This document shows positions 1 to 64,000 of a DNA stretch of 64,000 nt, in pieces. The stretch is from contig NZ_CP087997.1 of assembly GCF_021044565.1 (NCBI RefSeq), positions 434,001-498,000 of the forward strand, read 5' to 3'. Positions within the stretch are counted from its first letter, which is position 1, and each line of letters opens with the position of its first letter. A model generated the notes under the pieces. It searched no databases. It was not told where the DNA came from and was given only the letters and a program-made list of their open reading frames with translations. The position numbers and the translations under genes were made by a program. The stretch is from Subtercola endophyticus (GTDB lineage: Bacteria; Actinomycetota; Actinomycetes; Actinomycetales; Microbacteriaceae).

Positions 1-903
1 GGCCGTGTGCGCTGAGTTCGCGCTCGCCGCCGCGTCGCTCGCCGCCCTGTCGCCTGCGGCGTCGCCCGACGTGGCGCCGCCCGCGGTCTCGCCCACCGTC
101 GCACCGCCCACTGCAGGTGCCTGCACCCCCGCTGCCTCGACCGTCCCCGCACCCACCGCCGCCCCGCGTGCCTGCCCCTCGACCACGAGCACCGTCTGCG
201 GCCACCACTGAGTGCGCGCCAGCCCGATGCCGAGCGACTCGCCCGAGAACCCGAGGCGGCCCCGTCGTTGCAGGAGCCCGGCGAAGGTCGACGTCGCGCC
301 GAGGCGATCTTTCCACCAGCCGTTCGGCCGCGATCCGACGACGTTGGCGGAATCCACCACCAGAACGATCGGCCGGGTCAGCTCAGCGCGCAGCTCGCCC
401 CATGCGGCCTCGAACCCCGGATGCAGCGGCAGCGCCGCCACCTCGTCGATAGGCACCCAGCGAATCTCGATGCTCTCGGCGTCGGCGACGGCGGCGTCGA
501 ACGGCTCGGTGACGTCGACGACGACAGTCGTGTAACTCCAGAAGCCGAGGTCGAGTGTTGAGGTGAATTTGAGCTGCAGGGCATCCGTCGGCACGCCAGC
601 CTCTTCGTTCGCCTCACGAATGGCGCCGTCGACGGCCGTCTCGCCGGCGTGTTTGGCGCCGCCGGGCAACCCCCAGGTACCGCCGAAGTGGCTCCAATTG
701 GCGCGGTGCTGCAGAAGAATGCTCCCGCCCGCTCCGGAAGTGGATGCCCGGCTGCCGTCGAACGCGAGCAGACCTGCGGCGCCGAACCTCCCCCAGAACT
801 TGCGGCCGGTTCCGTCTTCGACCCACCCGTCACCGCTGTCGCGCGGCCCCACGCGGGGCGGCGGAACAAAAGAATGTGGTGAACTTTCCGCCGCTTCGGC
901 CAT
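1..903 (-). CDS. NUDIX hydrolase with C-terminal NYN-like domain (partial, runs off the window)
   Basis: The reading frame starts at the ATG at 903 and stays open to the window edge, so the C-terminus is missing. Residues 82-104 form a complete Nudix box (G-x5-E-x7-RE-x2-EE-x-G-V, seen as GGAKHAGE...REANEEAGV), the Mg-binding motif for hydrolysis of nucleoside diphosphates linked to another moiety. From about residue 175 a second region begins with IVLVVDSANVVGSRPNGWW, the acidic strand pattern typical of NYN/PIN-like nucleases. The visible C-terminus is a long Ala/Gly/Val-rich low-complexity tail. No clear Shine-Dalgarno precedes the start. It is divergent from the helicase-like gene at 1001. 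The substrate cannot be told; a housecleaning or RNA-processing role is only inference. Confidence 0.85.
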   Translation of the reverse strand, partial: MAEAAESSPHSFVPPPRVGPRDSGDGWVEDGTGRKFWGRFGAAGLLAFDGSRASTSGAGGSILLQHRANWSHFGGTWGLPGGAKHAGETAVDGAIREANEEAGVPTDALQLKFTSTLDLGFWSYTTVVVDVTEPFDAAVADAESIEIRWVPIDEVAALPLHPGFEAAWGELRAELTRPIVLVVDSANVVGSRPNGWWKDRLGATSTFAGLLQRRGRLGFSGESLGIGLARTQWWPQTVLVVEGQARGAAVGAGTVEAAGVQAPAVGGATVGETAGGATSGDAAGDRAASDAAASANSAHTA

Positions 904-1000
904 AGTTCGATTCTATTCGGCACGCCACGGGAGCAATGCACATCGCAAAACTCGGCGTTCGTTACCAGCATTTGCTCAGTGCACCGCATAGGGTGACGGT

Positions 1001-4000
1001 GTGTGGCGCGCCGATAAGAAACGAGATTCAGACTCTGAACTGTCTGAGGCCGACGAAGCAACGTCGGTGTGGGGCCGCCGAGGCGACTCTGAGGGTGACG
1101 ATTCCGGTGTGCGTACGGGCCAGGTCTTCTCCACCGACGACCTGATCGAGCCCGCCCGCGAGCACTGGCGCGAAGAGCTCGCGCTCATCGGCGGCACCTC
1201 CCCGCTCATCCATTTCGACGACGCCCCACGCACTCGTGTCGACCTCACGACGACGCACCCCAGCGGTCTGGCCCAGTTCATCACGGGCAATGCCACGCTG
1301 CTCTCGAGCCTCATTCGCGACGAACTGGCCCTGCGCAGCGCGCGCATCGCCGCCGGAGCCATCACCGACAAGGGCGTTGAGCTTCGCGCCATTCGCGGCA
1401 TCGACTCCGTACACCTCGCCATCGGACTTGCCGAATGGAAGCTCGACGACCAGCCCTACGCCGCCCCCGTGCTGCTGCGGCCCTTGAGCATCCGGCGTTA
1501 CGGCCGTGACTTCGAACTCAAGCTGCGTGGCAACGCCTTCGTGAATCCCGAGCTCGCCAGAGCGCTCAAAGACCAGTTTCAGATCACGCTCGACACCGAC
1601 CAGATGGTGGCCTTGGCCGCGACGAACGGCGTCTTCAAGCCGCAGCCGGTCATCGACCACCTGCGCGCCGTCACCTCGCACCTCGCCTGGTTCAGCGTCG
1701 CCCCGCGTCTGCTGGTCTCGTCGTTCGCCGACGTGGCGCCGTCGATGGTGGCGGATGCACGGCAGCTCGATCACCCCGTGCTCGACTCGCTCGCCGGCAG
1801 CCTGACGGCCCGGCGCGGCGTGCAGGAGTCGTACCACCCGGTCGAAGCGACCGCTCAGGATGCCCGGCCGCCGTCAACCGACACCCTTCTGCTCGACGCG
1901 GACGCCGAGCAGGAGAACGTCATCGCGCAGATAGCCGAGGGCAACTCCCTCGTCGTGAAGACTCTGCCCGGCACCGGCGGAACCCAGACCATCGTCAACG
2001 CGGTCGGCTCGCTCATCGGGCAGAACAAGCGTGTTCTCGTGGTGAGCCCGCGCCGGCTGAGCCTGCGCGGCATCGCCCGCCGGTTCAACGACGTCGGCCT
2101 GCCCGGTGTCGCCGTGTCGCCGCGAACGCTGCGCCGCGATCTGATCCAGTCCATCGGTCGCAACGAGAAGGCCATGCAGCCGCACGTCGACGACGTCGAC
2201 GAAGCACTCGTGCGCTTGCGGCATGTGCTCATCGACTATCGTCAGTCGCTGCAACGGGTCGACCCGCTGCTCAAAGTCTCGGTACTGGATGCCCTGCGTG
2301 AACTCGCTCGCCTATCGCTGCTCCCGAAGCCGCCTGCCACCACCGCGCGCCTGAACCGCCCCTCGCTCGAAGCCCTGGCCAACGGCCGCAGCTACGCCGC
2401 CAAGACGCTCATCAAGGCCGCGGCGCTCGGCGAATTCCGCTACGGACCCGACGATTCGCCGTGGTACGGCGCCACCTTCGACTCCGCAGACGAGGCCGCC
2501 CAGGCGCACGCCATCGCGAAGCGCCTGCACCGCACCGACCTGCCCACCCTGCTCACCAAGGCCTACGAACTCGTCGGTCAGACGCACATGCGCCAGTTCA
2601 CGACGCTCTCTGAACTCGGCTCGTACCTGCGGCTGCTGCTCGACCTGCGTGAGACGCTCGACAAGTTCCTGCCGGTGGTGTTCGACCGCTCGCTCACCGA
2701 CATCATCGCCGCCACCGGTCCGCGTCGCGACTCGGCGCAGATGACCGGAACGAGTCGCCGTCGCCTGCGGAGCCTGGCGAAAGAGTACGTGCGCCCGGGT
2801 GTGCACATCGGCGACATCAATGCCTCGCTGCGCCGCATTCAGCAGCAGCGTGTGCTCTGGCACCGCTTCGCCGCGGCCGGCATTCCACCCGAAGTACCGA
2901 CGGGTCTCGACGACGTTCAGGTTTCGTTCCAGAGCATGAGCGAAGACCTCGCCCGACTCGACCTGCCCCTCGGGCTCGCAGGTACCGCGCGTCAGTTGAG
3001 CGAACTCCCCATCACCGAGCTGATCGAGTTGCTCGAAGGTCTCGCCGCCGACTCCGAGGTTCTGGCGAACCTGCAAGAGCGCACGGCCCTGCTCGACACC
3101 CTGCGTGAACTCGCGCTCGACCCGCTGCTCACCGACCTGTCGCAGCGACACATCCCTGAGGGAGCCGTCGCTGACGAGCTCGAACTCGCCTGGTGGCAGT
3201 CGGTGCTCGAGCTCATGCTCGCGAACGACCGCGCGCTGCTCGGCGCGAACACGGGCATCCTCGACCGTCTCGAATCAGACTTCACGCTCGTCGACGAGGC
3301 GCACGCTTCGGTGAGCGGCCAATTGCTGGCGTGGCAGCTCGCCGAGACGTGGAGCGTCGGCCTTGCCGACCACGCCGACGAGGCCGCTGCTCTGAAGGCG
3401 CTGTTGCGCACCGATACCGTCGATTCGGTTCGGCTGCATCGCGCCGCGCCCTACCTCAGCAAGGTGCTGGCGCCGGTCTGGCTCGCCTCGCCGTACGAAG
3501 TCGCCGACATCACCGACGACGTGGTTTTCGACGCCGTCATCTTGGTGGATGCCGGTGCCACGACCCTCGCTGAGAACGCGGCCGCGATCCGTCGTGCCCG
3601 CCAGGTGGTCGCGTTCGGCGACCCCGTCACGCAGACCCCCTCGTTGTTCGAGATCGCTGTACCCGCCATCGTGCAGCCCGCGTCGAGTCGTGCCGTCGAG
3701 GCCGATGCCGCTCGCTCGATCGAAGAGCTCGCGAGCGACTCCGCAATGGCGCGGCTCGCCGAACTCGTGCCGACGCTCTCGCTCACGCGCAGCTACCGCG
3801 CCGGCGGCGAAGACCTCGCCGAACTCGTGAACCACCGCTTCTACAACGGCAAGATCGACTCGTTGCCCTGGGCCGGAACGTTCCTCGGCCACGGCAGCCT
3901 CACCCTGCACTACCTCGACGGGGCCGGCGGCATGCCCGACAGCGAGACGGGCGCCGTCGAAAGCGTCGACGCCGAGGTCGAGCGCGTCGTGTGGCTCGTG

Positions 4001-4753
4001 ATGGAACACGCGCAGAAGTACCCGCGCGAATCCCTCATGGTGATCACGGCGAGCGCCAAGCACGCCGTGCGCGTGCAGCAGGCTGTTCTGGCTGCGTTCG
4101 CCAAGCGCAGCGACCTCAGCGACTTCATTCTGAAAGACGCAGCCGAGCCGTTCATGGTGGCGACGCTCGAGCAGTCCGTGGCGCAGAGCCGGGACCGCGT
4201 CATCTTCTCGGTCGGGTACGGACGCACACCGCACGGGCGCGTGCTCACGAACTTCGGAGCCCTCGCGAAGCCGGGCGGAGAACGTCTGCTCGCCGTGGGC
4301 ATGACCCGCGCCCGCCGCTCGATGGATATCGTGAGCTGCTTCAAGCCCAACGACATCGACGAAGAACGTATGACCTACGGGGTCGTCGCCCTGCGCCAGA
4401 TTCTCACCGAAGCCGAGAACGGGCCGACGCCCGACACGTTCTCGAGCCCGGGGGATGCCCTGCTCATCGATCTCGCCCGCCGACTCGGTGCGCGTGGGCT
4501 CGAGGTCGCGTTCGAACACCGTGGCAAGCTGACGCTGGTCGCCTCGTACGAGGGCCGGGCCATCGTGGTGGAGACGGATGCGGTGGTTCACTCGATGAGC
4601 CTGCGCGAGTCGTTGCGGCTGCGCCCCGACATGCTCAAGCGCCTCGGCTGGCACTACCTTCGTGTGCACAGCTTCGAGCTCTTCACCGACCCCGAGGCGG
4701 TCGCCCAGCGCATCGCCACCGTGATCGGCGTGCGCCAACTCTCGGCCGTGTGA
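1001..4753 (+). CDS. Very large SF1 helicase-like protein with degenerate ATPase motifs
   Basis: 1250 residues, GTG start. The layout matches large actinobacterial superfamily-1 helicases of the DUF4011 type: an N-terminal domain of about 300 residues, a split helicase core, and a C-terminal PD-(D/E)xK-like domain (residues ~1150-1245, ending GWHYLRVHSFELFTDP). The catalytic motifs are altered. Walker A near residue 325 reads PGTGGTQT, where the invariant Lys is Gly. Walker B near 846 reads VILVDAGA, where the catalytic Glu is Ala. Motif III (AFGDP, ~871), motif V-like (ATLEQSVAQSRDRVI, ~1053) and motif VI (GMTRARR, ~1100) remain recognisable. The nuclease-like domain keeps VETD but lacks the usual preceding Asp. 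The long uninterrupted frame argues for a functional protein that may bind nucleic acid without ATP hydrolysis. It stands alone, followed by a palindromic repeat. Confidence 0.85.
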   Translation: MWRADKKRDSDSELSEADEATSVWGRRGDSEGDDSGVRTGQVFSTDDLIEPAREHWREELALIGGTSPLIHFDDAPRTRVDLTTTHPSGLAQFITGNATLLSSLIRDELALRSARIAAGAITDKGVELRAIRGIDSVHLAIGLAEWKLDDQPYAAPVLLRPLSIRRYGRDFELKLRGNAFVNPELARALKDQFQITLDTDQMVALAATNGVFKPQPVIDHLRAVTSHLAWFSVAPRLLVSSFADVAPSMVADARQLDHPVLDSLAGSLTARRGVQESYHPVEATAQDARPPSTDTLLLDADAEQENVIAQIAEGNSLVVKTLPGTGGTQTIVNAVGSLIGQNKRVLVVSPRRLSLRGIARRFNDVGLPGVAVSPRTLRRDLIQSIGRNEKAMQPHVDDVDEALVRLRHVLIDYRQSLQRVDPLLKVSVLDALRELARLSLLPKPPATTARLNRPSLEALANGRSYAAKTLIKAAALGEFRYGPDDSPWYGATFDSADEAAQAHAIAKRLHRTDLPTLLTKAYELVGQTHMRQFTTLSELGSYLRLLLDLRETLDKFLPVVFDRSLTDIIAATGPRRDSAQMTGTSRRRLRSLAKEYVRPGVHIGDINASLRRIQQQRVLWHRFAAAGIPPEVPTGLDDVQVSFQSMSEDLARLDLPLGLAGTARQLSELPITELIELLEGLAADSEVLANLQERTALLDTLRELALDPLLTDLSQRHIPEGAVADELELAWWQSVLELMLANDRALLGANTGILDRLESDFTLVDEAHASVSGQLLAWQLAETWSVGLADHADEAAALKALLRTDTVDSVRLHRAAPYLSKVLAPVWLASPYEVADITDDVVFDAVILVDAGATTLAENAAAIRRARQVVAFGDPVTQTPSLFEIAVPAIVQPASSRAVEADAARSIEELASDSAMARLAELVPTLSLTRSYRAGGEDLAELVNHRFYNGKIDSLPWAGTFLGHGSLTLHYLDGAGGMPDSETGAVESVDAEVERVVWLVMEHAQKYPRESLMVITASAKHAVRVQQAVLAAFAKRSDLSDFILKDAAEPFMVATLEQSVAQSRDRVIFSVGYGRTPHGRVLTNFGALAKPGGERLLAVGMTRARRSMDIVSCFKPNDIDEERMTYGVVALRQILTEAENGPTPDTFSSPGDALLIDLARRLGARGLEVAFEHRGKLTLVASYEGRAIVVETDAVVHSMSLRESLRLRPDMLKRLGWHYLRVHSFELFTDPEAVAQRIATVIGVRQLSAV

Positions 4754-4767
4754 CTCTGAACCTTCCA

Positions 4768-4827
4768 ATCGACTTTGCGAAAAGGCCCCCAAGACTTCGA
4801 GTTTGGGGGCCTTTTCGCAAAGTCGAT
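4768..4827. repeat. Dispersed palindrome family A, copy 1
   Basis: Two perfectly complementary 25-bp arms (4768-4792 and 4803-4827) flank a 10-nt loop. Each arm carries CGACTTTGCGAAAAGGCCCC or its complement. The element sits between convergent genes, 14 bp after the helicase-like gene and 7 bp from the next stop codon. The T-run inside each arm could let it end transcription in both directions. Near-identical copies lie at 24744-24815 and 60744-60805. Confidence 0.9.
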
Positions 4828-4834
4828 AGTGTGG

Positions 4835-5077
4835 TCAGCCCCAGTGCGGGGGTTTGTCGGCGCGCAGGCGGGCGTCGTTGGGGCCTGCGCCGGAGGGGGG
4901 AGCGTCGCGGGCGTCGTCGGAGTCTTCGCGAGCCTTGACGACGGCCAGCTCGGGGCTCAGGGTCGCGCTGGATTGAGGGCGGGCATCCGTGCCGTCGACG
5001 GGGTCGGTCTGCACACGACGACGCCCCACGCGCCGAACGGGCAGGTGGGGCGACGAGGTGGGGGAGTCTTCAGCCAC
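4835..5077 (-). CDS. Small hypothetical protein, Microbacteriaceae type
   Basis: 80 residues, ATG start, last gene of the leftward run cyclo-ligase, zinc-ribbon protein, mscL, this gene (45 bp after mscL). The sequence is charged and Pro-rich, with an Arg cluster near residues 15-21 (VRRVGRRR) and the ending PNDARLRADKPPHWG, a tail I recall from small unannotated proteins of this family. There is no signal peptide, membrane segment or known domain, and most of it is probably disordered. Position and the conserved-looking tail support a real gene. Function unknown. Confidence 0.6.
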   Translation of the reverse strand: MAEDSPTSSPHLPVRRVGRRRVQTDPVDGTDARPQSSATLSPELAVVKAREDSDDARDAPPSGAGPNDARLRADKPPHWG

Positions 5078-5122
5078 TCGGAGTCTCCGGGTAGGCGAAG
5101 TCTTCGGGCACGCGGTCTTGGG

Positions 5123-5605
5123 TCACTCGTTGGGCCAAGGTGGGCCGCTCACTTGACCGGCCGCATTCGACAGCCCGGGGCTGGGCGACACGGGCGTCGT
5201 GCGCTGTGCTGCTGCGAGCAGGTCGCGAATCTCGGTCAGCAGCTCGAGGTCGGTCGGCGGAGTCTCGGCGACGACCTCTTCTTGCGGGCTCTGCTTGCTC
5301 TTGAAGAACGACACCTTCTTGAGGTGGTTGATCGGCAGCACGAACACGAAGTACACCACCACGGCGACGAGCAGGAACTGGATGATCGCTGCCAGCACGA
5401 GCCCGAACTGCAGGGTACTCGCACCGATCTGCACCTGGAACGCGTCAGCCAGGTCGTTCGCGTCGAAGATCGCCGCGATCAGCGGATTGAAGATGCCGTT
5501 GACGATCGCGCCGACGATGGCCGTGAACGCAGCGCCGATGACAACGGCGACGGCCAGATCGATGACGTTACCGCGCAGAATGAACTCTTTGAAGCCTTTG
5601 ATCAC
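5123..5605 (-). CDS. mscL: Large-conductance mechanosensitive channel MscL
   Basis: 160 residues. The N-terminus MIKGFKEFILRGNVIDLAVA is the hallmark of MscL: an amphipathic helix followed by TM1. TM1 (about residues 14-40) contains the AVAVVIGAAF pore-lining stretch. TM2 (about 67-92) is rich in Val, Leu and Phe and is followed by the cytoplasmic HLKK cluster. The C-terminal tail contains LELLTEIRDLL, the helix of the cytoplasmic bundle, then a Pro/Ser-rich extension. MscL forms a homopentameric safety valve in the plasma membrane that opens under hypo-osmotic shock. It lies 22 bp downstream of the zinc-ribbon gene in the same leftward operon; the same neighbours occur in mycobacteria. Confidence 0.97.
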   Translation of the reverse strand: MIKGFKEFILRGNVIDLAVAVVIGAAFTAIVGAIVNGIFNPLIAAIFDANDLADAFQVQIGASTLQFGLVLAAIIQFLLVAVVVYFVFVLPINHLKKVSFFKSKQSPQEEVVAETPPTDLELLTEIRDLLAAAQRTTPVSPSPGLSNAAGQVSGPPWPNE

Positions 5606-5627
5606 GTGCTATTACTCCTTGGGGTGT

Positions 5628-5999
5628 CTACTTGGCGGCTGCGGCAGGCTTTGAGGACGACGAGCCCGACGACGAACCCGAATCGCCCGACGACTTCGCG
5701 GGCGCCGAACTCGAACCGGAGTCGCCGCCGCTCTTGGACGAGCCTTCGCCCGAACCGCCCGACTTCTCGCCGCCAGACTTCTCTCCACTCGACTTCTTCG
5801 GCCCGTCAGACGTGCTCGACGCCGCGCGCGAGTCGTTGCGATAGAACCCTGAGCCGTTGAACGTCACACCCACGGCGCCGAACACCTTGCGCAGCTTTCC
5901 GCCGCACACGGGGCACACGGTGAGGCTGTCGTCGGTGAAGGCCTGCTGAATGTCGAAGGCGTTGTCGCATTCGGTGCAGCGGTACGAATAGGTGGGCAC
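5628..5999 (-). CDS. FmdB-family zinc-ribbon protein, Ruc-like
   Basis: 123 residues. A CxxC...CxxC zinc ribbon is formed by Cys8, Cys11, Cys29 and Cys32 (RCTEC and CPVC). After residue ~55 the protein is an extended Ser/Gly/Lys/Pro-rich disordered tail (repeats such as KSGGEKSGG) ending KPAAAAK. This is the architecture of mycobacterial Rv0991c, described as a redox-regulated chaperone with a zinc ribbon and an unstructured tail, and the locus is syntenic (next to the cyclo-ligase and galU). The tail is longer and more repetitive than the ribbon needs. It probably acts as a cytoplasmic redox-sensitive chaperone; this is transfer by synteny and architecture, not shown here. Confidence 0.85.
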   Translation of the reverse strand: MPTYSYRCTECDNAFDIQQAFTDDSLTVCPVCGGKLRKVFGAVGVTFNGSGFYRNDSRAASSTSDGPKKSSGEKSGGEKSGGSGEGSSKSGGDSGSSSAPAKSSGDSGSSSGSSSSKPAAAAK

Positions 6000-6036
6000 A
6001 GAGACTCCTGGTTGAACAATGGGAAAACAGTGAAAA

Positions 6037-6615
6037 TCAAAAGGTGAGGATGCGCGACGGGGTGACGACCCCGTTCACGGGCTGGTCGTGCACCTCGCGC
6101 GGCACCGAATCCAGCAACTCATCATCGTAGATCACTGCGTAGACCGGCGGGCACTTCTGCATGGATCCGAGGGTTTTGTCGAAGTATCCGCGCCCCCAGC
6201 CCATGCGCATTCCGCCGCGATCGATGGCGGCGGCGGGAATGATGACGAGGTCGACGTCGTTGATTGCGATCGGCCCCAGGGGCTCGCCGACCACTTCGGG
6301 CATGCCGTGCGGGCCCTCGGTTTCGGTCTCGCCGTCGCCGTGCGCCCAGTCGAGCAGCCCGTCTTCGCGCGAAATCGGAAGCAGCACCTCGACGTCGTTC
6401 GCCAGCGCCCAGTTCAAGAAGGGCCGCGTATTGGGCTCGTTCTGACCAGACAGATAACACGCCACGCGCTTCGCACCGGTCGAGCCGACCAACGACACGA
6501 GGTTCGCTGTGAACGCCGTTGTGTCACTCTGCCGTTCGGTCGACGTGCGGGTTCGCCGTCGTTCACGAAGCTCCGCGCGCAGTGCGCGCTTGATGTTGCT
6601 CGTCGAAGACAGCAT
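6037..6615 (-). CDS. 5-formyltetrahydrofolate cyclo-ligase
   Basis: 192 residues, the normal length for the family. The enzyme converts 5-formyl-THF and ATP to 5,10-methenyl-THF, recycling a dead-end folate. The C-terminal signature MGWGRGYFDKTL (substrate and phosphate loop, about residues 142-153) is clear, and the N-terminal RRTRTS region with conserved basic residues fits the ATP-binding start. It is the first gene of the leftward operon with the zinc-ribbon gene and mscL, and is divergent from galU with an 83-bp gap, the arrangement seen in many actinobacteria. Confidence 0.93.
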   Translation of the reverse strand: MLSSTSNIKRALRAELRERRRTRTSTERQSDTTAFTANLVSLVGSTGAKRVACYLSGQNEPNTRPFLNWALANDVEVLLPISREDGLLDWAHGDGETETEGPHGMPEVVGEPLGPIAINDVDLVIIPAAAIDRGGMRMGWGRGYFDKTLGSMQKCPPVYAVIYDDELLDSVPREVHDQPVNGVVTPSRILTF

Positions 6616-6685
6616 GCCTCGATTTTACCCTCGCCGTATGTCCCCGATGTTTCAGCACCGCCCCAAGAGAGGGGGCATTTTTCGC

Positions 6686-6691
6686 TAATGT
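6686..6691 (+). promoter_or_regulatory. Candidate -10 box for a leaderless galU transcript
   Basis: TAATGT ends 7 nt before the galU ATG, and no Shine-Dalgarno lies between them. Transcription would start at or next to the start codon, giving a leaderless mRNA, a common arrangement in actinobacteria. No convincing -35 box is visible. Confidence 0.4.
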
Positions 6692-6698
6692 AACCCTT

Positions 6699-7586
6699 AT
6701 GACCTCACCTATCACCAAAGTAGTGATTCCTGCGGCCGGTCTCGGCACCCGTTTTCTGCCCGCCACGAAAGCGATGCCGAAAGAGATGCTTCCGGTGGTC
6801 GACAAACCGGCCATCCAGTACGTCGTCGAAGAAGCGGTCGCTGCGGGGCTGGTCGACGTTCTCGTGGTGATCGGTCGCAACAAGAACGCCCTCGCGAACC
6901 ACTTCGACCGCAACACCGAGCTCGAGTCGAACCTCGAGGCGAAGGGTGACAACCACCGGCTGAAGATGGTCGACGACGCGTCGAAGCTCGCCGATGTGCA
7001 TTTCGTGCGCCAGGGCGACCCCAAGGGCCTCGGCCACGCGGTGCTGCGGGCCAAGATGCACGTCGGCAACCAGCCGTTCGCGGTGATGCTCGGCGACGAC
7101 CTGATCGATGCGCGCGACGTGCTGCTGAGCCGCATGCTCGATATTCAGAACGACAAGCAGGCCAGCGTGATCGCCCTCATGGAGGTCGAGCCCTCGCAGG
7201 CGCACCTCTACGGCATCGCGTCGATCGAAGACACCGACGAAGAAGACGTGGTGCGCATCACGGGTCTCGTCGAGAAACCCGATCCGGGTACCCAGCCCTC
7301 GAACTACGCCATCATCGGGCGGTACGTGCTGTGCCCCGAGGTGTTCGATGTGCTCGAAGAGACCGAACCCGGCAAGGGCGGCGAGATCCAGCTCACGGAT
7401 GCCCTGCAGACCATGATCGCGGGCCCCATCGCCGGTGGCGTCTACGGTGTCGTCTTCCGCGGCCGCCGGTACGACACCGGTGACCGGCTGGACTACATCA
7501 AGGCGATCATCCGCCTGGCCAGCGAACGCGAAGACCTCGGCCCAGACCTGCGCCCCTGGATCAAGGAATTCGCAGCCGACCTGTGA
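6699..7586 (+). CDS. galU: UTP--glucose-1-phosphate uridylyltransferase
   Basis: 295 residues. The N-terminal nucleotidyltransferase loop AAGLGTRFLPATKAMPKEML binds the UTP phosphates, followed by PVVDKPAIQYVVEEAV, diagnostic of bacterial GalU. The sugar-binding region GLVEKPDPGTQPSNYAIIGRY lies near residue 190 and the catalytic/UDP-binding region GGVYGVVFRGRRYDTGD near 245. It makes UDP-glucose from glucose-1-phosphate and UTP for cell-envelope glycans and trehalose. It begins the rightward set galU, rimJ-like, glpR-like. In related genomes a moeA/glp gene follows galU; here only 42 bp separate galU from the acetyltransferase. Confidence 0.97.
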   Translation: MTSPITKVVIPAAGLGTRFLPATKAMPKEMLPVVDKPAIQYVVEEAVAAGLVDVLVVIGRNKNALANHFDRNTELESNLEAKGDNHRLKMVDDASKLADVHFVRQGDPKGLGHAVLRAKMHVGNQPFAVMLGDDLIDARDVLLSRMLDIQNDKQASVIALMEVEPSQAHLYGIASIEDTDEEDVVRITGLVEKPDPGTQPSNYAIIGRYVLCPEVFDVLEETEPGKGGEIQLTDALQTMIAGPIAGGVYGVVFRGRRYDTGDRLDYIKAIIRLASEREDLGPDLRPWIKEFAADL

Positions 7587-7628
7587 GATTTGCACGTCGA
7601 AGGCTCGCGTAGCTGATTATCATTGCCT

Positions 7629-8282
7629 ATGTTCGTTCCGAGCCTCGCCGAGGGTGCCATTGGCATTCGTCCCATTCGAATCCGCGATTCAAAGGCACTG
7701 GAGAACGAGCTCATCGCCAACCGTGCGTGGCTGCGCAAGTGGGAGGCCACCAGCCCGAACGCTCCGCTGTCGTTCGACACCCGCGCGAGCATCCGGTCGC
7801 TGCAGCAGAACGCTCGGGCCGGTTATGGTCTGCCGTTCGTCATCGAATACAAGGGTGAGGTCGCCGGGCAGCTGAACGTGTCGTCGATCAGCTACGGGTC
7901 GGTGTCGTCGGCGAGCATCGGGTACTGGGTCGCCGAGCGGTTCGCGGGGCTGAACATCACCCCGACGGTTGTGGCGCTCGCGACCGACCACTGTTTCTAC
8001 TCGGTGGGGCTGCACCGCATGGAGATCTGCATCCGCCCCGAGAACGGGCCGAGCCTGCGCGTCGTCGAGAAGCTCGGGTTTCGGTACGAGGGTCTGCGGC
8101 GGCGCTACATCCACATCAACGGCGACTGGCGTGATCACTTCTGTTTCGCCCTGGTGGGGGAGGAGCTGCCCGTCGGCGTGCTGCGGCGCTGGAAAGAGGG
8201 CGGCGTGCCACCCGGGCAGGGCAGCGTGCCCGAGGCCGACCGGCGTGAGGCGCTGACGCAGATTCCTACGCGCAACCGCTGA
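7629..8282 (+). CDS. rimJ: GNAT N-acetyltransferase, RimJ/RimL type
   Basis: 217 residues from the ATG at 7629; an in-frame TTG two codons upstream is less likely. The sequence follows the RimJ-type GNAT fold: an N-terminal basic segment (IRPIRIRDSKALENEL), VASEGQLNVSS-like central strands (EVAGQLNVSSI), the acetyl-CoA loop region around YWVAERFAG, and the terminal signature ENGPSLRVVEKLGFRYEG. Such enzymes acetylate N-terminal amino groups of ribosomal or other proteins. The syntenic mycobacterial gene is rimJ (Rv0995). A TATCAT hexamer ends 5 nt before the ATG and no Shine-Dalgarno is present, so the message may also be leaderless. The true substrate is unknown. Confidence 0.85.
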   Translation: MFVPSLAEGAIGIRPIRIRDSKALENELIANRAWLRKWEATSPNAPLSFDTRASIRSLQQNARAGYGLPFVIEYKGEVAGQLNVSSISYGSVSSASIGYWVAERFAGLNITPTVVALATDHCFYSVGLHRMEICIRPENGPSLRVVEKLGFRYEGLRRRYIHINGDWRDHFCFALVGEELPVGVLRRWKEGGVPPGQGSVPEADRREALTQIPTRNR

Positions 8283-8433
8283 GGGCGGTTCGCGCGGCGT
8301 TTGCCGGCTCGGGATGCCCGGCAGCGCATCTTCGTATGAAGTGCCTGATCCGCGCCTGTGCGAATTGCCTGATTGGCCGACACGCGCCCTCCGCTTGGGC
8401 CGAATCGCGCGGTGAGCCTCGTACCGTAGACCC

Positions 8434-9462
8434 ATGACATCAGACTGGCTGGGCGGAGGCCTCATCGTCGGCCTCGCGGCCGTGCTCTGGCTCATCTACC
8501 TGCTGCCGACCTGGTTTCGCCGCAATGAGTTCAACGCCACCGAGCGTAATGTCGTGCGCCTGCAGCAGACCCTGCGCATTCTGGCCGAGACGGCCGAAGT
8601 TCCCGAAGAAGTGCGCGCCGAGACGAACGCGAAGAGCGTGGCCGAGCAGCAGCGAGTGCTTCGTCAGGCGACTATCAAGAGCATTCCGCCTGCGGTGCGT
8701 GCCGCGGCCAAGATCCGCCGGGCTCGTGCCGTGACCTCGGCGATTCTGGTCGTCTCACTCGCTGTCATCGTGCTGGGGTCTGTGCAGGTTGCTGTGAACG
8801 GCGCCTGGATCGTGCTCGTGGCCGGTGTGCTCGCCTCGGTATTGTGCCTCACGCGGCTCAGCCGGCTGGCGAAACTCGGCCGGGCGCTGAAGCTCCCCGC
8901 ACGCGATGCGAGCACCATCGATTCCTTCGTCATCGTGGGGGCCGGGTCGTCTCTCGACTTCGCCGGCAGCACGTCGCTCGTCGGTTCCGGCGCGGGCGTC
9001 GAGGCCGAATTCGCTGAAGCCGAGGCCGACGAAGACGGGGCAGCGGATGCTCTGGCCGACGACTCGGGATGGACGCCGGTACCCCTGCCCAAGCCGCTCT
9101 ACACCGAGCGTCGACGTCTGCGTCAGCTGAACATGGGGCAGCCCGACGCCTCCTCGTTCGGCCCGTCGAGTTCGACGTCGGTCGGCTTCGCGCAGCAGAC
9201 CGCCGAGCACGCGGAAAGCGCCCTTCGAGCGGCGGCGGCTACGTCAGAAGCCGCTCTGCGCGCGAGCTACGCGGCGGCAGATGCGGACGCGGCCACGGGT
9301 GCAGCCAGGGGCGCGGCGGCGGCGGATGCCGTCACCGAGGTCGCTCCGCAGTCGGCTGCCCCGGTCATCCCGAGCCGCTTCAGCACGATGGGTATCGTCG
9401 ACGATCTCGAGACGGGCCCGCTCGACGTCGATCGAGTTCTCGCCCGCCGTCGCGCAGGGTAA
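8434..9462 (+). CDS. glpR: GlpR-like membrane protein (gephyrin-like Glp receptor family)
   Basis: 342 residues. One N-terminal membrane helix (GGGLIVGLAAVLWLIYLLP) is followed by the conserved WFRRNEFNATERN segment, a cytoplasmic helix (~30-85), and two more membrane helices around residues 110-150. Near residue 213 is W-TPVPLPKPLY, the Trp/Pro motif resembling the Glp-binding segment of corynebacterial GlpR. The Ala-rich C-terminal part is low complexity. Position downstream of galU and rimJ matches mycobacterial Rv0996 and the corynebacterial locus, where GlpR recruits the MoeA paralogue Glp to the divisome. The partner gene normally between galU and rimJ is absent here, so Glp would have to be encoded elsewhere. 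The family call rests on synteny, topology and the motif. Confidence 0.7.
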   Translation: MTSDWLGGGLIVGLAAVLWLIYLLPTWFRRNEFNATERNVVRLQQTLRILAETAEVPEEVRAETNAKSVAEQQRVLRQATIKSIPPAVRAAAKIRRARAVTSAILVVSLAVIVLGSVQVAVNGAWIVLVAGVLASVLCLTRLSRLAKLGRALKLPARDASTIDSFVIVGAGSSLDFAGSTSLVGSGAGVEAEFAEAEADEDGAADALADDSGWTPVPLPKPLYTERRRLRQLNMGQPDASSFGPSSSTSVGFAQQTAEHAESALRAAAATSEAALRASYAAADADAATGAARGAAAADAVTEVAPQSAAPVIPSRFSTMGIVDDLETGPLDVDRVLARRRAG

Positions 9463-9549
9463 CAACCTCGCCGCCGTCCAGGATAGCGACCCTGTCGGCC
9501 CCGAACCAGCGCTGAACGGGCATCCCTTCGCCGGTGTAACGTTTCATTC

Positions 9550-10554
9550 ATGCGCTACAGATACCTCGGCAACAGCGGCCTCAAGATCTCAGAACTCACC
9601 TACGGAAACTGGCTCACTCACGGCTCGCAGGTCGAGAACGACACCGCGAAGGCGTGTGTGCGTGCGGCCCTCGACGTGGGAATTTCGAGCTTCGATACCG
9701 CCGACGTCTATGCCAACACGCAAGCCGAGGTCGTGCTCGGCGAGGCTCTGAAGGGCGAGCGCCGCGAGTCGCTCGAGATCTTCACGAAGGTCTACGGGCC
9801 CACCGGTCCGAAGGGTCACAACGACACGGGGCTGTCGCGCAAACACATCACGGAGTCGATCAACGGCTCGCTGAAGCGTTTGCAGACCGATTACGTCGAT
9901 CTGTACCAGGCGCACCGCTATGACGTCGAGACTCCGCTCGAAGAGACCATGCAGGCGTTCGCCGACCTCGTGCGGGCCGGCAAGGTGCTCTACATCGGCG
10001 TGAGCGAGTGGAACGCCCGCCAGCTTCGCGAGGGTCATGCGCTTGCGCAGCAGCTGGGCATCCAGCTCGTTTCGAACCAGCCCGAATACTCGATGCTCTG
10101 GCGTGTGATCGAGCAAGAGGTCGAACCCGTTTCGCGCGAACTCGGCATTTCGCAGATCGTCTGGTCGCCCATCGCCCAGGGCGTTCTGACGGGCAAGTAC
10201 ACCGCGGGCGGGCCGCTGCCCTCGGGCAGTCGGGCGACCGACGAAAGCGGCGGCGCGGCCATGATCAAACGCTGGCTGCAGGATGACGTGCTCAACGCCG
10301 TGGCCCGGCTCGCGCCGATCGCCGCAGACCTCGGCCTCACCCAGGCCCAGCTGGCCCTGGCGTGGGTGCTGAGCAACGACAACGTCGCCGCCGCGATCAT
10401 CGGTGCCTCGCGCCCGGAGCAGGTCACCTCGAACGCCGAGGCCTCTGGCGTGACGCTCGACCCCGACGTGCTAGCGCTCATCGACGAAATCGTCGGCCCG
10501 CTGGCCACCACAGACCCCTCCCTCACCCAGATGCCGGCCGCGCGCCAGGTGTAG
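9550..10554 (+). CDS. Aldo/keto reductase, potassium-channel beta-subunit-like group
   Basis: 334 residues, the usual AKR length. The TIM-barrel start MRYRYLGNSGLKISELTYG is typical. The catalytic tetrad is visible: Asp and Tyr in FDTADVYANTQAE, Lys in IFTKVYGP, and His in YQAHRYD. The NADPH-binding C-terminal region reads AIIGASRPEQV. The GHNDTGLSRKHI segment places it with YghZ/Kv-beta-like AKRs, which reduce aldehydes, ketones or methylglyoxal with NADPH. It stands alone after the galU set and is followed by a palindromic repeat and tRNA-Ala. Its physiological substrate cannot be told. Confidence 0.93.
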   Translation: MRYRYLGNSGLKISELTYGNWLTHGSQVENDTAKACVRAALDVGISSFDTADVYANTQAEVVLGEALKGERRESLEIFTKVYGPTGPKGHNDTGLSRKHITESINGSLKRLQTDYVDLYQAHRYDVETPLEETMQAFADLVRAGKVLYIGVSEWNARQLREGHALAQQLGIQLVSNQPEYSMLWRVIEQEVEPVSRELGISQIVWSPIAQGVLTGKYTAGGPLPSGSRATDESGGAAMIKRWLQDDVLNAVARLAPIAADLGLTQAQLALAWVLSNDNVAAAIIGASRPEQVTSNAEASGVTLDPDVLALIDEIVGPLATTDPSLTQMPAARQV

Positions 10555-10559
10555 GCCGC

Positions 10560-10625
10560 GAGCGCGACCTTTTCGGACGAGCTGAGCCGCCGCGCCCGTC
10601 GCTCTCGTCCGAAAATGTCGCTCTC
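10560..10625. repeat. Dispersed palindrome family B, copy 1
   Basis: A 66-bp imperfect inverted repeat. The left arm contains GCGACCTTTTCGGACGAG and the right arm CTCGTCCGAAAATGTCGCTC, with TGAGCCGCCG in the loop region. It lies 5 bp after the aldo/keto reductase stop codon. Related copies lie at 45113-45178 and, inverted, at 55133-55198. Confidence 0.85.
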
Positions 10626-10696
10626 GGCGGTGCTCCGCGGAGGCGGTGGTTTTCTGTGGGGGCAGCTTGCGTGATAGTCTGCTGAAGTTGTTTTGA

Positions 10697-10769
10697 GGGG
10701 CTATGGCGCAGTTGGTAGCGCGCCTCGTTCGCATCGAGGAGGTCAGGAGTTCGAATCTCCTTAGCTCCA
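10697..10769 (+). tRNA. tRNA-Ala, anticodon CGC
   Basis: A full 73-nt cloverleaf can be folded: acceptor arms GGGGCTA/TAGCTCC with one G-U pair, D-arm GCGC-AGTTGGTA-GCGC, anticodon stem CCTCG/CGAGG with loop TTCGCAT, T-arm AGGAG-TTCGAAT-CTCCT, and discriminator A. The anticodon CGC reads GCG, an abundant Ala codon in this GC-rich genome. CCA is not encoded. Confidence 0.97.
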
Positions 10770-10786
10770 CACCTCACAACACTCAG

Positions 10787-10814
10787 AAGGGCCCGTTCGG
10801 TTGAACGGGCCCTT
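10787..10814 (+). terminator. Rho-independent-type terminator after tRNA-Ala
   Basis: A perfect 12-bp GC-rich stem (AAGGGCCCGTTC / GAACGGGCCCTT) with a GGTT loop lies 17 nt after the tRNA. Only a short, weak T-rich stretch (CTTGTT) follows, as is common for actinobacterial terminators. Confidence 0.85.
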
Positions 10815-10881
10815 CTTGTTGCCTCGTGCTCGGCGACGAAACAGGGGAATGGATGCGCGCACCAACGGCTTCTAGCCTGCT

Positions 10882-12153
10882 GTGACCTTATCTGCTGTGA
10901 CCTCATCTGGGGCACCCCTATCAACCGAACGTCGCGGATGGCTGGGTGTGCTTTCTGTGGCACTCGGTTCGTTCGTACTCGTGCTCTCGGAATTCTTGCC
11001 CATCGGGCTGCTGCCCTCCATCGCCTCTGACCTGAATGTGAACATCGGCACCGCCGGGCTCATGGTGGTGGCAACCGGACTCGTGGGTGCGGTGGCGGCC
11101 CCCGTCGTGACCGTTGCGACGTCGAGCGTCGATCGCCGTGTTGTACTCCTCGCCCTCACGGTGCTGTTGGTCGTGGCAGACGCTCTCGCGGCTGTCGCTC
11201 CGAGCTTCGGAGTGCTCCTCGTGGCCAGAATGCTGCTCGGGGTGGGCATCGGCGGGTTCTGGGCGATCGGCGCCGGCATAGCGGGCAGACTGGTGAAACC
11301 GTCGTCGGCGATTCGTGCCACATCGTTCATTACCGCCGGTGTCTCGGTTGCGACAGTGGTCAGTCTTCCGCTGGGTGCGTTCGTGTCGTCGCTGGCGAGC
11401 TGGCGGCTGGCGTTCGTGATCGGCGGAGTGCTCGGATTGATCGCACTCGGCCTGCAGCTCGCGCTGCTGCCGAGCATCCCGTCGGTTCACAGGGTTCGGT
11501 TCGCCACGCTCGGTGGGCTGCTGCGAATACCCCGAGCGAGGGTCGGCCTCATCGCGACCGCATTCATCTTCGTTGCGCAGTTCGCCGCCTACACCTACAT
11601 TGCTCCGTATCTGACTGAGCTCGTCGGTGTCGGGGCCGACACGATCACGGTTGCACTTCTGGCGTTCGGTATTGCAGGCATAGCCGGCAACTTCTTGGCA
11701 GGCATCACGCTCAGCCGCAGCGTGATCGGCACTCTGGGCGCGTCGAAGCTCGTGCTCGCGGCCGCTCTTGTGCTGCTGCCGTTCCTCGCTCAATCGATGG
11801 TCGGTGTTTTTGTTCTGCTGATCATTTGGGGGCTCGTCTGGGGCGCGCTGCCTCTTGGTACGCAGACCTGGATGGCCGCAGCTTCGCCGAACGGATCCGA
11901 GAGCGGCCTCGCGCTCTTCGTAACGACCATTCAGCTCTCGATTGCCGCCGGCTCCATCGCCGGAGGTATCGCGGTCACGTCGTTCGGGCTCGCGGCAGAC
12001 TTCTGGTTCTCGGGTGCGATTGCGGTCGTCGGAGCCGCGGTGTTGCTCGGGCTCGGCTTTCGGCGGTCGAACGCGCTCGAGGCTGCGGTTCCATCGCCTG
12101 TACCCGCGCGCACGCCGGCGGCAGACGTTCCGTGCGAGCCCGCGCCCTGCTGA
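10882..12153 (+). CDS. MFS transporter, DHA1 (drug:H+ antiporter) family
   Basis: 423 residues, with about twelve hydrophobic segments. Family features include the first helix with SEFLPIGLLPSIASDLNV and the TM5 region GIGGFWAIGAGIAGRLV, close to purine ribonucleoside and drug effluxers of the AraJ/NepI/PbuE group. The likely role is proton-coupled export of small molecules across the plasma membrane. The annotated start is GTG at 10882; another in-frame GTG at 10897 lies in a local direct repeat (CTGTGACCT). The gene converges on the MarR gene with only 10 bp between stop codons. The substrate is unknown. Confidence 0.9.
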   Translation: MTLSAVTSSGAPLSTERRGWLGVLSVALGSFVLVLSEFLPIGLLPSIASDLNVNIGTAGLMVVATGLVGAVAAPVVTVATSSVDRRVVLLALTVLLVVADALAAVAPSFGVLLVARMLLGVGIGGFWAIGAGIAGRLVKPSSAIRATSFITAGVSVATVVSLPLGAFVSSLASWRLAFVIGGVLGLIALGLQLALLPSIPSVHRVRFATLGGLLRIPRARVGLIATAFIFVAQFAAYTYIAPYLTELVGVGADTITVALLAFGIAGIAGNFLAGITLSRSVIGTLGASKLVLAAALVLLPFLAQSMVGVFVLLIIWGLVWGALPLGTQTWMAAASPNGSESGLALFVTTIQLSIAAGSIAGGIAVTSFGLAADFWFSGAIAVVGAAVLLGLGFRRSNALEAAVPSPVPARTPAADVPCEPAPC

Positions 12154-12163
12154 GCGAGTGCGC

Positions 12164-12658
12164 TCAGGTCGGTGTTGGCGGCTGCCAGCCTTCGTCGGCT
12201 CTGATGGCGGTCTGAATACGTCGGGTGATCTCTCGAAGCTGCTTCTTCTGGGACTGCGTCAGCGGGTCGAGCACCAAGTGCGTGACGGTGTGAACGTGAC
12301 CGGGAGAGGCCTCGGTGAACTTTTGCTCGCCAGCCGAGGTGAGGAGGGCGAGCGTGTAGCGCCCGTCTTCGGGATCGGGCTCGCGAAGCACCCACCCGCG
12401 CGCCTCGAGGCGCGCGACCGCGCGGGAGAGCCTCGAGAGGGAGCTGTTCGCGTAGCCCGCCAGCACGCTCATGCGAAGCGTCACTTCGGGCGCGTTCGCC
12501 AGGGCGTACAGAATGCCGTACTCGAAGTGGGTGATGTCTGAGTCGCGAAGCAGTTGTGTGTCGAGCGCAGAAGGCAGCCACTCGAGCACGGTCGCCAAGC
12601 CGGCCCAGGTTGTGAGGTCGTCGCCGGTGAGGGCGGTCTGCGAAATGGGGTTGACCAT
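12164..12658 (-). CDS. MarR-family transcriptional regulator
   Basis: 164 residues from the ATG at 12658 (MVNPISQTALTG); longer in-frame starts would run into the operator region. The winged-helix core is clear: FEYGILYALANAPEVTLRMSVLAGY, the recognition helix SLSRLSRAVARLEARGWV, and the wing PEDGRYTLALLTSAG. It ends with a dimerisation helix (QSQKKQLREITRRIQTAIRA). It is divergent from the SDR gene at 12742, with a perfect palindrome between them, so it probably represses both its own gene and that oxidoreductase. The effector is unknown. Confidence 0.92.
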   Translation of the reverse strand: MVNPISQTALTGDDLTTWAGLATVLEWLPSALDTQLLRDSDITHFEYGILYALANAPEVTLRMSVLAGYANSSLSRLSRAVARLEARGWVLREPDPEDGRYTLALLTSAGEQKFTEASPGHVHTVTHLVLDPLTQSQKKQLREITRRIQTAIRADEGWQPPTPT

Positions 12659-12677
12659 GGCAACAGAATACCGATGA

Positions 12678-12699
12678 TTGACTTGACTGAGCAAGTCAA
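12678..12699. promoter_or_regulatory. Palindromic operator, probably for the MarR regulator
   Basis: The inverted repeat TTGACTTG-ACTGAG-CAAGTCAA has perfect 8-bp arms and a 6-bp spacer. It lies 20 bp upstream of the MarR start and 43 bp upstream of the divergent SDR start. A partial second site (CAAGCAAGTGAA) lies at about 12721-12732. Size and position fit a MarR dimer site controlling both genes. Confidence 0.7.
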
Positions 12700-12741
12700 G
12701 GTGCTAGCTTTTAACTTTACCAAGCAAGTGAAAGAGCAATC

Positions 12742-13533
12742 ATGGAACTGAATCTGACAGCCAAACGCGCCTTCGTGAGCGGTTCGACGAGGGGCATCGG
12801 GTACGCGATCGCGAAGGCCCTCCTGGCCGAGGGGGTGGCCGTGACGATCAACGGGAGAAGCGAGGCGGCGGTTCGCCAGGCCGTCGGCACCCTGGAGAAA
12901 GACCTACCGGGAGCAACGGTCTCAGGCGTCGTCGCCGATTTCGAGCATCCGGCCGACGTGGCCAGGCTTCTCGAAACGCTCGCAGACGTCGACATACTCG
13001 TGAACAACGTCGGACTCTTCGAAGTCGCACCCTTCGGCGACATCACCGACGCCACCTGGCAGCGCTACTTCGACGTCAACGTCATGAGCGGAGTGCGCCT
13101 CTCGCGGCATGTTCTACCCCGCATGCTCGCCCAGAACTGGGGCCGCATCATCTTCATCGGCAGCGAATCGGGCGTGAACATTCCCGCAGACATGGTGCAC
13201 TACGGCATGACCAAGGCCGGCATGCTCGCCCTCAGCAACGGTCTCGCGAAGCTCACCGGCGGCACGGCCGTCACGGTGAATACCGTGCTGGGTGGGCCGA
13301 CCTACTCCGACGGTGTCGCGCAGGCCGTCACCGAGATTGCTCGGGCGCAGGGGATGCCCGAGCAAGACATGAAGGCTGCACTCTCCGCTGCGAACACGAC
13401 CTCCCTGCTGCAGCGGTTCATCGAACCCGAAGAGATCGCGAACCTCGTGCTGTACCTGGCGAGCCCACTCTCCTCTGCCACCAACGGCGCAGCCGTGCGC
13501 GTCGACGGTGGTGTACTGACGTCGACTACGTGA
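12742..13533 (+). CDS. SDR-family NAD(P)-dependent oxidoreductase
   Basis: 263 residues. The Rossmann signature SGSTRGIGYAIAKAL (TGxxxGIG type), the structural NNVG motif (ILVNNVGLF) and the catalytic Ser...Tyr-x3-Lys set (GSESG, HYGMTKAGM) are all present. The C-terminus VRVDGGVLTSTT is typical of 3-oxoacyl-ACP-reductase-like classical SDRs. It probably oxidises or reduces an alcohol/ketone in the cytoplasm. It is divergent from the MarR gene across the TTGACTTG palindrome, so induction by the MarR ligand is likely. The substrate is not inferable. Confidence 0.93.
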   Translation: MELNLTAKRAFVSGSTRGIGYAIAKALLAEGVAVTINGRSEAAVRQAVGTLEKDLPGATVSGVVADFEHPADVARLLETLADVDILVNNVGLFEVAPFGDITDATWQRYFDVNVMSGVRLSRHVLPRMLAQNWGRIIFIGSESGVNIPADMVHYGMTKAGMLALSNGLAKLTGGTAVTVNTVLGGPTYSDGVAQAVTEIARAQGMPEQDMKAALSAANTTSLLQRFIEPEEIANLVLYLASPLSSATNGAAVRVDGGVLTSTT

Positions 13534-13564
13534 TAGTCGCTGCGTATCGCTGACCCGCTTGACC

Positions 13565-13579
13565 TTGACGTAACGTCAA
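13565..13579. promoter_or_regulatory. MerR-type operator dyad
   Basis: TTGACGTAACGTCAA is a perfect 15-bp palindrome whose left half doubles as a -35-like TTGACG. It lies 35 bp upstream of the MerR-family gene. MerR regulators bind such dyads in the promoter spacer of their own gene, so autoregulation is likely. Confidence 0.7.
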
Positions 13580-13613
13580 CCCTTATCGTCTTTCAGTGAA
13601 GGGAGGGTTGCTC

Positions 13614-14372
13614 ATGGAGTGGAGCATTCAGCAGATCGCGCGCCTCGCCGGTAAAACGAGTCGCACGCTGCGTCACTACGACGACGTCGGGCTCGTGCCG
13701 CCGAGCCGGGTCGGCGACAACGGGTATCGCTACTACGATTCCGACGCGCTGGTTCGGCTGCAGCGGGTTCTGCTGCTGCGCGAGCTCGGGCTCGGCATTC
13801 CGGCGATCGCCGGCATTCTGGCGGGGCACGACGACGACACCGTCGCGTTGCGCGCACACCTCGAGTGGCTCACCAGCGAGAAGCAGCGCCTCGATCGCCA
13901 GCTGGCGAGCGTGGCGCGAACAATCAGTGATTTGGAGAAAGGCGAAAAACCCATGGCAGAGAAGATGTTCGACGGATTCGACCACACCGTTTACAAGAAC
14001 GAGGTCGAGGAGCGTTGGGGCAAAGACTCGTACGCAGTGAGCGACACGTGGTACACCTCGATGTCGCAGACCGAGAAAGACGACTTTCTGGTGGCGGCGG
14101 CCGCGCTTGCGTCTGACTGGACGAGTGCGGCCACGAGCGGCGTAGCGACCGACGGCGCCGAGGCACAGGCCCTCGCCCAGCGCCAGTGCGACTGGTTGGC
14201 CGGCATCCCGGGCGCCCCGAAGTCGGCCGACGGGCGCCCGACCAAGCAGTACTTCACCTGGCTCGGCGACTCGTACGTCGACGACGAACGCTTCGCCGTG
14301 AACTACGGCGGGGTCGCGGGCGCAACCTTCGTGCGAGACGCCATGCGCGTCTTCGCCGACACGAACCTCTAG
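13614..14372 (+). CDS. MerR-family regulator with TipAS ligand-binding domain
   Basis: 252 residues from the ATG at 13614, chosen because GGGAGGG lies 7 nt upstream. The N-terminal MerR winged helix is unmistakable (WSIQQIARLAGKTSRTLRHY, then GYRYYDSDALVRLQRVLLLR), followed by the dimer coiled coil to about residue 105. The C-terminal half (from KMFDGFDHTVYKNE to the end) is a TipAS/albicidin-binding-type domain with conserved Trp and acidic positions. Such proteins activate multidrug-response promoters when a hydrophobic or thiopeptide ligand binds. No target gene lies downstream, so autoregulation through the 13565 dyad and distant targets are probable. Confidence 0.93.
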   Translation: MEWSIQQIARLAGKTSRTLRHYDDVGLVPPSRVGDNGYRYYDSDALVRLQRVLLLRELGLGIPAIAGILAGHDDDTVALRAHLEWLTSEKQRLDRQLASVARTISDLEKGEKPMAEKMFDGFDHTVYKNEVEERWGKDSYAVSDTWYTSMSQTEKDDFLVAAAALASDWTSAATSGVATDGAEAQALAQRQCDWLAGIPGAPKSADGRPTKQYFTWLGDSYVDDERFAVNYGGVAGATFVRDAMRVFADTNL

Positions 14373-14418
14373 CGCACAGGAGAGCGGGGCGCGGCCGTCG
14401 GGAGGGGCGGCGGTCCGC

Positions 14419-14520
14419 CGGAGGGCGTCGCTACGGTCGGAGCTGACGGCGTATGTCCGCGTAGGGCGCCCCCTGTGTGCTCAGCTCCGACCGAAGCACC
14501 CCCGTCGCGCCGCCACCTGC
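14419..14520. repeat. Dispersed repeat family C, copy 1
   Basis: A 102-bp element shared with 36280-36383. Inside it are inverted arms CGGTCGGAGCTGA (14434-14446) and TCAGCTCCGACCG (14481-14493), enclosing GGCGTATGTCCGCGTAGGG. It lies between the convergent MerR and F420-type genes. Confidence 0.85.
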
Positions 14521-14539
14521 GCGGAGACAGCGTCGACGG

Positions 14540-14920
14540 TCATCCAGCTGGTGTGAAGGTCACCTCGACGAGCGGGCTGTCTTCGATCCACGTTGCGGCC
14601 GGGTACGTCTCACCGAGGTCGCCGAGCGGCGGCAGGATGCCCGCGAAGAGCTCTTCGCGCTCCGAGTGGTCGGTGATGGGCCGCGCCGTCGCCGGCAGGT
14701 CTGCCGTTGCCGACTGCTTCAGGTGAAAGGTGAACTCTGGGTGTGCGACGAGGTTCGCGTACCACGAGCGCGGCCGGTTCGGCGTGCCGGTGATGTAGTA
14801 GCGCCCGCCGAGGCGGTGATACCAGATCTCGATGCGGCGGGGCTCATCCGACTGCCGCCCGATTGTGGTGATGTCGATGACCTGGTCTTGTGCCAGTGCG
14901 TTTGTCACGTCGTCCGTCAT
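14540..14920 (-). CDS. Nitroreductase/deazaflavin-dependent oxidoreductase family protein (DUF385)
   Basis: 126 residues from the ATG at 14920 (MTDDVTNALAQ). The pattern ITTIGRQSDEPRRIEIWYHRLGGRYYITG is typical of the Ddn/DUF385 split beta-barrel, which binds F420 or a related flavin. Downstream, PRSWYANLVAHPEFTFHLK is the family's second conserved block. Members reduce nitro compounds or quinones using F420H2. The gene is divergent from padR, across a region with four TATCGTT repeats, so it may be a PadR target. Cofactor and substrate are inferred from family only. Confidence 0.85.
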   Translation of the reverse strand: MTDDVTNALAQDQVIDITTIGRQSDEPRRIEIWYHRLGGRYYITGTPNRPRSWYANLVAHPEFTFHLKQSATADLPATARPITDHSEREELFAGILPPLGDLGETYPAATWIEDSPLVEVTFTPAG

Positions 14921-14995
14921 GTTCGCTGCCTTCTTCGTCGTAAGGTCTGTCGTCCTGACCAACGATGAGAGGTGCCTGAGCATTCCGCAAGCCCC

Positions 14996-15035
14996 TATCG
15001 TTGTCGCATATCGTTATATATCGTTGAGTATCGTT
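14996..15035. promoter_or_regulatory. Four phased TATCGTT repeats, probable PadR operator
   Basis: TATCGTT occurs at 14996, 15009, 15019 and 15029; the last three are exactly 10 bp apart, so on the same face of the helix. They lie 25-64 bp upstream of padR and upstream of the divergent F420-type gene. An operator array that could serve both genes is likely. Confidence 0.6.
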
Positions 15036-15059
15036 CGTAGGCAGACTGAGGAGGTCGTC

Positions 15060-15611
15060 ATGGCTGGTTCGTTTCCAACCGGAGGGTTCGGTATGGGTAA
15101 TCCCGCAGAAGGAATCTGGGAGGCGATGCAGCAGTTGCGCTCGGGCTTCGAGAAGCGCGTAGGCACTCGCGTCGGTCGCGGTGAGGTGCGCTCAGCAGTG
15201 CTCGCCCTGCTGGCCGAACAGCCCATGCACGGCTACCAGATCATCCACGAGATCGAAGAGCGCAGCGGCGGCAGCTGGAAGCCGAGTGCCGGCTCGGTCT
15301 ACCCGACGCTGCAGTTGCTCGCCGACGAGGGTCTCATCACGGCCGAAGAATCCAATGGCCGCAAAATCTACGCGCTGACCGAAGCGGGCCGTGAAGAAGT
15401 GGCCGGCGCCGAGACCAGCGAGTCGTCGCCCTGGGACTCGAACACCTCGTCTGACAACACGCGGTTCAGCGCCCTGCCCAAGGCGGGCGTCGAGCTGGCT
15501 CAGGCGGCAGCCCAAGTGGCCCGCACCGGGTCTGCCGAGCAGGTTCAGCAGGCCGTGACCGTGCTCGACGAGGCGCGCAAGCGGCTCTACTCGATTCTCG
15601 CTCAGGACTGA
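15060..15611 (+). CDS. PadR-family transcriptional regulator
   Basis: 183 residues from the ATG at 15060, preceded by GAGGAGG at ideal spacing. The winged-helix core is typical PadR: VRSAVLALLAEQPMHGYQII, then SAGSVYPTLQLLADEGLI and a short wing ESNGRKIYALTEAG. The N-terminus has a Gly-rich segment (FPTGGFGMG). The C-terminal ~60 residues (ELAQAAAQVARTGSAEQVQQ... ARKRLYSIL) form helices for dimerisation. PadR proteins usually repress detoxification or transport genes. The ABC1 kinase gene begins 5 bp downstream, suggesting co-transcription. Confidence 0.93.
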   Translation: MAGSFPTGGFGMGNPAEGIWEAMQQLRSGFEKRVGTRVGRGEVRSAVLALLAEQPMHGYQIIHEIEERSGGSWKPSAGSVYPTLQLLADEGLITAEESNGRKIYALTEAGREEVAGAETSESSPWDSNTSSDNTRFSALPKAGVELAQAAAQVARTGSAEQVQQAVTVLDEARKRLYSILAQD

Positions 15612-15616
15612 CGGGG

Positions 15617-17401
15617 GTGCCGCCCGGTCGACAGGGCCCCGATCAGCCGAAAAGCGCCAATCAGCGAACAAGCCCCAATCAGCGAACAAGCCCCAACCGG
15701 GCAATAACCGCTGACGAGCGGATGCCCGGGGCCGTCAATGCCCGCGCCCGCTATCGCCGCATCTTGCGGTTCGCCGCCTGGAACCTCGCAGTGACCTGGT
15801 GGTACGAACTGCTTCTGCCGCGCATCGGGCTCACCCGTATCGCGGAGCGCACGCGGTCGAAGCGCATGCAGCGCTTTGCGCGGCGCTTTCATGTGCTCGC
15901 CGTCGAACTCGGCGGGCTCATGATCAAGGTGGGGCAGTTCATGTCGTCGCGCCTCGACGTGCTTCCGCCCGAGATCACCAAAGAACTCGAGGGTCTGCAA
16001 GACGAGGTGCCGGCCGTTCCCTTTCCGCAGATCCGGGCCTTGGCCGAAGAAGAGCTCGGGGTACCACTGTCGTACGCATTCGCGGAGGTCGACGAGACAC
16101 CCGTCGCCGCGGCATCCCTCGGCCAGGCCCACCGGGCCCGGCTCGCGCCGCTCGCTGCCGCAGATGCCGGGCTCGACGGCGTGGTGCTGAAGGTGCAACG
16201 ACCGGGCATCGACGAGATCATCGAGGTCGATCTGGCCGCGCTGCGCAGGGTGGGCGGCTGGCTCAGTCACGTGCGGCTGGTCTCCGATCGGGTCGACATG
16301 CCGTCGCTGGTCGAAGAGTTCGCACAGACGAGCCTCGAAGAGATCGACTATCTGCACGAGGCGGCGAGTTCCGAGCGTTTTGCGGCGGACTTCGAGGGCG
16401 ACGATCGCGTGAGCGTGCCCGCGGTCGTGTGGGAACGCACCACCCGGCGTGTGCTCACGCTCGAAGACGTCACCGCCATCAAGATCACCGACGCCGAAGC
16501 ACTGGCCGCTGCGGGAATCGACCCGAAAGAGGTCGCGCCCGTCTTCGCGGCGGTCATGTTCGACCAGCTCTTCACGAACGGTTTCTTTCACGCCGATCCG
16601 CACCCCGGCAACATCTTCGTCACGCCCGTGACGGCCGCGCCCGGCGAGCGGTCGTGGAAGCTCACCTTCATCGACTTCGGCATGATGGGCGAGGTTCCCG
16701 CGAACACGCGTTCCGGTCTGCGCAAGCTGCTGATCGCCGCGGCCTCCCGCGACGGTAAGGGGCTGGTCGACGCGATCCGCGATGTGGGAGTTCTGCTGCC
16801 CTCGGCCGACACGCGGGAACTCGAGAAAGCGATGACGCAGCTCTTCGCCCGGTTCGGCGGCATGGGCTTCGCTGAGCTACGCGAGGTGGATCCCAAGGAG
16901 TTCCGCGCGTTCGGCGACCAATTCGGAGACGTCGTGCGCACGCTGCCGGTGCAGCTGCCCGAGAACTTTCTGCTGATCATCCGTGCGATGTCGCTCACCT
17001 CGGGCGTCTGCAGTGCTCTCGACCCTGCGTTCAACCTGTGGGATTCGGTCGAGCCCTACGCCCAGCAGCTCATTCGCGACGAGCGCGGCAACGTGGTGCA
17101 AGACATCGCCAAGCAAGCGCTCGAGACGGCGGGCGTCGCCGTGCGGCTGCCGAAACGACTGGATGCCCTGGTCAGCCGCTTCGATGAAGGAACGGTCGCG
17201 GTCACCACCCCGGCCGTCGAACGCCGTATCGCCCGGCTGGAACGCACCGCTCGTCGTGTCGTCTCGGCCATTCTGTTCGGCGCCTTGCTCATCGCCGGGG
17301 CGGTGCTGCATTCGAGCGATGCCGTCTTCGGCACGGTGCTCATGATCGTCTCGGTGCTGCCGCTGTTGCACGCTCTGCTGTCGGGGCGCCGCGGCCGATA
17401 A
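15617..17401 (+). CDS. ABC1/AarF (UbiB-like) atypical kinase
   Basis: 594 residues from a GTG 5 bp after padR; an internal ATG at 15722 (MPGAVNARARYRRILRF) would remove a repetitive leader in which an 18-bp unit encodes QRTSPN twice. Family motifs are complete: KVGQFMSSRLDVLPPEI (KxGQ), the Ala-rich loop AAASLGQAH, catalytic Lys in VVLKVQRPG, FFHADPHPGN and the metal-binding IDFGMMG. One or two membrane helices lie at the C-terminus (~550-590). ABC1 proteins act as ATPases or kinases in quinone or lipid homeostasis. Co-transcription with padR is likely. The start is uncertain. Confidence 0.93.
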   Translation: MPPGRQGPDQPKSANQRTSPNQRTSPNRAITADERMPGAVNARARYRRILRFAAWNLAVTWWYELLLPRIGLTRIAERTRSKRMQRFARRFHVLAVELGGLMIKVGQFMSSRLDVLPPEITKELEGLQDEVPAVPFPQIRALAEEELGVPLSYAFAEVDETPVAAASLGQAHRARLAPLAAADAGLDGVVLKVQRPGIDEIIEVDLAALRRVGGWLSHVRLVSDRVDMPSLVEEFAQTSLEEIDYLHEAASSERFAADFEGDDRVSVPAVVWERTTRRVLTLEDVTAIKITDAEALAAAGIDPKEVAPVFAAVMFDQLFTNGFFHADPHPGNIFVTPVTAAPGERSWKLTFIDFGMMGEVPANTRSGLRKLLIAAASRDGKGLVDAIRDVGVLLPSADTRELEKAMTQLFARFGGMGFAELREVDPKEFRAFGDQFGDVVRTLPVQLPENFLLIIRAMSLTSGVCSALDPAFNLWDSVEPYAQQLIRDERGNVVQDIAKQALETAGVAVRLPKRLDALVSRFDEGTVAVTTPAVERRIARLERTARRVVSAILFGALLIAGAVLHSSDAVFGTVLMIVSVLPLLHALLSGRRGR

Positions 17402-17442
17402 GGTGCTCGCGGCGACCGCGCCGAGTGTGGGATTGTTGACGC

Positions 17443-19023
17443 ATGAGGCGCAGAAACGTCAGGCTGGCGGCGACGGTGCTCGCGGGCATGCTCGTCGCCG
17501 TTGCGGTGACGTCGTGCACCCGGTCGTCGAGCAACGAAGAGTACGGGTCGGTGGCGGGTCTGCCGCACGCGGCGCTCGCTGTGATGAATCAGCCGCAGTA
17601 TGCGAACGGGCGCTGGCTCATCTCGGTGCGTGACCTCGACAGCGGCAAACAGCTCATCAACCTCGACGGCGACAAGATGGCCGAGCCCGGCTCGTTCGTC
17701 AAGACCTACAGCACGGGTGCTGTCTGGCTGAAGTGGGGCCCCGACCATACGATCAGCACGCCGGTGAAGCGCACCGGAGAGGTGGTCGACGGAACACTGA
17801 ACGGCAACCTCGTGCTCGTCGGCAAGGGCGACCTCACGATGGGTGGCCGCACGAAGGCCGACGGCACGGTGGACTTCACGAACCTCGACCACAACGACGC
17901 GAACCCGCTGCCGGGCTCGACGCTGACCCGCGAAGATCCGCTCACGGGGCTGAACGAGCTCGCCGAGCAGGTCAAGGCGTCGGGCATCAACGCGGTGAGC
18001 GGGCAGGTCGTCGTCGACGACCGCCTCTTCGACGGCACCCTCGGCGGGCAGCCCGTCACCCCGATCATCATCAACCAGAACCTCATCGACGTGCTGGTGA
18101 CTCCGGGCGCGGTCGGTCATCCCGCGAGCATCCAGATGACCCCTGCGGTGGCGCCGTGGAAGGTGACGAGCTCGGTTCAGACGGTGGCCGCCGGCGGCAC
18201 CACGAAGATCTCGGATCCGAAGTCCGGCCAGAACGGCGAAATAGTCGTCAGCGGCACCATCGCGGCCGACAGCGTGCCGCAGCTGAAGGTCTATGCCTTC
18301 ACAGACCCCGCAACGTTCGCTCGAACCGCGTTCATCGAGGCGCTCGGCCGGGCCGGCGTGAAGGTCACCGCAGACCCGCTCGCGACGAACTCGACGGCGG
18401 CGCTGGCGCCCGAGAACGAGGTGGATGCCCTGCCCTCCGTGGCGCAGCTGCAGTCGCTGCCGCTCGCACAAGAGGCCACCTACGTGATGAAGATCAGCTA
18501 CAACCGCGGTGCCCAGACCTTCGTCTGCCTGCTGGCGGCCGACGCCGGCTCGAAGGATTGTGACGACGGCATGGGTATCGCGGGCGAACTCTGGGCCGAC
18601 GCCGGGTTGAACACCGCCGACGCGGCGCTCATCGACGGGTCGGGCCTGCCCGGCAACCTCATCACACCCGACAATGCGGTCGAGGTGCAGACCATCATGG
18701 CCAAGCGCCCCGACGCCGCCCGATGGAAGGCGACGCTGCCGATTCTCGGTGTGGATGGCTCGCTTGCGACAGTGCAAGCCGATAGCCCTGCGGCAGGCAA
18801 GGTGTTCGCCAAGACCGGGTCGCTGTTGGCCGTCGATGATTTCAACGGCGGGCGCATCCGTCTCATCACGAAGACGCTCGGCGGCGTCATGGACACCAAG
18901 AGCGGGCACCATCTCGCCTTCACCATCATGGTGAATCAGGGCTTCTACCCGACCGTCGACGGGGTGCTCGAGGCCAACAACGACGTGGGCAAGGTCGCCG
19001 CGCTCATCCAGCAGGCGTACTGA
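17443..19023 (+). CDS. dacB: D-alanyl-D-alanine carboxypeptidase/endopeptidase, PBP4 type (peptidase S13)
   Basis: 526 residues. A basic N-terminus and hydrophobic stretch end at a possible lipobox (VTS-Cys25), so it may be lipid-anchored outside the membrane. The penicillin-binding triad is present: S84-F-V-K87 (GSFVKTY), the SxN motif in ISYNRGAQT, and KTG in FAKTGSLLAVDDFNG. The middle insertion domain typical of class C PBPs is there (~150-330). The enzyme trims or cleaves D-Ala-containing peptidoglycan cross-links during wall turnover. It follows the ABC1 gene by 41 bp and converges with the SDR at 19042. Confidence 0.93.
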   Translation: MRRRNVRLAATVLAGMLVAVAVTSCTRSSSNEEYGSVAGLPHAALAVMNQPQYANGRWLISVRDLDSGKQLINLDGDKMAEPGSFVKTYSTGAVWLKWGPDHTISTPVKRTGEVVDGTLNGNLVLVGKGDLTMGGRTKADGTVDFTNLDHNDANPLPGSTLTREDPLTGLNELAEQVKASGINAVSGQVVVDDRLFDGTLGGQPVTPIIINQNLIDVLVTPGAVGHPASIQMTPAVAPWKVTSSVQTVAAGGTTKISDPKSGQNGEIVVSGTIAADSVPQLKVYAFTDPATFARTAFIEALGRAGVKVTADPLATNSTAALAPENEVDALPSVAQLQSLPLAQEATYVMKISYNRGAQTFVCLLAADAGSKDCDDGMGIAGELWADAGLNTADAALIDGSGLPGNLITPDNAVEVQTIMAKRPDAARWKATLPILGVDGSLATVQADSPAAGKVFAKTGSLLAVDDFNGGRIRLITKTLGGVMDTKSGHHLAFTIMVNQGFYPTVDGVLEANNDVGKVAALIQQAY

Positions 19024-19041
19024 CCGCGGCGACCGCAGGGC

Positions 19042-19908
19042 CTAGGCCGGCGCGCCCGAGGTCGTGCCGGCCAGCAGCGCGCCCGCGTCGACCTTCAGCT
19101 GCAGGCCCGTGACATAGCGAGCCTCGTCTGAGGCCAAGAAGAGCACCGCGTTGCTGATGTCGACCGGTTCGACGAACCCGATCGGCATCGGCTGCATCGC
19201 GCCGAACGCGGCCATCGCATCTTGCTGCGTGGGGTTCTCGAGGTCGGGGCGAAAGACCTTGTACATCGGTTCGCTCATCAGCATGTCGGTGTTCACGTTG
19301 GTGGGATGCACGGCGTTCACCCGGATCGAGTGCGGAGCGAGTTGCAGGGCGAGGTCGTGCACGAACCGTGCCACACCGCGTTTGGCGTGCGAATACCCCG
19401 CGCCACCGGGGCCGTTGGCGGGGTTGTCGGTGCCGCCCGGCATGAGTCCTGCTACCGAACCGGTGCAGACGATAGACGCCCCGGCCGACAGGTAGGGCAG
19501 CGCCTCGGAGACCGCATTGATGACGCCGACGAGGTCGACCTGCACGGCATCCAGAAACCCTTGCGGCGCAACATCGGCGCCGAGCGGGCAGATGCCTGCG
19601 TTCGCGATGACGAGGTCGAGGTGGCCGAGCTGCGCGACGCCCTCAACAAGAGCGGCCCGCAGCTGCGACGGTTCGCGTACGTCAGCCTTGAAGGTGACGA
19701 CGCGGCGGTCGAGCGCTTCGATCTGGCGCGCGGTCTCGGCGAGATCGGATTCACGCGACAGCGGGTAGTGGTTCGACTCGATGTCTTCGAGAATGTCGAC
19801 CGCGATGATGTCGGCGCCCTCTTGGGCGAGGCGAATCGCGTGACTGCGACCCTGACCGCGGGCGGCTCCGGTGACGAAGGCGACTTTGCCTTCAACTCTT
19901 CCTGGCAT
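19042..19908 (-). CDS. Mycofactocin-coupled SDR oxidoreductase
   Basis: 288 residues. The Rossmann motif VTGAARGQGRSHAIRLAQEG and the long insertion near residues 40-60 (HYPLSRESDLAETARQIEAL) mark the mycofactocin-type SDR subfamily, which binds NAD non-exchangeably and passes electrons to mycofactocin. The catalytic Ser (TGSVAG) and Tyr-Lys (YSHAKRG) are present, as is NAGI. It is last in the leftward run TetR, alpha/beta hydrolase, SDR, 45 bp after the hydrolase. No mycofactocin biosynthesis genes are in the window. The substrate is probably an alcohol. Confidence 0.9.
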   Translation of the reverse strand: MPGRVEGKVAFVTGAARGQGRSHAIRLAQEGADIIAVDILEDIESNHYPLSRESDLAETARQIEALDRRVVTFKADVREPSQLRAALVEGVAQLGHLDLVIANAGICPLGADVAPQGFLDAVQVDLVGVINAVSEALPYLSAGASIVCTGSVAGLMPGGTDNPANGPGGAGYSHAKRGVARFVHDLALQLAPHSIRVNAVHPTNVNTDMLMSEPMYKVFRPDLENPTQQDAMAAFGAMQPMPIGFVEPVDISNAVLFLASDEARYVTGLQLKVDAGALLAGTTSGAPA

Positions 19909-19953
19909 TGGTGATGCTCTCTTTCTTTGTTGGCGGATCTTTCGGCGCGCGCC

Positions 19954-20763
19954 TCAGCGCGTCAAGAACTCGGCGGCTCGCCCCCCCCAGGTGAACAGGT
20001 CTTCTTGCGTCTCAGAGACGTGCAGTTCAGACCCGGCGATAGCGGCATGCAGCTTCTCTGCCGTCGACACCGGATGCCCGGGGTCGCTCGCCCACGCAAG
20101 GATGAGTGTCGGCTGTGTGATGCCCGCGATGGTTTCGAGAGGTGGTAGATCGGCCAGGCCGGCCCCGCGGAACACCGTCGGCATGAGGTCGTTCTGAATG
20201 TCGGGCGCGGGCGGGTAGCCCGGCAGGCCCTGGAAGATGGGCGGAATCGGGGCCTGGCTCATCATCGCGGCCAGTGTCTCCGGGTCGCTGGTCTCTACCA
20301 GATCGGCCATGGTGCGGTACATTCCGGCTTGGCCGGCGCGGGTCTGCCACGCGGTCGGCGGCGCCGTGAGTACGAGGCGGTCGAACTTCTGGGGGCGCTG
20401 GGTGACGGCGTGCAGCAACGTGCCGGTACCCATCGACGAGCCGATCGCCGAGACGGGTGCGTCGGGGGAGAAGTGGTCGGCGAGGGCGATCATGTCTTCG
20501 GCCAGCGACGCCCAGGTGTAGTGCTCTTCGTGCGGTGTGCCGGGCGTCTCGCCGTGCCCGCGGGCGTCGTACGAGATGAGGCGGCGCCCGGCGCGGGCGA
20601 CCTCGGCGAAATCGGCCAGACCCAGCGCGCGATTGCCGGCTCGGCTCAAGCTGAGTCCGTGGGCGCTCAACACCACCGGGCCCGCGCCCTGATCGGAGTA
20701 CGAGAAGGTGATGCCTCTCAACTCGACGTGTTCTGACTCAGCGGCGGGAGTGGTCGTTGTCAC
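19954..20763 (-). CDS. Alpha/beta hydrolase
   Basis: 269 residues with a GTG start; AAGGA lies upstream at good spacing. Strand and oxyanion features of the fold appear as VVLSAHGLSLSRAGN. The nucleophile elbow is AIGSSMGTG (Ser of GxSxG). The acidic residue lies near ILAWASDPGHPVST and a His near SELHVSET. The enzyme hydrolyses an ester, lactone or similar bond. It lies between the TetR gene and the mycofactocin-type SDR on the same strand; a hydrolase releasing an alcohol for the SDR to oxidise is a reasonable but untested idea. Confidence 0.88.
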   Translation of the reverse strand: MTTTTPAAESEHVELRGITFSYSDQGAGPVVLSAHGLSLSRAGNRALGLADFAEVARAGRRLISYDARGHGETPGTPHEEHYTWASLAEDMIALADHFSPDAPVSAIGSSMGTGTLLHAVTQRPQKFDRLVLTAPPTAWQTRAGQAGMYRTMADLVETSDPETLAAMMSQAPIPPIFQGLPGYPPAPDIQNDLMPTVFRGAGLADLPPLETIAGITQPTLILAWASDPGHPVSTAEKLHAAIAGSELHVSETQEDLFTWGGRAAEFLTR

Positions 20764-20806
20764 AGCCGGATCCTTCTTCCTCGAAAAAGATTATTGACAC
20801 TCTATC

Positions 20807-21418
20807 TCATAATCGGGAGAGCGCGTCGAGACTGAAGCCGCTGCGAAGGCCTGCGAATGCGGTGGCGAGCGCTGTGTCGGGGCGGCGCTGGTCGCTGGCC
20901 GCCCAATAGGTGAGGGCCGACCATCCGGCGTTCCAGACGCAGCGGCTCATCACCATCGGCAGCAGATCGGTGGCCGAGGCGCTCGAGCGCGCCGCAATGA
21001 ATTCCGCCATGATCGAGACCCATTCGGCCGAACGACGGTGGGCGTGGCCCTGAACGGCAGGCACGGAGGCGATGATCGTCACCTGGGTGCGCAGCAGGTC
21101 GAGATCGTCGTCGGCGTATTGCAGCAGGCGAGGCAGGATGTCGCAAAGCACGTCGAGGGGTGGGCGATCTGGGCTGGCCGTGGCGAGGGTGTGGCGCAGT
21201 TCATCCGCTTCTTCTTCGTAGCGATCCCACACAATGTCGGTCTTCGAGCGAAAGTAGCGGAATAAGGTGGGCCGGCTGATGCCGGCGGCGTCGGCGATGT
21301 TCTGCATCGTGGTTTCGTCGTAGCCGTCGCGCTCGAACATGCGAAGAGCCAGCGCGGCGACGTCGGAGCTCAGGGCTGCACGTGGCCGGCCCGGCCCTGG
21401 CTGCTGTTGGGGCTCCAT
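20807..21418 (-). CDS. TetR-family transcriptional regulator
   Basis: 203 residues from the ATG at 21418 (MEPQQQPGPGRPRA). The longer upstream frame has no family character. The HTH is canonical: ALALRMFERDGYDETTMQNI, then ADAAGISRPTLFRYFRSKTD. The C-terminal ligand domain contains YWAASDQRRP and the FAGLRSGF ending typical of the MftR/RutR-like group. It is divergent from the SDR operon at 21539 and upstream of the hydrolase/SDR pair, so it probably controls both. A GACAC-GTGTC palindrome lies in the divergent region. Confidence 0.92.
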   Translation of the reverse strand: MEPQQQPGPGRPRAALSSDVAALALRMFERDGYDETTMQNIADAAGISRPTLFRYFRSKTDIVWDRYEEEADELRHTLATASPDRPPLDVLCDILPRLLQYADDDLDLLRTQVTIIASVPAVQGHAHRRSAEWVSIMAEFIAARSSASATDLLPMVMSRCVWNAGWSALTYWAASDQRRPDTALATAFAGLRSGFSLDALSRL

Positions 21419-21481
21419 ATCGAGAAATGTACACCGGCGGAGGGCGGAGCAGGCCCGCCGAGCGGCATATGATGTCGTAAA

Positions 21482-21497
21482 GACACTAAGTCGTGTC
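21482..21497. promoter_or_regulatory. Candidate TetR operator between divergent operons
   Basis: GACAC-TAAGTC-GTGTC, a short inverted repeat in the 120-bp gap between the TetR gene and the SDR operon. A wider pair ATGTCGT / ACGACAT surrounds it. The arms are short, so the assignment is tentative. Confidence 0.4.
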
Positions 21498-21538
21498 GCA
21501 ACTGTATTCACGACATTTCACTCACCGAAGGATCGAAC

Positions 21539-22285
21539 ATGCTTCTCGAAGGCAAGAACTCACTCATCACCGGCGCCGGATCGGGCATCGGTGAAACCAC
21601 CGCCAAGCGCATGGCGGCCGAAGGTGCCAAGGTGCTGGTCGTCGACGTCAATGATCAGGGCGGCCAGCGCGTGGTCGACGAGATCACCGCGGCGGGCGGA
21701 ACCGCGCTCTTCTTGCACGGCGATGTGACGAAGGTCGACGAGGTCGACGCGATGGTCGCGTTCGTGGTCGACACCTGGGGCAGCCTCGACCTCGCAGTGA
21801 ACAACGCGGGCCTTGCCGAAACGCCAGGGCTGATGCACGAGCTGAGCCCCGAGGCCTGGTCGAAGACGATCGGCATCGACCTCACCGGAACGTTCTTGTG
21901 CATGCGCGCCGAGCTGCGCCAGTTCGTCGCCCAGGGCGGCGGCGTCATCGTGAACACTGCGTCGGGCGCCGGGCTGAAAGCCACTCCTGGCCTGACCGCC
22001 TATTCGGCAGCGAAGCACGGCGTGGTGGGCCTCACGCGTACGGCGGCCATCGATTATGTGAAGCAGAACATCCGGGTGAACGCGGTCGCCCCGGGCACCA
22101 TTCTCACTCCCGCGATGTCGTCGTTCGGTGACGAGCAGGTCGCAGCGTGGTCGCAACTGATGCCGACGGGTCACATGGGCACCACCGACGAAGTCGCGGC
22201 TGGTATCGTGTGGCTGCTCTCTGACCAGTCGTCGTACACCACGGGGTCAGTGCTCGAAATCGATGGAGGGTTCATGCAGGTATGA
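21539..22285 (+). CDS. SDR-family oxidoreductase, 3-oxoacyl-ACP-reductase-like
   Basis: 248 residues, the classical SDR length. TGAGSGIGETTAKRM binds NAD(P); the acidic residue at the end of strand 2 (VVDVND) suggests NAD preference. NNAG, the catalytic Ser (NTASGAG) and YSAAKHG are intact, and the C-terminus VLEIDGGFMQV is normal. It is first of four tightly linked genes (SDR, MarR, SDR, ADH); its stop overlaps the MarR start by 4 nt. The operon looks like a dehydrogenase pathway for an unknown alcohol or ring compound. Confidence 0.93.
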   Translation: MLLEGKNSLITGAGSGIGETTAKRMAAEGAKVLVVDVNDQGGQRVVDEITAAGGTALFLHGDVTKVDEVDAMVAFVVDTWGSLDLAVNNAGLAETPGLMHELSPEAWSKTIGIDLTGTFLCMRAELRQFVAQGGGVIVNTASGAGLKATPGLTAYSAAKHGVVGLTRTAAIDYVKQNIRVNAVAPGTILTPAMSSFGDEQVAAWSQLMPTGHMGTTDEVAAGIVWLLSDQSSYTTGSVLEIDGGFMQV

Positions 22286-22803
22286 CACAACCGCACGGTT
22301 CGCTGTTCGACTCCGAACTGCTCAGCAACCTCTCAGAGCTCATCACTCGGCTCAATTCCTACCGGTTTCAGGCCGCGCACGCCTCGCGGCTCAGTAATGA
22401 GTTCGACTTCACGTCGAACCGCGTTCTGTACCTGCTGGGCACCGAAGGCGCCAGCCGGCCATCGGTCTTGGCGGCGCAGCTGACTACCGGGCGATCGAAC
22501 ATCAGCAAGGTGTTGAAGCGGCTCGAATCCGACGGTCTCATCGTCTCGAGCGTGGATCCGGCCGACTCTCGGGCAACCCTGGTCTCGCTCTCGGAGAAGG
22601 GCGTCGCGTTCAGTCACGAGGTCTTCACGATCGGCGACGACATGATGGGCGAACTCACCGCCGATTGGAGCGCCGCAGAGTCCGAGCAGTTCAGTGCCTT
22701 GCTCGCTCGGCTGAATGCGGCCGCGGCCGCCTACGAGAGCCGGTTGAGCACCGCGATGAAGGTGAAACCGCGAACCAGGCGAGGGAACACGGCCCATGAC
22801 TGA
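22282..22803 (+). CDS. MarR-family transcriptional regulator
   Basis: 173 residues, ATG overlapping the preceding stop (ATGA). The winged-helix domain includes FTSNRVLYLLGTEGASRPSV, the recognition helix TTGRSNISKVLKRLESDGLI, and the wing DPADSRATLVSLSEKG. Its position inside the SDR/ADH operon suggests it regulates that operon, adding a second layer to the divergent TetR. The C-terminal ~15 residues are basic (VKPRTRRGN). Confidence 0.92.
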   Translation: MTQPHGSLFDSELLSNLSELITRLNSYRFQAAHASRLSNEFDFTSNRVLYLLGTEGASRPSVLAAQLTTGRSNISKVLKRLESDGLIVSSVDPADSRATLVSLSEKGVAFSHEVFTIGDDMMGELTADWSAAESEQFSALLARLNAAAAAYESRLSTAMKVKPRTRRGNTAHD

Positions 22804-23545
22804 GCCACTCGACCCTGTGCACGCGGTGATCATCGGCGCGGGCCCCGGCATCGGGGCCTCCGTGGCGCGCCGCTTCGCGCGGGAGGGGTATCGCTTGACG
22901 CTGCTCGCGCGCAACGCCGAGCGGCTCGAGGCGCTGGCCACGAGCATCCGGAGCCAGGGCACGACGGTTGACGTTCGGGCTGTCGATGCGGCCGAACCCG
23001 GTTCGTTGCGGGTCGCCCTCGAAGCGGTTCGTGCGCAATCGGCGGGGCCTGCGGTTCTCGTCTACAACGCGGCGATGCTCGTGCCGACCACACTTCTGAA
23101 CGTGTCGGCCGACGAGTTGCTCGAGGGCTACTCGGTCGACGTCGTCGGCGCGATCGTTGCCGCGCAGGTCTTCGTGCCGGCTATGCAGCGGGCGAAGACC
23201 GGTACGGTCATCTTCACGAGCGGCAGTGCAGCGGTTCGGCCGAGCCCCGGCATCGCAACGGTTTCGCTCGGCAAAGCGGCGTTGCGTTCGGCCGCCACGA
23301 TGCTCGCTGACACCGTTCGCGACGACGGCGTGCACGTGGTCAGCGTGACGGTGAGTGGTGCGGTCAAGCCGGGCACGCCGTTCGACCCCGACCTGATCGC
23401 TGACACGTACTGGCGGCTGCATCGGCAGCCTTCAGCCGAGTGGATGCCCGAGGAGCCGTTCGACGGAGTGTTCGACGACCTCGCCGCCCACACCTCTGCC
23501 GCTGCAGCAGGCTCCGCCCGGGCATCCGATCGGCCGAGCGCGTGA
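22796..23545 (+). CDS. SDR-family protein with a non-canonical active site
   Basis: 249 residues, overlapping the MarR gene by 8 nt. The nucleotide loop IIGAGPGIGASVARRFAREG is complete, and YNAAM replaces NNAG. At the place of the catalytic Tyr-x3-Lys the sequence reads TVSLGKAALRS: the Lys remains but the Tyr is Val. As I recall, a subgroup of SDRs with this pattern exists, so it may be a binding protein or use another residue. It is the third gene of the operon and overlaps the alcohol dehydrogenase start (GTGA). Confidence 0.85.
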   Translation: MTEPLDPVHAVIIGAGPGIGASVARRFAREGYRLTLLARNAERLEALATSIRSQGTTVDVRAVDAAEPGSLRVALEAVRAQSAGPAVLVYNAAMLVPTTLLNVSADELLEGYSVDVVGAIVAAQVFVPAMQRAKTGTVIFTSGSAAVRPSPGIATVSLGKAALRSAATMLADTVRDDGVHVVSVTVSGAVKPGTPFDPDLIADTYWRLHRQPSAEWMPEEPFDGVFDDLAAHTSAAAAGSARASDRPSA

Positions 23546-24585
23546 GGGCGGCGGTACTGCACGGAGCGGGCGATGTTCGGCTCGAGACGGTTGCGACTCC
23601 GATGATACTGGATGCCCGCGACGCCGTGGTGCGCATCACGGCGTCATGCGTGTGCGGGTCTGACCTGCACCCGTATCGGCAGGGCCTCGGTTCGGCGGTT
23701 CCGAAACGGGCCGGGCATGAGTTCGTCGGCGTTGTGGAGGAGGTCGGGGCCGGCGTTCGTACGCTGAGCCCCGGAGACTTCGTCATCGCGCCGTTCGCCA
23801 TCAGCGACAACACCTGCATCAACTGCCGAAACGGCATCACCACCTCGTGCTTGCACGGGTCGTTCTGGGGCGGAACCGACCACAACGGCTTCGCCAACGA
23901 CGGAGGTCAGGGCGAGTACGCTCGCGTTCCGCTGGCCGACGGCACCCTGGTTCGTCTCGACGGCACCCCCGAGCATGACCTTGTTCCGCACCTGCTCGCT
24001 CTCTCTGACGTCATGGGCACGGGCTACCACGCGGCCGTGACCGCGAACGTGCAGCCCGGGTCGACGGTCGTGGTCGTCGGTGACGGAGCCGTCGGGCTCT
24101 GCGGCATTCTGGCCTCGCGCCTGCGCGGCGCAGAACGCATCGTGGTCATGTCGCAGAACCCCGCTCGGCAGGCGATCGCGCGGCAGTTCGGCGCCACCGA
24201 CCTCGTCGAAACGCGAGGCGACGACGGCGTGGCTGAGATCGCCGAGCTGCTGGGGGTTCCGGGCGCCGACGCGGTGCTCGAATGCGTGGGAACCGAGCAG
24301 TCGATGACCCAGGCGGTGGCCGTCGCCCGGCCCGGCGGAACGGTCGGTTTTGTCGGCGCCCCCTCCGGCACGCTTCCGACGGGCGCGCTCTTCGGGCGCA
24401 ACCTGCACTATGCGGGCGGCGTGGCGCCCGTGCGCGCCTACCTGCCCCTGCTGCTCGAGTCGGTGCTCGACGGCACCCTGCGGCCGGGCGCGGTCTTCGA
24501 CCGCACCCTGCCCCTCGAAAGCGCCGCCGAGGCCTACCGCCTCATGGACACCCGCGAATCCATCAAGGTGCTCCTGACCCCCTGA
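23542..24585 (+). CDS. Zinc-dependent alcohol dehydrogenase (MDR family)
   Basis: 347 residues from the GTG at 23542, which overlaps the SDR stop by 4 nt; the product then begins RAAVLHGAGDVRLE after the initiator, the normal MDR start. Zinc ligands are visible: CVCGSDLHPY, GHEF, and a shortened structural-zinc loop (NTCINCRNGITTSC). The NAD(P) loop is VVVVGDGAVGLCG. It oxidises an alcohol to an aldehyde or ketone in the cytoplasm. It is last of the four-gene operon. Its last codons and stop lie within the first unit of a CCCCTGAC-like tandem repeat, so the C-terminus (LLTP) may be repeat-derived. Confidence 0.93.
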   Translation: MRAAVLHGAGDVRLETVATPMILDARDAVVRITASCVCGSDLHPYRQGLGSAVPKRAGHEFVGVVEEVGAGVRTLSPGDFVIAPFAISDNTCINCRNGITTSCLHGSFWGGTDHNGFANDGGQGEYARVPLADGTLVRLDGTPEHDLVPHLLALSDVMGTGYHAAVTANVQPGSTVVVVGDGAVGLCGILASRLRGAERIVVMSQNPARQAIARQFGATDLVETRGDDGVAEIAELLGVPGADAVLECVGTEQSMTQAVAVARPGGTVGFVGAPSGTLPTGALFGRNLHYAGGVAPVRAYLPLLLESVLDGTLRPGAVFDRTLPLESAAEAYRLMDTRESIKVLLTP

Positions 24586-24709
24586 CCCCTTCACCCCCTG
24601 ACCCCCTGACCCCCTGACCCCCTGACCCCCTGACCCCTGACCCCCTGACCCCTTCGCCCCCTGACCCCCTGACCCCCTGACCCCTTCGCCCCCTGACCCC
24701 TCGCCCCCT
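24574..24709. repeat. Tandem CCCCCTGA repeats after the ADH gene
   Basis: About fifteen imperfect units based on TGACCCCC, some altered to CCCCTTCG or CCCCTTCA. The array begins inside the last ADH codons, so the first TGA is the stop codon. Strand composition is strongly skewed (pyrimidine-rich on +). It sits between convergent genes, next to palindrome A copy 2. Confidence 0.9.
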
Positions 24710-24743
24710 CCTTTCTCCTCCTCCGCCCTTCCTCCCCTCTCGC

Positions 24744-24815
24744 GTTCCAATCGACTTTGCGAAAAGGCCCCCAAGATTCGAGTTTTGGGGCCTTTTTCGC
24801 AAAGTCGATTGGAAC
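24744..24815. repeat. Dispersed palindrome family A, copy 2
   Basis: A 72-bp inverted repeat with arms GTTCCAATCGACTTTGCG.../...CGCAAAGTCGATTGGAAC, differing from copy 1 by one extra T and longer arms. A purine-rich run (GGGAGA units, about 24815-24860) follows. It lies between the convergent ADH gene and a membrane protein gene. Confidence 0.9.
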
Positions 24816-24863
24816 GGGAGAGGGGAGAGAGGGGAGAGGAGGGAGAGGGGAGAGAGGTAGGGG

Positions 24864-25310
24864 TCAGTTGCAGGTGGTGCTACCGCTGTAGCAGGGCTGG
24901 TACGAGGAGGGCAGGTCGGGTTGGGGCGCGGGGGTGGGGCGCAGGATGCCCTGCGGCCCGGTGAGCAGGGCGGCCACGATGACGGCGCCGACCAGCGCAG
25001 CCCCGCTCAGCGAACCGAAGACGACGCCCCAGCGCCCGCGGATGATCACCGCAACCACCACGGAGCCCAGCGCCGCGAGCACCGAGACGGCGGCGCAGAC
25101 GTCGATTGCCGCGAGTTCGGAGCCGGTCGGATTCGCAACGGTGCCGGCCAACGCGAAGTACGCGCGGAACGCGAACCACACCGCGGCGATCGCGAACACT
25201 CCGCTTGCGAAGAACAGCAGCACGTTGAGGGTCATGAGTCCGCGGTGATCACGGCTCGGCGGTGTTACGAAGTGCGGGCGTTCGTGCTGGTTGTCAGGTT
25301 CGGCGCTCAC
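24864..25310 (-). CDS. Hypothetical membrane protein
   Basis: 148 residues, ATG start. Three hydrophobic helices can be seen at about residues 26-51 (NVLLFFASGVFAIAAVWFAF), 66-90 (AAVSVLAALGSVVVAVII) and 93-116 (WGVVFGSLSGAALVGAVIVA). The N-terminus is polar; the C-terminus is a Pro-rich tail with two Cys (YQPCYSGSTTCN). No family is recognised. It lies 9 bp downstream of the ferritin-like gene and is probably co-transcribed, which suggests but does not show a shared role. Confidence 0.75.
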   Translation of the reverse strand: MSAEPDNQHERPHFVTPPSRDHRGLMTLNVLLFFASGVFAIAAVWFAFRAYFALAGTVANPTGSELAAIDVCAAVSVLAALGSVVVAVIIRGRWGVVFGSLSGAALVGAVIVAALLTGPQGILRPTPAPQPDLPSSYQPCYSGSTTCN

Positions 25311-25319
25311 CTCAGCCAG

Positions 25320-26156
25320 TTAGCTAGCTGGCGAATGATTTGTCAAGGCGGCGGGGGTCACGCTCGGGCCGTGAATCAGCTCGGCGTCGCCGTCGAGCAG
25401 AAAGGCCGACCGTGCTGCGCGACCGAAGGTACCGAGCGCGCGACGCCAGAAAAGACCGCGGCCGAGCCCGCAGGCGCGCATGGCGGGCCCGTGATCGATG
25501 GCGACTACGGTGGCTGCCGCAACGGCGACGACCGAGGCGGCGAGGGCAGCGAGCATCCGCCCTACCCGCGGGGTGGTCTCGAAGCCGACCCGCAACTGGT
25601 CGATCTGAAAGCGGATGTGCTCGATCTCGTCGGTGGTCACTCGACGCGCGACGCCGCGGATGACCGGGTCTGCGCTTCGGCCGAGCGCGTCGAAATACCC
25701 CATCGCCGTCGTCTCGGCGATGAGAAACAGGGTGATCTCAGTGCGCAGGCCCATCAGGCGGCGCAGCACGACGAACGCCGCGTCGGACCAGTGCGAGGTG
25801 AGGCGGTCGGCGCCGAACCGCGTGAGGGCCGCGCCGAACAGCGCGGAGTGTTTCTGTTCTTCGGCGATGAACAGGGTGAGGGCCGCATCGTACGAGGCGT
25901 CGCCCAGGCGGCGTGCCTTCGCCCGCAGGTTCTTTCCCTCTCCGCTCTCGCCGAGCTCGAAGCGCTGCAGCGAGCGTGCCAGCGCCACGACGGTGGCTCC
26001 GGGCAGTGTGGATCTCGACGACCAGGGAATCAGGGCGTCGAGACGCTCATGACGGCTGACGTTCGCTTCGAAGTAGCGAGCCCAGACGGCGAAGCGCGAT
26101 GCACCGGATCGCTGTTCCTCGTTCGTCTCGACTTCGGTGGGGGCAGTGTCGGTCAT
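25320..26156 (-). CDS. Ferritin-like (diiron) domain protein
   Basis: 278 residues. Four helices carry a diiron-type pattern: a first Glu region near RFELGESGEG, then ExxH in LFIAEEQKHSALFG, a Glu in LFLIAETTAMGYF, and the second ExxH in VTTDEIEHIRFQ. A hydrophobic stretch follows (~210-230, RMLAALAASVVAVAAATVV), suggesting membrane association at the C-terminal side. Such proteins can be desaturase- or oxygenase-like, or bind iron for stress defence; the reaction cannot be told. It is divergent from the DUF2975/XRE pair, across a palindromic operator region. Confidence 0.8.
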   Translation of the reverse strand: MTDTAPTEVETNEEQRSGASRFAVWARYFEANVSRHERLDALIPWSSRSTLPGATVVALARSLQRFELGESGEGKNLRAKARRLGDASYDAALTLFIAEEQKHSALFGAALTRFGADRLTSHWSDAAFVVLRRLMGLRTEITLFLIAETTAMGYFDALGRSADPVIRGVARRVTTDEIEHIRFQIDQLRVGFETTPRVGRMLAALAASVVAVAAATVVAIDHGPAMRACGLGRGLFWRRALGTFGRAARSAFLLDGDAELIHGPSVTPAALTNHSPAS

Positions 26157-26232
26157 GTCGGCTCCTCGTGTCAGGCACGCCGGAGCCGAGGTGGCTCTCA
26201 GAACGTGCTTGCGGTAGTGTGATGAGCGTTAA

Positions 26233-26270
26233 CGTATCGAATAACGATACGAATTGCACGTTATTCGATA
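26233..26270. promoter_or_regulatory. Palindromic operator pair upstream of DUF2975/XRE
   Basis: CGTATCG-AATAA-CGATACG (26233-26251) is a perfect 7-bp-arm inverted repeat, followed by CGTTATTCGATA (26259-26270), an inverted copy of TATCGAATAACG within the first site. The sites lie 20-57 bp before the DUF2975 start, so the small XRE protein of this operon is the likely binder. Confidence 0.65.
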
Positions 26271-26289
26271 TTTTGACTGAGGAGGCCTC

Positions 26290-26769
26290 GTGTCCCGTCC
26301 GATTCTGATCGTGTTGCGCGTTCTGCTGGTGACACTGTTTCTCGGCTTCGCCGTGGCCGCCGTGTTCGCCCCGTCGTTCGTGCTGTCGGTGTTCGGCGAG
26401 CCGGTCGGCCTGGCGCTCGCCGTAGTGCTGCTCGCGGGTGCGCTGTGCGTCGAGCTCGTGCTGGTGAGCGTGTGGATGCTCGTGACGATGGCCCACGACG
26501 ACAGCATCTTCGACGACCGGAGCCCCGCCGACCGCTGGGTGAATCTCGCCATCGGCGCGCTGACGGCGGGGGCGGTGGTCTCGCTGATCGGACTCGTGTA
26601 TTTCGTGGCAGCGCAGATCGCGAATCCGTCGTCGGCCACTCTCGCGGTGCTCGTCATCGCGGCGGCAGCGACGGGGGCGAGCGCGGCGCTCGCCCTGCTC
26701 GTGGTGGTGATGCGTCGCCTGCTGCACAGTGCGATGCAGCTGCGCAGCGAGCTCGCCGAGGTCATCTGA
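26290..26769 (+). CDS. DUF2975 family membrane protein
   Basis: 159 residues. Four hydrophobic helices: ~5-30 (ILIVLRVLLVTLFLGFAVAA), ~37-62, ~85-110, ~115-140. The loop HDDSIFDDRSPADRWVN is the typical conserved segment of DUF2975 proteins. GAGGAGG lies 8 nt before the start. These membrane proteins are regularly encoded immediately before a small XRE regulator, as here (1-nt TGATG overlap). A sensing or signalling pair is likely, but the signal is unknown. Confidence 0.88.
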   Translation: MSRPILIVLRVLLVTLFLGFAVAAVFAPSFVLSVFGEPVGLALAVVLLAGALCVELVLVSVWMLVTMAHDDSIFDDRSPADRWVNLAIGALTAGAVVSLIGLVYFVAAQIANPSSATLAVLVIAAAATGASAALALLVVVMRRLLHSAMQLRSELAEVI

Positions 26770-26975
26770 TGCCGATCGAAATCAACCTCGACGTTGAGCT
26801 TGCGAAAAAGAAGATGTCGGTGACTGACCTTGCGGGCGCGATCGGGCTCGCGGTGGCGAACGTGTCGATTCTCAAGAACGGCCGCGCGAAGGCGATCAGG
26901 TTCTCAACGCTCGACGCCATCTGCGAGGCGCTCGGCTGTCAGCCGGGCGACATTCTGCGGTACGTGCCCGACTGA
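26769..26975 (+). CDS. Small XRE/Cro-CI-type HTH regulator (YozG-like)
   Basis: 68 residues, made up almost only of an HTH: MSVTDLAGAIGLAVANVSILK followed by NGRAKAIRFSTLDAICEALG and the typical ending CQPGDILRYVPD. The start overlaps the DUF2975 stop (TGATG). It is the partner of the membrane protein and the likely ligand of the TATCGAATAACG sites at 26233-26270. A GC-rich tandem array begins right after its stop. Confidence 0.9.
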   Translation: MPIEINLDVELAKKKMSVTDLAGAIGLAVANVSILKNGRAKAIRFSTLDAICEALGCQPGDILRYVPD

Positions 26976-26976
26976 C

Positions 26977-27099
26977 GCGGCCGCGGCGCGAACACTGCAC
27001 GCGCGCCGCGGCGCGAATACTGCACGCGCGCCGCGAGTATTGCGCGCGCGCCGCGGCGCGAGTATTGCGCGCGCGCCGCGGCGCGAGTACTGCGCGCGA
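26977..27099. repeat. GC-rich tandem array D1
   Basis: Five imperfect units of about 25 bp (one 20 bp) based on GCGCCGCGGCGCGAATACTG, with variable AATACTGCACGC or AGTATTGCGCGC ends. It fills the gap between two convergent genes. The unit shares AATACTGCGC with the arrays at 29838 and 62933. No open frame is supported here. Confidence 0.85.
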
Positions 27100-27119
27100 G
27101 CGGGGCCCGCGCGAACGAC

Positions 27120-27416
27120 TCAGATCTCGTCGTGCAGTTCGGTGCGCGTCAGCGTCGGCATCGACGCCACGATGGCACCGAGGTCTGATGCGCCCTCGGG
27201 AGTCGCGCGCCAGGCGCGGTAGGCGTTGTCGGCTTCGATCGACGCCCATTTCTCCACCAAGACGAAATGCGTGGGGTCGTCGACGTCGACGGTCACGTCG
27301 ACCCCGAGGTTTCCTTCGCGGGCGCGAGTCGCCTCGAGGGTCTGGTGAATGTTGGCGGCAGCGGCCTCGAGTGCGTCGGCTTTGACGTGCAGGTCGAGAA
27401 AAGAGAGAACAGTCAT
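27120..27416 (-). CDS. Antibiotic biosynthesis monooxygenase (ABM)-like protein
   Basis: 98 residues, the normal single-domain ABM length. It shows the dimeric alpha-beta barrel pattern: TVLSFLDLHVKADALEAA at the start, a helix with HQTLEATRAREGNLG, and FVLVEKWASIEADNAYRAW, which contains the conserved V-x-x-W (VEKW) motif. Family members act on quinones or small polyketides without cofactors. No neighbour points to a substrate; it precedes the rhodopsin gene's stop by 66 bp on the same strand. Confidence 0.85.
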   Translation of the reverse strand: MTVLSFLDLHVKADALEAAAANIHQTLEATRAREGNLGVDVTVDVDDPTHFVLVEKWASIEADNAYRAWRATPEGASDLGAIVASMPTLTRTELHDEI

Positions 27417-27482
27417 AAGTTCACACTATTCCTGTCGAAAGGGCACTGCGTGCCGAAATGCCGCAACGCCACGCAAATCGCG

Positions 27483-28466
27483 TCAGTAGCCGCCGTCGAG
27501 AGGAGTGCTGTCGGGCGGCAGCGGCGCCTCGGGCGAGGCGACGGCGGCGCTGGTCGGCGGCTTCGTACGCCGGTCATGAACGGCCGCGCCCTCGGCGAGA
27601 TACACCTCACGCGGCAGTCCGGCGTCGGACTGCTTCACCGATGAGATCCAGATGGACTCCGGATGCACGTCATCACCGGCGCGCACGTCTTCCGCCGTGC
27701 GCAGCTTCGCCACGCGGTGCGTCTGGGTCGAGAACCCGAGCTTCACGATGACGTCAGCCACCGTGAGGGTGATCAGAATCGTCGTCGTCAGGCCACCGCT
27801 GGCCCCGAACAGCGGCAAGAAGTACACGATCGGGTAGACCACCCAGCCGGCCAAGAGAACGATCGCGGCGCTCTTCAACATGGTGTGCGACTCGGGCGTC
27901 AGCGTGGGCAACGATTGTCTGACCGCCCGGATGAGCACGACATTCGCGATCACCCAGAATACGCAGCTGATGACGGCCCAGAGAATGAACGCACCCGTGT
28001 TCGTTCCGTTGTCGATCACGATGGCGCCGAGAAAACCGCAGAAGATCATGGCTCCCGTCGCGGTGACCGCGATGGCGGTGTTTCGGCGGGCCTGCACTCC
28101 GAGTGTGGCGCAGACAGCGAGCAACTCGATGGTCAGCAGCGGAACGCTGACCGTCCACTCGATGTACCTCGTCGAGAAGATGTTGATAGCGCCGTCGTTC
28201 GGCACCCAACCGCCGGCGGTGCTGTCGTACCCGAGCAGGAAGGCCACGATGATGAGAATGTACGCCAGCAGGGCGACTCCGAGCATCCCGAGCCGGGCGG
28301 AGACGGCCGTACGGTAGCGCGAGCCGACCTCGTTGCGCGTGATGTAGGTGCGGATGAATCCGGCGACGAACGCCAGGGCGGCGACGACGAGAAAGTAGAA
28401 GATGAGCTGGTGTTCGGCGTTGCTGAGAGTCGCGCCCCACGGAACGCTGACGTTAGTGAGCCGCAA
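27483..28466 (-). CDS. Microbial rhodopsin, cryorhodopsin-like
   Basis: 327 residues from a TTG at 28466, chosen because AAGGA lies 5 nt upstream; a GTG at 28511 is possible. Seven membrane helices are visible. Helix G holds the retinal Lys242 with Asp238 (TVADVIVKLGFS). Helix C reads RYIEWTVSVPLLTIE: the counterion position is Glu103, the BR T89 position is Ser107 and the D96 position is Glu114 (motif E-S-E). Helix B carries Arg58 at the place of BR Thr46 by my alignment, a buried arginine as described for cryorhodopsins of cold-adapted actinobacteria. The ~75-residue C-terminal tail is polar. The gene overlaps the DUF7882 gene by 14 nt, so the two are translated together. A photosensor role is inference. 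Confidence 0.92.
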   Translation of the reverse strand: MRLTNVSVPWGATLSNAEHQLIFYFLVVAALAFVAGFIRTYITRNEVGSRYRTAVSARLGMLGVALLAYILIIVAFLLGYDSTAGGWVPNDGAINIFSTRYIEWTVSVPLLTIELLAVCATLGVQARRNTAIAVTATGAMIFCGFLGAIVIDNGTNTGAFILWAVISCVFWVIANVVLIRAVRQSLPTLTPESHTMLKSAAIVLLAGWVVYPIVYFLPLFGASGGLTTTILITLTVADVIVKLGFSTQTHRVAKLRTAEDVRAGDDVHPESIWISSVKQSDAGLPREVYLAEGAAVHDRRTKPPTSAAVASPEAPLPPDSTPLDGGY

Positions 28467-28776
28467 GACGATCCTTCGCTGACGGTTCGGCGGTGAAGAA
28501 GAGGCCTCCACCGCTGTTCGCCGAGTTCATGAGCACGTCGATCCATTCGCGGTTGATCGCCGGAACGCGGCTGCCGTAGAACCGGTAGAAGATCGTGCTC
28601 GACGGGTCGAGCCAGATGGAGCTGCGGCCACTGCCGATATCGGCCGAGTCTGCCCACGAGAAGATGAAACTCTCGCGGCGGCGAAGCTTCGCAGTGATCA
28701 CGATCTGCAAGTGGGTCAGGGCGCGGTCGTCGAAACTGACTTCGATGCTGGGACTGCCGTACATCAACATGCCCAT
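28453..28776 (-). CDS. DUF7882-type small protein paired with the rhodopsin
   Basis: 107 residues. Conserved family blocks are IEVSFDDRALTHLQIVITAK, LRRRESFIFSWAD, IWLDPSSTIFYRFYG and INREWIDVLMNSANSGGGL. No signal peptide or membrane helix; a small cytosolic beta-rich protein is likely. Its stop lies inside the rhodopsin gene's start region, giving tight co-expression. A paralogue with the same blocks lies at 31405. In this copy the acidic loop is ADSADIGSG and the C-terminus is longer and basic (AKDRLAAH). Published cryorhodopsin loci have been reported, as I recall, with a small uncharacterised neighbour, so this could be the rhodopsin's partner. Confidence 0.8.
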   Translation of the reverse strand: MGMLMYGSPSIEVSFDDRALTHLQIVITAKLRRRESFIFSWADSADIGSGRSSIWLDPSSTIFYRFYGSRVPAINREWIDVLMNSANSGGGLFFTAEPSAKDRLAAH

Positions 28777-28823
28777 GGAGGGCCCCCTGCCGTTGCCCTA
28801 ACCCTAGTGGGTACTCTCGGGTG

Positions 28824-29837
28824 ATGGACGTGGAGAGTGTCGCTCGCGAGCTGTACCGGTTGCCGCCGGCGCACTTCACCGCGGCGCGAAATGCGCGGGC
28901 GAAACACGTAGCCGCTGCCGGAGACAGGGAGCTTGCCGACGGAATACGCAAGCTCGCGAAGGCTTCGCCTGCAGCATGGGCCGTGAACCGGGTGCTGGCC
29001 GATGAGCCCGAGTTGAAGGGCGAGGTCGTGCGGCTCGGGGAGACGCTTCGAGAGGCGCAAGAGCATCCTGATCGCCAGACGCTGACGGAACTGAGCGAGA
29101 AGCGCAAAGGCCTCGTGCGGCGGGCGACGAACCTCGCCATCGACGGGGCCGAACGAGACGGCGTCGGGGTGAGCGGCGCTGCGCAAGCCGAGATCGAGCA
29201 GACGCTCTTCGCCGCTGTCGCCGACTCCGGGGCAGCAGCGGCCGTGTTCAGTGGTCGACTCGTCCGAGCGCTGCAGTCGACCGGGTTCGAGCAGGTCGAC
29301 ACCTCGGGTGCGGTGGGCGGCCCGCAGGCGGAACCGATCGTGTTGGCTGCGGGCGGGGCGGCGGATGCCCGGGGCGGGCGCATCGGGCCGAGGTCTGCCG
29401 AATCGGCGAGGGGTGTGGGTGCGCGGTCGGCCGGTGCCGGTGCTGGTGCCGGTGGTGGTGCTGCGGCGGAGGCGGAGGAGGAGGAGGCAGCGGCGGAGGC
29501 GGCGGCTGCGGAAGCGGAGGCCGCACGTAAGCGCGCGCACGAGGAGGCCGTTCGAGTAGCCGAAGCAGCCCGACAGACCGCTCGCGACGCCGCGCGGAAG
29601 GCAGACGACCTGGCCGGCACGCTGAGCGGGTACGACCGTGAGGCGCGCGAGGTAGCGGCCGAGATCGACGATCTGGAGTCACAGCTCGAGGCGCGCCACG
29701 ACCGGCAGCGTGAGCTCGGCGCGCAGCAGCGAAAGGCCGAACGCGAACACCGCGACGCCGTCACGACGGCCGGGCGAGCGGCCCGCGACGCCGATGCTGC
29801 GGCGGCACGCGCCGTTGATCTGTCGTCCGCGCGGTAG
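28824..29837 (+). CDS. Coiled-coil protein of unknown function
   Basis: 337 residues from the ATG at 28824 (an in-frame GTG precedes it). The N-terminal ~150 residues are helical with the pattern REL-YRLPPAHFTAARNARAK, LAKASPAAWAVNRVL and ETLREAQEHPD, which looks like a conserved actinobacterial domain but not one I can name. The middle (~160-235) is Gly/Ala/Glu-rich low complexity (GAGAGAGGGAAAEAEEEE). The C-terminal ~100 residues are a charged coiled coil (DDLESQLEARHDRQRELG). No membrane segment. It is divergent from the DUF7882/rhodopsin pair with only 47 bp between starts, so a shared promoter region is likely. Confidence 0.8.
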   Translation: MDVESVARELYRLPPAHFTAARNARAKHVAAAGDRELADGIRKLAKASPAAWAVNRVLADEPELKGEVVRLGETLREAQEHPDRQTLTELSEKRKGLVRRATNLAIDGAERDGVGVSGAAQAEIEQTLFAAVADSGAAAAVFSGRLVRALQSTGFEQVDTSGAVGGPQAEPIVLAAGGAADARGGRIGPRSAESARGVGARSAGAGAGAGGGAAAEAEEEEAAAEAAAAEAEAARKRAHEEAVRVAEAARQTARDAARKADDLAGTLSGYDREAREVAAEIDDLESQLEARHDRQRELGAQQRKAEREHRDAVTTAGRAARDADAAAARAVDLSSAR

Positions 29838-30001
29838 TTCGGCGCCGCCGCACCCGTTCGAACTACCGCGGCTGCGCCGAACTACAGCTGGTGCGCCGAA
29901 CTACCGCGGGTGCGCCGAAGCACCGCAGCTGCGCCGAAGCGCCGCGGGTGCGCCGAAACCGTGGCGACGAGCGCCGAAACCGCAGCGACGAGCGCCGAGG
30001 C
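29838..30001. repeat. GC-rich tandem array D2, 19-bp unit
   Basis: Five units of 19 bp (ACTACCGCGGGTGCGCCGA and variants) followed by two of 21 bp ending GACGAGCGCCGA. The stretch before it contains GCGGTAGTTCGG, an inverted half of the unit. It fills the gap between convergent genes. The same 19-bp unit recurs at 62946-63080. Confidence 0.9.
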
Positions 30002-30005
30002 AGGT

Positions 30006-31298
30006 TCAGCGCGAGAGGGCGGCCGTGCGCAACTCGGCGTAGGCGGCGCCGGCGTCGTCGGCGAGGTCGGAGATGCCCGGCAGGGCGGTGGGGTCGGTGC
30101 AGAATCCGATGCCCACGGCCGTGGCGTTCGAGATGGCCGAGATGCGCAGGGCGTGGTGGGTGGCCGGCTCAGACGAGGTGAAGAGCTCGTCGATGCGCCG
30201 CCCCGCGACGGCAACGGGCACGCGCGGGCCCGGAACGTTCGAAATCGCCACGCTGAACTCGCGCGGGCTGCCCGCGATGCGGTGCACCAGCTCGTCGGCC
30301 GGTGCGACTCGGCCGAGCGCATGAAAGAGGTCGTACAACAGAGAGGCGTCGTCGAGTTGTTTCTCGGTGCGGGTCTGGGAGCTGATGTGATCGAGCCGGC
30401 GCAGCGGATCGGGCTCTGACAGCGGCAGATCGACGTTGATGAACGAGTCGTGGTTGCCCGAGTCCGCCGCATCTTCGTCACGATGGTGCAGACTCACGGG
30501 CACCTGGGCGCGAACATACCGAGCCCGATGGCGGCTGCCGAGCCAGCGGTGCAACCCGCCCGCCACCACGGCGAGCAGCACGTCGTTGACGGTGGCATGT
30601 GCCGGGCGCGAGGCGCCGATGGCCTTGAGCTCGTCGAGGGGAGTGCTCACGAAAGCCAGGTCGCGGGCCACCGTAATGGGCTTGTCGAACGGCGACCGGC
30701 CGCCGGGGTGCGCGAGTTCGCGCCAGGCCGCCCCGGGCATCCGGAGCCACTCGTCGCCGCCGGTCGAACGGATGCTCGTGGCCCGTGTGCCGACGGCATG
30801 CATCGGTACGTCGTGCGGGTCGAAGAGAATTGCGTCGAGAAAGCGCATGCCGGCGATTCCGTCGACCATCGCGTGGTGCATGCGCGCGGCGATGGCCTCG
30901 GTGCCGTCGGCCAGGGGGCCGATGAGGTCGAGGGTCCAGAGCGGGCGGTCGCGCGGCAGGTGCTGCGACATCAGGGCGCTCACCGCACGCCGCAGGTCGG
31001 CTCGGGTTGCACACTCTGTGCCGGAGTGCCGTCTCACGTGATCGGCGATGTCGAACTGCTCGGCCGGCACCCAACGCGGGTCGATCGACGTACCGTCGTC
31101 GGCCGCCGTTGCGACTCGTTCGCGCGCTCGCGGCTGGTCGACGAGCCTCTCGCTCACCCGCTTGCGCAGAGCTTCGAGGTCGACCGGCGACCCGGGCTCG
31201 AGAATCATCAGCTTGAGGGTGTGACCGGTGAGCGTGGCCGACTCCAGGGCCAGAATGCGTGCGTCGTCGGGGGAGAGACGCTGCGACTGCTCGGTCAT
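30006..31298 (-). CDS. Wax ester synthase/diacylglycerol acyltransferase (WS/DGAT)
   Basis: 430 residues. The catalytic motif HHxxxDG is present as MHHAMVDGIAG (~residue 130). Other family blocks: DDARILALESATLTGH at the start, PRDRPLWTLDLIGPL before the active site, and the C-terminal SNVPGPRVPVAVAG with NVPGP, a WS/DGAT hallmark. The enzyme transfers acyl groups from acyl-CoA to fatty alcohols or diacylglycerol, making storage lipids at the membrane. It stands alone between the coiled-coil gene and the second DUF7882 operon. Confidence 0.93.
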   Translation of the reverse strand: MTEQSQRLSPDDARILALESATLTGHTLKLMILEPGSPVDLEALRKRVSERLVDQPRARERVATAADDGTSIDPRWVPAEQFDIADHVRRHSGTECATRADLRRAVSALMSQHLPRDRPLWTLDLIGPLADGTEAIAARMHHAMVDGIAGMRFLDAILFDPHDVPMHAVGTRATSIRSTGGDEWLRMPGAAWRELAHPGGRSPFDKPITVARDLAFVSTPLDELKAIGASRPAHATVNDVLLAVVAGGLHRWLGSRHRARYVRAQVPVSLHHRDEDAADSGNHDSFINVDLPLSEPDPLRRLDHISSQTRTEKQLDDASLLYDLFHALGRVAPADELVHRIAGSPREFSVAISNVPGPRVPVAVAGRRIDELFTSSEPATHHALRISAISNATAVGIGFCTDPTALPGISDLADDAGAAYAELRTAALSR

Positions 31299-31404
31299 GG
31301 CGCCAGTTTAGGGTGCGCGGCGAGGGCGCGGTTAGACTTGGCGCCGCACGTGCAGCGAGGCGAACGTCAGCGCTCGCGGTGCGACACACGTCGGAGGGAT
31401 GATC

Positions 31405-31734
31405 ATGGGAACGTTCAACTACGACACCGTACTCAAGGTCGACTTCGACGACCGGGTTCTCGCGCACATCCAGATCGTGGTGGGCGCGAAGCTGCGGCGC
31501 GGCGAGTCGTGCTACTTCAGCTGGCGTGATGACGACGGTGTCGGTGATGGGCGCACAACGGTGTGGCTGCACCCGGCGCTTCCGCTGGTGTACAAGTACT
31601 TCGGCAGCAAGATGCCGCGTATCAATCCGGCATGGATCGAGCTTCTGACCGAGTCGGCGAATTCGGCCGGTGGCCTGCAACTGCTGCCGGAGCCCGAGAT
31701 GGCGACCATGTCGGTGGCTGGTGGCGAGCGATGA
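31405..31734 (+). CDS. DUF7882-type small protein (second copy)
   Basis: 109 residues from the ATG at 31405; GGAGGG lies 6 nt upstream, whereas the earlier ATG at 31399 touches it. It shares the blocks VDFDDRVLAHIQIVVGAK, LRRGESCYFSWRDD, VWLHPALPLVYKYFG and INPAWIELLTESANSAGGL with the rhodopsin-linked copy. This one has the more common family sequence (DDGVGDGRTT). Its stop overlaps the next start (ATGA), making a two-gene unit. Probably cytosolic; function unknown. Confidence 0.85.
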   Translation: MGTFNYDTVLKVDFDDRVLAHIQIVVGAKLRRGESCYFSWRDDDGVGDGRTTVWLHPALPLVYKYFGSKMPRINPAWIELLTESANSAGGLQLLPEPEMATMSVAGGER

Positions 31735-31991
31735 AACGCATCAACATCGTCTACGGCGGCCAGCCGTACAGCATCGGCGGCAGAGAGCTCGAAAGCGTGC
31801 TGAGCGAGATCGGTCTCGGTCTGCAGTCGGCAGAACCGCGGTGGCTGACCGTCAACTACGGCGAGGGCGTTCCGCGCACCGCGCATCTCTTGTTGGCCAC
31901 GGGTATCGACATTGCGATCATCCCCGTTCCGGGCGTAGACGAAGACGCCGACCAAGAGTCTGCGGAGCAGCCGCCCCCGCGTGCGCGCTGA
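31731..31991 (+). CDS. Small protein linked to DUF7882
   Basis: 86 residues, overlapping the DUF7882 stop by 4 nt. It begins MKRINIVYGGQPYSIGGREL, continues with EPRWLTVNYGEGVPRTAHLL and IDIAIIPVPG, and ends in an acidic then Pro-rich tail. The first 70 residues look like a compact alternating beta fold. I recall similar small genes after DUF7882 genes in Microbacteriaceae, but can give no function. No partner of this kind accompanies the rhodopsin-linked copy. Confidence 0.8.
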   Translation: MKRINIVYGGQPYSIGGRELESVLSEIGLGLQSAEPRWLTVNYGEGVPRTAHLLLATGIDIAIIPVPGVDEDADQESAEQPPPRAR

Positions 31992-32083
31992 CGCCCAGCC
32001 GCGCGTCACGCCGCGCGTCACGTCGCGCCTCGGGCGCACCAGCCCGCTCGGCCCGTTCACCGCGGGCTCGCTAAGGTGGCGGT

Positions 32084-33136
32084 ATGGTTTCGAACCGACG
32101 CTGGACCACCGAGGCGATTCGTGAGCTGACCGCCGATAGCACGCGCAGCGCCGACACGCATCTGCTGCGGTTCGCGTTGCCCCGCGCCTGGGGTGTCGAC
32201 CTGTACTTCAAAGACGAGTCCTCGCATCCGACCGGTTCGCTGAAGCACCGGCTGGCGAAGTCGCTGTTCATCTACGGCCTCGTCGGGGGTCGCATCCACG
32301 AACACACGACCGTTGTGGAGGCCTCCAGTGGGTCGACGGCCGTCTCGGAGGCGTATTTCGCCCAGCTGCTGGGTGTTCCGTTCATCGCCGTGATGGCCAC
32401 GTCGACGAGCCGGCGCAAGATCGAGCTCATCGAGGCGTATGGCGGCCGGTGTGTGCTGGTGGCGACGGCGGGCGAGGTCTACGCCGAAGCCGAACGGCTC
32501 GCTCGCGAGTGCGACGGCTACTACCTCGACCAGTTCACGAACGCGGCCGTCGCGACCGATTGGCGCGGTAACAACAACATCGCCCGATCGATCTTCGACC
32601 AGATGGCGGGGGAGCGGCATCCGGAGCCCACCTGGATCGTGGCCGGCGCGGGCACCGGTGGCACCTCGGCGACGATCGCCCGATACGCCCGGTATGCCGG
32701 AACCAGCACCCGCATCGCAGTGGGCGACCCCGAGGGCTCGGCCTTCGAGGAGGCCTGGCGCACCGGCCGACGTGACGTCACCGCGCGCGGCTCGCGCATC
32801 GAGGGAATCGGTCGCCCGCGAGTGGAGGCATCGTTTCTGCCTGACGTGATCGATCTCGTCACGACGGTTGCCGACGCCGCGTCGATCGCAGGTATGCACG
32901 TGGTCGCCGAGAAACTCGGGCGCGCGCCCGGCCCTTCCACCGGCACGAATCTGGTGCTCGCGCTCGATCTGGCGCGCACGATGGCGGCGAAGGGCGAGGC
33001 CGGAAGCATCGTCACGCTGCTCTGCGACGGCGGCGACCGGTACTCCGACACGTACTACGACGACGGCTGGGTGGCCGCGCAGGGCTTCGACATCGAGCCG
33101 CACCTCGCCGAACTGCGGGAGCGCCTCGACGCGTGA
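32084..33136 (+). CDS. PLP-dependent cysteine synthase-like enzyme (Cds1/L-cysteine desulfhydrase type)
   Basis: 350 residues. The PLP Lys lies in [18 protein letters not shown] (~residue 53). Substrate-loop [11 protein letters not shown] and the phosphate-binding Gly-rich [15 protein letters not shown] are typical of fold-type II cysteine-synthase-family enzymes. The closest described group is Cds1, the mycobacterial L-cysteine desulfhydrase, which releases H2S, pyruvate and ammonia and takes part in redox defence. The C-terminus [17 protein letters not shown] is also typical of that group. It stands alone; cysteine or cystathionine synthesis cannot be excluded. Confidence 0.9.
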
Positions 33137-33202
33137 GGTTTGGGCCTGAAGTTTGGGTCCGTGGCGTGAGGCTCGAGCGGCGAGCGGATGCCCGGCCGGC
33201 GC

Positions 33203-33844
33203 TCAGGTGACGGCGGCGTTCGCGTGCAGGCCCTCGACGATCGTCGCGTTTGCGGGGTCGGCTGCACCGACGATGGCGACCAGCGTGTTCGAGAGAAAAG
33301 CGACGATCTCGTCGTCGGGCATCTCGGTCTTGAGCGCACCGTCGACGAGGGTCTGCTCGGCAAAAGCGACCCACGAGCGAAGGGCGACTCGCAGCAGGTT
33401 CGAGTCGGGCATGCCGAGTTCGCTGAAGAGCACGAACACACGCTCGGCCTGCGCGGCACGGGCTTGTTCGATGACCTCGCGAACTTCGGCGTCACCGCTG
33501 GCCGTGCCGCGCACCAGCGAGTAGAACGTGCTCTCGTGCTCGCGAGCGAACCGAACGGTGCGCGCCAGGGTCGAGCGCAGGCGCTCGCCGGGAGGCACAT
33601 CGGGCGACGGCTCCGTGGCGTGCAGCATGCTGTCGCGGGCGGCCCGCACGATCTCGCGGTGAAAGCCCTGTTTCGAGCCGAAGTGGTAGAAGAACAAGCC
33701 CTTCGAGACTCCGGCCTGCTTCGAGATGCCTTCGATCGACACAGCCTCGAGCGAGCGGTCGGCGAGTGCGGCCACTCCGAGCGCCACGAGCTGGGCTCGA
33801 CGCTCGTCGGGCGTGAGGCGCGTTCGTCGCAGCTCTTGGGCCAT
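33203..33844 (-). CDS. TetR-family transcriptional regulator
   Basis: 213 residues from the ATG at 33844 (MAQELRRTRLTPDERRAQ); a GTG two codons earlier is possible. The HTH is clear: LVALGVAALADRSLEAVSI, then SKQAGVSKGLFFYHFGSKQG. The C-terminal domain contains RTVRFAREHESTFYSLV and RSWVAFAEQTLVDG, found in actinobacterial TetR proteins of this type. It is divergent from the DUF6230/DUF6114 operon, and the gap holds an inverted repeat pair, so it probably represses that operon. The effector is unknown. Confidence 0.92.
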   Translation of the reverse strand: MAQELRRTRLTPDERRAQLVALGVAALADRSLEAVSIEGISKQAGVSKGLFFYHFGSKQGFHREIVRAARDSMLHATEPSPDVPPGERLRSTLARTVRFAREHESTFYSLVRGTASGDAEVREVIEQARAAQAERVFVLFSELGMPDSNLLRVALRSWVAFAEQTLVDGALKTEMPDDEIVAFLSNTLVAIVGAADPANATIVEGLHANAAVT

Positions 33845-33909
33845 CTCCACAGTTTATGGGCGGGCGTTCGCAGATTTCTGCACGAATGCCTCCAAACGAT
33901 CATCCCCTC

Positions 33910-33975
33910 GTTACTGACTCGTGAACAGTAGTTATTGACCGGGGCACAGTTAGCTATTGACAAGCGGTCAGTAAC
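33910..33975. promoter_or_regulatory. Operator region between TetR and the DUF6230 operon
   Basis: GTTACTGAC (33910-33918) and GTCAGTAAC (33967-33975) are perfect inverse copies 48 bp apart. Between them TTATTGACC and CTATTGAC-AAGCG-GTCAGT add nested half-sites, the last forming a TGAC/GTCA dyad. This fits two TetR dimer sites around the operon promoter. Confidence 0.65.
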
Positions 33976-34027
33976 TGCCCTAGCGTCGCTGCTGTTGCAC
34001 CCACTTCATTCGTATCAAGGAGGATCC

Positions 34028-34621
34028 ATGAAGTTCAGTTCAGTCACGGGCTCACGCGCCGGCCGAGTCGCTCTGGCCGCCGTTCCGGTCACGATCGCCG
34101 CCACCCTGCTGATGGGAAGCGTCGCGAACGGCGCCGTTCCCGTCTCGTTCGCGGTGTCGGGCAGCCAGTTCCAGATCGGCGCATCGCAGCTCGACGGCAC
34201 CGCGTTCTCGCAGTATTCGGGTGTGGCGATGGACGGCACGGGTGTGCCGCATCCGGTCGCCATCGCCAACATCGGCTCTGCGACGCTCGCGAACCTGTGC
34301 CAGTCGGTCGTCACCGACACCCCGCTGGGCAAGGTGGGGTTGCTCATCAACGCCGGCGGCGGCGACACTCCCGCAACGGCGAGCAACCTGCAGCTGGGCA
34401 TGACCGACCTCAAGGGTGACGCGACGTTCAACAACATCCGCATCGGTGTCGACGCGTCGAAGGTGAACACGACGGCGAAGGGCAGCGGCGGAGACTTCGC
34501 CCAAGACGCCGATTCGCTCACCATCAAGAACCTGCAGCAGACCGCGTGGAGCACGCAGGCCTCGGTGTTCAACCTGAACGGGCTGCACATGCAGATCACC
34601 AACGGAACGACGTGCTTCTGA
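34028..34621 (+). CDS. DUF6230 family secreted protein
   Basis: 197 residues from the ATG at 34028, preceded by AAGGAGG at good spacing. A signal peptide is evident: basic SRAGRVALAAVPVTIAATLL, then the VANGA cleavage region near residue 35. The mature part is Gly/Ala/Thr-rich with repeating beta-strand character (LQLGMTDLKGDATFNNIRIG, DSLTIKNLQQTAW) and two Cys (LANLCQS and the last residues TTCF), which could form a disulphide. The family is found in actinobacteria, often followed by DUF6114 as here (1-nt overlap). A surface or envelope role is likely. Confidence 0.85.
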   Translation: MKFSSVTGSRAGRVALAAVPVTIAATLLMGSVANGAVPVSFAVSGSQFQIGASQLDGTAFSQYSGVAMDGTGVPHPVAIANIGSATLANLCQSVVTDTPLGKVGLLINAGGGDTPATASNLQLGMTDLKGDATFNNIRIGVDASKVNTTAKGSGGDFAQDADSLTIKNLQQTAWSTQASVFNLNGLHMQITNGTTCF

Positions 34622-35295
34622 TGAGCGGATTCGTGGGATGGTACCGGCGGCGCCCCTTCGTGGGCGGATGCCTGTCGATTCTGGCCGGAGTGGAAATGTT
34701 CCTGTCGAGCCAGCTCGACCTCGGCAACATGCACATTCAGGTGGGAATCGAGGGGTTGCAGGCGACCATTCTGCCGATTCTGCTCGTGCTGCTCGGTCTG
34801 CTGAGCATTCTGATGCCGGCACAGCGCATCTTCTACGGTGTTCTGATTCTCGTGATCGCCGTGTATTCGCTGGTCGGGGTCAATCTCGGCGGCTTCTTCA
34901 TCGGCATGCTGCTGGGCATGGTCGGGGGAGTGATGGTGGTGTCGTGGATGCCGCGCCGCGGCCGTGGCCCGCGCGCTCGGCACGCTGGTGACGCGGTGGC
35001 GGGTGCGGAGTTGGCGGCCGGCGCGGAGCTGGTTGGCACGGAGCTGGCTGGTGTAGCGCGGGTCGATGCGGAGCTGGTCGGCGCCACGACTGCCGGCACC
35101 GAGACTGCCGCAGAGTCGGCCGGCGCGGAGTCGGCCGGCGCGGAGAGTGCCGGCGCAGAGAGTGCCGGCGCAGAGACTGCTGGCGTAGAGACTGCTGGCG
35201 CCGAGCTGGTCGGCGTCACGACTGCCGGCGCAGAGTCAGCCGTCGATGCGGTGCACCACGAATCGGCCGGCGTCGGAGTCGCTGCAACAGTATGA
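34621..35295 (+). CDS. DUF6114 family membrane protein with Ala/Glu repeat tail
   Basis: 224 residues, ATG overlapping the preceding stop. Membrane helices lie at about 10-30 (FVGGCLSILAGVEMFLSS), 47-65 (ATILPILLVLLGLLSIL), 70-85 and 88-108 (GGFFIGMLLGMVGGVMVVSW). From residue ~120 a tail of more than 100 residues is built from repeats of the AESAG/AETAG kind (ESAGAESAGAESAGAE). DUF6114 proteins follow DUF6230 proteins in actinobacteria and probably form an envelope complex. The tail is an obvious low-complexity expansion and may lie on either side of the membrane. Confidence 0.82.
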   Translation: MSGFVGWYRRRPFVGGCLSILAGVEMFLSSQLDLGNMHIQVGIEGLQATILPILLVLLGLLSILMPAQRIFYGVLILVIAVYSLVGVNLGGFFIGMLLGMVGGVMVVSWMPRRGRGPRARHAGDAVAGAELAAGAELVGTELAGVARVDAELVGATTAGTETAAESAGAESAGAESAGAESAGAETAGVETAGAELVGVTTAGAESAVDAVHHESAGVGVAATV

Positions 35296-36149
35296 CGGTC
35301 GCCCAGCAGCTCATGCGAGTCACGGTGGTGTTGGCAGTGGCGGTCGGTGTGGCCTCGTCGATCGGGGCCGCACCGATGCCGGCCAGCAGTTCGGTCGCCG
35401 TCCCAGCGACGGGCACTGCGGCGCGGCAGGGAATCTGTCTTCTGGGTTTCATCGACTGCGCGGCGGCGCCTGCGACAAGTGTGCCATCGTCGTCGGCTGT
35501 TCCCGGAGATCCGGCCACGTCGATGCCGACGCCAGTTCCTGTAGCGGTGCCCGTGCCAAGTGGCGTTTCGGGCGGGGATCCCGCGGGCATCCCGACGCCG
35601 GTGCCGGCGATACCGGGCGTGCCTGCGGTGCCTACTGTCGCACCGACGGGGGCGGCGGCGCCGTCTTCGCCGTCGCCCGGGGCCCCCGCGAAGTCCACCG
35701 GGCCACTAGCCGAAGTGCTGGCCCCGGCCGACCCGAACGCCATGCCGCTCACCGACAAACCCGCGACGATGGGCGCGGATACACTGTCGATTTCGGGTCT
35801 ACAGAGCATCGGCGTGGTGACGGTGACGTTGCCGAACGGCGACACCGCTCGGCACATCCGGCTCGAGGCCGACCACATCTCGATCGACGGATTCTCGCTC
35901 GACACGAGAGACACTGACGGCCACGGCGTGCTCACGACGGCGTCGAACATGACCGCCGATGGAACCGTTGTGGTGTATCTCGACTCCATCGCGGGTCTGC
36001 TGGCGAGCGGAGCATCGGCTTTGTTCGACGTTCTGCACACGCTGCCGACGGCGGCCGATCTGGCGGGACTGACGGCGCTGAAGCTCGACCTTTACGGGCT
36101 TTCGGGCAATACCCTGACGCTGACCGGCTCGCACGAGGCACTCTCGTAG
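35292..36149 (+). CDS. Secreted hypothetical protein, third gene of the DUF6230 operon
   Basis: 285 residues, ATGA overlap with the DUF6114 gene. A signal peptide is visible (MRVTVVLAVAVGVASSIGAA). A Pro/Val/Ala-rich linker follows (~50-140; VPVAVPVP, PGVPAVPTVAPT), containing two Cys (GICLLGFIDC). The folded C-terminal region (~150-285) has beta-rich text such as DTLSISGLQSIGVVTVTLPN and LRLEADHISIDGF-like strands, recalling the DUF6230 product. It is probably exported and works with the two genes before it at the cell surface. No family is recognised. Confidence 0.75.
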   Translation: MTVAQQLMRVTVVLAVAVGVASSIGAAPMPASSSVAVPATGTAARQGICLLGFIDCAAAPATSVPSSSAVPGDPATSMPTPVPVAVPVPSGVSGGDPAGIPTPVPAIPGVPAVPTVAPTGAAAPSSPSPGAPAKSTGPLAEVLAPADPNAMPLTDKPATMGADTLSISGLQSIGVVTVTLPNGDTARHIRLEADHISIDGFSLDTRDTDGHGVLTTASNMTADGTVVVYLDSIAGLLASGASALFDVLHTLPTAADLAGLTALKLDLYGLSGNTLTLTGSHEALS

Positions 36150-36187
36150 TTGCGTGCGCGCCGCACATCGCTCGCCGCCGCCGGGGA

Positions 36188-36383
36188 GCCGCTCCGCCGG
36201 CAGTCGGCCCGTGGGTGCCGCTCCGCCGGCAGCTGGCGCGGGGGAGTCGTCCGGCGGAGTCGGTCCCGCAGCGGTCGGCCGGAGGGCGTCGCTACGGTCG
36301 GAGCTGACGGCGTATGTCCGCGTAGGGGGCGCCATGTGCGCTCAGCTCCGACCGAAGCACCTCCCCATCGCGCCGCCACGTGC
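36188..36383. repeat. Family C repeat copy 2 with preceding direct repeats
   Basis: GCCGCTCCGCCGGCAG occurs twice (36188-36203 and 36217-36232). Then 36280-36383 repeats the family C element of 14419-14520, including the inverted arms CGGTCGGAGCTGA and TCAGCTCCGACCG. It occupies the gap between the convergent DUF6230 operon and the MDR oxidoreductase. Confidence 0.85.
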
Positions 36384-36387
36384 CTGG

Positions 36388-37629
36388 CTAGAGCGTCACG
36401 ACGAGCTTTCGGGCTGAGACACCGCGGCGCAGTGCATCCAGAGCGGGTTGCACCGACGCCAGTCCCGAGCCGACGACCTCGGCCGCCGGCGCCGCGACGT
36501 ACCGGCCGTCGGCGAGTGCCGCCGGCAGAAACTGCTGCCAGAGCATCGGGCCGACCTCGTTGTTCATGAGCGTGCTGCCCCAGACGAATTTCGCCCGGAT
36601 GCCGTGCCTGCGGCAGCGCAACTCCAGGGCCACGTTGCTCGCCACGAGCGCGGCGCCCACGCGGGCGAGAGCGATGCTCGGCCCGCGGCGCCGGGGGAGC
36701 CCGTCGAGCGAGACCGACGGGGTGGCGAGACTGACGCGTTTTGCGCCAGTGGCGATGGCGATCGTCACTGCGTGCTCGGCCGATCCGGTGCCCACCGCGA
36801 AGATACCGGCGACCGTCGCGCCATCGATCGCCGCGATGAGGTCGCGCACGACCGTGGGGCTCGCGTAGTCGAAGACCGCGGCGGCACCCAACCGCCGCAG
36901 GGCGTCGTGGTTGTGCGGCGACGCCGTTGTGACCACGTCGTAGCCGGCTGCGGCCGCGAGCTGAATGGCGTTGCTGCCGACGCTCGTCGACCCGCCCCAG
37001 ACGACGACGGTCTGGCCGGTCGCGGCCGCGCCACTCGTCGTCGACAGGGTCGCGCTCGCCCCGGTCGCGGCTGCCGATCCGGTCGTGTTCGCGCCAGTCA
37101 GGGGCGCCGACGCGGTCGCGGCCGCCGGTCCGGTTGAGCTACCGTGCCCGGCCGACCCAGCGACCGGATGCCGCAGCCCCAGCTGATCCTGCTGAAACAG
37201 CGCCGACGCCGCGGTCGAGACCGCCAGCGGCAGCACAACGGCCTCTTCGAAGGGCATCGAGTCGGGCAACGGAGCCGTGAGCGACTCGCGAACGACGGTG
37301 TGGAGCTGAAACCCGCCCTCCGCCGCGTGGTCGCGGCCCTTCTCCATGCCGACGGCGTAGGCGAGCACCCGGTCGCCCACGCCGAATCGAGTGACTCCGG
37401 GGCCGAGTTCGACCACCTCGCCTGCAACGTCTTCGCCCAGGATGCTCGGGTACGGCATCCAGCGGTACATGAGGTCACCGGTCGACTGCTTGATCGCGTC
37501 GAGCGGATTCACCGCGATGGCGCGGTTGCGAACGACGATCTCCCCGGCGCCGGGTGTCGGGTACGGCGCCGTTCGCACGACGAGATCGGCGTGCCGGGCA
37601 TCCAGCCAGGCGGCGATGTTGGTGGGCAT
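36388..37629 (-). CDS. MDR-family oxidoreductase (ToxD/quinone reductase-like) with low-complexity insertion
   Basis: 413 residues, about 50 more than usual. The GroES-like domain includes AIAVNPLDAIKQ and SILGEDVAGEVVELGPGV; zinc ligands are absent. The NADPH loop is VVVWGGSTSVGSNAIQLA. Between the two, residues ~158-205 are a Ser/Thr/Ala/Gly-rich insertion (TGPAAATASAPLTGANTTGS) that breaks the normal domain join. It resembles fungal ToxD-type and trans-enoyl reductase-like enzymes. It lies 10 bp downstream of the saccharopine-dehydrogenase-like gene, in one operon opposite a TetR gene. Confidence 0.9.
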   Translation of the reverse strand: MPTNIAAWLDARHADLVVRTAPYPTPGAGEIVVRNRAIAVNPLDAIKQSTGDLMYRWMPYPSILGEDVAGEVVELGPGVTRFGVGDRVLAYAVGMEKGRDHAAEGGFQLHTVVRESLTAPLPDSMPFEEAVVLPLAVSTAASALFQQDQLGLRHPVAGSAGHGSSTGPAAATASAPLTGANTTGSAAATGASATLSTTSGAAATGQTVVVWGGSTSVGSNAIQLAAAAGYDVVTTASPHNHDALRRLGAAAVFDYASPTVVRDLIAAIDGATVAGIFAVGTGSAEHAVTIAIATGAKRVSLATPSVSLDGLPRRRGPSIALARVGAALVASNVALELRCRRHGIRAKFVWGSTLMNNEVGPMLWQQFLPAALADGRYVAAPAAEVVGSGLASVQPALDALRRGVSARKLVVTL

Positions 37630-37639
37630 GACCGTTCTC

Positions 37640-38773
37640 CTAGCGCGCTGACGCGGTCGACGGTGCGGATTCGGTGACGAGGTACTCGCCGCCGAGCGAT
37701 TCGGCGAGCTCGGTGCCGAACAGAGCGCCGGGGGTGTGGGCTCCGGGGCGACCTTCGCCGCGCGCCAGCCGCAGCGCGACCTCCGTCATCACATCGGCCG
37801 TGAAGACGCCGCCGTCGCCGACTCGCAGCCACACCTCGCGTGACTCACCCGAGTTCCATTCGGCGACGGCGTGCCCCCACGACGACCGGCGGGCCATCGG
37901 GCCGGCGTGCAGTTTCACCCGAGCGATGCGAGCGCTGACGAACGAGTGCATTCCGGGCATCCGGATGACCGCCGAGAGCACGGGCAGCACCAGCCGCCGC
38001 AGCACCGCGCCCGTCGGCGCCGCGGTCGAGGCAGCGATCACCGTGTCGGCATCGGTGGCCCGCCAGGCCGATAGCAACTCGCCGCTGGCTCCGCCGCCGG
38101 TGTTCAGCTCGTCGCCGTCGGGTGTCACGAGGCGAAGCGGATGCTCGCCGGTGCGCGATCGAACGAGACGACCTTCGCGCACCTCACGCCCGCCGAACTC
38201 GAGCACCTCGACGATGCTGCCGGCCAGTGCCGCGCCGACGCGGCCGTCGTTGAGGGCGAGTGAGGCCAGGGCATCCACTCGCACCCGTGTGGGGCGGGGG
38301 CGATCGGCGCGGGCCCGCAGCGCGGCGGACTCGGTGCCCAGCACGCCGAACCCGGCTCCCGTCACCAAGACTTGGCTGTTGAGCTGAGCCTGGCGGTCGA
38401 GGCGCAGAATGTCGTCGACGGCCGAGAACTCGTTGGCGATGTCGAGGTAGTGCGTGCCGGGCGGGCAGGCGCGGGCGACCCGGAGGCTGGTGTCGGCGAA
38501 GGGCCCGACGGTGTTGACCACGACTCGGGGCGCCGCGCCACCGTGAGCGTTCAGAGGTTGCGGCGAGGCCGGCTCGGCGGCGAGTGCGGCCAGGTTGTCG
38601 TCGAGGGTGCCGACGAGCATCCGGTGCCCGCCGCCGAGCTGCGCATTGAGCGTTTCGAGGCGAGCCTTGGATCGGCCGGCGAGAACCAGCGATGCGCCAG
38701 CGGCGTGCAAACGGCGGGCGACGTCGCCGCCGGTGCGGCCGGTGGCCCCGAGAATCCAGATGTCAGTGCTCAT
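37640..38773 (-). CDS. Saccharopine dehydrogenase-like NAD(P)-binding protein
   Basis: 377 residues from the ATG at 38773 (MSTDIWILGATGRTGG). The Rossmann loop GATGRTGGDVARRL is followed by VVVNTVGPFADTSLRVARAC, the signature of the saccharopine dehydrogenase/trans-acting enoyl reductase family, which includes polyketide-lipid reductases. A second conserved block is VTGAGFGVLGTES. The enzyme probably reduces an enoyl or imine group with NADPH. It is the first gene of the operon with the MDR oxidoreductase and is divergent from a TetR gene, across two TGTCAT-type dyads. Confidence 0.88.
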   Translation of the reverse strand: MSTDIWILGATGRTGGDVARRLHAAGASLVLAGRSKARLETLNAQLGGGHRMLVGTLDDNLAALAAEPASPQPLNAHGGAAPRVVVNTVGPFADTSLRVARACPPGTHYLDIANEFSAVDDILRLDRQAQLNSQVLVTGAGFGVLGTESAALRARADRPRPTRVRVDALASLALNDGRVGAALAGSIVEVLEFGGREVREGRLVRSRTGEHPLRLVTPDGDELNTGGGASGELLSAWRATDADTVIAASTAAPTGAVLRRLVLPVLSAVIRMPGMHSFVSARIARVKLHAGPMARRSSWGHAVAEWNSGESREVWLRVGDGGVFTADVMTEVALRLARGEGRPGAHTPGALFGTELAESLGGEYLVTESAPSTASAR

Positions 38774-38843
38774 GTAAAGGCCTTTGTTCGGTGGTTGGGA
38801 AGGGAGTCGGGTACGGGCTTGGGCAGGTGATCGGTGGCGAGTG

Positions 38844-38892
38844 ATGACATGCCGTGTCATGACCATAACACTGACGACACGCAATGTCATCA
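38844..38892. promoter_or_regulatory. Two TetR-type operator dyads
   Basis: ATGACA-TGCCG-TGTCAT (38844-38860) is a perfect dyad; TGACGACA-CGCAA-TGTCATCA (about 38872-38892) is a second, less perfect one. They lie between the divergent saccharopine-dehydrogenase-like and TetR genes; the second ends 27 bp before the TetR start. Confidence 0.7.
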
Positions 38893-38918
38893 CCGGGTTT
38901 CGGCGCTACACTCGGGGC

Positions 38919-39542
38919 ATGAGCAGATGGCAGCCCGACGCGCGTGAGCGGTTGGAGAAGGCCGCGCTCGAGCTGTTCACCGAGCAGGGATTCGGTGAGA
39001 CGACTGTTCCGCAGATCACGGCTCGGGCCGGGCTCACGACGCGCACGTTCTTTCGCCACTTCGCTGACAAACGCGAGGTGCTTTTTGCCAACGACGTCGA
39101 CGTTCCGGCACTGGCGAGCCGGATGATCGCCGAAGCGCCGCCGTCACTCACCCCGCTGCAGATCGTCGAGGGCGGCCTCGAGGTCGTCGCGGCCGCCCAG
39201 TTCGCCGAGGGGGTCGAGTACTTCGAGAGGCGCAAGGCGGTGATCGAATCCGACCCCGGCCTTCGCGAGCGGGAGCTGCGCAAGATGTCGGCCCTGGCCG
39301 ACGCGCTGCGGGCGGGCTTCATCGCCCGGGGGGTCGACGAGCTGACCGCGACGCTGTCGGCGCAGGTCACGACGATGGTGTTCGGCACCGCGATCGGGCG
39401 CTGGCTGCAGACTCGGGGGTCGCAGCCGTTGCCCGACCTGCTGCACGACACGCTGAACCAGCTTCGGGCGCTGCTGGGCGGCGGGCTCGCCGCGGCTCCG
39501 GGTGGCTCGGTCGATGAGGCCGCGGTGCAACACATCCCTTGA
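38919..39542 (+). CDS. TetR-family transcriptional regulator
   Basis: 207 residues from the ATG at 38919 (MSRWQPDARERLEKAA). The HTH ALELFTEQGFGETTVPQI then ARAGLTTRTFFRHFADKREV is typical of actinobacterial TetR proteins whose helix 3 ends TFFRHF. The ligand domain includes EYFERRKAVIESDPGLRERE. It is divergent from the two-gene oxidoreductase operon and probably represses it through the TGTCAT dyads. The effector is unknown. Confidence 0.93.
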   Translation: MSRWQPDARERLEKAALELFTEQGFGETTVPQITARAGLTTRTFFRHFADKREVLFANDVDVPALASRMIAEAPPSLTPLQIVEGGLEVVAAAQFAEGVEYFERRKAVIESDPGLRERELRKMSALADALRAGFIARGVDELTATLSAQVTTMVFGTAIGRWLQTRGSQPLPDLLHDTLNQLRALLGGGLAAAPGGSVDEAAVQHIP

Positions 39543-39606
39543 CCGTCGCAGACCCAACGCGACCGAGTACCGGGGCCTCACTCTGCAGGCGTGAGCGCCC
39601 AGGTAA

Positions 39607-39717
39607 CGCAGATGCACCTTCGCGGCTTCACGAGGGTGCTTCTGCGCAACCCTGGCCGATCATCCGTTGGTTGGAGGAGGCGGGGAGGCAAGCAGGCAAG
39701 CAGGCAAGCAAGCGGGC
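39607..39717. repeat. Hairpin and GGCAAGCA tandem repeats in a convergent gap
   Basis: 39607-39646 folds into an imperfect hairpin (CGCAGA-T-GCACC ... GGGTGC-T-TCTGCG), a possible terminator for the TetR gene. At 39688-39717 the 8-bp unit GGCAAGCA repeats about four times. The hairpin is long but lacks a T-tract. Confidence 0.65.
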
Positions 39718-39740
39718 GGGCGAAACCTCCGACGCGCGAC

Positions 39741-40100
39741 CTACGAGGCCGGGCCGAGCAGAATGGCGAACATTGCGGCGGCACCGCCGACGATGAAGAA
39801 GAGGGTGCCCAGCTGCATGGTGCGGGTCTTGTTGCGGTCGGCGACGGGCACATTCACCTCGAGAATGGGGCAGCCCGACCACCCGAAGAGAGCGATGCTG
39901 AGTGCCACTAGCGCAGAGCCGATCCACCAGATGATGGCGAGTCCGGTCGGCAGGGTGTCGGGGCGCCAGCCCGTCGACAGCAGAAATCCCATGACGACGG
40001 CCACCGAGCCGACCGATACGCCGAACCAGGCTGCGCCGATCCACATGATTCGCTGAACGTTCTTCTCGGGGGTCATCAGATCGTGCAGGGGAGTCGACAT
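39741..40100 (-). CDS. Hypothetical membrane protein
   Basis: 119 residues from the ATG at 40100 (MSTPLHDLMTPEKNVQRI); an ATG five codons earlier is possible. Three hydrophobic helices: ~18-45 (IMWIGAAWFGVSVGSVAVVMGF), ~54-80 (AIIWWIGSALVALSIALF) and ~96-118 (LGTLFFIVGGAAAMFAILLG). The loop GCPILEVNVPVADRNKTR is polar. No family is recognised. It stands between the TetR gene (convergent) and the orphan receiver gene. Confidence 0.75.
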   Translation of the reverse strand: MSTPLHDLMTPEKNVQRIMWIGAAWFGVSVGSVAVVMGFLLSTGWRPDTLPTGLAIIWWIGSALVALSIALFGWSGCPILEVNVPVADRNKTRTMQLGTLFFIVGGAAAMFAILLGPAS

Positions 40101-40186
40101 CGGGGCTTCTTTCATCGGTGGGCTTCAGTTTATAACCGCTGTCGCGACGGCTCATTCCCCCAGATTTCACCGCCCACCACGGCCTG

Positions 40187-40669
40187 TCAGCGCCGCGCAG
40201 ACCCGGCGTACTCGATGCCCTGAACCAGGGCCGTGAGACGGTCGGCGACTTCTTCGAGGCTGAACGGCTTCGTCATGTAGTCGTCGCCTCCGGCCATGTA
40301 GGCGTCGACGCGGTCGGCCGTCGAGTCGAGCGCCGTGAGAAAGAGCACCGGCGTCTGGTCACCGGATGCCCGCAAAGCACTAACGACACGAACACCGTTG
40401 AGGTCGGGCAGCATGACGTCGAGCACGATCGCATCGGGGTTGAACTCCCGCGCTTGTTCGAGCGCGGATGCACCGTCGGCGACCTCGCACACGTTCCACC
40501 CCTCGAGGCGCAACGCTCGCCCGAGCAGGTCGCGCAAGGGTTCGCCGTCTTCGACCACGAGGATTCTGATCGGTTCGGGCGGCGTCGCTGCCGGAGCCGG
40601 GGCCGCCGCCGCAGCCGGGGCCGCTGCCGTAGCCGAGGCCGACGTTGAGCGTGTGGTTGTCGTTGTCAT
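40187..40669 (-). CDS. Stand-alone response regulator receiver protein
   Basis: 160 residues. After a Thr/Ala/Pro-rich leader of about 32 residues, the receiver domain is complete: acidic pair E40-D41 (VVEDGEP), phospho-acceptor D84 (AIVLDVMLPDLNG), switch Thr (LFLTALD) and K134 (YMTKPF). This is the OmpR-type receiver pattern, but no DNA-binding domain follows; the protein ends 26 residues after the Lys. No histidine kinase is nearby. It may act by protein contact or as a phosphate sink. The leader is a low-complexity expansion. Confidence 0.92.
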   Translation of the reverse strand: MTTTTTRSTSASATAAAPAAAAAPAPAATPPEPIRILVVEDGEPLRDLLGRALRLEGWNVCEVADGASALEQAREFNPDAIVLDVMLPDLNGVRVVSALRASGDQTPVLFLTALDSTADRVDAYMAGGDDYMTKPFSLEEVADRLTALVQGIEYAGSARR

Positions 40670-40747
40670 GCGTCAAGGCTGCGCCACTGCCCTGTGCGCC
40701 GCCGTTCATCCGGCAATGAACCTGCCATGAGCCAACGACGACGGCTC

Positions 40748-41812
40748 TCAGCGAGCTGCGGTTGGCGACGCCATGCTGGCCGTGACCGGTGCGGTGACCC
40801 GCTTGATGAACTCGGTGAGCCGCTCGTACACGGTCTGCGACTCCGCGAACCGGTAGTTCTGCTGCCAGGTGTGCCGCGCGTTGCGATGCTCCCGGTCGAA
40901 GATGAGCGTCTCCACAGGCACGAAGGCCGCCCGCAAGCGCGTGATGAAGCGCAGGTTCGAGGCGTAGAAGTAGTCGCGTTCGGAGGTTGAGACGAAGACC
41001 TCCGGATGCCCGGGTTTCACCCATTCGATGGGCGACAGGTAGCTCGCAGCAGCCTGCAGCGACCGGCTCGCCGCGGCGACGCGGTGACCGCGCGGGTGGA
41101 GCAGCCGCACGAAGTTCTTGCTCAGAATGGGTGCCTTGTCGAACAGCTCGGTGAGATCGACGGCACTGCAGTGCAGCACGAGCCCCTGAACGCCGCCGAA
41201 CCGCGGCGTCGCGGGCATGCCGAGGTGCTCGCGCAGTTCGCCGTTGCTCGAACTCGCGGTGAACAGCGCCGCGATGTGGCCGCCGGCGGAATCGCCGCCG
41301 AGCACCACCCGCGACGGGTCGCCGCCGAAGCGACCGATATTCTCGTGCACCCAGTGCACGGCTTCTTCGGCGTCTTCGATCAGGTGATTCATCTGAAATC
41401 GCCCGGCTTTGCGGTAGTTGACGTTCACGACGACGACGCCCGCGGCGGCTTGGTGGGCGCAGTATTTCGTGACGGTGGACTTGTCGCCCGACGTCCAGCC
41501 GCCACCGTGGAAGTACACGTACACGGGCAGTGCGTCTGAGCTGGCGACCGGGGCTTCGGGGGCGAGAACGTCGAGACGGTGCGAGGCGTGCCCGTCGCCG
41601 ACGTAGTCGATGTCGTTCGTCGCTCGCACTCCCTCGATGGGGTCGACGTTCATCCGCTTCGTCTCTGAGCCCTGGATGAAGAACATGCCGGCTCGAAAAG
41701 CCCACACGGGTGTTCCCTTGAAGATGGAACGCAAAACGAGGTGCCAACCGGGGACGGCCGAGGTGACAGTCGAGCTGGCAGCGCTGACGACGGCTGCCGG
41801 TGAATCGTTCAT
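40748..41812 (-). CDS. Alpha/beta hydrolase, HSL/esterase type
   Basis: 354 residues. The oxyanion motif HGGGW (VYVYFHGGGWTSGDKS) and the nucleophile GDSAGG (VVLGGDSAGGHIAALF) place it in the hormone-sensitive-lipase/esterase group. The acidic residue and His lie near VETLIFDREHRNARHTWQQN. The N-terminus contains a hydrophobic segment (WHLVLRSIFKGTPVWAFRAG) that may anchor it. It likely hydrolyses a short-chain ester. It is divergent from the diguanylate cyclase gene, with no shared operator recognised. Confidence 0.9.
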   Translation of the reverse strand: MNDSPAAVVSAASSTVTSAVPGWHLVLRSIFKGTPVWAFRAGMFFIQGSETKRMNVDPIEGVRATNDIDYVGDGHASHRLDVLAPEAPVASSDALPVYVYFHGGGWTSGDKSTVTKYCAHQAAAGVVVVNVNYRKAGRFQMNHLIEDAEEAVHWVHENIGRFGGDPSRVVLGGDSAGGHIAALFTASSSNGELREHLGMPATPRFGGVQGLVLHCSAVDLTELFDKAPILSKNFVRLLHPRGHRVAAASRSLQAAASYLSPIEWVKPGHPEVFVSTSERDYFYASNLRFITRLRAAFVPVETLIFDREHRNARHTWQQNYRFAESQTVYERLTEFIKRVTAPVTASMASPTAAR

Positions 41813-41955
41813 GACCTTGAGAATACGAACCGAGTTTGGCTGTGAGCAGTGATTCAGCTGGTCATGTTCTGCGAGTGTGGTGTGGCCCGCGTTCGGGGGA
41901 AGAGGGTAAGTTCAAACCAGCACACCGACGATCACCCGTTGCCCGAGAAGGACCC

Positions 41956-42975
41956 ATGATGACTGCACCGACGGCGCAGCCCGCTGCCGACCTGTCGCAG
42001 TTGATCTTCCGTTCGCGAGTAGTGCAGATTCTGGCCGTCGAGACGGCGGTTCTTTATGCCATCTTGGCGCTGTTCGTCGACCTGCACCCGTTCTGGGTTC
42101 GACTGGTGCTCGGCTTCTTGGCGACGAGTGCGGCGGTCGTTGCTCTCGCGGTTCGCGGCCGGGTCATTCCGTCGCATCTGCCGGGGCGCATTCTCATCGT
42201 CTCTGCCATGGTCTGCGTGAGTTTCGTCGCCTACGCCATCAGCAACAGCGGTATTCCGGTCATCATCGCTTTCTCGATTCTCTCGCTCACTATGGCCGCA
42301 ACAGTGCTCGATACCTATCGCGTGGGTATCGTCATCAGCGGCGTGGGCTACCTGCTCGCGCTCAGCGTCATCGTGCTGCGCAGCGCTAACGCGCTGTCGG
42401 CCGTACTCGTGTTTCTCGGGCTGGCGGTGACCAGCAGCTTTCTGCTGATCAGACAGCGCCAGTTTCTCGAGCAGGCGCGAGATGCCGCACTCAACCTGGC
42501 CGTGACCGATTCGCTGACGGGGTTGCTGAACCGGCGCGGCATGGAGATTCAGGTGCCGCTGCTCGATAGCGTCTCACGCCGCACCGGGCAGCAGCTGGCG
42601 TGCATCCTGCTCGACCTCGACCACTTCAAAGCCATCAATGACAAGTTCGGGCACGCGGTCGGCGACGTGGTTCTGCAGACCACCTCGCGAACCATCGTGA
42701 CGGCGATGCGCGAGGCCGATGTGGCGGTGCGCACCGGCGGTGAGGAATTCGCCGTGTTCTGCCTGGTTTCGGGCAAGGCCGACATGGTGCTGCTCGCGGA
42801 GCGGCTGCGCGGGTGCATTGCGCAGCAATCCTCGGAGCCGCGAGTGACGGCGAGCATCGGTGCCGCCATCGGCTCCGGCGCCGACGAAGTCGCCATTTCG
42901 GAGCTGTCTGCGCGGGCCGACAAGGCGCTCTACGCGGCCAAGCAGGGCGGTCGCAACACCATTCGCGCCGCCTGA
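41956..42975 (+). CDS. Membrane-bound diguanylate cyclase (GGDEF)
   Basis: 339 residues from the ATG at 41956; AGAAGGA lies 3 nt upstream. Six membrane helices fill residues ~25-190. The C-terminal GGDEF domain is complete: LTDSLTGLLNRRG-like start (VTDSLTGLLNRRG), LLDLDHFKAINDKFGH for Mg and guanine binding, and the active loop READVAVRTGGEEF. R-E-A-D five residues before GGEEF is a perfect inhibitory I-site (RxxD), so product feedback is expected. It makes c-di-GMP at the membrane; the ligand of the membrane domain is unknown. Confidence 0.95.
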   Translation: MMTAPTAQPAADLSQLIFRSRVVQILAVETAVLYAILALFVDLHPFWVRLVLGFLATSAAVVALAVRGRVIPSHLPGRILIVSAMVCVSFVAYAISNSGIPVIIAFSILSLTMAATVLDTYRVGIVISGVGYLLALSVIVLRSANALSAVLVFLGLAVTSSFLLIRQRQFLEQARDAALNLAVTDSLTGLLNRRGMEIQVPLLDSVSRRTGQQLACILLDLDHFKAINDKFGHAVGDVVLQTTSRTIVTAMREADVAVRTGGEEFAVFCLVSGKADMVLLAERLRGCIAQQSSEPRVTASIGAAIGSGADEVAISELSARADKALYAAKQGGRNTIRAA

Positions 42976-42991
42976 GGCGGGCGGATGCTCG

Positions 42992-43735
42992 TTAGTTCGC
43001 CGGCGCGAAAACCCCATCTGAGCGGTTCACGGTGATCTCGACGGATTCCGTCGTGAGAATGGCGAGGGCTGCGGCGTAGCCGGGCTCGAGGTCGAGGTCG
43101 GCCAGCTGAAGCGCGGCAATAGCGCGGGGATACGCCACGAGTCGAGGAGCCTCGTCGGGCCTGGAGACGATAACGGATTCTGGAGGCACACGCAGGCCGT
43201 CGCCGGTCGCTTTGACGACGGCCTCGGTGCGGCACCAGGTGCGAAAGAAGTCGGGGGCGGAGGGCGGCTTTATGCCGTCTGGCTGGATGCCGTCTGGCTG
43301 GATGCCGTCTGGCTGGATACCGTCTGGCTGGATACCGTCTGGCCGGATGCTGCCGGGGAAGTCGCTGCCGGTTCTGAGCGCGGGGTCGATGAGCTCGACA
43401 TCGAGGCCGACTGCTGCGGCCCGCGTGATCGCCACCGCAACGAGGTCGGCGGAGTGCGAGATCGAGAGGTGCACGCCCGTTCCAGGCAGGCTGGGCTTTC
43501 CGTGCGGTTCGCCGCAGCGCTCGCAGGTGCGGTCGAGGTGCACGTGCTCAGGGGCGAGGCCGAGCATCCGCCCTGCCAGCCGGCGTGACAGCGCCACTCC
43601 GAGCGTGAATCGCGAGCGGTCGGCGGCGAAGAGATACCGGTCGCGGCGCGCCAGCTCGACGGGATTCAGCAGCGCGAGGTCGGCGGTCGTTTCGGCGGCG
43701 AGCCCGGACATCCAGATCTCGCAGCGTTCGGTCAC
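42992..43735 (-). CDS. 4'-phosphopantetheinyl transferase with PDGIQ repeat insertion
   Basis: 247 residues. Sfp-type motifs are present: KPSLPGTGVHLSISHSAD, the Mg-binding D112-x-E114 (VGLDVEL), and the E171/K175 motif in WCRTEAVVKATG. The enzyme moves phosphopantetheine from CoA to carrier proteins. Between the two catalytic motifs, residues 132-156 are five PDGI(Q/K) units, encoded by a 15-bp tandem repeat (43268-43342). The insertion falls in a surface region of variable length, so activity may survive. It converges with the diguanylate cyclase gene, 16 bp apart. No carrier-protein gene is nearby. Confidence 0.92.
   Translation of the reverse strand: MTERCEIWMSGLAAETTADLALLNPVELARRDRYLFAADRSRFTLGVALSRRLAGRMLGLAPEHVHLDRTCERCGEPHGKPSLPGTGVHLSISHSADLVAVAITRAAAVGLDVELIDPALRTGSDFPGSIRPDGIQPDGIQPDGIQPDGIQPDGIKPPSAPDFFRTWCRTEAVVKATGDGLRVPPESVIVSRPDEAPRLVAYPRAIAALQLADLDLEPGYAAALAILTTESVEITVNRSDGVFAPAN
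43268..43342. repeat. 15-bp in-frame tandem repeat inside the phosphopantetheinyl transferase gene
   Basis: Five nearly identical units of GGCTGGATGCCGTCT (or GGATACC) encode PDGIQ on the minus strand. Units differ at only one or two bases, so the expansion is recent and may vary between strains. Confidence 0.95.
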
Positions 43736-43740
43736 AGCCC

Positions 43741-44165
43741 CAACGGTACAGCGGCGGCGGTGCGATGTGTGTTATGGTTACGGCTGCGAGTCAGGGTGCT
43801 GTAGCGCCACTCGCTGGGGGAGCACGGAACTTTCTGACCGAGATTCCCTCCACACTCAAGCCTCACACCGAATCCTGCGATTCGCAGCACGGTAGAGAGC
43901 GTCACTGATTCTTTGATAACTCGTGGCATTCTCTGAAAAAGCGCCGATCAATGCGGTTCGACCAGAGGCTTGTGCGTTCGACGAGCAAAGCGATTTCCTT
44001 CTCCGGGCTGACGGAGCAGGAAATCGCAGCCGTGGGCTCGGTCGTGTTCTTGCCGTGGGCTCGGTTGCGTTAAGCCGTGGGCTCGGGCGCGTTTCGCCAT
44101 GGGTGACAGCCGTGAGTGAGCCGTAGATGACGGCCGAGTGACAGTCGTGCGCGAGAATTGACGTG
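43741..44165 (+). other. 425-bp non-coding region with stable hairpins; possible RNA gene or leader
   Basis: No convincing coding frame. At 43990-44027 a strong hairpin has arms GCGATTTCCT / AGGAAATCGC and an inner stem CTCCG / CGGAG. Smaller hairpins are GCGAGT...ACTCGC (about 43785-43815) and CGAATC-CTGC-GATTCG (about 43870-43886). GCCGTGGGCTCGG occurs three times at 44029, 44052 and 44074. A TATGGT hexamer near 43775 could be a -10 box. It could be a small RNA or the leader of the gene at 44166; I recognise no known RNA family. Confidence 0.4.
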
Positions 44166-45065
44166 ATGATCTCGCCGCCCTACCTCTATGCGCGGGGCAG
44201 GCGTCGCCCGCCCGACGTGCTGCTGCGGTCGATTCCGCCGTGGTTCGGCAGCTACGTCGAACCGTTCCTCGGCGGGGGAGCGCGGGCGATCGCCGTGATG
44301 CAACGCTTCACCGACACGACCGTTCGCCTGAACAGTCAGAGCGCCGAACAGCTGCTGGTCTGGGCGGAGCTGCAGAACGAATCCGAGACGCTGATCGACC
44401 TGGTCGAAGAGCACGCTGCCCGGCACGATTCGAGGCACTTCGACGAGGTGCGGCGGTGGGGCAGCGACGGCACGCTGGCCGCGAAGAGCGACGCCGAGCG
44501 GGCGGCCCGATTCGTGTACCTCAGTGGCACGGCCGCGGGCAACGCTCTCGCCGGAGCGGTCGACGATTTCGCAGATGCCACTCTGGCCCGCGACACGGTG
44601 GCATTCGACCCCGTGAATCTGCGGGCGCTTTCGCGGTTGCTGGTCGGGCGCGACGTGCGACTGGATGCCCGGCCGCTCTTCGACCTGCTGCCGGTCATCC
44701 ACGAAGACGACGTGGTCTCGCTCGAACCGCCCGCCGGCGCATCACCCCGAGAGCTGCGGAGCTTCGTGGGTTCGGTCACCGCGAAGGGCGCGTTTTTGCT
44801 GCTGAGCGGTCCCGGCGGCTCTGGTCGCTCTGGCGGTGCGGGTGCGGGTGGCGGGGGTGGCTCTGGTGGTGCGGGTGCGGGTGGCGGGCGTTGCTCTGGT
44901 GGCGCGGGCGCGGGTGTCCCGGGCTCCACCCGAGGCTCGGCGCCCTGGTTCGATTCCGATGCCCCGGCGAGCTGGCCCGGCCTCACCCGCGTCGACGGCG
45001 CCCCCGGCGACCCGCCGGAGTGGCTGAACGGCGCCCTTTCCCGGGCCCTGCGCGCAGCGCGCTAG
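44166..45065 (+). CDS. Degenerate Dam-like (D12 class) DNA adenine methyltransferase homologue
   Basis: 299 residues from the ATG at 44166. The first 40 residues match D12-class methylases: IPPWFGSYVEPFLGGGA, with the SAM-binding FLGGG at 34-38. The preceding WAGGK motif is changed to LYARGRR. The catalytic DPPY, expected after a DxVY-type strand, appears at residue ~187 as VVSLEPPAGAS: Asp is Glu and Tyr is Ala. The helical middle (AARFVYLSGTAAGN) resembles the family. A Gly/Ala/Ser-rich insertion (~217-255) follows. It probably binds SAM or DNA but is unlikely to methylate adenine. It is alone, without a restriction gene. Confidence 0.72.
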   Translation: MISPPYLYARGRRRPPDVLLRSIPPWFGSYVEPFLGGGARAIAVMQRFTDTTVRLNSQSAEQLLVWAELQNESETLIDLVEEHAARHDSRHFDEVRRWGSDGTLAAKSDAERAARFVYLSGTAAGNALAGAVDDFADATLARDTVAFDPVNLRALSRLLVGRDVRLDARPLFDLLPVIHEDDVVSLEPPAGASPRELRSFVGSVTAKGAFLLLSGPGGSGRSGGAGAGGGGGSGGAGAGGGRCSGGAGAGVPGSTRGSAPWFDSDAPASWPGLTRVDGAPGDPPEWLNGALSRALRAAR

Positions 45066-45112
45066 CCGCGGCCGCCTGCGCCCTCCGCCGCCGCGCGGGC
45101 GCTGGCGGCGCT

Positions 45113-45178
45113 GAGAGCGACACTTGCGGACGAGATGAGCCGCCGCGGACGTCGCTCTCGTCCGCAAGAGTCGCGCTC
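45113..45178. repeat. Dispersed palindrome family B, copy 2
   Basis: 66-bp inverted repeat with arms GAGAGCGACACTTGCGGACG and CGTCCGCAAGAGTCGCGCTC (approximate), a diverged copy of 10560-10625 with CTTGCGG replacing TTTTCGG in a compensated way on both arms. It lies in the gap between the convergent Dam-like and LLM genes. Confidence 0.85.
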
Positions 45179-45195
45179 GTGCGAGAAGCCGGGGG

Positions 45196-46254
45196 TCAGC
45201 CCCGCGGAACGAGCGCGCGCACGGCCTCGATGGAGGCGATGCGCCCCGCGGGGGACTGCGCCAGGGGCTGCACGAGCAGAGTCGTCGCGCCCGAGGCCTC
45301 GAACGCGGCGAGGCGATCGCGCACCTGGGTCTCGTCGCCGATGAGCGCGGTCGCCCGAACGAGGTCTTCGGGCACGGCTTCTGCCGCGGCATCCTTCTCG
45401 CCCGCGAGATAGAGCTCTTGCACCCGAGCGGCTTCGTCGGCGTAACCGTAACGCACGGCGAGATCGTTGTAGAAGTTCGCCCCGCGCGCACCCATGCCGC
45501 CCACATACAGGGCGATGCGCCGGCGGTAGGCGTCGAGCATCCGATCGGCGTGGTCGCCGATGTACAGCGGAACGGCAACGATCGTGTCGAGTGCACCCAA
45601 CCCGGGGTCGCGTTTGGCGAGGCCGGCCGCAAGCGCGTCGCCCCAGGCGGCCTGAGCGTGGTCGGGGTGGTAGAACAGCGGCAGCCAGCCGTCGGCGATC
45701 TCGGCCATCTGCGTCACAGCGCGCGGCGTGAGCGCTGCGATCGAGATCGGGATGCTCGGCCGCACCGGCTCGTTGATGATCTTCAGCGGCTTGCCAAGTC
45801 CGGTTCCCTCGTCGGCGGGCAGCGGAATGCGGTAGTTTTTGCCCTGGTGCTCGACGCGCTCGCGGCGCCACACCGAGCGGCAGATCTCGACGGTCTCGCG
45901 GAGGTGCCCGAGCGGAGCTGTGAACGGAACGCCGTGAAAGCCCTCGATGACCTGCGCGCCCGATGTTCCGAGCCCCAATTCGAAGCGCCCCTTCGACACG
46001 GAATCGAGCCCGGCCGCGGTCATGGCGATGAGGGTCGGCGTGCGCGAATAGATGGGCAGGATGGTCGAGGTGAGGGTGATGGTCGAGGTGACAGCCGCGA
46101 GGTATCCGAGCCGGCTCACGGCGTCGAACGAGTACGCCTCGGAGACGGCGACGACCTCGGCACCGACCCGTTCGAACTCGACCGTCTCGGTGGCCGCCTG
46201 CGCAAAATCGTCGGAATAGTCGATCGTGACGCCGAGTCGCATCGTTGCACCCAT
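45196..46254 (-). CDS. LLM-class F420-dependent oxidoreductase
   Basis: 352 residues from the ATG at 46254 (MGATMRLGVTIDYSDDF); the ATG at 46242 is an equal alternative. The luciferase-like TIM barrel shows AVSEAYSFDAVSRLGYLAAV, STILPIYSRTPTLIAMTAAG, the family hallmark GRFELGLGTSGAQVIEGFHG and LGKPLKIINEP. This sequence type (Rv3520c-like, TIGR03559) uses F420 rather than FMN. Reaction unknown; typically a hydride transfer to or from a secondary alcohol or ring compound. It is preceded by a region of degenerate GTGTCGGCGGTCT repeats. Confidence 0.92.
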   Translation of the reverse strand: MGATMRLGVTIDYSDDFAQAATETVEFERVGAEVVAVSEAYSFDAVSRLGYLAAVTSTITLTSTILPIYSRTPTLIAMTAAGLDSVSKGRFELGLGTSGAQVIEGFHGVPFTAPLGHLRETVEICRSVWRRERVEHQGKNYRIPLPADEGTGLGKPLKIINEPVRPSIPISIAALTPRAVTQMAEIADGWLPLFYHPDHAQAAWGDALAAGLAKRDPGLGALDTIVAVPLYIGDHADRMLDAYRRRIALYVGGMGARGANFYNDLAVRYGYADEAARVQELYLAGEKDAAAEAVPEDLVRATALIGDETQVRDRLAAFEASGATTLLVQPLAQSPAGRIASIEAVRALVPRG

Positions 46255-46302
46255 TTCTGCTCGCTGCCGCCGTACTGACCGGCGCACAGGTAGCGTACCC
46301 GA

Positions 46303-46440
46303 CGAGCCGGCGTCTCGGACGTGTCGGCGGTCTCGCGTGGTGTGGGCGTTCTGGCATGGTGTCGGCGGTCTCGCGTCGCGTCGGCCGCCTGGCGTCGTGT
46401 CTGCCGTCTGGTGTCGTGTCTGCCGTCTGCTGTCGTGCAG
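46303..46440. repeat. Degenerate tandem GTGTC(G/T)GCCGTCT repeats
   Basis: Roughly eight imperfect units of about 15-20 bp such as GTGTCGGCGGTCTCGCG and GTGTCTGCCGTCTGGTGTC. They fill the divergent gap between the LLM gene and the gene at 46492, so here repeats precede, rather than follow, genes. Confidence 0.7.
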
Positions 46441-46491
46441 CCGACCAGGTGCGGCGCTGACGCGTGAGAGGCTGGGGCAGGGAGGTGGGTC

Positions 46492-47010
46492 ATGATTCAG
46501 AACAACGCGGCGCCCCGGATGGCAGACGCCTGTGCCGCCTTGTGCGCGATGGCCGACCGTCTGGCGCAGGCGCGAGGGCAGGAACAGACGCAGTCGAAGG
46601 CGCGGGCTCAGGCTCAGGCGCAGGCGCCCGGCACGGGAGATGCAGCGGGCGGCGAGCGCCGTTATCTCGTCGAATTCGGGCGTGCTGGTGCGGGCATCCC
46701 CGCGGGACCGCTCTGGTTCGTCGCCGCCGGTGCAGGTGGCCGCAACGTCTTTCGCGGCCGCGGATTCCGTCCCGAACTCGACGACGGCTCGAACGGGCAG
46801 GCGCGGCACTTCGCGGGCATCGTGGCTGCGGCCGCGCGCATCGGCGCGCCCGCGACGCGGTGGATCTCGATTCACGTTCGGCGCGACGGCCTCGAGACGG
46901 CGGACGGCCGACTCACCGAAGTGGCGCTCGAGTTCGTCACGGGCATCCGTTCGGGCGACATCACGCCTGCCGGCGCCTCGACGTGGCTGCGTGCTCGCCT
47001 CTGCGCCTGA
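46492..47010 (+). CDS. Hypothetical protein with Gln/Ala-rich segment
   Basis: 172 residues; GGGAGGTGGG lies just upstream of the ATG. After an N-terminal helix (MADACAALCAMADRLAQARG), residues ~30-55 are Gln/Ala-rich (KARAQAQAQAQAPG). The rest looks like one compact domain: RRYLVEFGRAGAGIPAGPLW, NVFRGRGFRPELDDG and WISIHVRRDGLETADGRL. No family is recognised, and no signal peptide or membrane helix. The strong ribosome binding site and normal codon use support a real gene. Confidence 0.72.
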   Translation: MIQNNAAPRMADACAALCAMADRLAQARGQEQTQSKARAQAQAQAPGTGDAAGGERRYLVEFGRAGAGIPAGPLWFVAAGAGGRNVFRGRGFRPELDDGSNGQARHFAGIVAAAARIGAPATRWISIHVRRDGLETADGRLTEVALEFVTGIRSGDITPAGASTWLRARLCA

Positions 47011-47074
47011 GACGTGACCGCCGTGCCCGCGTGGCCTGTCACGTTGGGCTTCGCAGGCGAGCCGCCGCGAGAAG

Positions 47075-47995
47075 TTACTTGAGCAACCGCGACAGCACCC
47101 GGTCGGCCAGCGGCTTGCCGCCGGTCTGGCAGGTGGGGCAGTACTGCAGCGACGAGTCGGCGTACGTCACCTGCCGCACCGTGTCACCGCACACGGGGCA
47201 GGCCTCGCCGGTGCGGCCGTGCACCTGCAGGCCGAGCTTCTTCTCGCGCTTCAACTCGGAGGCCGCGAGGCCGTCGGATCGTTCGATCGCGCCGCGCAGG
47301 GTCACCAGCATGGCGTCGTACAACCGCTCGACCTCGTCGTCGGCCATCGCGGCCGGCTTGAAGGGTGACATCTTTGCGGTGTGCAAGATCTCGTCGGAGT
47401 AGGCGTTGCCGATGCCGGCGATCACCGACTGGTTGCGCAACACGCCCTTGATCTGGGCGCGGCCGGCGGCCCGCAGGATGCCCGCGAACTGGTCGAGCGT
47501 GAACGTGGGGTCGAGCGGGTTTGGCCCGAGACGGGCGATTCCGGGCACGTCGTTCGGGTCGCGCACCACGTAGATCGCGAGGCTTTTCTTGGTGCCGGCC
47601 TCGGTGATGTCGAGCCCCGATCCGGGCGGATCACCGCTCTCGTCGAGCACGAGCCGCGCCGCCAGCGGCCCGCTTCCAGCGCCCGGGCGCCCGCCGCGGC
47701 CCGGCTTGACAACGGGTGGGCCTTCGCGCCACCGGATCCAGCCCGCGCGGGCCAGGTGCATCACGAGGTGCAGCTCTTCGCCGGGGCTCGAGTCTGCGTG
47801 CGGAGTGAACGTCAGATCGAGAAACTTGCCGTGCCTCGTGACCCCCACGATCATCCGCCCGGCCAGCGCCGACGTCGGCGGGTCGAAGGTCTTGAGCGCG
47901 GCGAACGACACCACGTCGAAGCGCTCGAGCGTGCGCCCCACGAGGCGCGCGCCGAGGTCGGCGACGAGCGCGTACACCTCTGGTAACTCAGGCAC
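47075..47995 (-). CDS. Fpg/Nei-family DNA glycosylase/AP lyase
   Basis: 306 residues. The catalytic N-terminus MPELPEVYALV (Pro2 and Glu3), the Lys of VTRHGKFLDL, the helix-two-turn-helix AQIKGVLRNQSVIAGIGNAYSDEIL, and the C-terminal zinc finger with CPVCG...YCPTCQ are all complete. The enzyme removes oxidised bases (8-oxoguanine or oxidised pyrimidines) and nicks the strand at the abasic site. Loop VLDESGDPPGSG is unusual and resembles the actinobacterial Nei-type group more than classical MutM. It is a single gene with no operon partner. Confidence 0.95.
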   Translation of the reverse strand: MPELPEVYALVADLGARLVGRTLERFDVVSFAALKTFDPPTSALAGRMIVGVTRHGKFLDLTFTPHADSSPGEELHLVMHLARAGWIRWREGPPVVKPGRGGRPGAGSGPLAARLVLDESGDPPGSGLDITEAGTKKSLAIYVVRDPNDVPGIARLGPNPLDPTFTLDQFAGILRAAGRAQIKGVLRNQSVIAGIGNAYSDEILHTAKMSPFKPAAMADDEVERLYDAMLVTLRGAIERSDGLAASELKREKKLGLQVHGRTGEACPVCGDTVRQVTYADSSLQYCPTCQTGGKPLADRVLSRLLK

Positions 47996-48120
47996 CCCTC
48001 AAGTATGCCGCCGCCCACCGACACCCTGCCCTTCTCGAGACGAGTTTGTCACGTCGGTACTCAGCACAGATAAGGTGACGTTTAGTCATTTAAGATCTGG
48101 CAGCAGTAAACGGCTACAAA

Positions 48121-48432
48121 ATGGGGACACAGAATGGTATCGTGGTGGCACCGAGATGGACCGAATCAAGTTGGAAGCATGGCATCGATCGTCTTGATCA
48201 GGTTTTTGCACTGGCTAACGCAACGTTTGTGGATGAACTCGATCAGCCTGAAACCGATGGGGGTCGCGTGAGAATTTACATCGGCCCCCGGCATTCGCAA
48301 ACAGACGACGAGATTGAGCTTCTCGTGAAGTACTTTCCCGACGGGCGTGAGGCGGTCGTCTTTCACGCGATGCGGCTCGGTCCGAAATATCGACGATATC
48401 GAGAAGAGCACTCTGATGGATTCCGAAGCTGA
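48121..48432 (+). CDS. BrnT-like toxin of a toxin-antitoxin pair
   Basis: 103 residues, ATG start. It begins near ESSWKHGIDRLDQVFALANA, matching the KHG-x-x... helix of BrnT/RelE-like small toxins, then DGGRVRIYIGPRHSQTDDEI, LLVKYFPDGREAVVFHAMRL and PKYRRYREE, with conserved basic residues near the end. Members are mRNA interferases or are found next to RHH antitoxins. It overlaps the next gene by 17 nt, in toxin-first order as in brnTA. The upstream 100 bp are clearly less GC-rich than the surroundings, consistent with acquisition. Confidence 0.75.
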   Translation: MGTQNGIVVAPRWTESSWKHGIDRLDQVFALANATFVDELDQPETDGGRVRIYIGPRHSQTDDEIELLVKYFPDGREAVVFHAMRLGPKYRRYREEHSDGFRS

Positions 48433-48766
48433 TTACGATGCACTTGCTGCCTTGCTCACCGACCCTGATGCGCCCGTTCGAAGTGCGGGAAAAGCACTGC
48501 ACGGAGCCGCCGCGGCAGCGGCTGGCCGCGAGTTCTTGTTGCGCGAGTACGGCAGCGAAGAGGAGCTACGCGCTGCGCTACGCCCTGGCCGCCCACGCAT
48601 CGGAGCGCCGTCCGCAAGTGGCGAGTCGCCCACGGTGCGAGGCCGCATATCCGAGCGTGACTATGCCGCCTTCAAGACCCTCGAGTCGAAGACGGGCAAA
48701 AAGCAAAGCGAGCTAGTGCGAGAAGCGATTCACTTGCTGCTTGTGGAGAACAAGCTCGCCAGCTGA
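48416..48766 (+). CDS. Ribbon-helix-helix antitoxin partner
   Basis: 116 residues from the ATG at 48416 (MDSEADYDALAALL). The C-terminal ~45 residues hold an RHH/CopG-like motif: TVRGRISERDYAAFKTLESK, then KKQSELVREAIHLLLVENKL, where the first strand supplies DNA contacts. The N-terminal part is Ala/Arg/Glu-rich and probably wraps the toxin. The overlap with the toxin gene indicates coupled translation. Probably represses its own operon. Confidence 0.8.
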   Translation: MDSEADYDALAALLTDPDAPVRSAGKALHGAAAAAAGREFLLREYGSEEELRAALRPGRPRIGAPSASGESPTVRGRISERDYAAFKTLESKTGKKQSELVREAIHLLLVENKLAS

Positions 48767-48831
48767 TGCCCCGAGACGTGCGAGAGGGGAGCGGCCGCCA
48801 GGTGTTACGGGGCTCCAGCCCTTAGCGGCCG

Positions 48832-49845
48832 TCAGACCGAGGCGCCGAGCATCGCGTCGGCGGTCAGCTCGACCGAACGGAGGCGTTCGGCGACGTGCTG
48901 CGACTGGTGCGCGACGATGAGTTCGTCGGCGTTCGCGGTGGCTGCGAAGTCTTCGAGAAAAGCCCGCACCTCGTCGCCCGTACCGGCGACGGAGTACTTC
49001 ATCATGTTCGCGAGGTGATGACCGTTCGGCGTGAGTAAGAAGTCATCGATCTGCTCGTCGCTGTATTCCGGCGTGGCCGGCCCGCGCGAGATCATGCCGC
49101 GCACGCGGGCACGGCGTGTGGTGAGGAACTGTTCGCGGGCGTCGGCGGCGTCATCCGCTGCGATCACGTTGGCGCCGGCGATGACCCACGGCTCGCTCAG
49201 AACTCCGTCTCCGGTGAGGTCGGCGGGCTTGAACTCGCGGCGGTACAGGGCCACGGCTTCGTGCAGAGCATCCGGTGAGAAGTGCGACGCAAAGGCGTAA
49301 GGCAGGCCGAGCATGGCAGCGAGCTGGGCGCCGAACAGTGACGACCCGAGAATGTACAGCGGCACGCGAGTGGATGCCCGGGGCGCGGACTGCACGCCAG
49401 GAATACGCGATTCGCCCCAGAGATACCCCTGCAGCTCGACCACGTCTTGCGGAAAAGAGTCCGCCGACATCGGGTCGCGGCGCATCGCCCGCATGGTGGT
49501 CTGGTCGCTGCCCGGGGCGCGCCCCAAACCGAGGTCGATGCGACCCGGAAAAAGCGTCTCGAGGGTGCCGAATTGTTCGGCGATGATGAGGGGAGCGTGG
49601 TTCGGCAGCATGATGCCGCCGGCGCCGAGACGGATGCTCGAGGTATGAGCGGCGACGTGCCCGATGAGTACGCTCGTGGCCGACGACGCAATCGTCGGCA
49701 TGTTGTGGTGTTCGGCGTACCAGACGCGCCGGTAGCCGTTCTTCTCCGCGGTCTGGGCGAGCGCAACGCTCGCCGCGAAGCTCTCTCGCGCCGTTTCGCC
49801 GGGTGCGATGGGGGCGAGGTCAAGAATAGAGAGAGGTATCGACAT
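48832..49845 (-). CDS. LLM-class flavin-dependent oxidoreductase (YhbW/MsnO8-like)
   Basis: 337 residues from the ATG at 49845 ([17 protein letters not shown]), with GAGAAG upstream. Bacterial luciferase-like features: [60 protein letters not shown] and the C-terminal [20 protein letters not shown]. This is the FMN-type group 1 of LLM proteins. The substrate is unknown. It converges with the toxin-antitoxin pair and is divergent from the esterase at 49930. Confidence 0.93.
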
Positions 49846-49929
49846 GCTCTTCTCAACCATCACGGCGCTCAGTTCCTTCCCGCTTTTTCTTCCTGCGACG
49901 GGTGCGTGGCGCTCGATAGGGTGAGAGGC

Positions 49930-50928
49930 ATGGCAGGCCGCATCCTCAGACCATGGCCCGCTATCGGGTTGATTCGTCGGCTGTTCACGAAGGGCGCTCG
50001 TGACACCGTGGCCGAGATGCAGCGGCACGCGGTCGACGCGCCGCTCGTCGAACACCCGGACGTGCCGTACGGGGCCGGGGGAGCAGTTGGTACCGGGGCT
50101 GCAGGGCCGACACTGAGCGTCTTCGCGCCGCGTGGCACCGAAAGCAGTGACATCGACGACCTCAGCGATACCAGCGCCCTCCCCACAGTCGTCTGGATCC
50201 ACGGCGGCGCCTGGATCTCGGGCGTCAAAGAAGACGTCGACCCCTACCTGCGGCTGCTGGCGCAGCGCGGCCTCACCGCAGTGAGTCTCGACTACAGCAT
50301 CTCGCCCGAGGTGACGTATCCCACAGCGCTCGCCGAACTGAACGCCGCCCTGGGGTTCTTGTCGCTGAACGCCGAAACCTTCGCAGTGGATGCCCGGCGC
50401 TTCATACTCGCGGGTGATTCCGCCGGCGCCAACCTCGTCACCCAGCTTGCTGCCCTCACCACCGACCCCGACTATGCCACACAGGTCGGCATCGAACCGG
50501 CCCTCGCGGCCGAGCAGCTTCGAGCGGTCATCCTGCACTGCGGCATCTTCGACGTGAGCGAGATTCCCGAAGCTCCCGGGCTCGGCGGCTGGGGATTTCG
50601 GCGGGCTCTTCGTGCCTACCTCGGCCAGAAAGAGTGGGCCAGCACCGCCGGAGCCGGGCAGATGTCTACGCTGAACCACGTCTCTGCCGCTTTTCCGCCC
50701 ACGTTCATCTCTGCCGGAAACGGTGACCCGCTCACGGCGAGCCAGTCCCGCCCGTTCGCCGAGCGGCTGCGCGCGCTCGGGGTGCCGGTCACGGAACGCT
50801 TCTATCCCGACGATCATGTGCCTGCGCTGCCGCACGAGTACCAGTTCCACCTCGACTTCGCGGATGCCCGTGTCGCTCTTGATACGACCGTCGAGTTCGT
50901 GCGCGAACACGCCGGCCTCGCAACCTGA
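49930..50928 (+). CDS. Alpha/beta hydrolase, esterase/lipase HSL type
   Basis: 332 residues from the ATG at 49930. The oxyanion motif [12 protein letters not shown] and nucleophile [11 protein letters not shown] are diagnostic. The acidic residue (SAGNGDPLT) and His ([15 protein letters not shown]) complete the triad. The N-terminal ~40 residues ([18 protein letters not shown]) form an amphipathic cap. A linker at ~55-70 is Gly-rich ([12 protein letters not shown]). It probably hydrolyses small esters. It is followed by a 60-residue gene. Confidence 0.92.
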
Positions 50929-50977
50929 CCCTGCGGGAGTCTGGAGTATCGGCACTCGACGCCGATAGGCTGGCGAC

Positions 50978-51160
50978 ATGTCGAACCTCAAGGCCCAGGC
51001 CTACCTCAAAGAAGCCCGCGAAAGTGCCAGTCTCGCCGCCTACGACGTGCAGAAATTCGAGTCGGACACGCCCGAGCGCCAGGCGATCCACAACCTGCTC
51101 ACCGCTCTCGACAAGGTCATCGAGACCCTCGACGCCCTCGCCGACGACGAGCCCGCCTGA
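50978..51160 (+). CDS. Small helical hypothetical protein
   Basis: 60 residues, ATG start, 49 bp after the esterase. Almost entirely helical and acidic at the end: [40 protein letters not shown], then ADDEPA. It looks like a two-helix hairpin. No signal peptide, Cys or known motif. It converges with zwf at 51184 (23 bp). The absence of low-complexity text and the standard codon use support a real gene; function unknown. Confidence 0.65.
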
Positions 51161-51183
51161 GCGGCCCCGCCGAGCCTGGCGTC

Positions 51184-52650
51184 TCAGTCTTTCGACGGCC
51201 GCCAGGCGCGCTCGAAGGGCAAACGCCAGGCGTTCGGAGCAACGAGCTGGTGGATGGCATTCGGGCCCCAGGTTCCCGGAGCATATGTGCGCACGGGCGG
51301 CGGGTCTTCGAGCAGCTCCCCTGAGATCTCCCAGAGCCGCTCGATGCCCTCGGCCGTGGTGAACAGCGTGTGGTCGCCGCGCATCGCGTCGAGAATCAGG
51401 CGCTCGTACGCCTCGAGCACGTCGCCCGCCCGCTCGTGGTCGTGCAGCGCGAACTGCATCGAGAGCTTGTCGAGCTTCATGCCCGGCCCCGGGCGCTTGC
51501 CGTAAAACGACAGCGACACCTTCGACGCGTCGGCGAGGTCGAAGGTGAGGTGGTCTGGCCCGCTCTTTCCGACGCCTGACCCGGCCGGAAACATGCTCTT
51601 CGGCGGCTCGTGAAACGCGATCGAGATGATGCGCTGCCCCTCGGCGAGCTTCTTTCCGGTGCGCAGATAGAAGGGAACGCCCGCCCAGCGCCAGTTGTCG
51701 ATCTCCACCTTCAGCGCGACGAAGGTCTCGGTCTCCGACTCGCGTGACACCCCGGGCTCGTCGCGATACCCGCCGTATTGCCCGCGCACCACGTTCGCCG
51801 GGTCGATGGGCCGCATCGAGCGAAAGACCTTGTTCTTCTCCTCGCTGATGGCTCGCGGCTCGAGGGCGGTCGGCGGCTCCATGGCCATGAACGCGAGAAT
51901 CTGAAAGAGGTGCGTCACCACCATGTCTTTGAACGCGCCGGTCGATTCGTAGAACTCCGCGCGGCGGTCGAGCCCCAGCGTCTCGGGCACGTCGATCTGC
52001 ACGTGCGCGATGAAGTTGCGGTTCCAGATCGGCTCGAACAGACCGTTGGCGAAACGGAACGCGAGGATGTTCTGGGCCGGCTCCTTGCCCAGAAAGTGGT
52101 CGATGCGAAAGATCTGCGCCTCTTTGAACGTCTCGTGCAATTTCGCGTTCAGCGCCACCGCGCTCGGCAGATCGGTGCCGAACGGCTTCTCCATGATGAC
52201 GCGGGAGTGGTCCACGAGGTCGGCGTCCGACAGCATCTTCACGACGGCCAGTGCGGCCTTCGGGGGAACGCTCAAGTAGTGCAGCCGGCGCGCACCCTCG
52301 CCCAGCAGGGCCTCGGCGGTGCGCACGGCCTCGGCCAGGGCATCCGGACCCTCGTTCTGCCCGACATACGTCAGGCGCGACGCGAAGCTCTCCAGCTGCT
52401 CGTCAGAAAGCGGCCGGGTGCTGAATTCGTGACACGCCTCGATGGCGAACTCGCGGAACGAATCGTTGTCATACGGCTCGAGCGACGTTCCCACGATGCG
52501 GATGCTCGGGGCCAGCGACGAGAGCACGAGATGCGCCAGGCCGGGTATGAGTTTTCGCCGCGCGAGATCGCCCGTGGCGCCGAACAGCACGACGACGTGC
52601 GGGGCGATGGCGGTCGAGAGGTCGAAGTGGTCGGGTTCGTCGGGAATCAT
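51184..52650 (-). CDS. zwf: Glucose-6-phosphate 1-dehydrogenase
   Basis: 488 residues from the ATG at 52650 ([17 protein letters not shown]). The NADP loop [19 protein letters not shown] and the catalytic helix [13 protein letters not shown] are complete, as are [11 protein letters not shown] and [15 protein letters not shown]. The enzyme makes 6-phosphogluconolactone and NADPH, the first step of the oxidative pentose phosphate pathway. It is not beside opcA, tal, tkt or pgl, its usual actinobacterial neighbours, so it may be a second isozyme. Confidence 0.97.
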
Positions 52651-52844
52651 GCTCACTGTCGAATAGTGGCAGCGCAGAGTGGCCGGCGGGGTTGCCGCAA
52701 ACAAACCTTCACGTGAACGAAACATGCCCGTATCGCAGAGCCAGATGAAAACCTCACTTTTGCATACGCCGTTCATAGAACCGGCATAGTTTCGCCATAG
52801 GGCGCCTTCGTACCGTCAATTCAGACCCCATACGAAGGAGCCCC

Positions 52845-54347
52845 ATGTTCGGTACATACCTCAGGCGAGAGCTCGTCAATCGGCGAAAACAGACCATCAT
52901 CATTTCGATCGGCATGGCCCTGGCGATCGGCCTGGTCATTCTGGTCAACTCGATCTCGGCCGGCGTGCAGGGCGCGCAGGCCTCGGTGCTGCAGTCGGTT
53001 TACGGCGTCGGCACCGACATCACGATCAGCCAGGCGGCGGCCGCACCGACCGCGGGGGCGAACCCCGGCGGCCAGTTCAACTTCGGCTCGGGATCCGGAT
53101 CGACCTCGGGCGGCACGACGACCCTGGCGCAGTCGACCCTCACCGCGAGCCGCACCGAGACGGTCTTCGCCGACACCGCACTCGCCACCGTGCAGGGCAC
53201 GTCGGGCGTCTCGGCCGCGACGGGAACGCTCTCGCTCACCAACCAGACCTTCAGCGGGCAACTGCCCGACCAGTCCGCCTCCGGCTCGACCGGCGGCGCC
53301 GGCGCTGCGCCCGGCTCGGGTACCGACTCGACTCAGACGATGCCGACGGGCGGCGCGGATGGCGCCGGCGGAAGCGCGTTCGACGTCAACAGCTTCACGG
53401 TGCTGGGCCTCGACCCCACCGGGAGCTCCGTCGGCCCGCTCTCGGCCGTGACCCTCGCCACCGGCCGCCTGCTCGACGCCTCCGATGTCGGCACCGACAA
53501 CGTCGTTCTCGACAGCAGCTACGCCACCTCGGCCTCGCTCGCCACCGGCGGCACCATGGACATCGGCGGAACGACCTTCACCATTGTGGGCACCGTCTCA
53601 TCGACGGGTTCCGACAGCGTCACTGCCTCGAACGCCTACATTCCGCTCGACGTCGCTCAGACCCTCTCGAGCAACGCCGGCATGATCAGCAACATCTACG
53701 TCACCGCCGCCAACTCGGGCGATGTGGATGCGGTCGCGGCCGCGCTGCAGACCGCCCTGCCCGACGCGACCGTCTCGACGCAGGCCGACCTCGCATCGAC
53801 CGTCTCGGGATCACTCTCCACCGCGTCGTCGCTCATCGCGAACCTCGGCACGTGGTTGTCGCTTCTCGTTCTCGCTGCGGCCTTCTTGATCGCGATTCTG
53901 TTCACGATCTCGGGCGTCACCCGTAGAACCCGTGAGTTCGGCACACTGAAGGCCGTCGGCTGGAGCAACCGCCGCATCGTGAGCCAGGTCGCCGGTGAAT
54001 CGGTGGTGCAGGGCCTCATCGGCGGGGTGATCGGTATCGCCGTCGGGCTGGTCGGCATTCTCGTGGTGAACATCATCGCCCCGACGCTGAGCGGTTCGGC
54101 TGCCTCGACCACGGCTGCTGCCGGTGGCCCCGGCGGCGCGGGCGGAGGCCCCGGCGGTGGTGGCTTCGGCGCTGCTGCGCAGGCCGCCGCTTCGACCACC
54201 ACGGTGGCGCTGCAGGCGCCGGTGACGATCGGCATCATCCTCATCGCCGTGGGGCTGGCTGTGCTGGGCGGACTGCTGGCAGGCGCAATCGGCGGCTGGC
54301 GTGCAGCCCGGCTGCGGCCCGCTGAGGCGCTGCGGTCGGTCGGCTAG
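52845..54347 (+). CDS. MacB/FtsX-type ABC transporter permease
   Basis: 500 residues. One N-terminal helix (TIIISIGMALAIGLVILVNS) is followed by a large extracellular MacB-PCD-like domain (~45-335), then three helices at ~340-365 (LSLLVLAAAFLIAILFTIS), ~390-420 and ~465-490. TRRTREFGTLKAVGWSNRRI is the FtsX coupling segment. Ser/Gly/Thr-rich inserts (~65-95 and ~130-170) and a Gly-rich stretch between the last helices (GGPGGAGGGPGGGG) expand it. It works with the ATPase 46 bp downstream to export a substrate or control envelope processes. Confidence 0.93.
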   Translation: MFGTYLRRELVNRRKQTIIISIGMALAIGLVILVNSISAGVQGAQASVLQSVYGVGTDITISQAAAAPTAGANPGGQFNFGSGSGSTSGGTTTLAQSTLTASRTETVFADTALATVQGTSGVSAATGTLSLTNQTFSGQLPDQSASGSTGGAGAAPGSGTDSTQTMPTGGADGAGGSAFDVNSFTVLGLDPTGSSVGPLSAVTLATGRLLDASDVGTDNVVLDSSYATSASLATGGTMDIGGTTFTIVGTVSSTGSDSVTASNAYIPLDVAQTLSSNAGMISNIYVTAANSGDVDAVAAALQTALPDATVSTQADLASTVSGSLSTASSLIANLGTWLSLLVLAAAFLIAILFTISGVTRRTREFGTLKAVGWSNRRIVSQVAGESVVQGLIGGVIGIAVGLVGILVVNIIAPTLSGSAASTTAAAGGPGGAGGGPGGGGFGAAAQAAASTTTVALQAPVTIGIILIAVGLAVLGGLLAGAIGGWRAARLRPAEALRSVG

Positions 54348-54393
54348 TACCACGGGCATCCGGAACCAGACGAATTCATTAGGAGAAAAGCAC

Positions 54394-55116
54394 ATGTACG
54401 AACTGAAGAACGTCACGAAGACCTACAACGCTTCAAAACGAAAGGTCACGGCGCTCGACGGCGTGACGCTGAGCATTCCCGACGGGCAGATGGTGGCCAT
54501 CCAGGGGCCGACCGGTGGAGGCAAGTCGACCCTGCTGCAGATGCTCGGCGCGCTCGACCGGCCGACCTCCGGAGAGGTTCAGCTCGGGGCGTCGATGCTG
54601 TCGAAGCTGGGGGATCACAAGCTGGCCGAGATCCGTGCGAAAGAGATCGGGTTCGTGTTTCAGGGTTTCAACCTGATTCCGACGTTGACCGCGCTCGAGA
54701 ACGTCGAGACAGCGCTTGCCCCGCTGCCTGTCTCGGCGGCCGATCGTCGTCGTCGTGCTCACGAGGCACTCGAGTCCGTCGGGCTGGCGGAGCGTGAATC
54801 GCATTTGCCCGCCGAACTGTCGGGCGGGCAGCAGCAGCGCGTCGCCATTGCGCGTGCGCTGGTGAAGTCACCGGATGTTCTGCTCGCCGACGAGCCGACG
54901 GGAGCCCTCGACGAGGGTACTCGCGACGAGATCATGGACCTGCTCGAAAGTTTCTGGCGAGACCAGGGCCTGACGCTCATCATCGTGACGCACGACTCCG
55001 CCGTCGCCCGTCGCGCCGAGCGCCGCCTGCACATCAAGGGCGGCAAGGTCACCGAGGTGGGCGCCTCTCCGTCGGCGGCCTCGCGCGCCGCCGCCCCCGC
55101 CCCCGCGGTGGCCTAA
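54394..55116 (+). CDS. MacB/LolD-type ABC transporter ATP-binding protein
   Basis: 240 residues; AGGAG lies 9 nt before the ATG. Walker A GPTGGGKSTL, the Q-loop FVFQGFNLIPTLTALEN, the ABC signature LSGGQQQRVAIARAL, Walker B DVLLADEPTGALD and the H-loop IIVTHD are all intact. The sequence class is the MacB/FtsE/LolD exporter type. The C-terminus is Ala/Pro-rich. It powers the permease encoded just before it. Substrate unknown; antimicrobial or lipoprotein export is possible. Confidence 0.95.
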   Translation: MYELKNVTKTYNASKRKVTALDGVTLSIPDGQMVAIQGPTGGGKSTLLQMLGALDRPTSGEVQLGASMLSKLGDHKLAEIRAKEIGFVFQGFNLIPTLTALENVETALAPLPVSAADRRRRAHEALESVGLAERESHLPAELSGGQQQRVAIARALVKSPDVLLADEPTGALDEGTRDEIMDLLESFWRDQGLTLIIVTHDSAVARRAERRLHIKGGKVTEVGASPSAASRAAAPAPAVA

Positions 55117-55132
55117 CCCGGCGAGCGGCGTC

Positions 55133-55198
55133 GAGAGCGACGTTTTCGGACCAGAGCGACCGCCCCGGCGGCTCATCTCGTCCGAAAACGTCGCTCTC
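55133..55198. repeat. Dispersed palindrome family B, copy 3 (inverted)
   Basis: 66-bp inverted repeat with outer arms GAGAGCGACGTTTTCGGAC / GTCCGAAAACGTCGCTCTC. The loop GGCGGCTCATCTCGTCC is the reverse complement of that in copies 1 and 2, so this copy is inverted. It lies between the convergent ABC ATPase and DUF1905 genes. Confidence 0.88.
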
Positions 55199-55260
55199 GG
55201 CGCCGGTCCTCCGCACGGGGTGGCGTGGCGGCAACCGCGCAGTCGATCGCGCAAGTCGCG

Positions 55261-55557
55261 TCACATCTGCGTTTCTACTCCGATGCGCACGGTGTCGCCG
55301 AGGTCGACGCGCTCGGATGCCCGCACCGAAGCCTTGATCGGAACGACGTAGGCCGAACCGTCGGGAAAGATCGACGTCGACCAGCGCGACGCGCCGAGCG
55401 TGACCTGCACTTTGACCGAATTGAAGCCGGCGGGCGGGTGCGGCTGATCCGTGATCTCGGCGCTGATGTCGTCGGGCAGGCGGGCGAACACCCACTTCTC
55501 GCGCCGCGCCGCCCACTGGTACAGCTCGGCTTCGAACTCGTAACGGATGCCAGCCAC
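55261..55557 (-). CDS. DUF1905 domain protein
   Basis: 98 residues from a GTG at 55557, chosen because AGAGGAG lies 6 nt upstream. Sequence RYEFEAELYQWAARREKWVF, DISAEITDQPHPPAGFNSVK, VQVTLGASRWSTSIFPD and YVVPIKASVRASERVDLGD matches the compact beta-barrel DUF1905 family, often found with or fused to YdeI-like domains. Function is unknown. It begins 2 bp after the DUF3052 stop, so the two are translated together. Confidence 0.88.
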   Translation of the reverse strand: MAGIRYEFEAELYQWAARREKWVFARLPDDISAEITDQPHPPAGFNSVKVQVTLGASRWSTSIFPDGSAYVVPIKASVRASERVDLGDTVRIGVETQM

Positions 55558-55559
55558 GG

Positions 55560-55979
55560 TCAGCTCCTCTTCTCGCCTGGCGCGGTGGGCGCCGCGCCGA
55601 CCCCGCGGTTCTCCACCCGCCACACGAACTTCAGCGCCGACCAGTCGGTGTCGAGCGCCGCCACCTTCACATCGACCAGACCGAACTCGAGCGCGGCCCC
55701 GCGCACTACCGCGTCGCCGAGATCACTGACGTGGCCGCCGGCTTTGCGCGGCCACGCGATCCAGAGTGCACCAGCGGGAAACACACGCCGCGCCAGGCTG
55801 GGGATGCGGGGCGACAGTTCGGCGGCCCGCCGCACGAAGGCGACGATGATGTCGGCGGGCTCCGCTGCCGAAACCTCGACGAGACCCGCGGGCGGAGTGT
55901 CGAGCATCCACCCGCCCGGCGCCTGGTCGAGACAGACTCGCAGACCCGGCTTGAGGCCGAGTTTCTGCGCCTGTGTCAT
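55560..55979 (-). CDS. DUF3052 family protein
   Basis: 139 residues. The Rossmann-like pattern KLGLKPGLRVCLDQAPGGWM, PADIIVAFVRRAAELSPRIP and FPAGALWIAWPRKAGGHVSD is the DUF3052 signature; the family is related in shape to SAM-binding folds but without a known reaction. The C-terminus ALKFVWRVENRGVG is conserved. It is first in an operon with DUF1905, divergent from the gene at 56120. Confidence 0.9.
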   Translation of the reverse strand: MTQAQKLGLKPGLRVCLDQAPGGWMLDTPPAGLVEVSAAEPADIIVAFVRRAAELSPRIPSLARRVFPAGALWIAWPRKAGGHVSDLGDAVVRGAALEFGLVDVKVAALDTDWSALKFVWRVENRGVGAAPTAPGEKRS

Positions 55980-56119
55980 GGCACGATTCTAGGCGAGCGA
56001 AGGGCGGCCGAGCGCGGCACCGAGACGAGTCGACTGACGCAAAATGTGTCGCTTATAACCACAAGACGTGCCCTCCGCAACAGCTTGCCGCATCGTCGGC
56101 ACCGCGAGAGAGTATTGCG

Positions 56120-56680
56120 ATGAGACGCATTTCGTACGCAGGCGAATCGTTCGTCACGTCAGACGGCGTCGCCGACGCGCTCCTGCGACTCATCGCCGCG
56201 CTGGGGGTCAACCACACGTCAGCGGCTGTCGAGATTCCGGTCTTTCACGTGCGGCAGGGCGGGCGGATGCTCGGCGGAGCCCTGAGCGCGGGCCTCAGCC
56301 GTGCCAACCAAGGCCGCGCCGGGCTCAGCCGGGCAGGTCGGGCCGGATTCAGTCGCGCGGGCATCAGCAGCGCTGGTCGAGCCGGCCGCGCCAGCCTCAA
56401 CCGCGTCGGTCGGGCCGGCCACGCGCTGGCCGGCCGCCGGTCGCTGGGTGGTTTTCAGGTCGAGATGGTGCGGTTGGTCGCCGGCCCGTCGACGGCTATC
56501 GTCAGCCGTGTCGAAGAGGTCGGGCACGCCGCCATCGGCGAGGAGTTCAGCGCTGATGCGCTCGCCGCCATCGAGCGGCTCGACGAGTATACGGATTCGC
56601 TCGGGGGAGCGCGGGCGATCATCCACGCGCATCCGCACGGCGAAGTGGGCTTCGACTACGACGGGCTCGAGTCGATCTGA
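56120..56680 (+). CDS. Hypothetical protein with SRAGRAG repeats
   Basis: 186 residues, ATG start. The N-terminal ~45 residues (RRISYAGESFVTSDGVADAL, TSAAVEIPVFHVRQGG) and the C-terminal ~75 (FQVEMVRLVAGPSTAIVSRV, YDYDGLESI-like end) look like parts of one small domain. Between them, residues ~50-110 are basic repeats: LSRANQGRAGLSRAGRAG, SRAGISSAGRAGRASLNRVG. The Arg-rich stretch could bind nucleic acid. No family is recognised; it stands before the XRE/Fic operon but on its own transcript. Confidence 0.7.
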   Translation: MRRISYAGESFVTSDGVADALLRLIAALGVNHTSAAVEIPVFHVRQGGRMLGGALSAGLSRANQGRAGLSRAGRAGFSRAGISSAGRAGRASLNRVGRAGHALAGRRSLGGFQVEMVRLVAGPSTAIVSRVEEVGHAAIGEEFSADALAAIERLDEYTDSLGGARAIIHAHPHGEVGFDYDGLESI

Positions 56681-56704
56681 CTCGGGCGGTGGCGGTTGTG
56701 GTTA

Positions 56705-56749
56705 CGTTGCATTTATGCAACGTCTGGCGATAGAATTGCATATATGCAA
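56705..56749. promoter_or_regulatory. Two perfect operator palindromes overlapping the XRE start
   Basis: CGTTGCAT-TT-ATGCAACG (56705-56722) and TTGCATATATGCAA (56736-56749) share the TTGCA/TGCAA half-site; their centres are 29 bp apart. The second palindrome contains the XRE start codon at 56744, so binding would block initiation directly. The XRE protein encoded there is the likely binder. Confidence 0.8.
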
Positions 56750-57484
56750 CGATTCGAGATTTTCGACGCCTGGATGACCGCGTCTGGTCTCAGTGCTGCC
56801 GAAATCGCGCGACGCTCCGGACTGTCGGCGTCGACCATCCACCGCATCCGGCGCGGCCTGGCCGACCCTACTGTCGGCACGCTTCGTGAAATCGCCATCG
56901 CCTGCGGGTTCGACCTGAACTTCGAGCCCCAGGCGCTCAGTGACCCGCATGCTGCCGCCGGCGCGCGCCTGCTTCTCGAAAGCGGTTATGCCTCTCTCGA
57001 CCCGAACTCAGTCGAATGGGCGGCACGCCTCACTCGGTTGGCGCCGGAAGAGAGCCCGCTCGAGGTCGTTCTCGCGGCCAGTGCCGCGTCGAATCCGCTG
57101 GCGCGCCCGGGTGCCGTTCATCTGTCCGGTCGAACGACGACCGGAATGCTCGCGTCGGCGGCGTCGAATACCGCCTCCGAGTGGGCGATTTCCGGGTCGC
57201 CCGGCATCGATCTGCCTCCTCGCCAAGCGGTCCTCGAGGGGCACGCTCTTCTCTGGACCAGTGATGTCACCCTCGTCAGCAGCCTGCTGCACGAGTCGTT
57301 GCGCGTCGTGCCGCACCCGGCCATCGCAACAGTCACAATTGTCGCGGCCGAATCGCAGCTGTTCACAGGCTCGTTCGACTTCGACGCGATCACGTTTGCG
57401 GCTCCGTTGCAGATCATGCTCGACTGCTTTGCTATCGGCGGCGACTCCGCGGCTCAAGCACGGGAAATTGTGAGCACCTGGTGA
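56744..57484 (+). CDS. XRE-family regulator with AbiEi-like C-terminal region
   Basis: 246 residues from the ATG at 56744, within the second palindrome. The HTH lies at residues ~9-45: WMTASGLSAAEIARRSGLSA, then STIHRIRRGLADPTVGTLRE. The remaining ~190 residues are a separate domain ending FAAPLQIMLDCFAIGGDSAA, which resembles the end of AbiEi-type antitoxins (SPxQxxLDL...GG). The GTGA overlap with the Fic gene makes this a regulator-effector or antitoxin-toxin pair. The operator indicates autoregulation. Confidence 0.82.
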   Translation: MQRFEIFDAWMTASGLSAAEIARRSGLSASTIHRIRRGLADPTVGTLREIAIACGFDLNFEPQALSDPHAAAGARLLLESGYASLDPNSVEWAARLTRLAPEESPLEVVLAASAASNPLARPGAVHLSGRTTTGMLASAASNTASEWAISGSPGIDLPPRQAVLEGHALLWTSDVTLVSSLLHESLRVVPHPAIATVTIVAAESQLFTGSFDFDAITFAAPLQIMLDCFAIGGDSAAQAREIVSTW

Positions 57485-58383
57485 GCGATTCGAAAGAGCC
57501 GAGCCGCGCAACTGGCGCCCGAGGCGCTGGCAGGGGTTGGGCGCAGACCGCCAGCGAGTATGTGCAACGGCGATCCACGGTAGCCGCTCGGCGGCCGACG
57601 GGTTCGCTTCCGGCACGAGACGACGCCGCTCGTCGACGAGAGCAACTCGATCTCACGGGAATCACCTGGGGCGAGGTCGACTTCTCGCCGATCACGGCGT
57701 CAACGACCGATCGGGCTCGCGCGCGTTTTCGTGCCCGGTTACCCGAACTCATCTGGAACACCGCCGCCTTAGAAGGCAACGCGTTCACCCTGCCCGAAGT
57801 TCGCACTCTGCTCGACGGCGTCACGGTCGGTGGTCGGCGCACCGACGACGAGCGGCAGATTCTGGCGCTCAGCGAGGCCTACAGCTCGCTCGACGAGATG
57901 GTCGCAACAGGCGGCTTCGCTCTCGACAAGGTCACCTCTGACCGACTTCACTCTGAGCTCGCCCTCCACGAGTCCATCGAATCAGGGCACTTCCGGGGCC
58001 AGGGCAGCGTTCACGGTGGCGGTTCTGTCCGGTTGTCGAATGGAGGCTTCGTCGAAGGCCTCGATGCCGGGGCGAACGGCGAGACGCTCGTCGAGTTGCA
58101 TCAGAACCTACTCGGCCACCTCGCCACGATTCCGGATGCCCGACAGCGCGCTCTCGTCTACAACGCCGCCGCCACGCGGTACCAGTTCTACTTCGACGGC
58201 AACAAGCGCACCGCACGACTCCTGATGACGGGCGAACTCATGACGCACGGCTTCGACGCCACCAACATTCCCTTCGCGAGGCGACTCGAGTACAACTTGG
58301 CGCTCGACACGCTCTTCGAGACGGCCGATGCGACAGAACTGCTGAGTTTTCTCGTGTCTTGTGCTTCTGTGCGCGTTTCCTGA
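57481..58383 (+). CDS. Fic-family protein lacking the catalytic histidine
   Basis: 300 residues from the GTG overlapping the XRE stop. The Fic core motif H-P-F-x-x-G-N-x-R-x-x-R appears as Q235-FYFDGNKRTAR: the His that acts as base is Gln and the next two positions also differ, while the phosphate-binding GNKR is intact. An upstream TAALEGN (~95-101) matches the (S/T)xxxE(G/N) inhibitory motif of autoinhibited Fic proteins. Fic enzymes normally AMPylate target proteins; this one should be inactive or use other chemistry. The DNA-binding partner suggests a toxin-antitoxin or signalling function. Confidence 0.88.
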   Translation: MSDSKEPSRATGARGAGRGWAQTASEYVQRRSTVAARRPTGSLPARDDAARRREQLDLTGITWGEVDFSPITASTTDRARARFRARLPELIWNTAALEGNAFTLPEVRTLLDGVTVGGRRTDDERQILALSEAYSSLDEMVATGGFALDKVTSDRLHSELALHESIESGHFRGQGSVHGGGSVRLSNGGFVEGLDAGANGETLVELHQNLLGHLATIPDARQRALVYNAAATRYQFYFDGNKRTARLLMTGELMTHGFDATNIPFARRLEYNLALDTLFETADATELLSFLVSCASVRVS

Positions 58384-58486
58384 GCGCGGGCTGGTGGTGT
58401 TGGCGCTGCCAGCGCTGCTGGTGCCGCCGCCGCTCGCGTTGTTGCCGTCGCGCGAGCGCGGTGCGCGACTGAGGTTGAATGGAGGG

Positions 58487-60724
58487 GTGAGTTCTTCCCT
58501 GATAGCAGCGCTACGGCGCGACCTGGTCACGTCGTCGTTCAGCGTCGAGACGGTGGGTGAGCTGTGGGGCGAAGATGCCGCGGCGGCCCTCTTTCGCGGG
58601 CAAAGGCTGCCGGCCATTCGCGCTCTCCGGCGGCGGCGGCGTGACGGCCTCGCGCTGTCGCGGGCGGAGACGCTCGCCGCCCTGTTCGTGCTGAACGTGC
58701 CGGTGCCCCGGGCCGACGTGGATGCCGCGCTCCCCACCCTCGGTTCGGCGGGCGCCGAGCAGCTGGGCCTCGTCGGCCCGGCGCCGGCGCCGGCCGCTGC
58801 TGCCGCCGCTGCTGCTGCTGCTCGTGCTTCTGCTTCGCCCGTCGCCCTGGCCGCCCGTGCCCCTGCTCCTGCTGCACCTGCACCGGCTCCGACCGTCGTT
58901 GCCGGCGCCCCGGTCGCGAAAAACAGCGAAGATTTCGAGGGGGAACCCGCTATAGGCGGCCACGCCCCCGAAAGCTCCTCCGTTTCCGCGGCGTCTACGA
59001 CCGCGCCCGCCGGTTCCGACATGCGTGCTTCCGCCGCGACATCCTTCGCCGATGCGCGCGCCACCGCCGCATCGCCGCCCACCGACAGCGCCGTGCCCGC
59101 TGACGGCACCGCGCCCGACCCCCGCACCGCTGCCTCCGGCGCCGGCGCCACCGCGCCCGAAACCGACGGCGCCGTGCCCGCCGACGGCACCGCGCCCGCG
59201 TCCGAAACCGGCACCACCGCGCCCGAAACCGGCACCACCGCGCCCGAAACCGGCACCACCGCGCCCGACACCCTCGCCACCGCGCCCGACACCCTCGTCG
59301 CCCTGCTCGACCTGCGCCCCTACAGCTTCGTCGACACCTTCGGCGCGGGCAGCTGGTGGATCGCCTCCGACCTCGGCGAGGTGGCCCTCGGCGGCCGCCC
59401 GCTCGACGAAGACCATGTGCTCGGGGTCGGGGGAGCATCCACCACCCTCAGCGGCCTCATGATCAACCAACCCGTGGGCCGGGTGCTCGACCTGGGCACC
59501 GGATGCGGCATTCAGGCCCTGCACGCCTCGCGGCACGCCCGCGCGGTGATCGCTACTGATATCTCTGAGCGAGCCTTACATCTGGCTCGCTTGAACGCCG
59601 AGCTCAACGCGATCGACAACATCGAGTTTCGGCTCGGCAGCCTGTTCGAGCCGGTCGCGGGGGAGCGCTTCGACCAGATCGTGTCGAATCCGCCCTTCGT
59701 CATCACTCCTCGCCGCGAAGGAGTGCCCGTGTACGAGTACCGCGACGCGGGCTTCGTGGGCGATGAACTGGTGGCAACGGTCATCCGGGGCTGCGAAGAG
59801 CACCTCGCGCCCGGCGGAATCGCGCAGTTGCTCGGCAACTGGGAGTACCGCACCGGTACGGTATCGGCCGCAGGGTCGGCCGCTCCCGCGACCGGCGCCA
59901 CCGCCTCGGGTGCTGCCGTGTCGGGAGTTGGTGCGGTATCGGCGGCAGGTCCTGCCGCTCCCGCGACTGGCGTCGCCGCCTCGGGCGCCGCCGTTGCGGG
60001 CGCCGCGGCCCCGCGCGCCGCGACCCCGGCCGCCGCCTCAGGCGCCGCCGACGGACTCGACCGAGTGCGCGACTGGCTGCAGGGCAGTAGCCTCGACGCC
60101 TGGGTCATCGAGCGCGAGCTGCAGGATGCTCCGCAGTACGCCGAGACCTGGATCCGTGATGGCGGCACCCGCCCCGGCACCCCCGAATTCGACGAGTTGT
60201 ACGCTGCCTGGCTCGACGACTTCGAGGCGCGGGGCGTCTCGCACGTCGGATTCGGCTACGTGCTGCTGCGCAACAACCGCAACAACCGCAACAGCACCGC
60301 CGGATCGCCCCCGATGCGCCGTTTCGAAGAGCTGAGCGGCGCGCGGGGGTCGAATCCGGCGGGCCTCGGGCAGTACTTTCAGACCAGCCTCGAGGGCTAC
60401 GACTGGCAGAAGTCGAAGAGCGACGAGGCCCTGCTCGCCTCGACCGTGACCTACGCGCCAGACGTCACCGAAGAGCGCCACTACTGGCCCGGCCAAGAGA
60501 ACCCCACCGTCATGACGCTGCGCCAGGGCAGCGGATTCGCGCGCACGGTGCCGCTCGGCACGGCACTCGCCGCGCTCGTGGGAGCCTGCGACGGCGAACT
60601 CACCATCGGCCAGATCTGCGGCGCCATCGCCCACCTGCTCGACGTGAATGAGCTCGAGCTGCTCGTCGACGTACTTCCGCGCATGCGCGACCTCCTAACT
60701 GACGGCTTCCTCCTGCCCCTCTAA
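58487..60724 (+). CDS. Class I SAM-dependent methyltransferase with large low-complexity insertions
   Basis: 745 residues from a GTG at 58487; upstream in-frame text lacks family character. N-terminal domain (~1-95, SSSLIAALRRDLVTSSFSVE) resembles DUF7059. The methyltransferase core shows the SAM loop VLDLGTGCGIQALHAS (~330) and the catalytic IVSNPPFVITPR (~400), as in HemK/RsmC-type N- or small-molecule methylases. The C-terminal domain (~525-745) includes HYWPGQENPTVMTLRQGSGF. Residues ~98-270 are an Ala/Pro/Gly/Thr-rich insertion with GTTAPET repeats, and ~460-523 a second one. Without them the length is close to the usual ~510. Substrate unknown. Confidence 0.88.
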   Translation: MSSSLIAALRRDLVTSSFSVETVGELWGEDAAAALFRGQRLPAIRALRRRRRDGLALSRAETLAALFVLNVPVPRADVDAALPTLGSAGAEQLGLVGPAPAPAAAAAAAAAARASASPVALAARAPAPAAPAPAPTVVAGAPVAKNSEDFEGEPAIGGHAPESSSVSAASTTAPAGSDMRASAATSFADARATAASPPTDSAVPADGTAPDPRTAASGAGATAPETDGAVPADGTAPASETGTTAPETGTTAPETGTTAPDTLATAPDTLVALLDLRPYSFVDTFGAGSWWIASDLGEVALGGRPLDEDHVLGVGGASTTLSGLMINQPVGRVLDLGTGCGIQALHASRHARAVIATDISERALHLARLNAELNAIDNIEFRLGSLFEPVAGERFDQIVSNPPFVITPRREGVPVYEYRDAGFVGDELVATVIRGCEEHLAPGGIAQLLGNWEYRTGTVSAAGSAAPATGATASGAAVSGVGAVSAAGPAAPATGVAASGAAVAGAAAPRAATPAAASGAADGLDRVRDWLQGSSLDAWVIERELQDAPQYAETWIRDGGTRPGTPEFDELYAAWLDDFEARGVSHVGFGYVLLRNNRNNRNSTAGSPPMRRFEELSGARGSNPAGLGQYFQTSLEGYDWQKSKSDEALLASTVTYAPDVTEERHYWPGQENPTVMTLRQGSGFARTVPLGTALAALVGACDGELTIGQICGAIAHLLDVNELELLVDVLPRMRDLLTDGFLLPL

Positions 60725-60743
60725 CTTTCTCCCCCTCCCACCC

Positions 60744-60805
60744 GATCGACTTTGCGAAAAAGCCCCCAAGATCGCGGGTTTGGGGGCCTTTTCGCAAAGT
60801 CGATC
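60744..60805. repeat. Dispersed palindrome family A, copy 3
   Basis: 62-bp inverted repeat with arms GATCGACTTTGCGAAAAAGC and its near-complement, one mismatch from copy 1. It lies 19 bp after the methyltransferase stop, in the gap to the convergent ThrE-like gene. Confidence 0.9.
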
Positions 60806-60852
60806 TCAGAGGGGGGGCAAGGTGGCGAGGGGAGGGGAAGAGGGAGGGGGGC

Positions 60853-62292
60853 TCAGGAGGGCACGCGGCGGGAGCGGGTGAAGTCGCGGGTGAGGCCCGT
60901 GCCCACGAGTATGCCCAGGGCGATCGAGAACAGCGAGATACCCGTGTTGACGAGCGTCGTTACACTTGCCGCGCCCGAGCTCACCGAGGTTCCGCCCGCG
61001 CTTTCGCTGATGCCGATGAACCCCAGCGCGCCGGGAACCAGCAGCCAGAACGACGCGAGCATCATGACGGTCGCAGGCGGTGCGGTGCGAAACCGCGTCA
61101 GAAACAACGCCAGCGGAACGACCACGAGCGCGCCCACGAAACCCGACAGCAGCGGTCCCAGAAATATCGCCCCGATCGTCTGTGCGCCGTACGACGCGAA
61201 CAGGGCAACGAGGATCCACAGGAACGATCGCCTCGGCGCCGACAAGAAGAACACGAATCCCACCCCGACCAGCGCGACCCCCGCCAACGCAGACCACCAG
61301 CCGAGTCCGTGGCTGGTCACGACCTCGGTGCCGCCGTGGGTCACGGTCAGCCCGGCGATCACACCGAACGCCAACAGCAGCAGTTGCGCGACCCCGTAGA
61401 CCACGCGGCTGGCCCCGGCGATGATCTGGTTGCTGGTCAGCTCGATCGACGCGACCGTGAGTGTCAGTCCGGGCAAGAAACTCACGAGCGCCGGAGCGAT
61501 GAGCTTGAGCGGGCTGTCGCCCGCTGCCCCGGCGAGAAAGAGGGTGGTGATCACGGTGACGATGAACGAGGCGAACACCGGCATCGCGCTGCCGAGCGTG
61601 GGCAGGCGTTTTCCGAGCAGCAGCAGCCCACCCACGATGGCGCCCAGCAGAATGTACGCGGGAATGGCGGCCGCGGTGGGGTTCAACGTCAGCCCGAAAC
61701 CGAGACAGAGCACGGTGTGGCCGACCACGGTCATCCACGGCCCGAATCGCGGCGGGGAGGTACGGATGCTCGCGAGCCTGTCGAGCGCCGCATCAGGGTC
61801 GAGCGTGCCGCGGCGGGCGTCGTTCACGAGCTCGTCGATGGCGGCCGCCTGGTCGAGCCGAATCGACAGCGTGGCGACCGTATCGAGGTCGGTGCGCCCC
61901 GGCCTTGCCACCAGGTCTTCGGCGCTGTACTGGCCGAGCGGACGTTTCGTGTGCGGGCCGACGGCGCGTTGCGACCCGGTTTCGGTCGACACTGCTCCCG
62001 CCACGGGAGCCTCGCCCGGTCCCGCGACCGCGTCGAGCTGCAGGATGACCAGGGTCGGCAGCACGGCTATGCGGATGCCCGTGAGATTGTAGATCTCAGC
62101 GATCTCGTAGAGCGTGGCTTCGACATCATTGGTTGCCTGGCTCGAGGCGAGCATCGCCACACCGAGGGCACGCAACATCGTGAGAATGGCCGTGTCTTTG
62201 GCCTCCTCGTCGTCACGCTCGGGCGCCGGAGCCGGTGGCTTGAGCGTGCGCCCCCACTGGTGCTGCAGTGTGCGCCACGGATTGAAAGCCAT
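60853..62292 (-). CDS. thrE: Threonine/serine exporter, ThrE family
   Basis: 479 residues. The N-terminal cytoplasmic domain (~25-185) includes LRALGVAMLASSQATNDVEA and LSIRLDQAAAIDELVNDARR. About ten membrane helices follow from residue ~190, e.g. PAYILLGAIVGGLLLLG, VFASFIVTVITTLFLAG, SFLPGLTLTVASIELTSNQI and FWLLVPGALGFIG. This is the fused DUF1212/DUF3815 architecture of corynebacterial ThrE, which exports L-threonine and L-serine using the proton gradient. It stands alone; the symbol is by family. Confidence 0.93.
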   Translation of the reverse strand: MAFNPWRTLQHQWGRTLKPPAPAPERDDEEAKDTAILTMLRALGVAMLASSQATNDVEATLYEIAEIYNLTGIRIAVLPTLVILQLDAVAGPGEAPVAGAVSTETGSQRAVGPHTKRPLGQYSAEDLVARPGRTDLDTVATLSIRLDQAAAIDELVNDARRGTLDPDAALDRLASIRTSPPRFGPWMTVVGHTVLCLGFGLTLNPTAAAIPAYILLGAIVGGLLLLGKRLPTLGSAMPVFASFIVTVITTLFLAGAAGDSPLKLIAPALVSFLPGLTLTVASIELTSNQIIAGASRVVYGVAQLLLLAFGVIAGLTVTHGGTEVVTSHGLGWWSALAGVALVGVGFVFFLSAPRRSFLWILVALFASYGAQTIGAIFLGPLLSGFVGALVVVPLALFLTRFRTAPPATVMMLASFWLLVPGALGFIGISESAGGTSVSSGAASVTTLVNTGISLFSIALGILVGTGLTRDFTRSRRVPS

Positions 62293-62425
62293 ACCTGCAT
62301 CCTCCCAGATTCAGTGATCCAGCAATGCAATCCGTCAAGCTCTCGTGACTGCCTACCACCGCCGATAGGCTCGAGAGAGATCGACCGGGTGCACCCGCGC
62401 CGGCGACATCGACAAGGAGAAACAC

Positions 62426-62638
62426 GTGAGCGACACCGTCTACACCGCCATTCTCGACAGCGGCAGCAGCACCGAATCGATCGAACTCGAGTTCATCGAG
62501 GGCCTGCCGCAGAAGTCGCTCGTGCGCACCGCAGACATCGACGGCGAGCCAGCCGAAGTCGTCTGGGAACTCGACCCCGACGCGGCCGAGTACACCTATC
62601 GCCCCACCGAGATCCAAGAGGGCGCCGACGCTGTATAG
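62426..62638 (+). CDS. Small hypothetical protein
   Basis: 70 residues, GTG start preceded by AAGGAGA at good spacing. It is acidic and beta-rich: YTAILDSGSSTESIELEFIE, LPQKSLVRTADIDGEPAEVV, WELDPDAAEYTYRPTEIQEG. No Cys, signal or membrane helix. No family is recognised. It is divergent from the ThrE-like gene and precedes a long structured non-coding region. Confidence 0.75.
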   Translation: MSDTVYTAILDSGSSTESIELEFIEGLPQKSLVRTADIDGEPAEVVWELDPDAAEYTYRPTEIQEGADAV

Positions 62639-62932
62639 ATTTGTGCGCCGCCGCGTGCTTATTTCGTGCGCCGCCGCCTCTGCGGCGCGCTGCCGGCGGT
62701 TGTTTTGACGCCGTGGTAGTTGCGCCGGGAGACGAAGAAAGCGACGAGCGTCGTCGCCGCTTTCTTCCGATTCCGTGGGTGCGACGCCGCGTCACTGAGC
62801 CTGGGTTTCGCACCCTTTGGCAAGACGGCACCCGTTCGAAGGGGTGCGATCTTGCCAAGCCCGGCGGATGCCGCGGAGACGCACCGCGACCGCGGAGCGG
62901 ACAAGGCCGATCGGCGGTAGTTTGGCGCAAAT
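62639..62932. other. Structured non-coding region with hairpin and interleaved stems
   Basis: At 62734-62767, GAAGAAAGCG and CGCTTTCTTC form a perfect 10-bp stem around a 14-nt loop. At 62810-62858 two stems interleave: CGCACCCTT with AAGGGGTGCG (one bulge) and TTGGCAAG with CTTGCCAA, the A-B-A'-B' order of a pseudoknot. Coding frames here are short and unconvincing. It may be an unrecognised RNA element or part of a bidirectional terminator. Confidence 0.5.
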
Positions 62933-63090
62933 GCGGTAGTTCGAACTACCGCGCGGGCGCCGAAATACTGCGCGAGCGCCAAACTACCGCGCATCCGCCG
63001 AACTACCGCGTAGGGATCGCACGACCGCCCGGGCGCCGAACCACCGCGCGGGCGCCGAACTACCGCGCAGGCGCCGAGCACCCACCGCGC
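62933..63090. repeat. GC-rich tandem array D3, 19-bp unit
   Basis: The array opens with GCGGTAGTTCGAACTACCGC, a perfect 20-bp palindrome at 62933-62952, followed by about seven units of 19 bp (ACTACCGCGCGGGCGCCGA and variants) and one 38-bp double unit. The unit matches array D2. It lies just before the stop of the convergent ABC ATPase gene. Confidence 0.9.
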
Positions 63091-63104
63091 GACCCGCGAG
63101 CGGC

Positions 63105-64000
63105 TCAGGCGGGCTCGGCGGCGCGGAGGGCGCGCAGCGCCTCGCGGCGGGAGGCCTGTTCCACGGGGTCGGGCACGGGGAGGGACGCGAGCAGCCGCTG
63201 CGTGTAAGGGTGCTGGGGAGCACCCAGAACCTGGGCACCCGTGCCCTCTTCGACGAGCTTGCCGCGATACAGCACCGCGATGCGATCCGCGAGCAGGTCG
63301 ACGACGGCGAGATCGTGGCTGATGAACAGCGCCGCGAACCCGAACTCCTTCTGCAGCGAAGCGAACAGTTCGAGCACCCGCGCCTGCACCGACACGTCGA
63401 GCGCCGAGGTGGGCTCGTCGGCAATCAGCAGCGTCGGTTCGAGCGCGAGGGCACGGGCGAGGCTGGCGCGCTGGCGCTGTCCGCCGCTGAGTTCGTGCGG
63501 AAAACGGTCACCGTACGAGGCGGGCAGTTGCACGGCTTCGAGCAACTCGTTGACGCGGGGGCGGGCCCCGCGGGCATCCCGAGCCCGGCCGTGCACCACG
63601 AGCGGCTCGGCCACACAGTCGGCGATGGTCAGCAGCGGGTTGAAGCTCGAGCCCGGGTCTTGAAAGACGAAGCCGATGTCGCTGCGGGTCTTCTTGAAGG
63701 CTCGCTCGCGAACGCCGTTCATTTCGTGCCCGAGCACCTGCAATGACCCGCCGCTGACGCGAGTCAGGCCCGCGATGGCACGCCCGATGGTGGTCTTGCC
63801 CGATCCGCTCTCGCCGACCAGCCCCAGCACTTCTCCTGCGCGAATCTCGAAGCTCACTCCGTCGACCGCGACGAATGGGCTGCGCCCGAAGCGGCCGGGG
63901 TACTCGATGCGCAAGCCCGAGGCGGTGACGACGGGTGCGGCCTGGGCCCACGCGGCGTCGCGACCGGATGCCCGTTCCGCCGTCTGCAGCGAACCCTGCC
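63105..64000 (-). CDS. Peptide/nickel-type ABC transporter ATP-binding protein (partial at its N-terminal side)
   Basis: The frame stays open through the window edge, so the start is missing. Visible parts: Walker A GLVGESGSGKTTIG, Q-loop GFVFQDPGSSFNPLLTIADC, signature LSGGQRQRASLARAL, Walker B LLIADEPTSALD and ISHDLAVV. The C-terminus has PQHPYTQRLLASLPVPDP, the hallmark of OppF/DppF-type ATPases. Because ~30 non-ABC residues precede RIEYPGRFGRSP, it may be the second half of a fused OppD-OppF protein. It would drive uptake of peptides or similar solutes. Confidence 0.93.
   Translation of the reverse strand, partial: QGSLQTAERASGRDAAWAQAAPVVTASGLRIEYPGRFGRSPFVAVDGVSFEIRAGEVLGLVGESGSGKTTIGRAIAGLTRVSGGSLQVLGHEMNGVRERAFKKTRSDIGFVFQDPGSSFNPLLTIADCVAEPLVVHGRARDARGARPRVNELLEAVQLPASYGDRFPHELSGGQRQRASLARALALEPTLLIADEPTSALDVSVQARVLELFASLQKEFGFAALFISHDLAVVDLLADRIAVLYRGKLVEEGTGAQVLGAPQHPYTQRLLASLPVPDPVEQASRREALRALRAAEPA

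Follow-up and report, generated by a model that had tools for sequence, protein, structure and literature searches.

CryoRhodopsin 2 and its overlapping DUF7882 gene in Subtercola endophyticus, a published candidate light-signalling pair, and the wider distribution of the partner family in Microbacteriaceae

The window analysed here, a stretch of 64,000 nucleotides from Subtercola endophyticus (NZ_CP087997.1, positions 434,001 to 498,000), carries a cassette of two overlapping genes that encodes the published CryoRhodopsin 2 (CryoR2) together with its already proposed signalling partner, a small protein of the DUF7882 family. We favour, with moderate confidence, the reading that the cassette combines the CryoR2 photoreceptor with a putative cytoplasmic transducer, in which a light-driven change of the rhodopsin tail would alter or release a ring of DUF7882 subunits. 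The features discussed below have the following positions in the window.

28453..28776, minus strand: DUF7882 (PF25355) gene, first in the cassette, 107 aa, with an ATG start and the stop codon TAA at 28455-28453
27483..28466, minus strand: CryoRhodopsin 2 gene, 327 aa, with TTG at 28466-28464 and TGA at 27485-27483
28453..28466, minus strand: 14-nt overlap of the two genes, with AAGGA at 28476-28472, upstream of the TTG
28293..28295, minus strand: codon of the diagnostic helix-B arginine (R58 in CryoR2, corresponding to R57 in CryoR1)
27588..27608, minus strand: C-terminal strand EVYLAEG (residues 287-293), which includes the published pore plug E287; candidate docking strand
31399..31734, plus strand: second DUF7882 gene, with no adjoining rhodopsin
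31731..31991, plus strand: gene of an 86-aa unnamed protein (MKR, our label), ATGA-coupled to the preceding DUF7882 gene

Both products were assigned to known families, with scores of 124.5 bits against PF25355 for the DUF7882 protein (cut-off 27) and 76.8 bits against PF01036 for the rhodopsin (cut-off 24.6; the frame was scored with a longer GTG start). The TTG start, separated from AAGGA by 5 nt, is supported by the deposited CryoR2 chain, which starts at exactly that residue. The earlier note on this DNA had correctly described this start and its AAGGA inside the end of the DUF7882 gene, as well as the 14-nt overlap, and the retinal lysine that it recognized is present as K242. The overlap is not a chance one, since the arrangement recurs with DUF7882 directly upstream on the same strand at 24 of the 24 named related loci that have upstream DNA, and the chance reading was rejected on this ground. 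These loci come from Subtercola, Cryobacterium, Frigoribacterium, Glaciihabitans, Salinibacterium, Herbiconiux and unplaced Microbacteriaceae and partly overlap the 18 cassettes of the survey described below; a 25th, L167, is cut by a contig end. Within positions 27100-29100 we found no match to a sigma-70-type promoter and two terminator-like sites versus 1.0 in shuffled sequences. Short GC-rich repeats at 26975-27100, with units like gcgcgccgcggcgcgagta, separate an ABM-domain gene from a small gene that we read as helix-turn-helix-like.

The window rhodopsin matches the deposited CryoR2 chain (8r0p_A) over its full length, with 326 identical residues in addition to the start (TTG here, M in the deposit). 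The same chain has been deposited as PDB 8R0P, 8R96, 8R97 and 8R98, and the next match is CryoR1 (8r0k_A, 360 bits). The motif R58, R100, E103, S107, E114, D238 and K242 (RRESEDK) fits the CryoRhodopsin pattern RRXXXDK, with R58 as the helix-B arginine at the position of bacteriorhodopsin T46, and both the conserved elongated C-terminus of CryoRhodopsins and an adjoining small transducer gene are present. The numbering also agrees with residues Y41, R44, R58, R100, E114, W208 and E287 as they appear in the CryoRhodopsin paper (Lamm et al. 2025, PMC12227055), where R58 is given as the helix-B arginine of CryoR2 and Subtercola sp. AK-R2A1-2 as its source. According to the same text, a small gene adjoins or overlaps the CryoR gene in all genomes examined there, and its product, called water-soluble, is predicted by AlphaFold3 to form a pentamer that binds the CryoR C-terminus by sheet augmentation, similar to bacterial PH domains, with ipTM values >0.8 among the eight pairs tried. 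The partner family was deposited in Pfam by these authors as DUF7882 (PF25355). The light-signalling interpretation of the two genes in the earlier note thus coincides with the one that PMC12227055 offers for this very rhodopsin, and the small neighbours of published cryorhodopsins, which that note mentioned as uncharacterised, are DUF7882 proteins, the family having been created for them.

Since the cassette has been published for this very gene, the finding itself was already known; rhodopsin, partner family and adjacent or overlapping gene order are all those of the CryoRhodopsin-transducer pair in PMC12227055, from which the cassette differs in nothing. The physical interaction of CryoR2 with DUF7882 is predicted, from the published AlphaFold3 models. 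A literature search covering few subscription journals found no mention of DUF7882 or PF25355 outside PMC12227055. The survey in that paper covered CryoR genomes (40 sequences). New in relation to it are a control group of rhodopsins lacking the helix-B arginine, the residues and tails typical of rhodopsin-linked DUF7882 proteins and a second cassette in the source genome, as well as an exceptional genus (g77) and MKR as a further protein coupled to DUF7882.

Among 299 genomes of Microbacteriaceae, searched for rhodopsins with E-values up to 1e-10, we identified 101 rhodopsin genes in 82 genomes; since these genomes are related to one another, none of the survey counts is independent. The helix-B arginine is present in 18 of these rhodopsins (including the decayed L102), and the same column in the other 83 is occupied by A (51), S (25) or G (7). 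A DUF7882 gene lies within 300 nt of every one of the 18 Arg rhodopsins, upstream on the same strand in 16 cases and convergent downstream in two, whereas none of the 83 non-Arg rhodopsins has such a neighbour in the flanking DNA examined, which extended to at most 1.5 kb for 30 loci (L011-L040) and about 2.6 kb for 71, with less at contig ends and <40 nt of upstream DNA at the non-Arg loci L020 and L028. The association between the arginine and the DUF7882 neighbour has a Fisher's p of 2.7e-20 with related genomes counted as independent. The neighbourhood survey suggested by the earlier note therefore bears out the pairing for the Arg rhodopsins (18/18) and shows no such neighbour for the other rhodopsins of the family in the DNA examined (0/83), and an association of DUF7882 with rhodopsins in general was rejected on the same flanks.

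The Arg rhodopsins are further distinguished by their C-termini. All of the 18 but one, the decayed L102, showed a tail of the EVYLAEG/RxRPP type, in some cases as a variant (for example EVFIAPA or AVYLATD). This tail is absent from all 16 nearest non-Arg relatives, to which the comparison was limited out of the 83, and 12 of these 16 have an ESIWISS-like stretch after helix G. By their motifs, we read the nearest non-Arg loci as the DSE group, described in PMC12227055 as the nearest relatives of CryoRhodopsins. The loci taken for DSE are related and keep the ESIWISS-like stretch, and they differ in having no helix-B arginine, no EVYLAEG/RxRPP tail and no DUF7882 gene in the flanks examined; the window rhodopsin, with R58, falls outside this group. 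In one of the 16, L100 (G097:C3), the rhodopsin frame departs before the retinal lysine, and a PF15461 gene lies about 1.6 kb away. By coordinates, PF15461 genes also occur at most 3 kb from several non-Arg rhodopsins.

Regarding the source of retinal, no match to the carotene dioxygenase family PF15461 was found in the source genome, which has one RPE65-type oxygenase (C1:606581) and one phytoene-synthase-type gene (C1:3146127). Among the 13 CryoR genomes, six possess PF15461, one (the source genome) RPE65, and six neither.

We further compared 131 distinct DUF7882 sequences, comprising 30 linked to rhodopsins, two convergent and 99 orphan copies; the orphan rows are a chosen sample, consisting of every copy retrieved from the 13 CryoR genomes and the best-scoring family and phylum matches. 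In the resulting tree (98 columns, 131 rows), which left out the truncated L102 protein and three further rows (one with a stop and two fragments), 61 of 128 inner branches have support below 80. The linked label requires 3 changes on this tree versus 27.4 in shuffles, and the linked rows together with L173 and L176 make up one side of a branch with support 67. A single clade of linked rows alone was not rejected (p 0.224; six long rows were left out of the one-clade tests). Copies with no rhodopsin in their 1.5-kb flanks are nested in the linked group, namely L173, L176 and perhaps the L183 pair. On this tree, the linked DUF7882 proteins form nearly one subgroup.

Certain residues are frequent among linked copies and infrequent among orphans, for example A19, T28, D57, S60, T61, Y64, R65, F93 and F94, and the window DUF7882 carries all nine of these. 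Positions 57-65 extend from shortly ahead of a predicted strand (61-67) into it, according to an AlphaFold2 monomer model of low confidence (pLDDT 52.5), and we propose that this linked-type strand may be a specific docking edge. The C-terminal tails also differ between the two sets: 26 of the 30 linked tails have a positive net charge, four are neutral and none is negative, whereas 24 of the 99 orphan tails are positive, 27 neutral and 48 negative (p 2e-10, kinship ignored). Among the CryoR tails beyond RxRPP, 29 of 30 are negative and one has zero charge, and three more intact tails fell outside the pattern.

The rhodopsin and DUF7882 genes appear to be passed on together. With L102 left out, rhodopsin and DUF7882 distances across 30 distinct pairs are correlated with r 0.56, compared with a maximum of 0.36 in 2000 permutations. 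When partners were swapped within each of the seven genomes that have two usable cassettes, the true combination gave the highest correlation among 128, by a narrow margin (the next reaches 0.55). A second cassette is found in the source genome outside the window (G000:C1:516374-517461; loci L002, L010 and L101), with a rhodopsin 56% and a DUF7882 protein 85% identical to those of the window cassette. On the draft contig of L102 (G203:C45:1-5600), the rhodopsin frame is interrupted by a single internal stop and the adjoining DUF7882 is truncated. Translational coupling is common in the cassettes and not obligatory: in 25 of 31 distinct pairs an in-frame candidate start codon overlaps the DUF7882 stop (12) or lies at most 9 nt beyond it (13), and the remaining six have gaps of 55-133 nt, these starts being candidates, with that of CryoR2 the only one proven.

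The genus g77 departs from this pattern. In its two loci, L079 and L090, the only DUF7882 neighbour of the Arg rhodopsin is the convergent downstream gene, and these copies carry the orphan-type residues I60, P61, F64 and K65. Neither S60 nor T61 was found in any of the 11 DUF7882 copies of the two genomes, and the g77 rhodopsins keep the tail strand. A clade uniting the convergent with the linked copies was not rejected (p 0.587). The g77 pairs may represent a natural exception or a partner replacement.

In the mechanism that we favour, coupled translation would lead to CryoR2 and DUF7882 being produced together. The long C-termini of the CryoR2 pentamer would cap its cytoplasmic mouth, and five DUF7882 subunits would assemble into a PH-like ring, each sheet of which would take up one rhodopsin strand; ring and docking are those of the published AlphaFold3 prediction. 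In PMC12227055, the docking strand lies in the CryoR C-terminus, and we infer that it may correspond to EVYLAEG (287-293), with an electrostatic contact possibly added between the acidic tail of the rhodopsin and the basic one of DUF7882. According to that paper, the C-terminus of CryoR2 caps the pore in an acidic-pH structure, with E287 blocking its cytoplasmic end. As EVYLAEG begins with E287, one tail segment would have two possible homes, the pore cap and the DUF7882 edge strand. CryoRhodopsins are described there as having a minutes-long photocycle with a UV-absorbing state, and a flip of R58 is reported for the long-lived state. Light would thus bring CryoR2 into a minutes-long UV-absorbing state with a flipped R58, from which UV would help it recover; the change on its cytoplasmic side would then, as we propose, shift the holding of the tail between pore cap and DUF7882 sheet, and this shift could change or release the ring and so pass on a signal.

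An alternative that we consider unlikely is that DUF7882 serves in assembly or stability, by holding the tails within the CryoR pentamer or aiding its formation, and carries no signal. Coupled translation and strict pairing fit this explanation equally well, and the cassettes offer no further shared gene to receive a signal: among frames of at least 80 aa, the 33 loci compared all share only those of DUF7882 and those covering the rhodopsin. The clusters that rank next, which resemble overlapping frames or close-strain synteny, reach at most 10 of the 33 loci, so a third cassette gene of this size was rejected and no output gene is in sight. Against a purely structural subunit, PMC12227055 describes CryoR1 and CryoR2 as pentameric without the partner, and CryoR1 lacking its tail as still pentameric with a similar photocycle. 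That similarity also counts against a demonstrated coupling of light to the tail.

Even less probable, in our view, is that DUF7882 plugs or opens the central pore of CryoR, so that the cassette would act as a regulated carrier of protons into the cell rather than as a messenger system. The cytoplasmic narrowing of the pore is formed by E287, at the start of EVYLAEG in the same tail, and inward, UV-modulated proton transport is reported for CryoR1 in PMC12227055; however, this transport is called weak and is described without DUF7882, and the available part of the paper gives no sign of conduction through the central pore. The absence of any physical partnership, with the overlap reflecting no more than a compact operon whose two genes serve under shared conditions, would agree with small gene overlaps being common in bacteria, with DUF7882 occurring in more genomes than rhodopsins and with the different arrangement in g77, but it is quite improbable given that the DUF7882 neighbour co-varies with the buried arginine and the C-terminal strand in comparison with the nearest relatives, that the linked subgroup has its own strand and tail, and that both genes have decayed jointly in L102.

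Returning to the photoreceptor-transducer reading, archaeal sensory rhodopsins and Htr likewise have a photoreceptor gene beside a transducer gene, and Htr is a membrane-spanning chemoreceptor. Unlike Htr, the window partner is a 107-aa protein that matches DUF7882 only and is called water-soluble in PMC12227055, so it is not a membrane-spanning transducer of the Htr type. The bacterial PH domains named in that paper (PDB 3DCX) share the five-membered ring with sheet augmentation of the published prediction; unlike this predicted likeness, the DUF7882 sequence has no significant match to solved chains (best E 0.8).

DUF7882 is far from restricted to rhodopsin loci. It was found in 193 of the 299 family genomes, with up to 16 matches per genome, and in five of 396 genomes of a sample across the phylum, all five belonging to Microbacteriaceae; the source genome has eight copies, two of them rhodopsin-linked. 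The description of the small protein as dedicated to the rhodopsin, given in the earlier note, is consequently apt for the linked subgroup only, the family as a whole being commoner than rhodopsins (193 versus 82 genomes). Several DUF7882 proteins are publicly named 'ATP-dependent DNA ligase', a name that looks wrong because the domain table shows DUF7882 only.

At a distance of 2.6 kb from the CryoR cassette, the window contains a DUF7882 gene that overlaps the MKR gene in ATGA. Within the window, least is known about MKR, which matched no family in Pfam. It occurs in at least 42 of 199 family genomes, with up to 27 candidates scored per genome, and in 25 of 30 loci (30 of 60 matches examined) it directly follows a DUF7882 gene, or in 18 of 23 once the seven loci that were seeds of the search alignment are set aside; of the 30, no DUF7882 gene was found directly upstream at L244, L247, L249, L252 and L264. 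The offset of -3 seen in the window recurs in 15 of the 25 paired loci. A structural model of MKR (pLDDT 85.8) has the order strand-strand-helix-strand-strand-strand, which is the order predicted for the first part of DUF7882 in its low-confidence model. A comparison of the MKR and DUF7882 profiles beats 200 of 200 column shuffles, though with a plain HHalign probability of only 19-37%. MKR may be a distant DUF7882 homologue and hetero-partner.

These observations allow a broader and more tentative scenario, to which we give somewhat less than even chances: DUF7882 could be a general docking ring of Microbacteriaceae with interchangeable coupled partners. Its CryoR branch would be marked by the D57, S60, T61, Y64 and R65 strand, the basic tail and the acidic tail of the partner, and its unstudied MKR branch by a distant DUF7882 relative that perhaps joins the ring at the site of the rhodopsin strand, so that light sensing would have been grafted onto an older, light-independent module.

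The published pair is a candidate UV-light sensor with a soluble transducer. The contrasts described here make this sensor testable, as they indicate which DUF7882 and rhodopsin-tail residues would be expected to matter and which genomes are natural exceptions, and the light-independent DUF7882 copies may reveal what the ring does.
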